NCBI GenBank assembly: GCA_963965975.1
Contig: OZ014424.1
Coordinates: forward strand, 5,536,380 to 5,600,379
DNA: 64,000 nt
Direction of reading: 5' to 3'
From: Xestospongia bergquistia
Lineage: Eukaryota > Porifera > Demospongiae > Haplosclerida > Petrosiidae
Shown piece by piece: positions 1 through 64,000 of this stretch. The notes under the pieces are model-generated. The model made no database searches. It saw nothing but the letters and a program-made list of their open reading frames with translations, and was not told the DNA's origin. How positions within the stretch are numbered: position 1 is the first letter of the stretch; every line of letters starts with the position of its first letter. Made by a program: the position numbers and the translations under genes.

Positions 1-629
1 ATCAACTTAGAAATTTAGAGGAACAAACTAACAAATTAGAGAAAGCAAGATCACAAGTTTATAATGATATGGTATGTCAGTTTTATTTGAAGTACTTAGA
101 GCACCTCATCCACAAACCAAACACATTATATCAGATATTGTTATTTTCAGAGTGAGAAATTACGAGAGGTTGAAGTCAGAGCTGGTGCTAGTGATCGTGA
201 GGTTGCTCTTCAACATCAGGTGGTAAGAAAATTACAACAACAACTTCAAGAACTACAAGAGTTGCTGGCCACTAGAGAACAAGAGCACCAGTAAGATGTC
301 ATGTGACTGTCATGTGATGTGTGTACATGTGTCCGATTTTAGCAAAGAATTGGACCAATTGAAACCTCCCGATAGTCGAGATGTACGTGAGATAGTGGAG
401 AAGGAGATTGAAAGGGAGAGAATGAGATTAGAAACAATAGTAGTACAATACAAAAAAAGGTACAATAAATCATTATTGAGTACTTCATTATTATAACTTG
501 TTAACAGATTAGATCAACAACAGAAATCATATCATGATCTTGAGGAAGAATTCCGAGCTGCTTTGAGAATTGAAGCAGCTCGTTATCAACAAGTGAGTAC
601 ACAAGTATAGAGTATGGAAAATAATGACA

Positions 630-666
<37 letters not shown>

Positions 667-3600
667 GTTAGAATCAATTCATGACAAGTTAACTGATGAT
701 CTCACTACATGTCAAGAAGAGCTAACAATATTAAGAGATAAAGAAAGTAAAGCTACTAAATTAGTCAGTGAACTCTCTACAGTTAAGATATAGCAGCTGT
801 GACACTTTATTTAGCTCCTTTCATTTTAGATTGTTAAAGAACAAAAGAGTCGTATCACAGAATTAACAACAAATCAACAACAATTACTATCACAATATAG
901 AGAGAAGATAGGACAGTTAGACACTGAGATGACTACAAGAAGTAAACTAGAATCAAGAGTATCTATATTACAAGAAGTTAGTGATAACTAGTTAATACTG
1001 GACATGTTAGAATGCTGTCTAGGACAATGCTTGTCTATTGGCTAAGTTATTAGCTCAAGAATCTCTTGTTAAGGGTCTCCGTGAAGAGAGAAAACTTTGG
1101 AGTCAAGAACTAGCTAGTCAAGGAGCTAGTTTAGCTCAAGATCGAGGTAAATTGGAGTCTCAGATTGAGTCTTTGACGAGAGAAGTGTCTGAGCTTCAGG
1201 ATTTATATCAGGTAAGTGAAATGTTATGTGTGATCAAACACACTATAGCAAATATATTAATAGATAACACACTACCAATAGGATCAGTCATTGTAGTAAT
1301 TAAACACACAGTGGCACTACATATCAGAATATATTAATAGATAACACACTACCAATAGGATCAGTCATTGTAGTAATTAAACACACAGTGGCACTACATA
1401 TCAGAATATATTAATAGATAACACACTACCAATAGGATCAGTCATTGTAGTAATTAAACAAGTAAAAAATCAGGTTTAGATGTAGTATTTAGATAACTTT
1501 ATAGAAAAAAAAATGAAAATAAGACAACAATAGTAACAACATCTCTACATAACAAAATAAGGACTACTCAAAAGGGACCAAAAACAAGTACATAAAAAAT
1601 GTTAACATAAAAGATACACAACAAATTATGATATAATAGGAACAAGGTAGTCCTCTTGAGATTTTTCCTTGTTGTCTTGTTTTATTTTATCTTGTTTTAC
1701 ACTGGTATCCCTAAATGTACGAGTAGGATTTAAGATGTGTGTAGTAAATAAACTAAATATGGACTTGAAATTTTGCATTTTTTTCCTCTTTATTTGTTTC
1801 TTATTAACTTCATTTCTCAATTCACTGGTTGTTAGTGAAGATGTAGGTGTGGTCATTGTCTCACTAGATATTTGTGATGATGACTTTATAGTCTGTTCTG
1901 ATGATTGCTTTGTGTCCTGTAATTGTGATGCTATTTGACCTCTATATTTAATTAATAGTTCAATAATGGTTTTCTGTTCAATCTCATTAACTTCATCTAA
2001 TGGAGTTTTATTCATAGAAATAGTATTAGGATTAGCACCTTTTTCTAAGAGCATCTCTACTATTGTGGATTGTTCACCTAATATTGCAAGGAACAAAGGA
2101 GTGAACCCATAATAACTTTCTTGTTTATTAACATCAGCTCCAGCTTGTATAAGAGCATCCACTATATCAACATGTCCACATGATGAAGCTACCATAAGTG
2201 GAGTAACATCACATACCAGTGGAGTGTCTGGATTATCTAATGTCTTCATTGAAACTGCAGCTAAATCTCCTTTAACACATGATACTACTAGTTCTTTCTG
2301 ATCATTAGTGAGGTGTGGAAGTTTGCTTGAGAGAAAAGTAATTAGACCAAGGTCACCACCATAACATAATAGTACTAATGCTTTTTCAATCTCATCAGTA
2401 GTTGGTTCACTTTTGTCTATGAGCACTTCAACAATGCCTCTGTTACCAGTAAGAGCTGCTATTATAAGTGCTGTCATTTCAATTCCTTTAATACACACTA
2501 CTATATGAGTATCTGCTTTTGATTGTAGCAAGCATTCAACTATTTCAAGATGCTCATTCCAAATAGCTAGTATTAGAGCAGTCCATCCATCTTCTTTCTG
2601 AATATTAACATCTGCATTCTCTTTGAGTAGTAGTTCAACAACCTGTGTATTACCATTTTCACTAGCTAGTATTAGAGCAGTCCATCCATCTTCTTTCTGA
2701 ATATTAACATCTGCATTCTCTTTGAGTAGTAGTTCAACAACCTGTGTATTACCATTTTCACTAGCTAACATTAGAGGAGTCCATCCATCTTCTTTCTGAA
2801 TATTAACATCTGCATTCTCTTTGAGTAGTAGTTCAACAACCTGTGTATTACCATTTTCACTAGCTAGTATTAGAGCAGTCATTCCTTTTTGGCTCTGAAT
2901 ATTAACATCTGCATTCTGTTTGAGTAGTAGTTTGACAACCTGTGTATGACCATTTTGACTAGCTAACATTAGAGGAGTCCATCCATCTTCTTTCTGAATA
3001 TTAACATCTGCATTCTCTTTGAGTAGTAGTTCGACAACCTGTGTATTACCATTTTCACTAGCTAGTATTAGAGCAGTCATTCCTTTTTGGCTCTGAATAT
3101 TAACATCTGCATTCTGTTTGAGTAGTAGTTCAACAACCTGTGAATGACCATTGTGACTAGCTCCCATTAAGGCAGTCATTCCTTCTTTGCTCTGAATATT
3201 AACATCTGCATTCTCTTTGAGAAGTAATTCAACAATCTCTGTATGACCATTGCCACTAGCTCCCATTAAGGCATTCATTCCTTCTTTGCTCTGAATATTA
3301 ACATCTACATTCTCTTTGAGTAGTAATTCAACAATCTCTGTATGACCATTGCCACTAGCTCTCATTAAGGCAGTCATTCCTTCTTTGCTCAGAATATGAA
3401 CATCTGCATTCTCTTTGAGTAGTAATTCAACAATCTCTGTATGACCATTACCACTAGCTCCCATTAAGGCATTCATTCCTTCTTTGCTCTGAATATTAAC
3501 ATCTGCATTCTCTTTGAGTAATAGTTCAACAATCTGTGTATGTCCATTATGACTAGCTAGCATTAGGGCAGTCCATCGATCTTCTTTCTGAATATTAACA

Positions 3601-6600
3601 TCTGCATTCTCTTTGAGTAGTAGTTCGACAACCTGTATATTACCATTTTCACTAGCTAGTATTAGAGCAGTCATTCCTTTTTGGCTCTGAATATTAACAT
3701 CTACATTCTCTTTGAGTAGTAATTCAACAATCTCTGTATGACCATTGCCACTAGCTCTCATTAAGGCAGTCATTCCTTCTTTGCTCAGAATATGAACATC
3801 TGCATTCTCTTTGAGTAGTAATTCAACAATCTCTGTATGACCATTACCACTAGCTCCCATTAAGGCATTCATTCCTTCTTTGCTCTGAATATTAACATCT
3901 GCATTCTCTTTGAGTAATAGTTCAACAATCTGTGTATGTCCATTATGACTAGCTAGCATTAGGGCAGTCCATCGATCTTCCTTCTGAATATTAACATCTG
4001 CATTCTCTTTGATTAGTAATTCCACAAGTTGTGTATGACCATTTCGACTAGCTTGCATTAGAGCAGTCATTCCTTTTTCACTCTGAATATTAACATCTGC
4101 ATTCTCTTTGATTAGTAATTCCACAACTTGTGTATGACCATATCGACTAGCTCGCATTAGGGCAGTCCTTCCTTCTTTATCCTGATCATTAACATCTGCA
4201 TTCTCTTTGAGTAATAGTTCAACAATCTCTGTATGACCATTTCGACTAGCTAGCATTAGAGCAGTCATTCCTTTTTTGTTCTGAATATTAACATCTGCAT
4301 TCTCTTTGATTAGTAATTCAACAATCTCTGGATGACCATTGCCACTAGCTCCCATTAAGGCAGTCATTCCTTCTTTGCTCTGATTATTAACATTTGCATT
4401 TTCTTTGAGTAGTAATTCAACAATCTCTGTATAACCATTACCACTAGCTCCCATTAAGGCATTCATTCCTTTTTCGCTCTGAATATTAACATCTGCATTC
4501 TCTTTCAATAGCACTTCAATTACCTGTGTATGTCCATTATGACTAGCTAGCATTAGGGCAGTCCATCGATCTTCCTTCTGAATATTAACATCTGCATTCT
4601 CTTTGAGTAGTAGTTTGACAATCTGTGTATGACCATTTCGACTAGCTAGCATTAGGGCAGTCCATCCTTTTTTATCCTGATTATTAACATCTGCATTCTC
4701 TTTGAGTAGTAGTTCGACAATCTGTGTATGACCATTTTGACTAGCTAGTATTAGAGCAGTCATTCCTTTTTCGCTCTGAATATTAACATCTGCATTCTCT
4801 TTGAGTAGTAGTTCGACAATCTGTGTATGACCATTTCGACTAGCTATCATTAGGGCAGTCCATCCTTCTTTATCCTGATCATTAACATCTGCATTCTCTT
4901 TGAGTAGTAGTTCGACAATCTGTGTATGACCATTATAACTTGCTTCCGTTAGAGCAGTCCATCCTTCTTTATCCTGATCATTAACATCTGCATTCTCTTT
5001 GAGTAGTAGTTCGACAATCTGTGTATGACCATTTTGACTAGCTAGTATTAGAGCAGTCATTCCTTTTTCGCTCTGAATATTAACATCTGCATTCTCTTTC
5101 AATAGCACTTCAATTACCTGTGTATGTCCATTATGACTAGCTAGCATTAGGGCAGTCCATCGATCTTCCTTCTGAATATTAACATCTGCATTCTCTTTGA
5201 TTAGTAATTCCACAAGTTGTGTATGACCATTTCGACTAGCTTGCATTAGAGCAGTCATTCCTTTTTCACTCTGAATATTAACATCTGCATTCTCTTTGAT
5301 TAGTAATTCCACAATCTGTGTATGACCATTATAACTAGCTTCCATTAGAGCAGTCAATCCTTCTTTATCCTGATCATTAACATCTGCATTCTCTTTGAGT
5401 AATAGTTCGACAATCTGTGTATGACCATTTCGACTAGCTAGCATTAGAGCAGTCATTCCTTTTTTGTTCTGAATATTAACATCTGCATTCTCTTTGATTA
5501 GTAATTCAACAACTTGTGTATGAACATATTGACTAGCTCGCATTAGGGCAGTCCATCCTTCTTTATCCTGATCATTAACATCTGCATTCTCTTTGAGTAA
5601 TAGTTCGACAATCTGTGTATGACCATTTCGACTAGCTAGCATTAGAGCAGTCATTCCTTTTTCGCTCTGAATATTAACATCTGCATTCTCTTTCAATAGC
5701 ACTTCAATTACCTGCATATGACCATTATGGCTAGCTAGCATTAGAGCAGTCCATCCATCTTCATTTCGAATATTAACATCTGTATTCTCTTTAAGTAGGA
5801 GTTCAACATCCTCAATATTGCCTTTTTTTGCAGCTTCAATAATAGAGATGGCCAATCCACTACTGAGTTGTAACTGTTGCTTCTCTTCCTCCTCTTTTTG
5901 TGTTGTATTTAAAACATTAAACTGTTCTAACAATTTACAGATATCTTCTCTTCCTTCTTTTCTTGCTTTGTCAGCAACGCTTTGGTCATTGATGAAGATA
6001 TTAGGTTGAGCACCAGATTTAAGTAGTTGTTCTATAACTTGAAGTGATTTGTGTCCTGTTATAGCATATACTAGTGGACTGTACCCATCATTGTCTGTAC
6101 AGTTGACATGAGCTCCACCTTGTAGGAGGACTTCTACTATCTCTGCATGTCCACAAGATGAGGCTATCATAAGTGGAGTAATATCATTGACTACTGTACA
6201 GTTGATATCAACAGTAGAGTCAAAAATATGACTTGTTGTAGAGATGTGATCTCCTTCAGCACTTAATACGAAAAGTTGGAATTCTTCTTGTGTAAAATAG
6301 TCTAGTAAGTGCATTAATAAAATAATAATAAGTTGAGAGTGTCCATATTGACATGCTGTAGTAAGAGCTGTTACTACTAAATGTGATTTTTGTTTCTCTG
6401 GCTGTTTATCAAGTAACATTTCCACTATTTCAATGGAGTTTACATATACTGACACAGTGAGAGCTGTATCATCATTTCTTGTAGTAATAAGTGGATCAGC
6501 ATTAAATTGAAGTAATAACTTCACAATATCTGAGTGATTATTTCGACATGCTATTATAATAGCTGTATCACCAAATTCACCATCATCTCTTTGTATATCA

Positions 6601-9600
6601 GGATTAGCTCCAGTCTGGAGTAGGTACTTGACTATAGTGTAGGAGTTTGTATCACATGCTATCATCAATGCAGTGTAACCAGTGTTGTCTTGAATGTTAG
6701 GATTAGCTCCAGCTGATATTAGTGTTTGTACAACTTGTTCATGTCCTCCTTTACTAGCTAACATTAGTGCTGTACTGCCTTCTTCATTTTGAAAATCGAT
6801 ATTATCAATTAAGTCAAGTAAGAACTGAACAGCTTCATCATTACCAAGTCTTGAAGCATTCTGTAATGTTTGGTCAAAAGAAAAGTGAGTTTCTTCTTTC
6901 TCTTTTAAGATAGTTTGATCATCAATAGTCAGTTCAAAGATACCAATAAGTGATGCAAATTCTTTCCTTAAAGAGCCGATTTCCAAGATGAAGTCTAATC
7001 TTGATCTAGGTACAAGTAGAGTTATATATATTGATCCTTCCTCCACTCGTATATGAGTCATTCTCTGATGGAACATGTAGTTAACCAGTGTCTTAAAGTT
7101 CTCCAATGTTTTCTTTCCCCATTCATGATTAAGTTTGATAACCACTTCACAAGTAATTGACGTGACTTCTGGATTTGGTATCAATGCTTCTGTAACTGCA
7201 TTCTTGAATTTTTCAAGTGTTGTCGATTGTTTAAATTCTTCAAGATGTTGTTTGTAAGTACACATGTCCTTCTGTATCCTCTCATCAATTAGAAAGTCCT
7301 CATTGTCAATGATAACTTCTAATACCTCAACATCAAGGTAGCTATAATATGGCCAAAGTCGCTGAAATAGTTTTGGAATATCTGTAACATCTGTTAATCC
7401 TTCTATTCTAAAATATTCTCCAAGATAATCAGAAATGTCAATAAGTTCAAGTGTTTCATTATCAATTAGTTTACGTAGGGCACTTTTAATATTTTTAACT
7501 AAATTTGTATATTCTTTTTGAAGACTTTTCAATTTTTCAGCTACAGGATAATCTGGAGTGACTGTTATTTCTTGATTTTTAATCCCTACACAAATGGAAA
7601 GCACTAATTAAGCAGAGTCCTTGTTCAGTCCTAGATTAATAAATTAAGAAAGTATACCAAAGCATGAAAACAAACCACTTTACACCTTGCATTAAATGAG
7701 GCAAGTGTTCATTTCTTTCAGAAGATTTGCACATGGTTTACTACCCCGCCCACTTTGTAAAATGACTAAGTCAAGGATATACTACTTACAAAAACAGTGT
7801 AATTTGAGTCTAGACATAACATTTATTCAGGGTGGGCATTTATTTGCACAATACTTGTGTTTGTTCCAGGTGTTTATTCAAAGCTGGCATTTAATGAAAG
7901 AAATACAGTGTATATGTATATATATATATATATACACATACCAACACTTCACTTATAATTAATATAAACATACATATATTCACTATTAAATAGTTGTTTT
8001 AACTGTACAGTCATTTAGGTTTTATACATGCCTACAAATACAATGAAAAATATTAATGTTTTGATTACTAATACTATGGAATTTAGTTTGTGTAGTTGGA
8101 TAAATAACATCTGGCAAATCATCATAGTTCTAACAATTGTATGACTAGTCAATTCCCATCATCTATTAGTAATCAAAACAATATAATGTTTACTGATTTG
8201 GATCAGTAAATTTATCTATAATATGGATTAGCTTCAACCATTGTTCTGGAACATGTGGACTTTATTAATCAATTAATTATTATATACTCATGAATAAATA
8301 ATATTATGAGTTTGTTCAGATAATCTGAGAGTTCAGATTAAAGAAGTCCAGATATATGAGGATTCATTGTAACATGTCTAACATAATTTTATTATAGTAG
8401 AATAAAGAAAGAACAGCACACATAATTTGTGCTTCATTTAAAAATTCAAGTGAATTCAAGTGTCTGTTCATTTTATAATACTGACCTTTTTGTTGTATAT
8501 CCTGTTGTATAAGATCATCACATGTAAGATCTAGTGAGATATCACATTTCTTTTTGACTCCATCAATCCAGTCTTGACATAACTTTTGAGCAGCTAATTT
8601 AGTAGGACCACCTTCACTGGAGAGACATTGTAAGAAAAGTTGACAATGTTCCTGTAACTTTGAAATGTCTTCTTTGATAAATTGCATTGCATTTTCAAAT
8701 TCATCAATCACATTGTGAACAGTTGGAGAATCTCTGACTGATTTACTTATCAGTTTATGTGAATACATCTCTGCAGCAACTTGTGGGAGACATGATTTTA
8801 ATTGTTCACTTAAACAAGCAAAATGACATGTCAGTACACTCTTCAATACTTTATGAACTTCACTTTTTTCTGTAACATCGACACTTGCTATGTTATTAGA
8901 ATGATCTACAGAGTTACCACAGGAAGAGCTTCTATCTTGATCACTTGTTCCTTCTGTCTGTCTTTCTATTTGCCCTTAGAAAAAGAAGAAACTGTCAAGC
9001 CAGCTTCATCCCTCTGATTTCTTGAGATGAAGCCTCACCGTCTATTATATATTTTACTACTATATTATACTACATTGATTATTATTATAATGAACTATAT
9101 ATAGTAGATACCTTCATCTTTAATATCTAGTTGTCCTCTCAGTTTAATAGCAACATCCACATTACCACAACTTTCAACAGCTGAAATAAGTTCTTCCCAA
9201 GAGGGAGAAGTACCATTTGTAATCCACCATTGTAAACCTTTCTCTAGAGCAAAGTGGTAGTCTTGATCACTGCTGGCCATTGTCTTGAGTTGGCTCCTCT
9301 CCTCCAGTGACACACCTAGAAGACTAGTGAGTTCAGTCCATTTATCTTTAACAACAAAACCACTCTTAACAAGAAGTCGTAGAGCATTATTTGATGTCAA
9401 TTCTATTGAAATAAATGAGACATCAGTTATATAGGTGTGTTAATGTTTACTGACCTGTTTTAGGTCCAGGATTAAGTTCAATATCTCCTGATAAAATGAG
9501 GAGAAGTACGAGAAACAAAACTAGAGAGAATATCAAAGTACCACCACCCTCATCTCCTGATGTCAATAGTAACTTCATCCATCCAGGGATATCAGTGGTA

Positions 9601-12600
9601 GAAGGAGTCTTTTTAGTAGTATATGGTATATGATGACAATACCATAACCCAATACTAGCTCTCCATTGACACGTATCAATCATTATGAGCTACAATCTCT
9701 AGACAACTTATTGTATAACTGGGAGTGGTGACTCCCACGCATTTTATTACTCTTGTCCTGGAATAAAATCAATTCTGTAATGGAGCTATTGCAGTAAACA
9801 GTAATTAGCTAAACTAACACAACTGTACTTTTTCTTTCACTGCCACAAGTTCTAGAGTCCCAACAGTATTTCAGCAAAACTCTCCATTGAATTTTGCCAT
9901 AATTTCATAATATAATAATATAAACAAAAAATCTATAAATAACATGATAATCAATAGAAATGAACTTGATTCTTTAAGTATTGTATGAACGTCTGCTTCA
10001 AATGTGTTCACTTCACACTACAAGGTAATAAAACTTGTAAGCATTTTTGAACAGATTACTTGAAATTGAAATGTATACACATGAAGACAATTATGAGGAC
10101 TGAGTGTTTTCTCCTAAGTATTTATATCAGTTAGATCACAATCTGTCTGTCCACTTATTGGAATCTAAATGATTTAGAACATAGAGTGTAGAGACAAAAG
10201 ATTTAACTAACATATATACTCCAGATATAAGCTATCTAGTTCATAACCTCACAATCAGGTATTTGATAAAGGAAAAGAATACCAAGATATGAGGCTATCA
10301 AGTTCAAAGAAACTATCTATTATTATTATGGTATAAAATATAAGGAGAAGGTTAAAATTGATACCACCTACTAGCAACTGACCCTTTCTTTGTTACTATA
10401 ATAGAAATATATGTAATGATTATCAATTGATATAAATCTATTATGACTTTTTTACAGTAACTGTAGTAACATTGATGTCATTATGATGTCATGATCTGTA
10501 TTATAAGTATTATGTCTCAATTAATGGATCTAAGAAGGTTGTCCAAATATGTACAAAATGTCTTGAACCACAAATACAATATACCAGTCTTAAATTTATA
10601 CATTTATAATATAACAAGTAATTAAAGTTTTCCAAGAAAGTTAATGGAATAAAAAATATTGTAGTAATTAAACATACTATAGCACTACATATCAGAATAT
10701 ATTAATAGATAACACACTACCAATAGGATCAGTCATTGTAGCAATCAAACACACAGTGGCACTACATATCAAAATGTATTATTAAAACTTTGTCCAAAAG
10801 TGATCATAATCTCTTATAGTGTCTTTCTAAAATAATAACTAACTAATAACTGACATTATTGCTGCTGTCTCTTAACATGAGTCAGTCATGACACACCTCC
10901 TTTCTCTATTTATCTGCAAACAAGTAAATAATTTTTTTCAGATTTAGATGTAATATTTAAATAACTTTATAGAAAAAACAATGAAAATAAGACAATAATA
11001 ATAGCATTATTTCTACATAACAATACAATGATTGCTCAAAAGGGACCAAAAACAAGTACATTAAAAATGTTAACAAAAAGCTATACAACATATTATTATA
11101 TAATAGGAATAAGGTAGTCTTCTTGACCTTCTTCTTTGTTGTTTTGTTTTCTTTCTTTCTTCTTGTCTTGTTTTACACTGATATCTTTAAATGCATGAGT
11201 AGGATTTGCAATGCGTGAAGTGAATGAACTAAATATGGACTTGATATTTGGCGATCTTTTTTTCTTTGTCTGTTTCTTGTTAGTTTTATTTCTCAATTCA
11301 CTTGTTGTTAGTGAAGATGTAGGTGTGGTCATTGTCTCACTAGATGTTTGTGATGATGACTTTATAGTCTGTTCTGAAGATTGGTTTGTGCCCTGTAATT
11401 GTGATGCTATTTGACCTCCATATTTAATTAATAGTTCAATAATGGTTTCATCGTCAGTCTCGTTAGCTACATCCAATGGAGTTTTATTCATGCAAATAAC
11501 ATTAGGATTGGCACCTTTTTCTAAGAGCATATCTACTATTGTGGATTCTTCGCCAGTTACTGCAAAGAACAAAGGAGTGAACCCATAATAACTTTCTTGT
11601 TTATTAACATCAGCTCCAGCTTGTATGAGAGCCTCCACTATATCATCATGTCCACATGATGAAACTATCATGAGTGGAATAAGACCAAGTACCAGTGGAG
11701 TATCTGGACTATTCAATGTCTTCATTATAACTGCACCTAAATCTCCATTAACACATGAGTCTAGTAGTTCTCTCTGATCATTAGTGAAGTGTGGAAGTTT
11801 CTTTGGGAGCAGAGTAATGTCAGTAGGGTTGTTATCTAAACATAATCGTATTATTACTCCTGTGATTTCAACAGGAGTTGGTTCACTTTTGTCTATGAGC
11901 ACTTTAACAATGTCACTATTACCAGTAAGAACTGCTATTACAAATGCTGTCATTTCCATCCCTTCATTATATGCTACTATATGAGGATCTGCTTTTGATT
12001 CTAGTAAGAATTCAACTACTTCAAGATGTTCGTTCATAGTAGCTAGCATTAGTGCAGTTTCTCCTTCTTTGTTCTGAATATTAACATCTGCATTCTGTTT
12101 GAGAAGCAGTTTGACAACCTGTGTATCACCATTTTCACTAGCTATCATTAGGGGAGTCTTTCCTTTTTTGCTCTGAATATTAACATCTACATTTGCTTTG
12201 AGAAGTAGTTTGACAACCTGTGTATCACCATTTTCACTAGCTATCATTAGGGGAGTCTTTCCTTTTTTGCTCTGAATATTAACATCTGCATTTGCTTTGA
12301 GAAGTAGTTTGACAACCTGTGTATCACCATTTTCACTAGCTAGCATTAGGGGAGTCTTTCCTTTTTTGCTCTGAATATTAACATCTGCATTTGCTTTGAG
12401 AAGTAGTTTGACAACCTGTGTATCACCATTTTCACTAGCTATCATTAGGGCAGTCGATCCTTCTTCATCCTGAATATTAACATCTGCATTCTCTTTGAGT
12501 AGTAGTTCAACAACCTGTGTATTACCATTTTCACTAGCTATCATTAGGGCAGTCGATCCTTCTTCATCCTGAATATTAACATCTGCATTCTTTTTGAGTA

Positions 12601-15600
12601 GTAGTTCAACAACCTGGGTATGACTAGCTAACATTAGGGCAGTCCATCCTTCTTCATTCTGAATATTAATATCTGCATTCTTCTTGATTAGTAGTTCAGC
12701 AACAAATATTTGACCCTTTTTACTAGCTATCATTAGGGGAGTATATCCATTTTTGTCTTGAGTGTTAACATTTGTAGTCTTTTTGAGTAGTAGTTCAGCA
12801 ATCTGGGTATGACAACGGTCAACAGCCATCATTAGAGCATTTGCTCCATTTATAGTTTGTACATTAACATCTGTGTTTTCTTCAAGTAGTAGCTCTACAA
12901 CCTGGGTATGACCATTTTGACTAGCTAACATTAGGGCAGTACATCCATCTTCATTCTGAATATTAACATCTGCATACTCTTTGAGTAGTAGTTGAACAAT
13001 CTGTGTATGACCATTCAGACTAGCTAACATTAAGGCAGTCTCTTCTTCTTCATTCTGAATGTTAACATCTGCATTCTCTTTGAGTAGTAGTTCAACAACC
13101 TGGGTATGACCATTTTGACTAGCTAACATTAGGGCAGTCCATCCTTCTTCATCCTGAATATTAACATCTGCATTCTCTTTGAGTAGTAGTTCAACAACCT
13201 GGGTATGACCATTTTGACTAGCTAACATTAGGGCAGTCCATCCTTCTTCATCCTGAATATTAACATCTGCATTCTCTTTGAGTAGTAGTTCAACAACCTG
13301 GGTATGACCATTTTGACTAGCTGCCATTAGTGCAGTGTATCCATCTTCCTTCTGAATGTTAACATCTGCATTCTCTTTGAGTAGTAGTTCAACAACCTGG
13401 GTATGACCATTTTGACTTGCTAACATTAGGGCAGTCCATCCTTCTTCATCCTGAATATTAACATCTGCATTCTCTTTGAGTAGTAGTTCAACAACCTGGG
13501 TATGACCATTTTGACTAGCTGCCATTAGCACAGTGTATCCATCTGCCTTCTGAATGTTAACATCTGCATTTTCTTTGAGTAATAGTTCAACAACCTGGGT
13601 ATGACCATTTTGACTAGCTATCATTAGGGCAGTCGCTCCTTTTTTGCTCCGAATGTTAATATCTGCATTCTCTTTGAGTAGTAGTTCAGCAACAAATATT
13701 TGACCCTTTTTACTAGCTATCATTAGGGCAGTCCATCCTTCTTCATCCTGAATATTAACATCTGCATTCTCTTTGAGCAGTAGTTCTACAACCTGGGTAT
13801 GACCATTTTGACTAGCTAACATTAGGGCAGTTGCTCCTTTTTTGCTCCGAATGTTAATATCTGCATTCTCTTTGAGTAGTAGTTCAGCAACAAATATTTG
13901 ACCCTTTTTACTAGCTATCATTAGGGGAGTATATCCATTTTTGTCCTGAGTGTTAACATTTGTAGTCTTTTTGAGTAGTAGTTCAGCAATCTGGATATGA
14001 CAACAGTCAACAGCCATCATTAGGGCATTTGTTCCATTTATAGCTTGTACATTAACATCTGTGTTTTCTTCAAGTAGTAGTTCAACAACCTGTGTAAGAC
14101 CATTTTGACTAGCTAACATTACGGCAGTCACTCCGTCTTCATTCTGAATATTAATATCTGCATTCTTCTTGATTAATAGTTCAGCAACATATATTTGACC
14201 CTTTTTACTAGCTATCATTAGGGCAGTCCATCCTTTTTCAGTGTTTTGATTAACTTCTATATTCTCTTTGAGTAGTAGTTCAACAACCTGTGAATGACCA
14301 TTTTGACTAGCTGCCATTAGCGCAGTGTATCCATCTGCCTTCTGAATGTTAACGTCTGCATTCTCTTTGAGTAATAGTTCAACAACCTGGGTATGACCAT
14401 TTTGACTAGCTAACATTAGGGCAGTCCATCCTTCTTCATTCTGAATATTAACATCTGCATACTCTTTGAGTAGTAGTTGAACAACCTGTGTATGACCATT
14501 TAGACTAGCTAACATTAAGGCAGTCTCTTCTTCTTCATTCTGAATGTTAACATCTGCATTCTCTTTGAGTAGTAGTTCAACAACCTGTGTATGACCATTT
14601 TGACTAGCTGCCATTAGTGCAGTGTATCCATCTTCCTTCTGAATGTTAACATCTGCATTCTCTTTGAGTAGTAGTTCAACAACCTGTGTATGACCATTTA
14701 GACTAGCTAATATTAAGGCAGTCTCTTCTTCTTCATTCTGAATGTTAACATCTGCATTCTCTTTGAGTAGTAGTTCAACAACCTGTGTATGACCATTTTG
14801 ACTAGCTGCCATTAGTGCAGTGTATCCATCTTCCTTCTGAATGTTAACATCTGCATTCTCTTTAAGTAGTAGTTGAACAACCTGTGTATGACCATTTAGA
14901 CTAGCTAACATTAAGGCAGTCTCTTCTTCTTCATTCTGAATGTTAACATCTGCATTCTCTTTAAGTAGTAGTTGAACAACCTGTGTATGACCATTTAGAC
15001 TAGCTAACATTAAGGCAGTCTCTTCTTCTTCATTCTGAATGTTAACATCTGCATTCTCTTTGAGTAGTAGTTCAACAACCTGTGTATGACCATTTTGACT
15101 AGCTGCCATTAGTGCAGTGTATCCATCTTCCTTCTGAATGTTAACATCTGCATTCTCTTTGAGTAGTAGTTCAACAACCTGGGTATGACCATTTTGACTA
15201 GCTAACATTAGGGCAGTCCATCCTTCTTCATTCTGAATATTAACATCTGCATACTCTTTGAGTAGTAGTTGAACAACCTGTGTATCACCATTTTGACTAG
15301 CTAGTATTAGAGCAGTTCCTCTTTTTTTGCTTTGAATGTTAGCATCTGCATTCTCTTTGAGTAATAGTTTAACATCCTCAATATTACCTATTTCTGTAGC
15401 TTCAATAGTAGGGGTCATCAATCTGCTGCTACTGAATTGTAACTGTTGCTCCTCCTCCTTTTCTTTTTCCGTTATATTTAAAACATTAAACTGTTCTAAT
15501 AATCTACAGATATCTTCTCTTCCTTCTTCTCTTACTTTATCAACAATACTCTGGTCATTAATAAAGACATTAGGTTGAGCACCAGCTTTAAGTAGTTGTT

Positions 15601-18600
15601 CTATAACTTGAAGTGACTTGTGTCCTGTTATAGCATATACTAGTGGACTGTACCCATCACTGTCTGTATTGTTGACATTAGCTCCTCTTTGTAAGAGGAC
15701 TTGTACTGTTTCTATATGTCCACAAGATGAGGCTATCATAAGAGGAGTAATACCATTGACTAGTATACAGTTGATATCAACAGTAGAGTCAAAAGTATGA
15801 CTTGTTGTAGAAATGTGATCTCCTTCAGCACTTAATATGAAAAGTTGGAATTCATTTTGTGTAAAATAGTCTAGTAAGTACATTAATAAAGTAATAATAA
15901 GTTGAGAGTGTCCATATTGACATGCTATAGTGAGAGCTGTTACTACTAAACTTGATTTCTGGTTCTCTGGCTGTTTATCAAGTAACATTTCCACTATCTC
16001 AATGGAGTTTACATGTACAGATACAGTGAGAGCTGTATCATCATTTCTTGTTGTAATAAGTGGATCAGCATTACATTGAAGTAATAATTTCACAATATCT
16101 GAATGATTATTTCGACATGCTATTATGATAGCTGTGTCACCATCATCATTTTGCATATCAGGATTAGCTCCAGTCTGGAGTAGGTAGTTGACTATATTGT
16201 AGGAGTTTGTATCACATGCTATCATCAATGCAGTATAACCAGTGTTGTCTTGAATGTTAGGATTAGCTCCAGCTGATATTAGTGTTTGTACAACATGTTC
16301 ATGTCCACCTTTACTAGCTAACATTAGTGCTGTTCTACCTTCTTCATTTTGATAATTGATATTATCAATAAAATCAAGTAAGAACTGAACAGCTTCATTA
16401 TTACCAAGTCTTGAAGCATCTTGTAATGCTTGGTCAAAAGAAAATTGAGTTTCTTCTTTCTCTTTCAAGATAGGTTGATCATTAATACTCAGTTCAAAGA
16501 TACCAATAAGTGATGCAAATTCTTTCTTTAAAGTAGCAATTTCCAAGATATAGTCTAACTTTGATTGAGGTACAAGTAGAGTAACATATATTGATCCTTC
16601 CTCCACTCGTATATGAGTCATTCTCTGATGAAACATGTAGTTAACCAGTGTTTTAAAGTTCTCCAATGTCTTCTTTCCCCATTCACGATTAAGTTTGATA
16701 ACCACTTCACAAGTAATTGATGTGACTTCTCGGTTTGGTATCAATGCTTCTGTAACTGCATTCTTGAATTTTTCAAGTGTTGTTGATTGTTTAAATTCTT
16801 CGAGATGTTGTTTATAAGTACACATGTCCTTCTGTATCCTCTCATCAATTAGAAAGTCCTTATTGTCAACGATAACTTCTAATACCTCCACATCAAGGTA
16901 GCTATAATATGGCCAAAGTTGCTGAAATAGTTTTGGAATATCTGTAACATCTGTTAATCCTTCTATTCTATAATATTCTCCAAGATAATCAGAAATATCA
17001 ATAAGTTCAAGTGTTCCATTATTAATTAGTTTACGTAGGGCATTTTTAATATTTTTAACTAAATCTGTATTTTCTTTGTGGAGACTTTTCAATTTTTCAG
17101 CTACAGGATAATCTGGAGTGACTGTCACTTCTTGATTATTAATCCCTACATAAATAGAAAGTACTAATGAAGTAGAGTCTTTTTCAGTCCTAGATTAGCA
17201 ACTTATAAAAGGATAACGAAAGCATGCAAACAAACCATTTTCCACCTGGCATTAAATGAGTTCATTTCTTTCAGAAGATTTGCACGCGGTTTGCACTACC
17301 CCGTCCACTTTGTAAAATGACTAGTCAAGGCTATACTACTTACAAAAACCAGTGTAAGTTGAGTCTAGACCTGGCATTTATTCAGGGTGGGCATTTATTT
17401 GCACAGTACTTGTGTTTTTTCCAAGTGTTTATTCAAGGCTGGCATTTATTCGAAGTAGGCATTTAATGAAGGAAATACAGTGTATATGTATATATATATA
17501 TATATTGACTATTAAATAGTTGGTTGTTTTAACTGATATAGTCATTTAGGTTTCATACATGCCTACAAATATAATGAAAAGTGTTAACAACATATGGTAT
17601 TTTGATTACTGATATTATGGAATTTACAGTTTATATAGTATAAATAATATCTGGTCTAGCTATTTACAAAATCATCATAGTCCTAACAATTGTATGACTA
17701 GTCAATTCCCATCATGTATTAGTAATCAAAACAATATAATGTTTACTGATTTGTATTAGTAAATTTATCTAGTATGGATCAGCTTCAACCCATTGTTCTG
17801 GAACATGTGGACTTTATTAATTCCATTAATTATTATGTACTCATGAATAAATAATATCATGAGCTTATTCAAATAATCTTAGAGTTCAGATTAAAGAAGT
17901 CCAGATATATGAGCATTCATTGTAACATGTCTAACATAATTTTATTATAGTAGTAAAAAGAGAGAGCAGCACACATAATTTGTGCTTTGTTCAAAAATTC
18001 AAGTGTCTGATCACTTTATAATACTGACCTTGTTGTTTCATATCCTGTTGTGTAAGATCATCACATGTAAGATCTAGTGAGATATCGCATTGCTTTTTGA
18101 CTTTATCAACCCATTCTTGACATAACTTTTGAGCAGCTAATTTAGTAGGACCTCCTTCACTGGAGAGACATTGTAAGAAAAGTTGACAATGTTCCTGTAA
18201 CTTTGAAATACTGTTTACTAAATTCATTCCAGTTTCAAATTCACCAATTACATTGTAAACAGTTGGAGAATCTCGGACTGATTTACTTATCAGTCCTTTA
18301 GAATACATTGTTGCAGAAACTTGTGGCAAACATCTACTTAACTGGTTATGTAAGTCAGCAAAATGGCTTGACAATACACTCTTTAACACTTTATGAACTT
18401 CATCATTTTCTGTAGCATTGGTATTTGCTATGTTATTAGAAAGATCTACAGAGTTACCACAAGAAGGACTTCTATCTTGGTCACTTTTTCCTTCTGTCTG
18501 TCTTTCTATTTCCCCTTGTTAAAGAAAGAAAAGGACTATCAAGCCAATTCCATCACTTTCTGAGAGTAAAGCTTCAATATCTACTATATATTTTACTACT

Positions 18601-21055
18601 ATATTATACTACATTGATTATTATTATAATGAACTATAAATAGTGAATACCTTCATCTTTAATATCTAGTTGTCCTCTCAGTGTAGTAGCTACATCCTTA
18701 TCACCACAACTCTCAACAGCTGAGATAAGTTCTTCCCATGAGGGAGCAGTACCATTTGTAATCCACCATTGTAAACCTTCCTCTAGAGCAAAGTGGTAGT
18801 CTTGATCACTGTTGGCCATTGTCTTGAGTCGTCTCCTCTCCTCGAGTGAGACACCAAGAAAACTAGTGAGTTTAGTCCATTTATCTTCAATGACAAAACC
18901 ACTCTTAGAAAGAAGTCTTATAGCGTTATTTGATGTCAATTCTATTGAAATAAATGAGACATCAGTTATATAGGTATGTTAATGTTTACTGACCTGTTTT
19001 AGGTCCAGGATTAAGTTCAATATCTCCTGATAAAATGAGGAGAAGTAAGAGAAATAAAACTAGAGAGAATATCAAAGTACCACCACCCTCATCTCCTGAC
19101 ATCAATAGTGACTTCATCCATCCAGGGGTATCAGTGGTAGAAGGAGTCTTTTTAGTAGTATATGGTATATGATGACAATACCATAACCCAATAGTAGCTC
19201 TCCATTGACACGTATCAATCATAATGATCTTGAAACTATTCCTAGCAAATGAGCACTTAGGTTGTCCCTTTACTCTTGTGTTCTATTTCCTGTAGAATAT
19301 TTTCTGTATATTTAGACCATATGGTGGTTTTGGTTATAATAACTAGTACTGTGAATGTTATTATTAAATATCATGTGATGTGTGTCATGTGAAGGAAGAA
19401 ATGTTATAATTTTGATCAACTGCTCAACTGTTTTCCTATATATAATTATGATCTAGATCTGTTAGTAAGTATATATTAAGACTATAACTTAATCATGTCC
19501 CCAGACATCTTTTTTTACTGTTAAAAATAATATAATCATAGTCATCTACCTGTCATCTACTGTCATTGTACATAGTATTTGTACATAGCACTGACAGTAG
19601 CATACATAGTAAAGCAGTAAATTTTAAATAACAACAAAATACACCAAAATCAGATCTTGTTGTTTTTATGGTTACTATGTAGGGATTGTTGTATTCCATT
19701 AGCTTGTCAGAAAATTGTTTGTTTTAGACTACTTCTTAACAAATATACAGGGATGATATAAACATATAAGAGTATTAGCTACATTATCTTCACTATGATG
19801 TTATAGTAGTGATCTTTTATTTAGACCAGTAAGACTACAGTACGTGTGAGAGAGAAAGTGATTGAAGATCAAACTTCAACTATCAAACAATTAAAAGAGG
19901 TAGGTACCTTGTATATCATTGTTAAACTAATTTAACCAATTAATTGATTAACTACTTTATATTCTATATAATAACTATAGTTCTTATCACAGTTACTATA
20001 AGGGAATTATGATAAGTAACTAACCACATCTATGACAGGTGTGTACTCCCTCAGAGACATATATGTATGATATTTGCCTTAATTCATACTTTATTATATT
20101 GTGTATATTAAATTATATACCAGTTTATTAAATGTAAATATCATATACTGTTATCAATGAGAGAGTGTTCACTTATAGTAGTGTTCAGAGTATTGGTTTG
20201 TTTCTTGTCATAACTTCACTCGAATCAGCTATGACAATGTATTATATATATATAATATATTATACTTTGTTATTGTATCCTTTATTGTATTGTATTGATA
20301 GGAAATATCCACTTTGAAAGCTGAGCTCTCGTCAAACCAGTCTGACTGGTTAAACAAACTTGATGTACTACATAATGATTTAGAGCAGGAACAATCATGC
20401 AGACAAGATCTTAATGAACAACTTGATATTATTACTGAACAAAAAATGAAATGTCAACAACAAATATATGAGAGTAAAGAAAATGAAAAGAAATGGAAAG
20501 AAAAATATAGGTATCACCTGTATGTCTGTCTTTCTGTATATATCTTAATCTTTCTCTCTCTATCTAGTAAATTAAAGGGACAATGGGAGGAGAGAGTGGG
20601 ATTAATAGCTAGTCTAGAGAACAGTGTACACCAGTTACAAGAGAAAGCTAAACAACGTGAACAAGATTTGATAAAAGAGAGAGATCAAGCTATTTTAGAA
20701 TCAAAGTATGTGAACTATATTGATCATTTTAATCTATCATCATCTGTCCATTCATCATGTATTCATTCATCCATCCATTTATTCATCCACTAGACAATCT
20801 CTTGAGCAGTTACAACAAGTCAAGATATCTTTAAATAATCATTTAATAAATCAACAGAAGTTGATAGAAGAGAGAGTTAGCCAGGCACTAAGAGACAAAG
20901 ACATTGAAATATTAGAAGCTCATAGAAATGTGGCAACAGTTGAAAAAGAAATGAGACAAGTATTAACAGAGACAGCTAAAGAAAGGAAAGCTATGGAGGC
21001 CAAGTTTCAACGACTATCAAAAACATTTCATGATTTGCAGAAAGAATTGACCTAA
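1..21055 (+). CDS. LRRCC1: LRRCC1-like centrosomal coiled-coil protein, C-terminal part (5' end outside window)
   Basis: Partial gene. Exons that keep one frame: 1-71, 151-290, 343-459, 508-592, 668-781, 830-976, 1023-1211, 19825-19899, 20302-20510, 20568-20705, 20794-21055 (stop TAA). The product is almost entirely charged coiled coil rich in Q, E, K and L. The exon 1023-1211 segment around LREERKLWSQELASQGASLA and the terminal segment around VEKEMRQVLTETAKERKAME closely resemble the C-terminal half of vertebrate LRRCC1 (CLERC), a centriole/centrosome protein needed for spindle pole integrity and ciliogenesis. The leucine-rich repeats would lie upstream of the window. The intron 1212-19824 is about 18.6 kb while all others are 46-402 nt; it contains two complete antisense genes. 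Joining the two exon blocks is supported by phase 0 on both sides and by collinear similarity to one protein. The family call is from memory, not from an alignment. Confidence 0.85.
1222..1460. repeat. 77-bp tandem repeat, about 3 copies
   Basis: The string GGATCAGTCATTG recurs at 1281, 1358 and 1435, an exact 77-bp period. The repeat lies just after the splice donor at 1212, in the giant LRRCC1 intron. A diverged copy of the same unit lies at about 10660-10790, upstream of the second nested gene's 3' end. The unit therefore marks the left edge of a segmental duplication. Confidence 0.9.
1626..9683 (-). CDS. 2A-peptide / Death-domain / giant ankyrin-repeat protein, copy 1
   Basis: Four exons in transcript order: 9683-9455, 9402-9112, 8974-8486, 7585-1626 (stop TAA); 2322 residues predicted, every junction in phase 1. 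Exon 1 (residues 1-76) ends in a hydrophobic run (about 49-64) followed directly by the 2A-like motif DIELNPGP (67-74). Exon 2 (about 77-173) reads as a Death-type domain: WTELTSLLGVS, then LEKGLQWWITNG, SWEELISAVESCG and the A-x-K-L ending. Exon 3 (about 174-336) is helical and may be a divergent CARD-like fold (weak). Exon 4 starts with about 245 residues of an unrecognised domain, then roughly 50 ankyrin repeats, about 33 of them nearly identical, then a Ser/Thr- and Lys-rich tail. It lies antisense inside an LRRCC1 intron. The architecture suggests an intracellular receptor or scaffold; ligand and pathway are unknown. Confidence 0.85.
2520..5830 (-). repeat. Homogenised 99-bp tandem array encoding about 33 ankyrin repeats (copy 1)
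   Basis: A 99-bp coding unit (33 residues, consensus near GHTQIVELLLKENADVN) is repeated about 33 times with very high DNA similarity. Flanking ankyrin repeats on both sides are much more diverged. Larger units are visible: the rare variant ADVHILSKEGMTALMR occurs twice, its DNA starting at 3390 and 3786, exactly 396 bp (four repeats) apart. This points to recent unequal exchange or gene conversion inside the exon. Confidence 0.9.
7586..8485 (-). other. Third intron of nested gene copy 1; TA microsatellite
   Basis: Non-coding stretch between the helical-domain exon and the ankyrin exon, with a short (TA)n tract near 7915-7935 and AT-rich sequence. The equivalent intron of copy 2 (17146-18028) is clearly homologous. 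Nothing else recognisable. Confidence 0.6.
9462..9485 (-). other. 2A-like ribosome-skipping motif, copy 1
   Basis: Codons for D-I-E-L-N-P-G-P fit the canonical 2A core D-x-E-x-N-P-G-P exactly and are preceded by a leucine-rich stretch and Ser-Gly, as in active 2As. In known 2A peptides the ribosome fails to join the final Gly and Pro and often continues, releasing two proteins. Here the break would lie between the codons at 9465-9467 (Gly73) and 9462-9464 (Pro74), seven nt before the exon end. It would separate a 73-residue peptide with a hydrophobic C-terminal segment from a protein of about 2250 residues. Activity is inferred from the motif only. Confidence 0.8.
9684..11095. other. Spacer between the two nested genes; no gene seen
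   Basis: AT-rich DNA holding the presumed promoter of copy 1 (right of 9683) and the 3' flank of copy 2 (left of 11096). At about 10660-10790 it carries a diverged 77-bp repeat like that at 1222-1460. The 10930-11095 stretch resembles 1480-1625, the matching 3' flank of copy 1. I found no open frame or structured RNA I could support. Confidence 0.6.
11096..19222 (-). CDS. 2A-peptide / Death-domain / giant ankyrin-repeat protein, copy 2
   Basis: Exons in transcript order: 19222-18994, 18941-18651, 18514-18029, 17145-11096; 2351 residues predicted, all junctions phase 1. It matches copy 1 exon for exon. Exon 1 carries the same 2A motif with five residue changes elsewhere (positions 10, 32, 38, 41, 59). 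Exon 2 is a Death-type domain (WTKLTSFLGVS, LEEGLQWWITNG, SWEELISAVESCG). Exon 3 is the same helical domain. Exon 4 holds the unrecognised N-terminal block, diverged ankyrin repeats, about 33 homogenised repeats and a basic tail rich in Lys. The ankyrin consensus differs from copy 1 (NIQNEEGWTALMLASQNGHT versus NIQSEKGMTALMLASRNGHT types), so each array has been homogenised separately since duplication. Both copies lack premature stops. Function is unknown; Death-plus-ankyrin suggests signalling or immune sensing. Confidence 0.85.
12050..15370 (-). repeat. Homogenised 99-bp tandem array encoding about 33 ankyrin repeats (copy 2)
   Basis: Same 99-bp period as the array of copy 1, with its own sequence variants. 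Blocks containing the unusual repeat NVNTQDKNGYTPLMIASKKG recur near 12700-12790 and 13880-13970, showing duplication of multi-repeat segments. One repeat near 12600-12640 has an in-frame internal deletion that shortens it (SHTQVVELLLKKNADVN). The frame stays open throughout. Confidence 0.88.
19001..19024 (-). other. 2A-like ribosome-skipping motif, copy 2
   Basis: Same D-I-E-L-N-P-G-P core as copy 1, again directly after the hydrophobic leucine-rich segment and just before the exon 1 donor at 18993. The predicted break is between the codons at 19004-19006 (Gly) and 19001-19003 (Pro). The motif is unchanged although exon 1 has five residue differences between the copies. Confidence 0.8.
19223..19824. 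other. Right end of the giant LRRCC1 intron; upstream region of nested copy 2
   Basis: AT-rich sequence between the start codon of copy 2 (19222, -) and the LRRCC1 acceptor at 19823-19824. It must hold the copy 2 promoter. The acceptor is preceded by TTTTATTTAG. No further feature seen. Confidence 0.5.
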
Positions 21056-21208
21056 TATATTGTACCGTAATTTTCTAATTATACGAAATAAGTAATTAAT
21101 ATTGAAATTAAAAGTTAATTTCAGTTCCTGTCCTAAATGATGTTACAATAGGAGATAGCGGGTTAGTTATTATTTTGTTTATAATTCTATCATTCTCCTT
21201 TAGTTATA

Positions 21209-24200
21209 ATGGATCACGTCCGTGAAGTGATTACAGCTGCTGAATCAGGTGACCATGATATGATAAAAATCTACATATCATCGGGCCGTATTGATTGCAT
21301 TGATGAAGAGGGGTCTACCCCTTTGATGTATGCAGCAGCCAATGGACACGAGAAGGTGACACGACTCCTCCTTCAAAATGGCGTCCTAGTTGACCAACCT
21401 AATCACTACAGATGGACAGCATTACTACAAGCCTCGTGTTATGGACATCATGAAGTAGTCTACACTCTACTACAACATGGCGCTAATATTAACCTTGGTA
21501 ACAGCTGGGGGACCACACCCCTAGTGGCTGCCTGCCAAGGTGGTTTTTTAACCGTCGTTCAAGACTTGTTAGATCGTGGTGCTGGTGTCAATGTTGAGGA
21601 CGAGGTCACATCGATAACTCCATTAATGGCAGCTGCTCAGTGTGGTAGCGAGGCTATTGTTGATAAGCTCTTATCACGAGGATCTAACATTAATAGTCGT
21701 CTTATCACAACAGGTTGGACAGCTCTGATGTTAGCAGCACTCAATAATCATGTCCCTGTTGTGAGGATGTTACTGAGTGAAGGAGCTGTTAGAGAAATTA
21801 GAGATGTTAACAATTTTAGAGCAATTGATCTAGCAACTGGTTTGGGACATACTGATTTAGTGGCTGTTCTCTCTGAAGATAATCTAAGTGAGTTGATTAT
21901 TATTACTGCTGGTTCGTACATCTGTCTGTCTGTCTGTCTGTCTGTCTGTTTATTCTTTTCATCTGTAGGTACCTCATCAACTGATATTGATATATTTGAG
22001 GCTATCAAACAAGGTGACTTAGAAACATTTAAAGATGTTTTGAGCAAATATAAAGTGTCTCCGGCTGTTACTGATAAAGATGGGGCCACTCCATTGATGT
22101 GTGCTGCTAGGAAGGGATACCTAGAGGTAAGAGAGAGAATAAAATGTCTACTACTCTCTCTCTCTCTCTCATTCTCTAGATGTGTCAGTTACTATTAGAC
22201 TCTGGTGCTGATATTGATGCTCAAGATTACAGTAATGGATGGACTGCCTTTATGCATTCTGTACATCACAGACATCATACAGTAGCTCAGTTATTAACAG
22301 ATAATAATGCTAATGTTACATTGAGAGCAAAAAATGGATCTAGTGCTTTTGATATTGCTAATATGATTGGTAATGAATGAATGGATGGATGGATGATTAG
22401 ATTAATTAATAAATGGATGAATGGATGTTAGGATTGTATTCCTTATTAGGAGATGCTAATATGATTCAGCTCATAGCTCAAGTCACTATTCAACATTTAA
22501 CTCAAAGAGATAATTCTTATAAAGAAGCTACAAGTCCATTGACACCAGTCAAGGAAGTAGATGAAACAAAGGTCCTTATTAAGATTACTTTAAAATAATA
22601 TAGCATTTTATTTTTATAGAACTCACTTCTTAGTCCAACTTCTCCACAACCTGAGCTTAAAGTATTCTTAATATTAATGTTTTTATAACTTTGTTATTTT
22701 TTCAGAGTCCTACATTAAATTCTTCTCCACCTCGTGAATTACTCACAGTATCCAGTAATAATGAAGAAGTATCTACTGAAGTGATATTAAGAAGGTTGTC
22801 TAATGCTTACTCTGCCAGTGAAACACCTAGTGTATTGGTCAGTCATTGTCATGTGACTTAATGTTTATATCATGTGACTGACACATGACCCAATATATCC
22901 ATTATGTGATTGCTTCATTTTAGGACCAGCAAGAAAATAAAGGGTTTTTACGTCCACGGGGACGCTATGCTTTTCCTCGTAGTCCATCTCCTGATGTTCA
23001 TGACCCTAGTGATGTCATTTTACCAGCTATCACTAAACCACATTCGCTTGCACCATTATTCTCACCTCGTCGTTCCACATCACCTGATAAAATGAGTCCT
23101 CCTCCTCCCATTATTGTCCCTGAGGTATCTTCTATCAAGCAGTTGAGTAAACCGATAGAGACACAACCTGATAAACCAGTTTCTATTCCAGCAACCAAAG
23201 AAGCTAAGTTTCCCAAACTTCGTTTTGTGTTACCTCCTACAGAAAATGATAAATCTGTGGGTCAGTTTGTACCATTAAGCCGGGACTCCCCTTTAATTAA
23301 ATCCCCTCGCTCTTTACCAAGTGATCCTTTTAACTTCCTTAAATCTTCACCTTCTATTGAGCCTCGCTCTCTCTCTTTAAAGAAAGATGACTCTTCACTT
23401 CTTACGAAGAGTCGATCATCTCCTTTAAAACAAAAAGCATTTCCTGGTAGTTCAAAATCATATCCCATTAGCCGTAATAAAAGTGATAAAACTCCACCCA
23501 TCTGGTTAAGCACACCAACTAAATCTATTAAAAAGGCCTCGCTAGAGAAATTAAAATTCAAACCTGCCATCAGTAAAGGACCAGGTACTATATATTATAT
23601 AATGGTTGTAATTTATTGTGTAATAGCTGTACTATATTATGTAATAATTGTATTATGTTATATAATAGTTATAATCACTTATAGTATGTTCCTTTATCTA
23701 GATTTAAAGACAGCACTGGAGAATGCATCATTAGGTCACTATTACCTCATCTTTAAAGAAGAAGAGGTTTGTTCATAATAATTATGGGGTGTGGTTATTC
23801 CTTATCATAATTCCCTTCATTAGATGGATATTCATTCTTTTCTTACTTTAACGGAACCTGATTTGGTTGAAGTGGGTGTGGCTGACCCTCAAGATCGCAG
23901 ACGTCTTCTAGTGTTAATTAGTCGTCTACGAGACCAATCACCTGTTAGTAAACCTATAATAATAATTATGACAATACCCCCGGGCCCCTATATTAAATGT
24001 ATAATATTATGACAATATGCAATTATATTATAATATTTTCTTAATGTATCTTATAGAGATCACCAAAGTCACCAGCTCAGCTAAGACCAGGTATTATCTA
24101 TAGCATAATTCGATTCTACCCATACAATACTCACACTTCATAACCTCATATCTAATGTCCATATATGGTATTTTTCCTTTAAAGGTGGTTCTACTTTTCA

Positions 24201-24216
24201 ATACACATTACAATGA
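21209..24216 (+). CDS. ANKS6: ANKS6-like ankyrin and SAM domain protein
   Basis: Eleven exons: 21209-21887, 21969-22126, 22180-22369, 22450-22571, 22620-22661, 22706-22837, 22924-23584, 23702-23766, 23824-23943, 24057-24090, 24185-24216; 744 residues. About 11 ankyrin repeats (roughly residues 1-370) are followed by a Ser/Pro-rich linker and a C-terminal SAM domain (about 670-720) with the signature FLTLTEPDLVEVGV. A segment near DIFEAIKQGDLETFKDVL followed by DGATPLMCAARKG and ANVTLRAKNGSSAFDI mirrors ANKS6 closely; ANKS3 has fewer repeats and a coiled coil after SAM. ANKS6 works in the inversin compartment of cilia with NEK8, INVS and NPHP3 and binds BICC1/ANKS3. The start follows the LRRCC1 stop by only 153 bp. 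Vertebrate ANKS6 is somewhat longer, mainly in the linker. Confidence 0.85.
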
Positions 24217-24313
24217 TCCTCTACTGAATCCCTTCCAATCATTCAAATACATGTTTTTTTTAACATCTCATTTAACAATATTTTATAGCTTAAAATATTC
24301 TATTGTGTTCTTT

Positions 24314-24631
24314 CTATTGTGGCCATGCAAATTTTCTAAGTTGTGAATTTACTATATCAGCATCCCATCTGTGCTGTGTCTCTGGTGTCTTTTTCTTCAC
24401 TGTGCCTTCTTTGACACTCTCACAACATCTGATAAATGCTTGTATTTCTGAATGACAGTGAGTATCATCAAAGTTATTACTTTTCCAACAACTCATTACG
24501 TTTGCCATCTCTGATACACATGGCGATCGTTCTGAGGTTTTTGCTGATGTTCTTACACTCGACTTCAATTTCATTGGTCGCATAAGACCGTGAAAACGTC
24601 GTTTAGCGAGGATTCGTGTCCCATAAACCAT
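24314..24631 (-). CDS. CHCHD1: CHCHD1, mitochondrial small-ribosomal-subunit protein mS37
   Basis: Single-exon frame of 105 residues with a twin CX9C motif: C-VSEMANVMS-C and C-HSEIQAFIR-C, separated by a spacer starting WKSNNFDD. This layout and the CxSEMxxxMxCW signature match CHCHD1 (MRPS37), a structural protein of the mitochondrial ribosome small subunit. The basic N-terminus (ILAKRRFHGLMRPMKL) fits mitochondrial import and rRNA contact. Twin CX9C proteins are usually oxidised by the MIA40 pathway, although ribosomal members can enter the matrix. It converges with ANKS6, whose stop lies 97 bp away. An intron near the 3' end cannot be ruled out but is not needed. Confidence 0.85.
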   Translation of the reverse strand: MVYGTRILAKRRFHGLMRPMKLKSSVRTSAKTSERSPCVSEMANVMSCWKSNNFDDTHCHSEIQAFIRCCESVKEGTVKKKTPETQHRWDADIVNSQLRKFAWPQ

Positions 24632-24713
24632 TTTCCACGTGTGTAGTTTTATTATTCTGATTTTACTTCAATCATAATAATATATACGTATTAATAGAAT
24701 AAATAAGGAATGT

Positions 24714-25608
24714 TCACTGGCTAATAACCTTTGCTTTTACATGTACAGGCTTCACTCTATTTTTTCTGCTCTTCTTCCTGCAATGGATAGATTATCATCT
24801 TAATATTCCTACTAATTTTCCATGCACTTACCACAAGATAATAAAAATTATAATAGCAATAACTGCAATTATTAACAACAGAGCACCAGCTGACACTATA
24901 ATAATATATTTAACTATCAGAGACAACCCCTTTCTATTTGTTTCCTCATCATCATCATTTGGCTCTAATACTTCTACAGACAGCACACTAAATCCGACAG
25001 CTGTCTCAATTTCTCTAGTTGAACTGCGTACAGCGTTAGCCAGTATATTAGCATTTACTACTGCACCATTTGAATGAACATAAAAAGCAACAGCCAGACC
25101 ATTCCCCTCAACTCGAGGATAACCGTCTAAAATTACAACATCATCAGCTGTGAGAGATCGACTGCAGGCAATAAAATGTATTGACTCATGTTCTTCACAA
25201 TTTACCTCAATTGTTTCCTACATACATTATTGGTGCAGTGTCTGTTGACAGCAGATGCTATTGCTGTTTTGAAGTTATATTCGACTTGATTCGTCCACTG
25301 AAAATATAAGTGTACATTGGTATGTACTGATGTTACAACTTACATCAGAAAGAGTTGCATCTAATACAACTTTCACTGAATTAATACGTCCATTTACAAT
25401 TGTAACATCTCTAATCCCAGATCCTGATCCTGAATCAAACCCTGATCCACTGAATTCAACAACTTCATTAAGGATGTTAGGAGAGGAAATAAAAAAATTG
25501 TCACTTGATGAGTGACAATGAACAAATTATTAGCAACTAACCTGATATAGCGCTGTTAACGAGTACGATAATTGTTGCGAAAATAAGTGTCAATCTCGGA
25601 GTCTTCAT
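24714..25608 (-). CDS. Small type I membrane protein, paralogue A
   Basis: Five exons: 25608-25542, 25462-25344, 25297-25206, 25161-24832, 24777-24714; 223 residues. Residues 1 to about 20 form a signal peptide (MKTPRLTLIFATIIVVLVNS-like). A Ser-Gly-rich stretch (SGSGFDSGSGSG) follows, then an ectodomain with two cysteines (HCTNNVC), an acidic juxtamembrane segment (EPNDDDEE), one long hydrophobic span (about 174-203) and a 20-residue basic cytoplasmic tail. Intron phases 1, 0, 2, 2 are identical to the neighbouring gene at 25731-26782, so the two are tandem duplicates despite low sequence similarity. I recognise no named domain; an extracellular alpha/beta fold of the SEA type is conceivable but unsupported. 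Intron 3 is only 44 nt. Confidence 0.72.
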
Positions 25609-25730
25609 TGTCGGTAGTGTTAGCGTAATATGGCGTTGCTATGTTGATTATTATTAAAATTAACTTTTTAAAAACGCAAAATACGCGAAACAATAATTGA
25701 AATACTTCTAAAACAAAACAAAAAATGTAA

Positions 25731-26782
25731 TTAATAATGCGTGAGATGAGCTGCTGTATTTGAAATTGTTTCATAGTTTGACGTTTGACTTGCCAAGCTA
25801 TTAGTAGATGTACTGGTATGTTTGGTAAGAGGAGCAGCTTCAGTAGGAACAACACGACGTTTTTTGCTTTTCTTTGCACTAAAAAAATGCACAATATCAT
25901 ACAAAAATTATTATAATACTTACAAAATAAGAACCACCACACATATGCATACAATAATCACTGCTACAATCAATGCTACTCCACCAACTACACTGCCAAC
26001 AATGATAGCAATCAATCTCCCGTTGTTACTTCCACTAGATGGACTAATTGTAGATATTTCCAAGACCTGTAGACCAGTATTAGCTTCAAATATAGGAGCA
26101 GCAGTTCTTGCAATAGTCACTAGAGCTGACAATGGTAGCACTGATCCACTACTAGAGGAACTAGTAGGTTGACGAATGTATAATTGAATAGTAAATTCAG
26201 GAGTACGCTTTGTAAGAGTGCTAGATCTCAAACAGGCTTGGCAATCACCTATTTCATATCTTACAGCACTAAAGAGAGAAATGAACAATTATTTGTTAAA
26301 ATAGAAATTCTTACGAGTCAGCTGCTGAGAGACCACATGTTGTTAGGAATTGTGGAATACAGAACTGGTTTGCTATAGAAATCATCAGATCACAAAGTGT
26401 TGAGAGGATAGTCTGAGAAAGAGAAGAAATATATTACTCCAGTCACTGGTTTACTGAAAGCAACTTACATCATTATATACACCAGCTATTCGTATAATCA
26501 CTTGTCCAACTGCTCTTGAACAAGCTGTAATTAAAATATATTATGAATTTAAGAGAATGCAATACTAAATTCCATACTAGGATCTGGATTAGTTGGAGTT
26601 GATGTTGGAGTTGATGTTGCAGTTGTTAATGTTGAAGTTGGAGTGACATCATTATTACTATTCCCTGATCCACTTCCAGATCCAGACCCACTCAATAATT
26701 GTCCATTGCAGGATTGAGTGAATATTTGTAGAGAGATCATCACAAAACAAAGGACAACAAAATGTTGTATAGTACTCATCAT
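25731..26782 (-). CDS. Small type I membrane protein, paralogue B
   Basis: Five exons: 26782-26578, 26524-26469, 26412-26315, 26268-25924, 25878-25731; 283 residues. Signal peptide at about 1-27 (two possible Met starts, 26782 and 26779), a (SG)n stretch, and a Thr/Pro-rich low-complexity region made of repeated TPTST-like units that could carry O-glycans. The ectodomain has several cysteines (CSRAVG, LCDL, FCIPQFLTTC, DCQAC). A transmembrane helix lies at about 205-235, with a 48-residue tail starting KKSKKRRVVPTE that contains a Tyr motif (NYETIS). It has the same intron phases (1,0,2,2) as paralogue A. Unknown function; a surface receptor or adhesion role is only a guess. Confidence 0.72.
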
Positions 26783-26976
26783 TGTTTTATCTAATGGAGA
26801 TAAATAAATAAATTAATAACTAATATTGCAATAACCTTACTAGATAAGGAGCATTGAATATAGTATCTTTATAAAAAGATCAATTTATTCTCACCAGTTA
26901 GCAAAAAGATTGAGGTGTGAAGCCAGTATGTAAATAAAGTAAATTAGTGGGTGTGGTCAATAGGTGTTGAGGAACC
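26783..26976. promoter_or_regulatory. Divergent promoter, membrane protein B / ATP2C1
   Basis: The two start codons are 194 bp apart and face away from each other, so both transcripts must start in or near this interval. No TATA box or other specific element can be named with confidence. Confidence 0.55.
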
Positions 26977-31796
<4,820 letters not shown>

Positions 31797-32800
31797 GCAC
31801 TTTATAATAGCAATCATTCAATTTAAAATTACCGTTAATATTTCATTTACTAATATTGTATTAGATACAAGTTTGTAGACAAGGTTTTTAGTAATTTGAT
31901 AACATATTTTAAACATGTCACTAATGGAGTGTAACAATTGAAATGATGTCATTATAAGTATGACCACAGGATATCGATGAGTAAACAAAAATTTAACTTT
32001 ACCTTGCTACTTACAGATGATTAAAAAAGGAATATTATTGATATAGTCATTGTAGCTAGGTAATTATAGGGGTCAACCCCACGTTACTAGAGCTAGATAA
32101 TTATAGGGGTGAACCCCATGTTATTGGAGCTAGATAATTATAGGGGTCAACCCCATGTTACTGGAGCTAGGTAATTATAGGGTTCAACCCCATGTTAGGT
32201 AATTATAGGGGTCAACCCCACGTTACTAGAGCTAGATAATTAAAGGGGTCAACCCCATGTGTCTGTTTGTATATAGCATTGATTTTCAATGAAATTTTCT
32301 GTAAATTTATATATAACTAATTAACACTTGGTTATCCTAGCTAGTTTTAATTTTAATATTTATTATAATTATTTGTGAATATAACAATATTTATTATAAT
32401 AACAAATAATAATAATAACACACTGTCTATCACTGATGTAACAAACAAACAAATAAACAATAATAATAATAATATTAATGATAATAATATTGTTTTAAAA
32501 ACAATTGATGGACAATACACTTCATAACAATATTGGACAATTAATTAGTTAATTAATGATGGGGATGTCCACCTACTTTGTTTAAAAATAAGACAATCTG
32601 ATTTACTAAAGTAAGAGAGAGAAGACTAGGAAAGAGAGAGAGATCAGGACACTCACACTATAAACTAATGATCATAACTTGGTTCATAATATTCTGAAAC
32701 AATTGAACTAGAGAATATATAATAATAAATGTCATATTTTTAATGTAAGAATAAATTGCTGGACAATTAAATAGAGAGGAGAGAGATGATAAATGTTGAC
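31797..32800. other. Convergent intergenic region ATP2C1 / SOWAH
   Basis: AT-rich 1 kb between two convergent stop codons. It contains the 37-bp tandem repeat described separately and low-complexity AAT-rich stretches near 32400-32480. No gene seen. Confidence 0.6.
32057..32262. repeat. 37-bp tandem repeat with internal hairpin
   Basis: TAATTATAGG starts at 32061, 32098 and 32135, a 37-bp period, with later imperfect or truncated copies to about 32260. Each unit contains GGGGTCAACCCC or a close variant, a short inverted repeat able to form a hairpin. Confidence 0.88.
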
Positions 32801-35800
32801 TTACTCTCTCTTGTCTTTATTGACATTGTATTTCTTCCGGCGAAAACTGAATCCTTTCCGGATACCTCGAGGTGAAGTGAGATGATGTGGTTTACTTTTT
32901 TTCTATAATTAAAATATAATTAATTTACAAACAATATAAGCCATACCCTCTCTGTCACTTCTCTCTCCGATAAATGACCCACTGATCCCCAGGATTTTTT
33001 GAGGGTAGGTCCTGCAGCAATATTGCGTGGAATATTGAAAGAGTTTAATGGAGTCACACCGATTGCTATCACTGTTGATACTAAAAGAAAACACACTGAT
33101 ATTCATTAATATGGGCGTGGTCAAACTAACAATTCCTGGGCAAACCGTGATAGATTAAACCTTTTCTAAGCAAACCTATTAATATTAATTAATTAATTAA
33201 TATTAATTAGTTAATTAATTAGTTTACTTCTCATTGATTCAGATGCCAAGGTCTGCAACATATCAAGTGGCTTACGTCCACTGTGATCTCTTGTATTAAC
33301 TGAAGCATCTGTGGAATGTATTAATTGACATAATAATGTGTATTAAAAATAACTTACTATAATCATTTACTAATAAGCGTACAACATTTTCATGTCCTGA
33401 TTCAGCTGCTAAATGGAGTGGAGTTAGCCCCTGAAATAAATGGAAAAGATTTGAATAAATAGAGAAGGATGAATGATTTGATATGAATGAATAGATAGAT
33501 TGCTTACCCCCTAGTTATGTGAGAGGATGTGATATATAAAGGTCCACAAAAGTAGTGTTTATACAAAGAAAAAGAATAACATATTTTATGATTAAGTAAA
33601 TAAACAAGATATATATTAATAGATATATTAATATAGTGACTTACATTCTGCAGAGTAAGAGAGAGAGAGAGGGAGAGAAAGAGAGAGAGAAAGTAAACAA
33701 AACATGAAAGCACTTCATAAAACAACTAACCGATTTAATATCTACTCTTCCTCCACTGACCGCTAAAGCAACAACCATATCTTCCCGTCCCATTTTAGCT
33801 GCCCAGTGCATAGCCGTCTAAGATATAAAGCAGTTGTCAAAGGGTTAAATATAGTTATATCATGTGACCTTACCCATCCATTGATAAAGCCCTTTCTATT
33901 AATATAAGCACTATCAGCCATTGTCATTTGATATATACTGTCTAAATTGCCATCAATTAAAGCAGCCATCCATTCCTTCTCCATTGGATCAATGTCAATG
34001 ATGTATTCATCTTGTGGAGCTAAATAGAAGAGGAAAAGGAGATGCTCCTTTAATTTATGTGTAATAGCTTACAATCTCTGTCTGGATCTTCAGATAAGAG
34101 CTAATGAATTAATAATAAATTTATTAAGATGAAAAAATTAATAATTACCTCTTCTTTAGAATTTGAATACACAAGTTCATCAGAGTTTTTAGAAAGACGA
34201 TGAGAATGAGATATCTACACAGAGAGAGAGAGAGAGAGAGAAAGAGAAAGAGAGAGTATTAGACAAACTATTTTTCAGTATTACTTTTGAATGTGTTCCT
34301 CCTTTGATAGATTGTCTTGTAAGTGTATCAAGATTAGCTAAGAATGAGAACAACATCATGTGACTCTGTTGCCATGGTTACTCACTGTTTCTAGCATCAA
34401 GATGACGTGAGCGACGTATCAGAGTCCCAACATTAGATTGGGAACGACTGACACGACTTTCTGGAGGAGTAGGCTCTCTTTTTAGCTGTAAGTTAGCATT
34501 AGTACCTAAAAAAGTTATATATCCATTCTTAAATCATCTGTCCATTTTACTTACTGTGATTGCTGGCAGAGCTAGCAGATCGTCTAACTTTCTGAGGGCT
34601 ATTAAGATTATTAGGATCACTAGTATCACTTGACACTGACTCTCTCGTTGGTGTAGTCCCAGGAGGTCCTGTATATTGTTGAATTAATGCCCGAACACCA
34701 ACTTGAGAAACAGTAGCTAATAAAAATAATGAATTAATTAATAACTTATTATTAGTATCTATTTATCCATTCTTGTATGCTATGTATCCATTGTACATCT
34801 ATTGTACTCACGTTGTGATCCTCTACTAGTAGAAGGTGTACGTGTCACAGTAACAATAGGAGGAGACATTATAGCTTGTTCACTACTACTGGGAGGAGAC
34901 GACTGGACACTAGTACTGGAGAGTGAACCTAAGTAAGAAAGAGAGAGAGAGAGAGAGAGAGATAAACACTACTATGACTTAAAATAACAACCTTTGTTTT
35001 AAAAATATCATTAGACAGTGACATCTATACTCACAATATCATAATGCTAATAGCTATATATGTAGTAATACTATAGTCAAGTAATGATGTTAGGGACAAT
35101 AGAGTATTTTTCCCAAACTACTCATTATACAATAATGATACATCATTGATTATATAAGGGACTACTATCGATACTATAGTTACTACTCTATTACTATATC
35201 AAGTGGTCGTTATTTAGAAAACACAATATTATCATTACGATGACAAAGATGATTTCATTGTTAATAATTATTTTCAATTTCCTCCATTCGTTAGTTCCAT
35301 AGAATGTATTGTTGTAGTTTACTACCATATTTGAGACCAGTAATTAAATATAATTAAAGGTAATTATTACATTAAACTCAATGAAGTACATCACATTACA
35401 TAATATATGGTATTATTTTGAAGTCATATTAATAAAGAACTAGTATAATTACATTTGTCCTAGAGAAACCATACAAAGAAAATTAACAATAAACATCCTC
35501 TTACAATGTACATGTACATGTATATCGTACATGTAGATGTATATCTAAGATAGTTTTATTGGCTATAGTCTAATTTGATTATAGTAGTCACAGACCCTGA
35601 AGAATTTATGACCTCAGTGACCACACCCACTCATTAATTACTATAATTATTGACATACCTTAATTGAATAGTAATATTGACAATTACATTATTAAAATGG
35701 TCTAGCCAAGTCATTACGAGTTGATTATAAACACACTACTTTAGTCCAAAATATAATTGAACACACACTTGTATCAGTAAAGACAGACTGTTGTAGTTAA

Positions 35801-38800
35801 ACAATATAAACACACTTAGTGCCAACCCAAATATTACACAGAATACCTCAACATTAAAGGCTATTTTCACATTGTCACATTGTTTAAAAAAAGAATAGAA
35901 AAATACTGATAATTCACTCACAAAGAGATGTAAATATTCTACTCTCCTTTCATGTTATTATATCACATCTTATAACAATAGATTACATTTAATTTATCAT
36001 TGTATGGTCTTCTCAATTAATTAATTAACTCCTTATAAAGGTGGGTGTGGTTACATGTTTGTCAACAACATACATAAACATATTAGATTCATATATACAA
36101 TATATATAATAGTTTTGTTTACAATACCTGCTCGCACTTGTTTATTGTTTATTTTATACATGACTATGTTTTCAGTATACAATAAAAATAATATTATGTA
36201 TATAATATTAAGTTGATATAACTTAATGTAAGATGAATATTATAGTCCAGGAATACAATATAGTTTAGAAGCAAAACAAAGGAACAATGGCTAATACGAA
36301 ATCTTTGAAGTTGAGTATATATGAGATTTATTGGCTTAGATAGTTCCTAATAATAAGGGATTCTAAATAATAGAATTATATCAATGAGACATGTCTAAGG
36401 ATACTAGTAGAGACATCTACTTACACTGACTGATCTGAACTAGTATACTGTTATAATGTACACTCTTGAGTTGCTATATTTACTACTAAAATGCTCTCAA
36501 AAATAAACTACCTTGAGAACATCCTTCACAAATTGTTGTGTCATTACACAGAGGATAAACCTCAAGTGTAATGAAATATAGAAATTATATTTTTAACAAC
36601 AACTCACTCTCTGATGGTGTACTATTAGGCACTGGATTCAAAGTTAAAGGAGATGGTCTAGATGGTGAGTGATGAGATGTTGAGTAAGGACGACCAGGTA
36701 CCGATGGAGGATGATTAACTGCAGGAGGTGGGTAATTGGCCTCTGAAGGAGAATGGTTGGTCGCTAGACTGGATGTACTTGATGGAGGTGTGAACGAGGG
36801 TTGAGAGTTAAAAAATGAAGAATCTCTGAAAACCCCTGTCTCTCCGAAATTAGCTAGTTCAGCTGTGATTTGTTGTAGAAAACTTGATTCCGATGAAATA
36901 TCTGATATTGCTGAGCCATTGCTAAGAGGTTGGACACTCAATGGGGCACTAATGTCTAGTGATGTCTTTTTGTGACCTTTTCCTCCATAGCTGTGAGTTG
37001 GAGAGTGGCTGTGGCCTCCTTGATTAGCATGACTAGAAAAAAATGAAGAAGTGGGAACAGAAGAGGAGAGAGGAGAAGATGAAGATTGCGTGTAATGATG
37101 ATTTGATAAGGAGGTAGCGAGAGAGGGAGATAAAACATAGGGTGGTGATAATGGAGATTGATTAGGTAATAATCCACTTTGTTTAGAGGGTGAACCCATA
37201 TTGCCAAAATTCCTTTGAGGAGATACCGATTTGTGTTCTAGTTGATGAAGATCGTATGCAGCTGCTTGTCCATTATATGTTTTCATTTGAGTGTGGTGTG
37301 TAGGTGACGTGTTTTGTCCATTAGTTAGGGGTGTGGTTTTAGGAGGACTCGTAGGTTGGGATGATCGTGCAGGTGAGGAGAGATGGGAGGGTGAAGTTGA
37401 ATTAGTATAAAATTCATCTTTTAAATATAGAAATTTTTGGCCCTAGGAAATGAGACACTTAGTAAAAAGAATTAGTTGCTATAGTAAACACTAATTAGAG
37501 GAAGTTAGTTGCTATGCTCTAATAGCTATCAGCGTCATTTATAACACATTCTATGTCATTTTACAACATTCACTTACCTCTCCTCCACATATACTAGTAG
37601 TATGTATAATAATATACTATTAATAGTACTAGTACTATTAATAGTACTAGTACTATTATAATAGTACTAGTACTATTAAATATTACTTACTATAAATAGT
37701 ATCAGTTACTATTAATAGTACTAGTTGTATGTGATATAATACTAACTTTACATGTAACATCATCTGTTATAATATCATATAACATGTTATATGATATAAT
37801 AACTATGATAATATATATTGTTGATAATGGGTGTGTCAATAGAGTATGTATGCATGTGTGTTTGTGTATGCTATACGAGAAAGAGAGAGAGAGACACACA
37901 CACATACACATATGCACAGAGAGAGACACACACAATTGCTCCTATTTGAATACCATTTGTACACAGAGTGTAGTAAAGAGAGTGTAAGATTAATTTATGT
38001 GGGAGTTTAAAGGAAACAGAGTTACATCAGTCTAGCATTACTAAGGTTTATGTTATATATTATAACATACTATATTGCTGTTATAACATTGACCTGTAGG
38101 CGATGTCAAACTGTCAGAAAATACTTTACATACCAAAGACAACTTGTCCCTTGTCTGTTGTGACAGTGGGGAAATTGTATAAAATTTGTCATTCTCCTTT
38201 AAGGGCACAATAGAAACCAGTAGATAAGTGATATATTATGTACTACAAACCAGTCAGTAGTAAGTAGTCTGTCTGGAAGACTGTTGACACTAACCCACTC
38301 CTGAAATATGCTGACCCAATATTATAATATCAATGGAATATACTGAAATATACTGATATATACCAATGGAATATACTAAAACATACCGATATAGACCAAC
38401 GGAATATACTGAAAGATACTAGCAGAGAGGTTTATACTTACATCTTCCTGTTTTATGATAGCTATTGAGTTGACCAGCTCTTTAAAATGTTCTCGAGCTT
38501 GTTCTATCAATAAAATAAACAAAGCAGATAACAAGTAAACAGAGCGATAAACATTATGTCAATAACAGACAGACAATGGATAAATAGATTGAAAATGGAC
38601 GAACAGACAAGTCAGTGTGGGAGGCGAGGCTGGTTGACTGATGGAGTAATGTAATTCAATAGTTTGATAGTTCTATATCACTACATGTACAAAACATGCT
38701 GTTAATAGAATTAGAATTAAACAACTGTTACTATTACTATAATCATGGTTACTATCATTACATAAAGTAATCACTTTATATTGCAGAAGACTGTCTTGAC

Positions 38801-38988
38801 TAAAATTAATATCAATTTTATATGCTGAGGAGTTTACGACTACAAGAACACTATTATTACTTACCTTTCTTTTGAGTGTCATCAAACAACAGATGTTTTC
38901 TAAAATGCTTGACTAAATCGACATTTTTTACACGGCCTCCTTTCCGACGAATATATTCGAGTAGCATCTCTTGCGAGACTCCTGCCAT
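32801..38988 (-). CDS. SOWAH (sosondowah) family ankyrin-repeat protein
   Basis: Sixteen exons in transcript order: 38988-38865, 38503-38442, 37442-36608, 34928-34812, 34716-34555, 34505-34386, 34337-34285, 34214-34149, 34100-34073, 34019-33874, 33817-33731, 33647-33645 (3 nt), 33430-33358, 33308-33228, 33080-32947, 32902-32801; 730 residues. The N-terminus (residues about 1-80: MAGVSQEMLLEYIRRKGGRV, then FRKHL, FKELVNSIAIIKQEDG, KFLYLK) matches the SOWAH N-terminal winged-helix-like domain. A long Ser/Pro-rich disordered middle follows. The C-terminal ankyrin block starts with DPMEKEWMAALIDGNLDSIY, then TAMHWAAKMGRED and LTPLHLAAESGHENVVRLL, the family's characteristic layout. The tail is basic (GIRKGFSFRRKK). 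Molecular function in animals is poorly known. Orthology to one of SOWAHA-D cannot be assigned, so no symbol is given. Confidence 0.85.
33645..33647 (-). other. Candidate 3-nt microexon (AAT, Asn) of the SOWAH gene
   Basis: On the minus strand a strong acceptor (pyrimidine-rich tract ending CTCTGCAG) is followed by AAT and then a consensus donor GTAAGTCAC. Inclusion keeps phase 0 and changes the join DIKS-GLTPLHL to DIKS-N-GLTPLHL. That gives the usual N-G-x-T-P start of an ankyrin repeat and a 32-residue instead of 31-residue spacing. Confidence 0.55.
34929..36607 (-). other. Long SOWAH intron 3; no further gene seen
   Basis: About 1.7 kb of AT-rich sequence between two firmly placed exons, far longer than neighbouring introns. 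It includes a GA run near 34936-34962 and CATGTA-rich short repeats near 35510-35545. No open frame with family resemblance. Confidence 0.55.
37443..38441 (-). other. Long SOWAH intron 2 with ACTAGT/TATTAA simple repeats
   Basis: Contains palindromic low-complexity units around AGTACTAGTACTATTA (about 37590-37730), an AC/GAGA microsatellite (37878-37932) and short repeats around AATATACTGAAA (38330-38420). A splice-flanked stretch near 38140-38203 could be an optional exon but is not needed for the model. Confidence 0.55.
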
Positions 38989-39348
38989 AATGCTAGTCCT
39001 GTAGCTGAAAATATTTTAAGTATTTGATGAGGTAGCTATATCTGAAGCAGTCTACTCTCTCTGTTTCTATCTGATCACTACACAATCCAGATAAACATTA
39101 TTTTCTGCGATATTTGACTATAACTAGTCATTATAAGAGGTCACGTGACGTAAAAATTGATTCATAGACCGCAAAGTATGATAAGAATGACGGTAAACAA
39201 CATAGTCATGATTATTGTAACACCTGTTTAAGATTATTTGTATTAACACACACTAACAAACAAATAAACAAAGAAAACAACGCACAGGATAAAATGATAA
39301 AGGTTTGTTTGTATATGGAAGTTATCATATAATTAACTAATAATTAAT
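38989..39348. other. Spacer between the SOWAH start and the SDR1 stop
   Basis: 360 bp holding the SOWAH 5' UTR and promoter and the 3' end of SDR1 transcripts. No other feature recognised. Confidence 0.5.
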
Positions 39349-40908
39349 TTAAGGAGGTGACTCATTCACTTCTTCATTATCACCTTTCGTTACTCTAAAT
39401 GTAATCATAGGAGTTCCTTCTTCACCTTCAGCAATTGTAACTCGACTATTTCTACCAGCTGTCTCGTTAATATCTTCATTAGAAGAAGATTTGATTAATT
39501 GTTGAGACTCTACCTCTTCTTCAAACCCCATACTTGGTCCATATTTGACAAGTAAGGATCGACTTAACCATTCTTTTATTATGTTAATACTGATTTCCCA
39601 TAACTGTTCTTGGTGATGTATATTTCTAAAAATAATGGATACATGGGCAAATAGTGAATGGATAAATGGATTGCATGGACAGATAATGGATGGATTATTT
39701 CCTTCACGGTATCTAACACATGTTCTTGATAACAAGTGCTGTCTCTTACTTACCTTGATAAAGGACTAGAGAGAACAGGATGACAGTCACTAAAATAAAG
39801 GCATCTCTGTGAGTTCAGTTCAGGATTAACAGCACAGTTCAGTGAGGTCGTAGCACCTGCTTGAGCATCTCGAAGTATCGCTAGATAAATAAACAATAAA
39901 TGGACACATAAAACAGAAATGGACACACAAAGAGATATTGTATAGAGAAGAAATGGATATATAGATAAAAAGGATGGATACATATGTCCCATACGTTTGA
40001 AAGCTACTTTGTAAGCTCGATAGAAAAAGTGTAGCCAAAAGCTATCTACAGTGTTACGACCTAGTTCAGTTTCTACCTGTAATAAAAGTATTATCTACAC
40101 AATAAATGAACATTATAGCTAACAGATCCAGGATGAACTGATGATACAGTGATTCCTACATTGTCCAATCTTCTTTGAAGTGCATAAGCCATCATTACCT
40201 AAAATGAGTAAAACCCTCATTGTTAAATGCTAATTAATTACATTATATAGCTTGGAATTGGAGTAAAATTTATTTCTAATGTATTCTTGTTCTGCATTCA
40301 TGTTTCCAGGAGCAAATACTCCAGATGAATGGAGTCGAGATGATACAATAACAATTCTACAATCTCCACATTCAGATGCTGTGTCCAATATAATAGGTAA
40401 TAACTCCAATGTAAGGAGAAAATGACTGAGATGGTTGACTTGAAATTGTGCCTCATAACCATCTTCTGTCATTGCTATGAGAGAGAGTGAACAATAATAC
40501 AATGATGAGAGTCCACATACTTAATGGTAGCCATGCAATCCCAGCATTATTAATGAGGATATGTAATGGCAGGTTCTTCTCTCGAAATGCTACAGTAAAA
40601 TCTTTTGTAGAATGGAAAGAACTCAAGTCCAGTAACATCCATTCTATTGTAACTGATTTATCTGGGTACTCAGTGCCAATTTCCTGCTTCATCCGCTCAA
40701 CAGCCTACAAAGAAATTGAATGACATAAAGTGACTAATCTTTTACTTACTGCATTAGCTCGTTCACTGGATCTACAAGCAATAATAGTATGTGCTCCCAT
40801 TATGGCAAGAGCTTTAGCTGTCTCATAACCAATACCGGCATTACCTCCAGTAATAGCAGCTACTTTGCCATTTAAATCAACAATAGGGAAGGACAAGTTA
40901 GCACCCAT
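39349..40908 (-). CDS. Short-chain dehydrogenase/reductase, cluster member SDR1
   Basis: Seven exons: 40908-40750, 40704-40521, 40474-40242, 40198-40124, 40076-39995, 39880-39754, 39625-39349; 378 residues. SDR landmarks: cofactor loop TGGNAGIG, NNAG, catalytic Asn in QVNHLSHFLL, Ser in IVIVSSRLHSSG and the Y-S-N-S-K active-site motif. The closest family type I recognise is the RDH11-14/WWOX-like SDRs that reduce retinoid, steroid or lipid aldehydes with NADP(H); the substrate is unknown. The N-terminus MGANLSF fits an N-myristoylation signal (Gly2, Ser6). The exon 5 region (ELGRNTVDSFWLHFFYRAYK) and the acidic C-tail differ from the other members, so this is the most diverged copy. It is divergently paired with SDR2. 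Confidence 0.85.
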
Positions 40909-40955
40909 CTTTATGACCTATTTCTATAGCCACACCTCTCGTTTGAAGTAAAAAA
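40909..40955. promoter_or_regulatory. 47-bp divergent promoter core between SDR1 and SDR2
   Basis: The two start codons lie only 47 bp apart, back to back, and their first exons are near-identical inverted copies. Transcription of both genes must start here or within the opposite gene. Confidence 0.55.
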
Positions 40956-41367
40956 ATGGGTGCTAACTTGTCCTTCCCTGTTGTTGATTTAAATGGCAAA
41001 GTAGCTGTTATTACTGGAGGTAATGCTGGTATTGGTTATGAGACAGCTAAAGCTCTTGCCATAATGGGAGCACATACCATTATTGCTTGTAGATCCAGTG
41101 AACGAGCTAATGCAGTAAGTCAAAGATTAGTCACCTTATATCATTCAATCTCTTTGTAGGCTGTTGAGCAAATGAAACAGGAAATTAGTATTGAATTCCC
41201 TAATAAGACAGTTACAATAGAATGGATGTTACTGGAATTGAGTTCTTTCCATTCTACAAAAGATTTTACTGTAGCATTTCGAGAGAAGAACCTGCCATTA
41301 CATATCCTCATTAATAATGCTGGGATTAGTAGTCTACCACTAAGTAAGTATGATATATATTACTGAT

Positions 41368-41423
<56 letters not shown>

Positions 41424-42601
41424 TGTAGCAATGACAGAAGATGGTTATGAGGCACAATTTCAAGTCAATCATCTCAGTCATTTTCTCCTTACATTGGAGT
41501 TATTACCTATTATATTGGACACAGCATCAAACTGTGGAGATTGTAGAATTGTTATTGTATCATCTTCTGCACATTTGAGTGGAGTATTTGAACCAGGAAA
41601 CATGAATGCTGAGGTTTCTTATTCACGTATGGGGTTTTATTTCAAATCTAAATTATATAATGTAAATAATATCACACTTTAATGTGTCCAATGAATATTA
41701 TTGTATATTACAGGTAATGCATGGATATGCTCTACAGAGACGTCTACAAAATGTTGGTATAACTGTCTCCTCACTTCATCCTGGTTTTGTAAGCTGATTA
41801 ACTTGTAAATTGTAATACCAATATACTATAACATTACAGGTTGATACTGACATTGTTAACAAAGGGTTAAATGATAGTAGTGGTTGGAGCAGAGTGTGGA
41901 GAGTTAGCAAGTTTTTGATGTCACGTTAGTATGTTATAAAAGTGATTATGATATTATTATAAATTTAGCTATAATTAGGGATACCGTTAATGGTGCTGCT
42001 ACGTCCATTAACTGTGCTATAAATCCTGAACTTAACAGTCAGCAATGTTTTTATTATAAAGATACTAAAGCAAGTTCACCATTACCGATCTCTATGTAAG
42101 AATGGATGGATGGACAAGTAGATGGATGGAATGTACCAATAATGTGTGGATAGATACTTTCTCTCTTAAAGGGATGTCCATTTACAAGAGCAGCTGTGGG
42201 AAATTAGTATTAATATTGTCAAAGAGTGGGTCACTCCTGAAGTGTTAGAGAAATATGGAGCAACTATCGAAACAACTTCACCTGTTCAGGAAGACACACC
42301 CACTCAAACTCAAGAAACAACAGGTACTACTGAAGAAGGAATTGAAGTACAAGTCCCACCCACTCTGAATGACACACCTGAAACTCAAGCAGAAACAGAA
42401 GCTATGGAAGAACTTCAGATACCATCACCTGATCAATCTAAAGTGGGTGTGTCTACAGAGCCTATACCAACACAAGATGAGAGTACTCCACCCTCGGATG
42501 GGAATCCCCCTTTGTTAGATGAGACTATAGGGAATTCCCCTTCAACAGATGAAGTAGAAAAAGAGGAGCATCATCCTTCTGATGAAGACAACAAAACCTA
42601 A
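40956..42601 (+). CDS. Short-chain dehydrogenase/reductase, cluster member SDR2
   Basis: Exons 40956-41114, 41160-41343, 41429-41661, 41714-41788, 41840-41924, 41969-42095, 42172-42601; 430 residues. Exon lengths (159, 184, 233, 75, 85, 127) and phases (0,1,0,0,1,2) are shared with SDR3 and SDR5. Motifs: TGGNAGIG, NNAG, VSSSAHLSG and active site Y-F-K-S-K. After about 320 residues of enzyme the last exon adds an acidic Pro/Thr/Glu-rich tail (PTQTQETTGTTEE, ending HHPSDEDNKT), probably disordered. MGANLSF fits N-myristoylation, so the enzyme may sit on a membrane surface. AATAAA at 42654-42659 is a plausible polyadenylation signal. Substrate unknown. Confidence 0.88.
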
Positions 42602-42702
42602 TTAATACATAAGACATAACCATCTAAAAACCATGCTACTATATTGTTATAATAATAAATCTTTTATTAAAAGAATGTTATTAAAGTCAGGTGTGGCTTA
42701 AA

Positions 42703-43113
42703 ATGGGTGCCAACTTGTCCTTCCCTGTTGTTGATTTAAGTGGCAAAGTAGCTGTTATTACTGGAGGTAATGCTGGTATTGGTTATGGGACAGCTAAAGC
42801 TCTTGCCATAATGGGAGCACACACCATTATAGCTAGTAGATCCAGTGAGAGAGCTAATGCAGTAAGTCAAAGTTTAGTCACTTATGTCATTCAATCTCTT
42901 TGTAGGCTGTTGAGCAAATGAAACAGGAAATTAGTACTGAATTCCCTAATAAGACAGTTACAATAGAATGGATGATACTGGACTTGAGTTCTTTCCGTTC
43001 TACAAAAGATTTTACTGTAGCATTTCGAGAGAAGAACCTGCCATTACATATCCTCATTAATAATGCTGGGATTGGTGGTCTTCCACTAAGTAAGTATGAT
43101 ATATATTACTGAT

Positions 43114-43167
<54 letters not shown>

Positions 43168-44325
43168 TGTAGCAATGACAGAAGATGGTTATGAGGCACA
43201 ATTTCAAGTCAATCATCTCAGTCATTTTCTCCTTACATTGGAGTTATTACCTATTATATTGGACACAGCATCAAACTGTGGAGATTGTAGAATTGTTATT
43301 GTATCATCTTCTGCACATTTGAGTGGAGTATTTGAACCAGGAAACATGAATGCTGAGGTTTCTTATTCACGTCTGGGGTTTTATTGCAAATCTAAATTAT
43401 ATAATGTAAATAATATCACATTTTAATGTGTCCAATGAGTTATATTGTATAATACAGGTAATGCATGGATATGCTCTACAGAGACGTCTACAAAATGTTG
43501 GTATAACTGTCTCCTCACTTCATCCTGGTCTTGTAAGTATACTATTATCATCACTTTTTGTATAAGTCTGTACACAGGTTAATACTGAAATTCTCAACAA
43601 AGGGTTTAGTGATAGTACTAGTAGGAGTTGGATTCTTAGCATTGGAAAATTTCTATTCTCTCGTAAGTAATGTAAAAAACCACTTGTATTACTGTAATTT
43701 CTAGCTATAATTAGGGATACCGTTAAAGGTGCTGCTACTTCCATTAACTGTGCTATAAATCCTGAACTTAACAGTCAGCAATGTTTTTATTATAAAGATA
43801 CTAAAGCAAGTTCACCATTACCGATCTCTATGTAAGAATGGATGGATGGACAAGTAGATGGATGGAATGTACCAATATTGTGTGGATAAATACTTTCTCT
43901 CTTAAAGGGATGTCCATTTACAAGAGCAGCTGTGGGAAATTAGTATTAATATTGTCAAAGAATGGGTCACTCCTGAATTGTTAGAGAAATATGGAGCAAC
44001 AACTTCAGCTGTTCAGGAAGACACACCCACTCAAACTCAAGAAACAACAGGTACTACTGAAGGAGTTGAAGTACAAGTCCCACCCACTCTGAATGACACA
44101 CCTGAAACTCAAGCAGAAACAGAAGCTGTGGAAGAACTTCAGATACCATCACCTGATCAATCTAAAGTGGGTGTGTCTACAGAGCCTATACCAACACAAG
44201 ATGAGAGTACTCTACCCTTGGATGGGAATCCCCCTCTGTTGGACGAGACTATAGGGAATTCCCCTTCAACAAATGAAGTAGAAAAAGAGGAGCATCATCC
44301 TTCTGATGAAGACAACAAAACCTAA
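42703..44325 (+). CDS. Short-chain dehydrogenase/reductase, cluster member SDR3
   Basis: Exons 42703-42861, 42906-43089, 43173-43405, 43458-43532, 43578-43662, 43705-43831, 43908-44325; 426 residues. Near-identical to SDR2 in exons 1-4, 6 and 7, more different in exon 5 (STSRSWILSIGKFLFS). The catalytic set is intact: TGGNAGIG, NNAG, VSSSAHLSG, Y-C-K-S-K. I chose the start MGANLSF at 42703, matching the paralogues, rather than the upstream in-frame ATG at 42691, because that start preserves the myristoylation-type N-terminus. Separated from SDR2 by 101 bp; very recent tandem duplicate. Confidence 0.88.
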
Positions 44326-44419
44326 TTAATACATAAGACATAACCATCTAAAAACAAGCTGCTATATTTTTATAAGATAATGCTGTTGAATCTTTTATTA
44401 AAAGAATGTTAGGCTTAAG

Positions 44420-45124
44420 ATGGGTGCTAACTTGTCCTTCCCTGTTGTTGATTTAAGTAGCTGTTATTACTGGAGGTAATGCTGGTATTGGTTATGAGAC
44501 AGCTAAAGCTCTTGCCATAATGGGAGCACACACCATTATTGCTTGTAGATCCAGTGAACGAGCTAATGCAGTAAGTCAAAGTTTAGTCACCTTATGTCAT
44601 TCAATCTCTTTGTAGGCTGTTGAGCAAATGAAACAGGAAATTAGTACTGAATTCCCTAATAAGACAGTTACAATAGAATGGATGTTATTGGACTTGAATT
44701 CTTTCCATTCTACAAAAGATTTTACTGTAGCTTTTTGAGAGAAGAACCTGCCATTACATATCCTCATTAATAATGCTGGCATTAGTGCTATACCACTAAG
44801 TAAGTATGATAGAGTCTATATATTACTGATAACTCTCTCTCTCTCTCTCTCTCTGTCTTGTAGCAAAGACAGAAGATGGTTACGAGGCACAATTTCAAGT
44901 CAATCATCTCAGTCATTTTCTCCTTACATTGGAGTTATTACCTATTATATTGGACACAGCATCTGAGTGTGAAGATTGTAGAATTGTTATTGTATCATCT
45001 TCTGGACATTTGAGTGGAGTATTTGAACCAGGAATCATGAATGCTGAGGTTTCTTATTCACGTCTGGGGTTTTATTGCAAATCTAAATTATATAATGTAA
45101 ATAATATCACACTCTAATGTGTCC
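44420..45124 (+). pseudogene. SDR4, truncated pseudogene of the SDR cluster
   Basis: Corresponds to exons 1-3 only (44420-44570, 44616-44799, 44864-45096). Exon 1 has an 8-bp deletion near 44458 relative to the paralogues, removing part of the codons before the cofactor loop and shifting the frame. Exon 2 has a stop (TGA, 44736-44738) where the paralogues read CGA. Exon 3 has lost its in-frame ATG (AAG) but still encodes the catalytic region. Similarity to the paralogues ends at 45124, where foreign DNA starts; exons 4-7 are absent. Splice sites remain intact, which suggests recent inactivation. Confidence 0.9.
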
Positions 45125-46117
45125 TGTCACGAAAAATTTGGTCCTGGATGGACCTAGGACCAAATTTTGCAACGAAAAGTCTGCAAAATTAATTCTGCCT
45201 TGCAATATTTGGACCCAGGGGGTCTCAGACTAAGTGGAATTTGATACATACAAATCAAATATCAATTGTGTGCACTTAAATAGAGAGCTTTAGTCACCAT
45301 GGGGAAGTTTCAAAGTGTCAAAAAAGCAATGTCACAGCAGAGAGAAGATGGGAAGCTAACTGAGGAAGCAATAAACTATGTATAAAATGGAACTTATGCC
45401 TCAGATTGTTCTGCTAACAGGAAGAGAAGCATTAGGAAAAAGGCTGGCAAACTAGCATTGAGAGAAGGAGAAGTGTACTATGAGAAAAAGCCAGGACAAG
45501 TTTATATTATTGTGGTAGGCAAACCCCAACACAAATAACCTATATTCCACATTAATTGAGGGACCACCTTTGTCACTGTCTTGAAAATAAGACAATTAAC
45601 CCATTTCCCTGCCAGCAATGAAAAAAGAAAACAAAACAATGTGTTGCTGATATTAAATTTGGAGTATACTACAAGTGTAGCAAAGGGTAGAATGATTGAG
45701 TGCAAAGACTTCCAAGAGTGGTATCATGAAGATTGTGTTGAAGTCCCAAGTGTCATTTGGCAGACCAAGTGTTACATATCATGGATACCTTGTATAAAAA
45801 ACTCTTAATTAATTGTAGCATTATCTATATAATATAACTACATAATTAACTTATACTGACTTTATTTAGATTAAATGGTAAATTTTATTTTAATCAGATC
45901 AAATTGGACTTGGGACCAAGTCTTGCTGCCAAAAGTAGATATAGGACTAAATTTTGCTGCAAAAAGTGGACCTATCTCTAGGAACAAATTTTTCAGTATA
46001 GGTCCAAATTAGACAGCAAAATTTGGTCCTATACTAGGTCCAAATTTAACTTGCATAAATTGGACCTAGGTCCAAATTTTGCATGCAAATTTAACTAGGA
46101 ACAAATTTCCCATGACA
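45125..46117. mobile_element. Degenerate DNA transposon with terminal inverted repeats and PHD-finger-like remnant
   Basis: Left end TGTCACGAAAAATTTGGTCC and the reverse complement of the right end, TGTCATGGGAAATTTGTTCC, match at 17 of the first 21 positions, bounding about 993 bp. Both ends carry related GGACCTAGGTCC-type subterminal repeats. Inside are broken coding remnants: one near 45300-45520 (KFQSVKKAMSQQREDGKLTE, with a stop) and one near 45690-45790 (MIECKDFQEWYHEDCVEVPS), which resembles part of a PHD or related zinc finger. No intact transposase. I could not find a clear target-site duplication. The left boundary coincides with the break in SDR4. Confidence 0.65.
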
Positions 46118-47200
46118 ATAGAATCCATAATTAATACAAATCATAGTATCCACAATCAGGGCTGTGGTTTCATACTATAACATCAGTGTAGTTAGCTAAA
46201 AATCATCTAATGTAATTATATGTATGTAATACATACATACAGTGGCGGAGGAACCTATGGGGCACAAAGGGCATGTGCCCCCCCCCCAAATATTACAATA
46301 TGCTCATTGTGCCCCTCCCTCCCCCCCCCCCCCCAATTTTTTACATTGAGAACAATGAAAAACACTCATTGTAATTATATAATATAATTGTGACAATTGG
46401 GTATTTACCACATTCATTGTATATATATTTACATATACAATGAATTGTAAGCGAAAAGCAAAAACACTCCTCAGCTTCTGGGGGACTGTGTCCCAGACCC
46501 CCTCCTTTGGTACCCCCCCAAAATTCAAATATATTCCTCCACCCTTGTATACATATATTCACATAATAATATAGTTATAATAGTTGCATACATACTATCA
46601 CATAATAATATAATTGTCTTAGAATAAAATTCTTTAGAATCCATAAGTAACACAATCCACAATCAGGGCTATTGTTTCACACCATAACATCAGTGTAGTT
46701 ATCATCTAATGTATGTAATACATACATTACATATATTCACATAATACAGTTATAATACTTGCATACATACTCTCACATAATAATATAATTGTCTTAGACT
46801 AATCATAGTATCCACAATCAGGGCTGTGGTTTCACACCATAACATCAGTTTAGTTAGCTAAAAATCATCTAATGTAATCGTATGTAATACATACATTACA
46901 TATATTCACATAATAATAGTTATAATATTTGCATACATACTATCACATAATAATATAATTGCCTTAGATTAAAATTCTTTAGAATCCATAAATAACATAG
47001 TATCCATAATCAGAGCTGTCGTTTCACACCATAACATCAGTCTAGTTATCATCTAATCTAATACATACATTACATATATTCACATAATACAGTTATAATA
47101 CTTACATACATACTCTCACATAATGATATAGTTGCCTTAGATTAAAATTCTTTAGAAGCCATAAATAATACAAATCACAAGCAGGGCTGTGCTTTCACAG
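46118..47200. repeat. Satellite-like tandem repeat, unit about 150-195 bp
   Basis: A block containing AATCAGGGCTGTGGTTTCAC, CATAACATCAGTGTAGTTA, TACATACATTACATATATTC and TTAGATTAAAATTCTTTAGA recurs with starts near 46156, 46661, 46816, 47009 and 47181. Copies differ by short indels, so the period varies. The first gap is larger because a C-rich element (46241-46550) sits inside it. Confidence 0.8.
46241..46550. mobile_element. C-rich repeat element inserted in the satellite array
   Basis: A 0.3 kb segment with a very different composition: poly-C runs at 46279-46287 and 46320-46334, starting AGTGGCGGAGGAACCTATGG and ending in a region whose reverse complement starts AGGGTGGAGGAATATATTTG. The similar ends suggest a small inverted-repeat element, perhaps non-autonomous. 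A C-rich patch of similar style occurs near 50405-50455. Classification is uncertain. Confidence 0.45.
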
Positions 47201-49270
47201 ATATATAACAAAATATAATATTTATTATCTAAAATTGTCAATAAAACAGGATAAATGTTTGGTAATCAGTACCATAGTTTTATTGTATCACCATAAAGAT
47301 TGTATAATTAGTATCAGTACCAGACTAATAGATATAGAATGCTAGGAATATTGAAGACCAAACTAACAAGAAGCTTCAAAGTTACATTAATTGTAATAAA
47401 TCGATTTTCCAAAGTCTTTTAATATGTTCATTCCTGGTAAGTCTATTGACATCAATATTAGCAAACTCTACTATAGAACTTCTTTCCTAAAATGACATCA
47501 ATTAGTACATCAATTAGTACCATTAGTCATATAAAAAAAGATGTGATTTGTATAAATTTTGCTTTCTTGTCTTACACTTTAAGGACTTCTGATTACAATT
47601 AACATATATGTATTAACATATATATGTCTGCACTTAATTAAATTAACTTGCTGTTAATCAACTTATACAGTCTTCAATAAAATTTCTATTACTGTATGAC
47701 TCTATTATATTACAACAACAAGTTTTAGCAGCTGTATGACACAGCTTCTGTCAAGCCTTTAGTTATTAATGCTATCAATGTGTTATATACTATAACAGAA
47801 TCACTATTAAATTAAACATTAATCTATTTTTCTTATAATCATTAATTAATACATGTATTACAATTATAGTTAGTATGTGATAAGGACTGTGGCTCTGTCT
47901 GTATGCACATAATGATTTCTTGGTTGCAATTATATTTTGCACTTTATCTTATAGATCAGTATATCTTTAACCCTTACTATCACTTCTCAATGAAAATGTG
48001 TGCGGAATGCAAAAATGCCATTTTCAGCACATTACCATCAACTAGAAGACTATGGGAACATGTGCATTATGTATTATTTACCCAGGATCAACAGGAACTT
48101 TTTATAATGAGTTACTTTAACTGAGGGGTTAATCAACAGGCTTAGCCACTCATTAACTGTCAATAATCAGTGCTGTTGGCACTATAACAGATCTTGAAGA
48201 GCTCTTGAAGAGCTAGCTCTGAGCATCAAATTTCTATAACTGACAACAAATTTGTCACCGCCCCCAACTATAACGCGTTGCTTGTTTAAAGGCCCAATGT
48301 TTAACGTGTTCTTATAGAAATCACAGATAATTGAGATCTATCTTGAAGAGCTCAACTACCAGTACCAGCTCACCAGAAAGAAAAATCAATACTAAAAGGT
48401 ATACCATATTTACTATACTGCAATAGTTGACAAAGATATAGTATACTAGCATATGAATGTATCCCAGAATGTCTAAAATAAAAACGTCTAATCTTAGATT
48501 GTCTTAAAAATGTCTAAATAAAAGAATGAAATTATTATGAAAATTAATCAAAGGAGACAGCAAGGTCTTTAATTTATATGAATCTAAAGTTCTGGAGCCA
48601 TTTTCAAGTTCTGTTTTTAACTTATGTATGTAACTTAAGTTGAAAGTAGTCAGAATATTCTTCTAGTCATGGATCTTGAGGCATAGTTGCTTTAATAGCT
48701 GGAAGTAGTGCATAGAGGAGAGGGAATGATTTTCCATAAATGAAAGCATTGATGGTAAAGATTTGGTAAAAACCAACCATCAAGAAGAACAGCTTTTCCA
48801 ACTTTCTGAGTAATAATAAACTCCATTACATGCAGGAGCAGTTACGTGTACTAGCAGTTACATGTACTAGCAGTTACATGTACTAGCAGTTACATGTACT
48901 AGCAGTTACATGCAGTAGAGCAACCCCTAGTATATATACTATTTATGTAGTCAGGGGAGTAGGAATGAAGTTTAAAGTTGACCTTATATTTAGTTGCGTT
49001 ATATTATTAAATATTAAAAATGATCCAAAAAATTAATTTGTCTGTCGTTAAAGGAAACAAAAACTTTAGCTATTTCTAATAAGTTTATGTTATCAGTATG
49101 GTCCTTATGTGTATGTAACAGCATGACATGGTTTAGTTGTTCTTGGGTCATAGTACTTTGTAGGTAATTTTTTAGTCAGCATAAGGTTGAAAAAGTGCAT
49201 TCCATTCTATTAATACTTTTGTTATAGCAATAAATTTAATATGACCACACAATAATGTGGTGATTGGTTG
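47201..49270. other. AT-rich region without recognisable gene; contains 16-bp repeat
   Basis: About 2 kb with no open frame that resembles a protein and no splice-consistent exon chain. It contains about five copies of a 16-bp unit (AGCAGTTACATGTACT) at 48838-48915. It is probably transposon-derived or decayed intergenic DNA that accompanied the break between SDR4 and SDR5. Confidence 0.6.
48838..48915. repeat. 16-bp tandem repeat, about 5 copies
   Basis: TAGCAG recurs at 48852 and 48868 and onward with an exact 16-bp period, unit AGCAGTTACATGTACT. Each unit contains the palindrome ACATGT. Confidence 0.9.
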
Positions 49271-50337
49271 TTAAGGTGGCGGCACTGTGGAAGTCAGAAG
49301 CCAAATAATTTTATTATAATAATATTCATAACACACTCATCGACACATATTTGTGGTTGGTTTGCATTCTAAGCCATATTGCCAAAAGGGTTCACCCTAC
49401 CGTAAGGATATAAATTTTTGTGGGGGATTTAATTTCGCTGTATTTGTGGGTTATTGTTTTATCACGAAATGTAACTTTTTTCCACCCACGCATAATCATG
49501 CAAGGGGATCCCGTCGGTTACTTCTTTCTCTTTTACATTGAGGTACTTCTCTGTCAACTGCCTCCCAGATTTTCTTGTATATATGGTACCCTCTCACTAT
49601 GGATTCATAGGAATAGCTAGCCATACTTCGCGAAAATCACACTTATGTTCACAACATACTACACCCATTAATTAATACTTCACACCCACTAAACACGAAA
49701 TTTAACACCCACAAAATTTAAATAATAAAGCAAAATTAAAAAAAAAACAAAAATTTAAACCCTCGAAAATTTGTACCCTTACAGTATTATTAACATGGGT
49801 GTGGTTACAAGATAATGACATACGTCTCACATTTCTGTGGTTTAAGTTAATAAGCAAGTACAAACTGTTGTACTAAGGTACATTTATCTCAGCTCTAATA
49901 CTACGCACAGGTAAGAAATCTTGAACAACCCTACCCAACATATGTACAAGTAATCCTATGAAGCCAATTTTAAAAAATGGCATTCGGTTTTCTGAAAGCT
50001 TTCATAGATTTGACTCTGATTAGTGTATCTCAGAAAGTATAGCAGTAATTCAAAAAAAGCTTTCATAGGATTATAGATCTCATATAACTGTAATAGCAAG
50101 GTGAGTTTTTAATCTCTACCTATAAGAAGTTTTTAGAAAAATGTACCTTTGTTCTGTATACTGTTACTCCAGTAACTCTTGATTGATACGTGCAATTGTT
50201 TTAAATTTTTATCGAAGTTGAAGACCATTGATATAATGTAGTAGTCAAAGGATGGTATTAAAACAAGAAAAGATATAGAAATTATATAAAAAAGCTAAAC
50301 TATGAATATCATTAATGCCACTGTACCGCCACCTTAA
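49271..50337. mobile_element. Non-autonomous DNA transposon flanked by TTAA
   Basis: TTAA followed by GGTGGCGGCACTGTGG at the left, and CCACTGTACCGCCACC followed by TTAA at the right (50334-50337). The 16-bp inverted repeats match at 14 positions. TTAA target duplications are the mark of piggyBac-type elements (some Kolobok elements share them). There is no intact transposase; the interior is AT-rich and holds a second nested element. Total about 1.07 kb. Confidence 0.75.
49398..49786. mobile_element. Nested MITE with TA target duplication
   Basis: Left end TACCGTAAGGATATAAATTT and the reverse complement of the right end, TACTGTAAGGGTACAAATTT, form imperfect inverted repeats of about 25 bp bounded by TA. 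The element is about 389 bp and non-coding, of Tc1/mariner-like MITE type by its TA ends. It lies wholly within the TTAA-flanked element, so it inserted later. Confidence 0.7.
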
Positions 50338-50535
50338 TGTAATGTACACAAATTAATACAATAACCACTTCAGTCAAAAGGTTATTGTGTACATAGTCTT
50401 GAGTGCAAATCGGGAGGAAGGGGGGTTCAGCCCCCTGCCCCCCCATCCTACTCCTATGCACACTACTATATTTTTATAAAATAATGATGATGAATTTTTT
50501 TTAAAAAGTGTCGTTAAAGTTAAGTGTGACTTAAA

Positions 50536-52134
50536 ATGGGTGCCAAATTGTCCTTTCCTGTTGTTGATTTAAGTGGCAAGGTAGCTGTTGTTACTGGAGG
50601 TAATGCTGGTATTGGTTATGAGACAGCTAAAGCTCTTGCCATAATGGGAGCACATACCATTATTGCTAGTAGATCCAGTGAGAAAGCTAATGCAGTAAGT
50701 CAAAGTTTAGTCACTTATGTCATTCAATCTCTTTGTAGGCTGTTGAGCAGATGAAACAGGAAATTAGTACTGAATTTCCTAATAAGACAGTTACAATAGA
50801 ATGGATGATACTGAACTTGAGCTCTTTCCGTTCTACAAAAGATTTCAGTGTAGCTTTCCGAGAGAAGAACCTGCCATTACATATCCTCATTAATAATGCT
50901 GGCATTAGTGGTGTACCACTAAGTAAGTATGATATATATTACTGATAACTCTCTCTCTCTCTCTCTCTGTCTTGTAGCAATGACAGAAGATGGTTATGAG
51001 TTACACTTTCAAGTCAATTATCTCAGTCATTTTCTCCTTACATTGGAGTTATTACCTATTATATTGGACACAGCGTCAAACTGTGGAGATTGTAGAATTG
51101 TTATTGTATCATCTTCTGCACATACAGATGCAGTATTTGAACCAGGAAACATGAATGCTGAGGTTTCTTATGCACGTCTGGCGTTTTATTTCAAATCTAA
51201 ATTATATAATGTAAATAATATCACACTCTAATGTGTCCAATGATTATTATTGTATATTACAGATAATGCATGGATTTGCTCTACAGAGACGTCTACAAAA
51301 TGTTGGTATAACTGTTTCCTCAGCTCATCCTGGTCTTGTAAGCTGATTAACTTGTAATACACATATACTATGTCATTATAGGTCAATACTGACATTGGTA
51401 ACAAAGGGTTTAGTGATAGTGGTGGTTTGAGCAGATTTTGGAAAGTTAGCAAATTTCTATTGTCACGTTAGTGTGTTATAAAAGTGATTATGATATTATT
51501 ATAAATTTAGCTGTAATTAGAGATGCTGCTAAAGGTGCTGCTACTTCCATTAACTGTGCTATAAATCCTGAACTTAACAGTCAACAATTTGTTTACTATG
51601 AAGATACTAAAGCAAAATCACCATCACCAAGTTCTATGTAAGAATGGATGGATGGACAAGTAGATAGATGGAATATACCAATAATGGATGGATAGATACT
51701 TTCTCTCTTAAAGGGATGTCCGTTTACAAGAGCAGCTGTGGGAAATTAGTATTAATATTGTCAAAGAATGGGTCACTCCTGAATTGTTAGAGAAATATGG
51801 AGCAACTATCGAAACAACTTCACCTGTTCAGGAAGACACACCCACTCAAACTCAAGAAACAACAGGTACTACTGAAGGAGTTGAAGTACAAGTCCCACCC
51901 ACTCTGAATGACACACCTGAAACTCAAGCAGAAACAGAAGCTGTGGAAGACCTTCAGATACCAGATCAATCTAAAGTGGGTGTGTCCACAGAGCCTATAC
52001 CAACACAAGATGAGAGTACTCCACCCTCGGATGGGAATCCCCCTCTAGTGGATGAGACTATAGGGAATTCCCCTTCAACAAATGAAGTAGAAAAAGAGGA
52101 GCATCATCCCTCTGATGAAGACAACAAAACCTAA
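50536..52134 (+). CDS. Short-chain dehydrogenase/reductase, cluster member SDR5
   Basis: Exons 50536-50694, 50739-50922, 50978-51210, 51263-51337, 51382-51466, 51511-51637, 51714-52134; 427 residues, same exon lengths and phases as SDR2 and SDR3. Motifs intact: TGGNAGIG, NNAG, VSSSAH, Y-F-K-S-K. Differences include ELHFQVNYLSHF (Tyr for His after the catalytic Asn), AHTDAVFEPGN and the exon 6 stretch NSQQFVYYEDTKAKSPSPSS. N-terminus MGAKLSF still fits myristoylation (Gly2, Ser6, with Lys at position 4). The acidic tail is nearly identical to SDR2/3. The 5' flank similarity to the paralogues begins near 50460, marking the right edge of the inserted non-SDR DNA. Confidence 0.87.
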
Positions 52135-52243
52135 TTAATACATAAGACATAACCATCTAAAAACCATGCTACTATATTGTTATAAGATTATCCTAATGAA
52201 TCTTTTATTAAAAGAATGTCATTAAAGTTAGGTGTGGCTTAAG

Positions 52244-52508
52244 ATGGGTGCAAACTTGTCCTTCTGTACTGTTGATATAAGTGGCAAAGTAGCTGTCGTT
52301 ACTGGAGGTAATGCTGGTATTGGTTATGGGTCAACTAAATCTCTTGCCATAATGGGAGCACATACCATTACCTAATCAATCTAAAGTGGGTGTGTCTACA
52401 GACCCTATATCAACACAAGATGAGAGTATTCCACCCTCGGATAGCAATCCCCCTTTGTTAGATGAGACCATAGATGATTTTGCTCCTACAGACAAAGTGG
52501 AAAAATAA
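52244..52508 (+). pseudogene. SDR6, deletion relic joining exon 1 to the acidic tail
   Basis: Starts like exon 1 (MGANLSF, TGGNAGIG), then near 52367 jumps directly into the tail-coding part of exon 7 (reading QSKVGVSTDPISTQDESIPP in another frame) and ends at TAA 52506-52508. All exons carrying the active site are missing. The joint lies at a short similarity, CCATTACCT versus CCATCACCTG, consistent with a microhomology deletion of about 1.2 kb. The frame is broken at the joint. Confidence 0.88.
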
Positions 52509-52655
52509 GTTCTCAAGAAAGATACAAGAAAAAGCCGTAACTCTGCAATAATTACATCAGCCACACCCATTAATTTTTATATTTTATTTGCTAACAAAAA
52601 ATTTAAAATTTGAAATTTTTATTTTTAACCTTTTTATTACTTTTAAAATTCAAGC

Positions 52656-55423
52656 ATGAGTACTTCAGGAGTTGGAGAAGATGGTCATTATGGAGTCTCT
52701 GAACAAGAATTTGAATTAGCTCGAAGTGCCAAAGAAGCATTTGACAATCACAGGTACATAAAGGAACTTGTAGTATACGGAAATATCCTAGACACCATTT
52801 TTTCTTTTAGGTATGAGAACTGTCTATCAACTTTGAAGAAACTTGTAGAGTTACGTCAAGAAGATGCACGTGTCACTCATAATAAAGCAGTTGCTCAATA
52901 TCTTCTTTCTAATTTAACAAAAACAGATGAGTTTAGACGGACATTGCAGGCAGTGGAGAGCCAATTTGAGCGTGATGCTGAAAACAGTGAAGGGGAAATG
53001 AGCGTCACAGAGAAAAGTGTCTTGTTATTTAATAAAGCTCTAATTCATCAGAGGGTTAGACCCTGTTATAGTTAATTAATTATTGATTTTACTAACAGTT
53101 ACATCAGAACTCTAAAGCTAGAGAAATATTAGAGCAACTGTTTGGAGTCTTGGAGTCATTAAGTAAGTCACATGATTATAATGCTTGTCACATGGTAGTC
53201 ATGTGATCTCTAGCTAAGCAACTTGGAATTCAAGTCTGTTTGTTGTTAATTGAAGTTTATATCAGTACTTATGAATTGAGCAAAGCAAGTGAACACATTG
53301 AGTTGTTTGAAAGACGGTTATTTGGGGGATCATTGAACAATGGCGGAGGAAAAGGAGATAAAGATGACTCCAAAGGTGCTGAGACAGATAAATACAAGCC
53401 TCATATTTATCAGGTTATATTTAATGGTTTTATTTTAAATCCATTTATTTGATTGGTCAGTTCCGAGCTAGGCTCCACCTCCTGCACAAAAATGTCAAAC
53501 AATGTAAGAAAGAAGTGAAAAGTCTAACAACAATTACTGGACCGGTAAGACCACACCCACTAGCCTTGCTGAATTTATTGTTTCTTATAGACAGCATGTG
53601 GTCAATTTCTCAAAGCAAATGTAGAATATCTCCGTGGCAACCATCGAAAAGCCTTGAAAGTGTTAAGTTCAGCTCCTAAAGATCCTATTGTTACTGATGC
53701 TGGAGAATGTCTTAGCTCATTTCTCTTCAACAATATCGGGTGTATCCATTTTGAATTAAGTAAATACAACTTAGCTGCTCATTACTTTAGAAAAGCTGTT
53801 GATGAAAATGACGCTGCACTTAATGGCTACCCTCCTCTTGACAGAGGTAACTTGCACCTGTAACCACACCTGCTTATCGTAGCCTTATAGCCACTCCTCT
53901 TTCTGGTCGTCCATTGTCAGTATTAGGTGTAAATTGTCGTCATATTTTGCTTTATAATTTGGGTCTTCAGCAATTGTATGGAGGACAACCATTAGCAGCC
54001 TTTGACTCATTACTTGAAGTAGTTCAAGTTTTTCATGGCAACCCTCGTCTCTGGCTTAGACTAGCAGAAGCATGTATTGCTTCACATGCTAAGGTATGTC
54101 ATATATTAACTAGTTACTTTTATGGAGAGTGTCTAGGGACAACAAGAGCAGGTACATCAAATGAGGAACAAAAGCAGTACAGTACAAGTTGTGTTAGGGA
54201 GTGATCTACATCAAAAACTAATCATCACTCCAATGCAATGGTCTGCTAAGAAAAGGTAAGTGGGTGTGGCTAAAGATGAAAGTCACAGGTGTTTTTGTAT
54301 TAGTCTTGAGTCCAATAGTGCAGCTATGCCTGCTCCTACATTAGAATTTGCATCTATTTGTCTACAAAATGCACTCTTTCTACTTCCTTCTCCATTGGCA
54401 ATGGCAGCTGCTCATGGATTATCTCCAATTGACAATAATGATGGAGGAAAAGAGGCAGGTGCAGACTTGCCATGTATTACTGCTTTACCTGGTCCACCTA
54501 TTAAAGGTGATAGTATACTAGATTTGAGGTTAGTATATTCCAGTATATTAAGGATTCCAAGAATTTATAGGAGCTGTATATTGGCATGTAAAGCGTATGT
54601 CTCTCTTGGACTTGGGGATCCAGTTTCGGCACTTGGTGCAGCTCAACAGTTGCTGGATATGTCATCATTACCAGGTGGTCTAAAGTAAGGGGGGTAACTA
54701 ATGGGTGTGGTGTATAGTATGTTCATAATCAGGTTCGTTGCTAAGTTGTATCTTGCAGAAGCACTTATCCAATTGGGACGTACTCCAGAAGCATTACATC
54801 ACCTAAATCCTGAGAGTATTGTGGACTTACATGTTACTCATAGTCCATTATGTAAGTAAATAGTTGTTCTCTAATAGAATGGTTGCTTTCTTATAGCAAG
54901 TGAAGTTGAACAAGTTGAGGCTTCACCAAACAGACCAACATGTGAGCCATCTCTTTATTTAATCTTAATATTTCAATATTTATCTACAGCTGCTGGGGTT
55001 CAGGGTTTTCCTAGCGACATAACATCAGCTAAAGCAACTATATTAGTTAATTTATGTTCTCTATATTGTTTGAGAAAGGAGTATGATTTAGCCAAGAAAG
55101 CTCTTCAACAAGTTAGCATAATTAGACTAATATAGATTACTAATTCATTGTTGTAGGCAGTGGTGTTATATAGAACATCCCACCTGCCTAGCCAAGTAAT
55201 CTTATTGTCAGCATATGTGGAAATAATGACAGGTACTAACCCTTAGTATACTAGCCAGTATACTAGAAGGTTTTCTAGTATATTGGTTAGTGTACTACTA
55301 GTTAATACATTTGACCACTGTTGCTAAGCAACCTAATTATATATCTTGTTGCTAGGCAACATGTCTCAAGCCATTCAAGTGATCAAGAAACATCAGCCAT
55401 TTCCACCAATGGTACATGTATAA
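52656..55423 (+). CDS. CNOT10: CCR4-NOT transcription complex subunit 10
   Basis: Fourteen exons: 52656-52753, 52811-53054, 53099-53162, 53214-53413, 53461-53544, 53591-53846, 53891-54093, 54137-54255, 54304-54684, 54733-54851, 54897-54941, 54990-55111, 55157-55232, 55356-55423; 692 residues. Helical TPR-like repeats throughout. Signature stretches: [55 protein letters not shown] and [16 protein letters not shown], all characteristic of CNOT10. CNOT10 forms a module with CNOT11 and the CNOT1 N-terminus in the cytoplasmic mRNA deadenylase complex. Slightly shorter than the vertebrate protein, with shorter linkers. It converges with MCM4 (111 bp between stops). Confidence 0.93.
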
Positions 55424-55534
55424 AAACATGTACAAATGGATGATAATTGAATCAGTCAAAATTTTAGTTGATTATCAAGTAAAATTAATAATCAAGACTT
55501 GTACCTTCTAATTATAATGGTGGGTGGGTGTGGT

Positions 55535-58500
55535 TTATGTGAGTCTAATAGTACCAGATGTTACAACACAAAAATCTTCATCTTGTAGAATCTTCACAGC
55601 AGCATCAAACAGCTGCTGAGTAATCAACTAAAAATAATGACCAATATATTAGATCTATTTAATGTCCACATACCGCCTGAGATTGCTCTTTCATTGCATC
55701 AAAAATGGCTGAGTATTTCAATGGAGCACCTCCCTTGGATCGTGACTGAAGAACTTTTCGTATTTCTTTAGCTAATGTTTCTCTTCTCTGTCTCTCAGAG
55801 CTACTTACACCAGTTGTTAGAATACTAACATCAATAATCCCAGTTTTAGGATCAGTAGCAGCCTGTTTTAATGCCTCCCTGTGTAATCTGATAAAAAAAA
55901 CATTACATTTTAACTAGAGGGTCTGGAAAAAATGGCTAATATCAAACCAATACAGTATTACAATGAGTCGTAGCCACTTAAAAGGAGTCTAACATATCCT
56001 CTTATTAAAGGGACATGACATACATGTACATGTACATACCTTTTGGCTTCTTCAATATCAACTATTTCAACAGTTCTTGAGAACCTACAGCAGTTACATC
56101 AAGTTACATGTAATATTACATGTTTTTACATGTACCTCATTTTAGCATGCGCTTCAGCTAATCTGATAAGAGACTCCAACTGACGTGGGTATGCTGTAAC
56201 TGCACCATGACTACTACCAATCTTACGCATATCTAGTCATACAATAATCACATGATTACAAAAACATTGTGACTTACCAACGTAAGCTTGTACCAGAGCC
56301 TGCCCTGCCTCCTCAGATAACGAAGGATGTATGTACGTCCGTGCATATGCAATATAATCTCGCAATGTTGTCATGTCCTAATTGACCATATAAGGAGGTG
56401 GCATCAGTTACACACATCTTGTTACCATATAAACAGTGTCCTCTTGAGCCTGTGTCTGATGGTACAATGATACCAGATGAGTACCTAGTCGGCGATCAAA
56501 TTGTTCATCTTGAGGGTCCAACATTAAGAATATCAAGTCAAACCTGTTAACAAGTACAAAGTGATTAAAATATATGTTACATACCGAGAAAGTAATGTAT
56601 GTGGTAACTGTATGTTCTCTACAACGGTCAGTCTCTCATCCCATTGTGACATACGAGGATTAGCAGCTGCTAAGATAGATGTACGAGCATTTAGAGAGCA
56701 AATAATACCAGCTTTAGCAATGGAGAGTGTTTGCTGTTCCTAGAGGAGAAAGAGATACAGGAAATGAAGAAATGTCTCTTACCATAACTTCATGTAGGAC
56801 AGATCTAGTACTGTCGTTCATCTTGTCAAATTCATCGATACAACATATTCCATTATCACTTAGCACTAATGCTCCACTGTACAAACAAATCAAAGGTAAA
56901 CAAAATGTAAGGACAACTTTCAAAACATACGTTTGTAGTACAAGCTGTCGTGTCTCAGGATCTTTTGTCACGTATGCAGTTAAACCAACAGCACTGGACC
57001 CCTTACCAGAGGTATATTGACCCCTTGGCATTAAATTGTGAACATACTAATAATCAATTAATTAAAACTAATAATTAATGTCTCATGTTAGATCATCTAC
57101 CTGTAGCAGCTGCGATTTACTAGTGCCTGGGTCACCACATAAGAGGATGTTAACTTCAGCTCTATAATGAGATATGACGAGGGTTGTACCCCTTGTTGTA
57201 TTACATACCTGAAGTGACCTCTTCCTGTTTTCTTCAAATCCTTCTTAGTACCTCCAAACAGCTGTAATAAAATACCTTTCTTGATATCATCATTTTCGTA
57301 AATACTAGGAGCTAAAAACAAATAAATAATTTCTCTAATGACTGTCTACCCAATGCCCTTGCAAGTCGTTCATAGATATCAGGAGTCTTTGCCAACTGAG
57401 TAAGTTGATCTACATATTCAGGAGTGAAAACTTTCTTTTGGCTGTGTGTGTGAAGAGAGAGAGAGAGAAATATCAAATCTACTGCTCCTAGAGAACACAC
57501 CCTTCTTCATCATCCTCATTGTCTCTTTCTCGCAGACGTCTTGTATCAGTTTTACGATAATGAATAACATCAATGTACGTCTTATAGACACTCTTGACTG
57601 TTCTAGCACGAGGGTTGACCCTCAGGGGTACAGCACGATATATTCCAGTCACTACAATCCTATGTATAACATCATAGTGACATCAACTTACATCATAATG
57701 ACTAATCACCTGTCACCAGGTTGAACTTTGTCAACTAAATCATGATGAGCATACAGTACGACTGTATGAGGGGTTTGTCCTGGTGGCATATCCTCTAAAA
57801 TGGATGTATAGATGAATAAATGGATGCATGACTAAACAAACCAGGTGCTTCTTGTAATTTGATCATTTGTTTATCAGTAAAGAATGACCTATTATGAATG
57901 AGAGCCATACTATGGAGGGCTTGACAGTTAGGACAAACTGATGGCTCAGCAATACGACCTCGATCAATTTCAACCGATTTTGTCTCATGACAAATATAAC
58001 ATTGAAAAAAAGCTTTTCAATGTAATTAATAATATAATTAATGAACATTATTATTAATGCTACCTTCTCTCATCTCTGGTATCAATGGAGATGATCTTAT
58101 TACCATACCACTGATAGTAATCAATTGATCGATATCTAATAAGTTGATAATATGATCATATAATAATATATGAGTAAAGTACTACCTTCTGGATTTAAAC
58201 TTCGCATATTTTTGGTCCTCTCAACATTGAATGTACGGACCTAAATTTACATGTACATTTACATGTAATACATCATATCTGTACATTCATCTATACCTGT
58301 ATTTGGTGAGGTAGAGTACTATCAGGATACAGTTCATTAAAGAGTTCATTTGTTGCTAAGTCAAATGTTGGAATGACCTCTTGAGGATATCGGACAAGAC
58401 GTGAGTAAAGATCAGGATTAAATTGTTTCAAGTGATCAGCATTGACATTAAGAAATGGGTTTTCCAAACAGTTGATCTAAAAGGGAGACGGATCCCAAGA

Positions 58501-59283
58501 GAAGATACATATTACAAGTGATAATACCTCTTCCAATCGTTGTAGATAAAGTGGTTCAACTCCGCCCATTGGTTCATCGTCATCATCAGAGGGTATATCA
58601 TCAACAAATTGACGTAAAAATAAACGGAACTGTTTTTTAGTCTCTGTGACATTAACATCAGTACCCCATATTACAAGATGGGCCTCGGTACCACCCTCAC
58701 TCATAACTCCACCCCCAGATGTAGGATCAGCACTCTATATTAATAATTAAATCAATTAATTAATACAAATGTCTGAATATTTTTACCGTTGGGTCTGAAG
58801 GTGGTACACCTGCTACATTTATTTCTCTTAGACGCTGTTGTGACCCCCCAATATCACTGCGTGGGCGTCTGGGTGTGCCTCTATTACAAAGAGAGAGAGA
58901 AATAGTAATATGATATAATGCCATGGATCTTACCCTCGGTTTGATCCTGGTCCTCCAATACGTGAAGATGGAGTTCCATAAGTGAGAGGAGAGCTAAGAT
59001 CAATCTCAGAAGAGAGAGCATTAGCAGAGGGAGGTGAAAACAAACGCGAGCTTTGGCTTAAAGGACTGGATGGTTCTGTACGCTGTCTTGTTGGATGTGG
59101 AGGGGCTGTCCCTTCATTATCTAAGTCATTAGTAACACTACCAAGTGGTGAGGTGACATCAGAAGTCTGTATTGTGGAGGGTTGAGCAGCAGCAGCTGTA
59201 AGAAAAAAAACTTTTTAACATTAGTAAGATATAAACTAACGAGAGGAGTCATCTCTTCGTCTCTTTCTACTGTTGTCCGCCAT
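55535..59283 (-). CDS. MCM4: DNA replication licensing factor MCM4
   Basis: Twenty-two exons in transcript order: 59283-59241, 59195-58934, 58880-58787, 58734-58528, 58476-58297, 58240-58186, 58135-58064, 58012-57842, 57794-57710, 57659-57501, 57441-57350, 57311-57209, 57161-57101, 57046-56931, 56876-56783, 56739-56585, 56543-56426, 56377-56278, 56232-56136, 56084-56040, 55887-55674, 55627-55535; 871 residues. A Ser/Pro-rich N-terminal tail (typical DDK/CDK target) comes first, then the zinc finger (CYIC and CPNC), [12 protein letters not shown], Walker [29 protein letters not shown], Walker B CIDEFDKM, and arginine finger SRFD split by the exon 16/17 junction. Sequence details ([24 protein letters not shown]) single out MCM4 among MCM2-7. 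It is part of the replicative helicase. Confidence 0.96.
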
Positions 59284-59438
59284 TGTAGACTGTTAAGTTC
59301 TCAGAGCATGCACTCGCCTTCTCACTATATTTCCCGCCAGCGGGTAACCTGTTTTTAACCCTTTCATAATTTTTAACCCTTAACTGACATATTTATATTT
59401 TCAAAACTTACCCGGGAACAGAAAGGGGCTGTCAGCTG
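59284..59438. promoter_or_regulatory. Divergent promoter, MCM4 / TBC1D31
   Basis: Start codons are 155 bp apart and divergent. The interval contains TTTCCCGCCAGCGGG near 59329-59343, which includes TTTCCCGCC, a consensus E2F site, as found in MCM gene promoters of other animals. Confidence 0.6.
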
Positions 59439-62400
59439 ATGGATACTATAGATCTATGTGGAGGAGAAGCAGGTAGTATTTGGGGAAGGAAACCTAACCC
59501 AAGACAAAGAGACGGGTAGATAAATCAACATCTGGTTAGTTGCTCTTTAATGCAAGTCTTTGGCCCACAGGTTTCTACTGAGTATCAGTAACACACGTAT
59601 CGGACTGACAGCTCAAGGAAGACATGTTCCATATACAAAAGTCACTTTTGGAAGTCATGGAAGTTGGTTTATTGCAAGTGATCAACTGGGCGTGGTCTAT
59701 TGTATTGATATTGGCAGAAACAGGTGAATAAATTAACTTTAAATTTTTAATTCTTTTATTATATAGATATCAAGTCATTCATAGACTAGGACAAATATGT
59801 ACTGCTCTTCTAGTTAGCCACACCCATTCTAATCAACTTTATGTAGCTATGGCAAACTTAAATGTACACTGTATTAATATAGGTAAGTGAGTATGTAATG
59901 ATCGCAGTACTCTCCCCTCTCTCTCTCTTTCTTAGATTCTCGTCAGTTAGTATCTACTTTTGGTCCACATGATGCATCCATTAAGTCGTTATCTCTTCAT
60001 CAAAGTGGGCGTTACCTACTAGTGGTCACTGCATGTGACTCTGTCTTATGGGACACTCACACTAACAAACGTTGTCGAACCCTCTGTGGAGGAGAAACTG
60101 TTGGAGTTCAAGATGTAAGTTGTTGTTTAATTTATATACCTAATGGACTCTCTCTGTCTCTCTCAAGGTATTCTTTCTTCCAATGAGTAACAGTATTTTA
60201 ACATGTTTTAAAGATGATTCCATTCATGCCTGGGAGACTGATACATTAGAATACAAATATCTCCTTCCTTCTCCATCAGGTCCTGTACCTCATTATAGAG
60301 CATTTGCTACTACAATAGATGGTCAGTTAATAATATAGATATATTAAATTGACAGCTTATTTAGGGCGACTACTGGTAGCTGGTGGACGTTCCAATGCTC
60401 TCCATATATGGGATATGCAGCAACACCAGTTGGAACATATTATCCAGTTACCTCCTAAAATAAAATGTGTCAAACAATTAATGTTTGTTGGTAATACATT
60501 TGATGGACACAAAAGTGAAGTAAGTTAGTGTAAGAGCTATTGATTTTTATTGGTCAATAGTTACTGGGTATTTTAGCACAAGATGGTGTCATTAGATTTG
60601 TCAGTATCATTGGATGTAAGCTGTTATTTCAACTTGGAAACAATAAAGAAGAGGTACATTTGTTACTGATAAACTCTCAACTTTTCTTTAGTTAATTAGC
60701 CAAGCTCATCTTGATTCTACTGGACATTATGTTGTAGCAATTAATGAGCAGGGTCATCTCATGATTTATGATATATTTGAGCTCTTAAAATCACACCAAA
60801 TGGTCAGTTATATCACCATTGTACCTAGCAACCACTATACCATTGTACCTAGCAACCACTGTACCATTATTCCTTGGCAACTATTGTACACTATCTGTTG
60901 TATTGTAGCCTTCTACTCCTATCACTGATATTCTTGAAATGGATCGTTCTCCATCTCCTCATGTATCTAAGCTATCCACAACATTGTCATCTGCTAAACC
61001 TGTTAAGAAAACCAGTCAGACCAGTCAAAATAGTAGAACTAAACAAACAAGCACAGTAGGAGGTGTTACGTTAAATTTGACACGACTTAAGTCCATTTTA
61101 AAAGGATATGGAGAATACCCAGCTAAATATCGGTAAGTACTGTGCATCTCCTGTTCTTTCCTCTCCCATCAGATCCTTTATTTGGCGAAGTCTCCTCCAT
61201 CTACCTGAGAATCATTCTGCTTACTCTGCTCTTTTAGAGAAGGGAACACATCCAGCATATGTCAATATAAGTACAAAATATCCTATTAAAAGTCAAAAAC
61301 TTCTCAGGGTATTACAACGGTAATATACAACTGATAACATATATGAAAAATACTTTGTTATTTTAGAGCACTATCAGCTCTTGCTCACTGGACACCATTA
61401 TTTTCAGAAGTGGAATATTTACCTGCTTTAATTTTCCCTTTTGTCAAATTATTTCAGAATAATCAGTTAGTCACATTTGAAATAGTAGCAACTATTCTAT
61501 GTAAGATAATATATTCTAGATATTGTTGATGTTATGTACTACTCTCTAGATAACTGGTGTAATCTTTGGTTTGAGTATTTTCCTAATCCTCCACTGAATG
61601 TACTAGCACTTGTGGAGAATCTTCTCTCTCATCACGACCCTCACTTACTTCAGCATTTTGTAGCCCACAAGATCACTGGTCAAGTCTATGCATGGCCACT
61701 TTTACAAACCCTTTTCAGTGAAGTTTTGTCTAAAGATGAATGGCTGAAGTTATGGGATAACATATTATCTCAGCCACTGTCATTCCTGTTAATGGTTGCT
61801 ACTGGTTACCTCTCATCTGCCAGACAGACATTGTTAAAATGTACCACAGCTGAGGATGTAGAAGTTAGTCATGTAATTGTCAAATGATTGTCATGTTATA
61901 TTATTGTTGTAGTACTTTGTTCGACATCAAAGTTCTGTTAACCTCTCTATTGTGCTACAAGATGCATATAGGATGCAAGAAGCCACACCTATTCAGCTCC
62001 ACCCACAAGAGACATTGGGAAAGTTTACTTGTCTAACACAAGGGACTTATCCTGTCTTCAATAAATATCCAAAATACATTGTAGACTATCAGGTATCAAC
62101 AATGTCATAATGATGTCATTATTTTGTTGTTTAGCTTCAAGAGAAAGAACGAATTCGAAAAGAAGAGCAAGAATACCTCCGTCAAAGGTACCTATTAGTC
62201 ACATGACCATCATGTTATTGGCTTTTCTTATCATGTGACTTTTGTAGGCAACAAAGCCTGGAATTAGAGAGACTAGCAGAACAGAGGAAACTTGAAGAAG
62301 AAGCATGGCAGAGACAACAAGAACTACTTCTAGTAGCTGAAGATCAACGAAAGAAAATGTTAGAATTAGAGGAACAAAAATTAGCAGATCAGAGATCACG

Positions 62401-63599
62401 CCTAGCAGCTATGAAACGAGAAGCTAGAATAAAAGAATTGAGAGCTCTTGATGATGCAAGACAGCGCTATCTAGAACAACAACAAACAACAAGAGAAGCT
62501 GAAATAAATAAAATGGATCAAGAAATACAAAGAAAAGTAAATTAATGATTACTTAATTAAAGTACATGTACTAGTACTTAAAGTACATGTACTAGTACTT
62601 AAAGTACATGTACTAGTACTTAAAGTACATGTACTAGTACTTAAAGTACATGTACTAGTACTTAAAGTACATGTACTAGTACTTAAAGTACATGTACTAG
62701 TACTTAAAGTACATGTATTAGTACTTAAAGTACATGTACTAGTACTTAAAGTACATGTACTAGTACTTAAAGTACATGTATTAGTACTTAAAGTATATGT
62801 ACTAGTACTTAAAGTACATGTATTAGTGACATTATGTTATAGATTTTATTGAGAGATAAAGAAACACAGGAAGCTATTGAAGAAGTTGAGTTGAGATCAC
62901 TTGAACTACAAGCTCAACGAGCACGTATGGAACAAGAACTAGCTCGACGTCATGACTTAGCAATGTATCGTCTAAGAGAACGCCATCAAATTGAGAGAGA
63001 CACAACAGGTAAAACTGGATTGACCAGTTTAATATGTTTAATATGCCAACTTTAGAATCACTTCCTTTGAATAAAGAATTTACTGATAAACAGAGAGATA
63101 GACTGCAGTTAGCTCAGACTAAGTTGGCCCAACTTGAAGTGGATAGAAGTTGTCAAGTTGATGAGAACTTAACTGAAGCTCATCAAGAGTTGAGGACAAT
63201 ACAACAAGAACTACAAGATCAAGAATTGTATGAACGCCAACAAGAGTGTCAATTTGAAGGAGAAAAACTAGAGAAAACTATTAGAGACCTCCATTTAACG
63301 GAAGTAAACAGATTAACATAATATTAATGATATATAATGTGTTATTGTAGGAGAATGATAGCAGTACAAAAAGTGTACCATCACATGATGAAAAAGGTAA
63401 GGAAGATTAAACAGTTTATATTTTAATTGCCCTCTCTCTCTCTCTCTCTCTCTCTCCTCCAGGTGTCCAGTGGCCTCATCAACGTCATATATTAGATGCT
63501 CAAGAAGCTCAATTATTGTCTAGTGTGTATAATTTGAGGAGGAGAGTAGCTCAACACATGAGAGACTCCAATGAAACACTATCCAGCTTTACCAATTAA
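59439..63599 (+). CDS. TBC1D31: TBC1D31 (WDR67), WD40-TBC-coiled-coil centrosomal protein
   Basis: Nineteen exons: 59439-59515, 59571-59723, 59767-59882, 59936-60114, 60168-60321, 60365-60519, 60561-60653, 60692-60802, 60909-61132, 61173-61319, 61367-61500, 61550-61863, 61913-62092, 62135-62187, 62248-62536, 62843-63008, 63056-63303, 63351-63396, 63463-63599; 991 residues. The N-terminus GSIWGRKPNPRQRDG resembles vertebrate TBC1D31. WD40 repeats occupy about 30-350 (ADSVLWDT-like and ALHIWDMQQ). The TBC domain (about 400-640) includes ILKGYGEYPAKYRSFIWRSL and YAWPLLQTLFSEVLSKDEWL. A long coiled coil with KLADQRSRLAAMKREARIKE fills the C-terminus. The protein works at centriolar satellites/basal bodies and in ciliogenesis; the TBC domain probably lacks the classical GAP arginine finger (not verified here). 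Confidence 0.93.
62557..62826. repeat. 21-bp tandem repeat in TBC1D31 intron 15
   Basis: About 13 copies of the unit AAGTACATGTACTAGTACTTA (exact 21-bp spacing, for example 62581 and 62602) with few substitutions. The unit contains the palindromes AGTACATGTACT and ACTAGT, so the array can fold into many small hairpins. It fills nearly the entire intron. Confidence 0.92.
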
Positions 63600-63710
63600 C
63601 TGTAGGATTATTATAATCATTAAGGTTATTAGTTAGCGCATTTCTATGGCAACACGAAAACGAGCCCTCCCACGCAAGCGCTTAGGGTGTGGCTGACATG
63701 ATAGGTAGAG

Positions 63711-64000
63711 ATGTTCCCTTCTCTCTCCACATTACCCCATTATGTAACGCCGTCCCGTACTCCAGATGTAAGGTCCCGCAGACTATCAAATGAACTAAGA
63801 GGTACTCTTGCCACACCTTTAGAGTCATACCTATATCATCGACAAACAAGGGGTTCCCATACAGGAACAAGTCACATCACTAAAGTAGGTAGAGAATCAC
63901 ATCAATATAGTTAATGTATCTACTTTACATATAGGTTCCTTTGTCGTCATTAGCTCCACCTACTGTACAACCTGGACAAATAGGTGGTGAATTTAATGCT
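63711..64000 (+). CDS. 5' end of an unidentified gene
   Basis: Exon 63711-63884 (58 codons) with a good donor GTAGGT, then acceptor ATAG at 63931-63934 and an exon from 63935 running off the window in phase 0. The 80 visible residues are Ser/Thr/Pro/Arg-rich and look disordered (SRTPDVRSRRLSNELRGTLA, LESYLYHRQTRGSH, then PPTVQPGQIGGEFNA). I do not recognise the family. It lies 111 bp downstream of the TBC1D31 stop on the same strand. The start Met is the first one in frame and is not otherwise confirmed. Confidence 0.55.

Follow-up and report, generated by a model that had tools for sequence, protein, structure and literature searches.

The closest described counterparts of the leader reported here are the SpNLR2A sequences, which stand at the start of NLR proteins of Strongylocentrotus purpuratus (Roulston 2016, PMC4981915). 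Passages of that paper demonstrate dual targeting with one leader and put the skipping of a sea-urchin NLR leader at ~80% in vitro, a qualitative estimate. For viral StopGo/2A sequences, passages of Li 2026 (PMC12846837) give an expanded core, (D/G/C/N)(V/I)ExNPGP, describe L-rich upstream motifs with (A/S/C)G before p12=D, and report that viral p15 prefers S with this upstream class, a preference rather than a core requirement.

The leader shares with SpNLR2A an N-terminal 2A core, immune-type genes, a preceding hydrophobic stretch, a multigene family, and NACHT carriers, so that the likeness to sea-urchin NLR leaders proposed in an earlier, sequence-only reading of this DNA is supported. It was nevertheless not classed as SpNLR2A-type, since the SpNLR2A 2A sequence measures 26 aa whereas the present leaders span 61 to 77 residues (median, 73; 72 leaders). 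Unlike SpNLR2A, it has a conserved QWRxSIGLW N-terminus and a spacer, occupies a separate exon that ends in a phase-1 donor, and is also found on Death-ankyrin, GBP, and TPR-CHAT genes. With viral upstream motifs 2 and 6 it has in common the D(V/I)ExNPGP core, an L-rich hexapeptide ending in (A/S/C)G, and p12=D; it differs from viral StopGo/2A in that p15 is mostly L, the gene is cellular, the position is N-terminal, and a transmembrane-type segment overlaps. The window, i.e., the whole 64,000-nucleotide stretch that was analyzed, carries the leader on two tandem gene copies:

9455..9683, minus strand: copy 1 exon 1, the leader (76 codons plus 1 nt, phase 1; ATG 9681-9683; donor GTCAGT)
9642..9680, minus strand: copy 1 conserved N-terminal motif IDxxQWRxSIGLW, residues 2-14 (conservation in 72 leaders and dN/dS)
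9492..9545, minus strand: copy 1 hydrophobic, transmembrane-like segment, residues 47-64 (Kyte-Doolittle and dN/dS)
9462..9485, minus strand: copy 1 2A/StopGo core DIELNPG^P, residues 67-74 (exact pattern)
9112..9402, minus strand: copy 1 exon 2, Death-like domain, phase 1-1, beginning ~3 residues past the predicted skip site
8486..8974, minus strand: copy 1 exon 3, phase 1-1 (exon model)
1626..7585, minus strand: copy 1 exon 4, ankyrin repeat array and stop (Pfam, exon model)
18994..19222, minus strand: copy 2 exon 1, leader (2A core at 19001-19024)
18651..18941, minus strand: copy 2 exon 2, Death-like (exon model)
18029..18514, minus strand: copy 2 exon 3 (exon model)
11096..17145, minus strand: copy 2 exon 4, ankyrin (Pfam, exon model)

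Translation of the minus strand from 9683 to 9455 gives MIDTCQWRASIGLWYCHHIPYTTKKTPSTTDIPGWMKLLLTSGDEGGGTLIFSLVLFLVLLLILSGDIELNPGP-KT, followed by GTCAGT. The 73 residues up to NPG end in LLILSG-DIELNPG^P, which bears out the leucine run and the exact S-G-D-I-E-L-N-P-G-P that the sequence-only reading had placed at the end of exon 1 (core octapeptide, 9462-9485), and the DIELNPGP falls within the (D/G/C/N)(V/I)ExNPGP core of 2A/StopGo. An in-frame stop lies 2 codons ahead of the ATG at 9681-9683, so the core is N-terminal in the protein. In the exon model, all three introns of copy 1 are GT..AG and phase 1, and the exons join in frame to encode 2,322 aa, with a predicted split of 73 plus 2,249 at Gly-Pro; the proposed joining of exon 1 to the Death exon and the proposed sizes of 73 and roughly 2,250 residues thus both stand. 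Copy 2 encodes a protein of 2,351 aa in its exon model.

The proposed description of the product as a Death/ankyrin protein fared unevenly. Exon 4 of both copies matched Pfam Ank above the cut-off, placing the ankyrin assignment beyond doubt, whereas the Death assignment is weak in exon 2 of copy 1 alone (Pfam Death E, 0.0008; 19.9 bits, below the cut-off of 22.6), although 6 of 10 relatives matched Pfam Death (best E, 5.7e-6). A PDB profile search ranked an engineered repeat protein highest (E, 0.00034, with no stretch passing alone) and FADD next (E, 0.027). The Pfam scan of the window frames found no family in the reading frame of copy 1 exon 3 and, in the window genes, ankyrin without NACHT; the leader itself had no match in Pfam or the PDB sequence set.

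The leaders are modular, with an N-terminal MIDxxQWRxSIGLW followed by a linker, a transmembrane-like segment, SG, and the core. Within the N-terminal motif, Q is conserved in 70, W in 69, R in 71, G in 69, and the last W in 71 of 72 leaders. Based on 36 disjoint pairs, dN/dS was 0.29 for this motif (95% interval, 0.22 to 0.39), 0.77 for the fast-evolving linker (0.66 to 0.90), and 0.38 for the transmembrane-like segment. The most constrained parts were the SG dipeptide (0.04) and the core (0.12), the latter value being biased because the loci were mostly chosen by the core itself; since SG lies outside the search pattern, its conservation provides independent support. The dipeptide before the core was SG in 66 leaders, AG in 3, CG in 2, and SD in 1, such that 71 of 72 carry (A/S/C)G, and LLILSG precedes the core in 54. 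The 2A core noted in the sequence-only reading stands in the right context: L-rich, with (A/S/C)G before p12=D and a hydrophobic segment directly upstream. Of the 72 leaders, 65 have L at p15; set against the preference for S in passages of Li 2026 (PMC12846837), this speaks against the explanation favored below.

The hydrophobic segment is pronounced (best 17-residue Kyte-Doolittle mean, 2.73 across 72 leaders; lowest, 1.63), and the charge before it ranges from -4 to +2, giving no consistent topology. A GT splice donor lies 7 nt past the core in 64 of 72 leaders, position -3 of the ATG is A or G in 70, and only 4 have an additional in-frame ATG upstream. When the ribosome reaches NPG^P, the hydrophobic segment starts 24 to 29 residues from the peptidyl-transferase center (72 leaders) and residue 14 is 47 to 63 residues away (72 of 72). 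According to passages of PMC2978324, the exit tunnel holds 30 to 40 aa; given these distances, residues 1-14 would be outside the tunnel and the hydrophobic segment inside it. With that segment still in the tunnel at the moment of skipping, ER engagement would hardly decide the outcome, and the skip should instead decide targeting.

Across 146.46 Mb, 161 exact D(V/I)ExNPGP sites were found (95 DIExNPGP and 66 DVExNPGP), while reversed-pattern controls on both strands of the whole genome gave 0. Protein similarity yielded 191 candidate leader homologues, 150 of which were scored, and the exact core overlaps 135 of these. The remaining 15 comprise 2 with GVELNPGP, which falls within the expanded core of Li 2026 (PMC12846837), 1 intact leader with DVELKPGP, and 12 that are truncated or interrupted. 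The search for other genes carrying exon 1 that the sequence-only reading called for thus reveals, in the source genome, a leader family of at least 135 loci. An outside protein collection yielded 468 relatives, with the core in 117 of 120 among the matches listed.

A same-strand 2A site lies just upstream of 48 of the 95 NACHT matches, compared with ~0.3 expected for uniform placement, an expectation to be read with the clustering of both NACHTs and 2A sites, which makes the sites nonindependent. Core sites other than those ahead of NACHTs precede Death-ankyrin, GBP, and TPR-CHAT genes. A Death exon lies within 700 bp of 68 of the 161 core sites; for 23 of 99 Death-exon matches, the 2.5 kb upstream contain no exact 2A, a point against the explanation favored below. 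No downstream domain was found at 65 of 161 sites (Death within 2.5 kb, NACHT and GBP within 6 kb; ankyrin left out of the count). Thirty-three of these 65 are on C4, and the 5 kb examined for one C4 gene (L109) held only 2 frames of at least 90 aa. Judged by its sequence, the leader precedes well over a hundred predicted genes in this animal genome, many of them immune-sensor-like, although its copies are clustered and related and the counts do not equal independent events. Two further points go beyond the earlier reading: predicted NACHT, GBP, and TPR-CHAT genes carry the leader as well as Death-ankyrin genes, and dN/dS places residues 1-14 of the leader under purifying selection that a mere signal segment would not need.

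Skipping at the leader core is very likely real, and exon 1 is probably a portable StopGo leader cassette, in which skipping would yield two products and failure to skip a membrane-routed fusion. The phase-1 donor of the leader exon is compatible with the downstream phase-1 exons. Most ribosomes would skip the Gly-Pro bond, freeing a peptide of ~73 residues with its hydrophobic tail at the C-terminus, and would go on to translate a Death-ankyrin protein that begins with Pro and stays cytosolic. In tail-anchored membrane proteins, the hydrophobic segment is near the C-terminus; the freed peptide would likewise end in a hydrophobic segment plus ~9 residues and would, once released, be inserted into membranes as those proteins are. 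Tail-anchored proteins end at a stop codon, whereas the leader peptide would end by skipping, and its insertion is predicted. Nonskipping ribosomes would produce the fusion, whose hydrophobic segment, once emerged, could route the whole protein to the ER, and the ratio of the two forms would be set by skipping efficiency. Against this explanation, the fusion would leave Death or NACHT domains within the ER or spanning it, away from their usual partners. Dual targeting by itself leaves unexplained that the first 14 residues are conserved beyond the needs of a signal segment.

This conserved N-terminus suggests that the released peptide has a job of its own or that the motif acts on the nascent chain. 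A plausible but tentative alternative is accordingly a two-protein gene, in which an efficient 2A would deliver a micropeptide with its own membrane function plus a cytosolic sensor, the unskipped fusion being waste. The constraint on the N-terminal motif (0.29) beside the loose linker (0.77) favors it, as does the skipping of ~93% to almost 100% given for viral upstream motif classes 1, 3, 4, and 6 in passages of Li 2026 (PMC12846837); however, the conserved N-terminus might just as well serve the fusion or the nascent chain, and the sea-urchin leader left ~20% unskipped in vitro by its authors' estimate (passages of PMC4981915). Doubtful, in our view, is the bolder proposal that QWRxSIGLW would be a nascent-chain sensor, with a bound chaperone, membrane, or microbial product tuning skipping and so toggling immune sensors from a cytosolic form to a membrane form or back; under a weaker version, the freed 73-mer may itself be an immune micropeptide. 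That the leader is an ordinary signal anchor with an inactive core would accord with its strong hydrophobic segment and with the context dependence of 2A described in passages of PMC12846837 and PMC2978324, but it is improbable given that no part of the leader is more constrained than SG plus the core and that nearly all intact homologues retain a permitted core.

Passive carriage of a motif derived from non-LTR retrotransposons appears more improbable still. About 20 of the 161 sites do seem to form a class of their own, in which the Leu run is similar, a PHD-like stretch follows the core where examined (10 of 20), and of two scanned loci, L024 and L028, both contain Pfam PHD and L028 also endonuclease matches. 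APE-type non-LTR retrotransposons reportedly carry 2A (Odon, 2013, is said to describe this), and this PHD/endonuclease class of the same genome is like them. The leader class, in contrast, has a different N-terminus, a fixed splice donor, and immune-type partners, on which grounds a retrotransposon origin was rejected; in the leader genes examined, no PHD, RT, or endonuclease was found downstream, where immune-type exons stand instead. The leader and the retrotransposon motif may still share a remote common origin. A chance match without function has a negligible probability and is refuted, as far as occurrence goes, by the 161 sites against 0 in the reversed-pattern control and by the NACHT association (48 versus 0.3 expected under uniform placement, with clustered and hence nonindependent sites).

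Among the papers listed, titles and abstracts gave no description of 2A leaders in sponge genes, although one may exist (Rao 2025, a eukaryotic 2A survey), and the passages of PMC5009743, PMC11512398, and PMC12909245 contain none. Two papers pair "2A-like" with Amphimedon, but their wording refers to other genes.

Taken together, one animal genome appears to retain this leader under selection before well over 100 genes, whose immune-type architectures are of several kinds, with half of its NACHT matches among the carriers. The family would provide many naturally occurring leaders on which to measure skip efficiency and allows dual targeting to be tested beyond sea urchins; it also brings to light a conserved N-terminal motif without known function.

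The exon 1 proposed by the sequence-only reading (9455-9683, minus strand) and its 2A core, DIELNPGP at 9462-9485, were both exact when the sequence was re-read. Copy 1 encodes a single open protein of 2322 aa from four exons, with GT-AG junctions and phase 1 introns throughout, and a cut at NPG^P would divide it into 73 and 2249 residues, in agreement with the sizes first given (73 and roughly 2250). The tandem copy 2, from 18994-19222 onward, encodes 2351 aa and has the same structure. In copy 1, a 52-bp intron separates the leader (the exon 1 peptide that ends in the core) from the Death-like exon 2; exon 4 encodes ankyrin repeats. Judged from its sequence, exon 2 probably encodes a divergent Death domain: it falls under the Pfam Death cut-off by itself and matches solved structures weakly, and 6 of 10 of its relatives match Pfam Death (best, 5.7e-6).

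The 146.46-Mb genome contains 161 core sites, 95 with DIExNPGP and 66 with DVExNPGP, and the reversed patterns are absent from it (0 sites). The search for other carriers of the exon 1 peptide, which the sequence-only reading had called for, returned 150 scored matches among 191 candidates within this genome, and 135 of these overlap an exact core site in a scripted recount. All 15 remaining matches were fetched and read. Two carry GVELNPGP, which falls within the (D/G/C/N)(V/I)ExNPGP core given by Li 2026 (PMC12846837), one carries DVELKPGP in an otherwise intact leader, and 12 are disrupted by stops or frame breaks or lack an end, including a 5'-truncated copy with DIELNSGP. Since the nonexact copies are mostly damaged, almost every intact leader retains a permitted core. 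Damage is also found in a few exact-core copies (e.g., C14:910288 and C1:4066382, one stop each). Three decayed copies on C4 (L056, L057 and L058) were probably duplicated after decay, since their stop patterns are largely common.

The fetched loci held 89 exact-site records, representing 87 of the 161 core places. A looser core pattern gave 93 records, of which 73 had an N-terminal similarity score of at least 25 (72 unique leaders); the 20 scoring below 25 were retrotransposon-like, truncated or, in one case, carried DIELNSGP. The 72 leaders begin with MIDxxQWRxSIGLW (Q in 70, W in 69, R in 71, G in 69 and the last W in 71), counts that are somewhat favored by the similarity score itself. 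The core is preceded by LLILSG in 54/72 leaders and by (S/A/C)G in 71/72. An A or G lies at -3 of the ATG in 70/72, an additional in-frame ATG lies upstream in 4/72, and the core is followed at exactly 7 nt by a GT donor in 64/72.

In 36 disjoint nearest pairs of leaders, dN/dS was 0.29 for residues 2-14 (95% interval, 0.22-0.39), 0.77 for the linker, residues 15-46 (0.66-0.90), 0.38 for the hydrophobic segment, residues 47-64 (0.29-0.49), and 0.04 for the SG dipeptide (0-0.10). The core value, 0.12 (0.07-0.21), is biased because the core was the main criterion for picking loci, whereas the SG value is free of this bias. An earlier run on close pairs from 64 leaders, in which QW was required, gave 0.24 for the N terminus, 0.89 for the linker, 0.25 for the hydrophobic segment and 0.06 for SG plus core.

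Given the exact core, its appropriate context and the selection on it, we infer that ribosomes would skip at the leader. According to Roulston 2016 (PMC4981915), skipping in vitro reaches an estimated 80% for a sea-urchin NLR leader, and a mutant leader that does not skip enters the secretory route. The sequence-only reading proposed such dual targeting, with the skipped product cytosolic and the unskipped fusion sent to a membrane. At the skip decision, 24-29 residues separate the start of the hydrophobic segment from the peptidyl-transferase center in 72/72 leaders; given a tunnel reported to hold 30-40 residues (PMC2978324), the segment would still be inside it. Because the segment would not yet have emerged, targeting should depend on the skip and not the skip on targeting, and membrane insertion of the released peptide would have to be posttranslational. 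Residue 14 lies 47-63 residues from the center, so the conserved N terminus would be exposed outside the tunnel. Dual targeting leaves just one feature unexplained, the conservation of this N terminus, which favors either a functional released peptide or a nascent-chain sensor.

Twenty-six of the 161 core sites lack a leader match. Three of them retain a leader-type N terminus (L017, L018 and L020), three are truncated (L036, L047 and L064), and about 20 appear to form a separate class in which a Leu run leads into the core and, at the 10 sites read, a PHD-like stretch follows. Both scanned loci match Pfam PHD, and one has endonuclease matches. This class, found at L012, L024, L025, L028, L034, L035 and C4:8.60-8.91 Mb, probably represents non-LTR retrotransposon ORFs.

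Outside the genome, a profile built from 22 leaders matched 468 proteins in a large protein collection, and the core was present in 117/120 among the matches listed. Thirteen of these 120 are 100% identical over at least 55 residues to a fetched leader, which places the source species or a close one in the collection; P0067, one of the proteins listed, with at most 81% identity to anything found in this genome, thus comes from another haplotype or species. As far as sequence indicates, the leader would work like sea-urchin NLR leaders and viral StopGo, but its length and N-terminal module differ from those of SpNLR2A and set it apart from SpNLR2A members. Cellular use of StopGo occurs never or only rarely according to Li 2026 (PMC12846837). 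By title and abstract, none of the papers listed in the literature searches deals with such a leader in sponges; its novelty is provisional because Rao 2025, by title a eukaryotic 2A survey, lay outside the comparison.

The leader precedes several gene types. Within 2.5 kb (Death) or 6 kb (NACHT and GBP), the 161 core sites are followed by:

Death exon, 42 sites
Death exon and NACHT, 32 sites
NACHT without the Death type of exon 2, 17 sites
GBP, 5 sites
none of Death, NACHT or GBP, 65 sites

A Death exon lies within 700 bp downstream at 68/161 sites, and 23/99 Death exon matches lack an exact core in the 2.5 kb upstream. Ankyrin repeats follow the leader in the window genes and at locus L013, and Ank_2 is found many times in the C14 clusters among the matches listed. 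CARD matches, under the cut-off, were seen in two leader carriers. Guanylate-binding-protein GTPase domains lie 2.3-5.9 kb downstream of five core sites, at L110 and C3:1.54-1.60 Mb; the one C3 gene read out has a Death-like frame (no Pfam match) and then the GBP domain. L020 (C1:2166401-2176400) has a leader with DVEVNPGP upstream of TPR repeats and a CHAT domain, the sole leader noted with these domains. At C4:2.5-3.8 Mb, many core sites have no linkable downstream domain of the families tallied. The phase 1 exon, an easily shuffled form, is consistent with the spread of the leader over gene types.

The genome search for NACHT gave 95 matches (103 scored among 156 candidates), 48 of which have a same-strand core within 6 kb upstream, at 0.74-4.0 kb, compared with about 0.3 pairings expected under uniform placement. 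The other 47 lack an exact upstream core over this 6-kb distance, and 29 of these form an array in a single stretch (C2:8.83-9.15 Mb). The leader is therefore not a general feature of NLR-like genes, and the C2 array is a natural comparison set.
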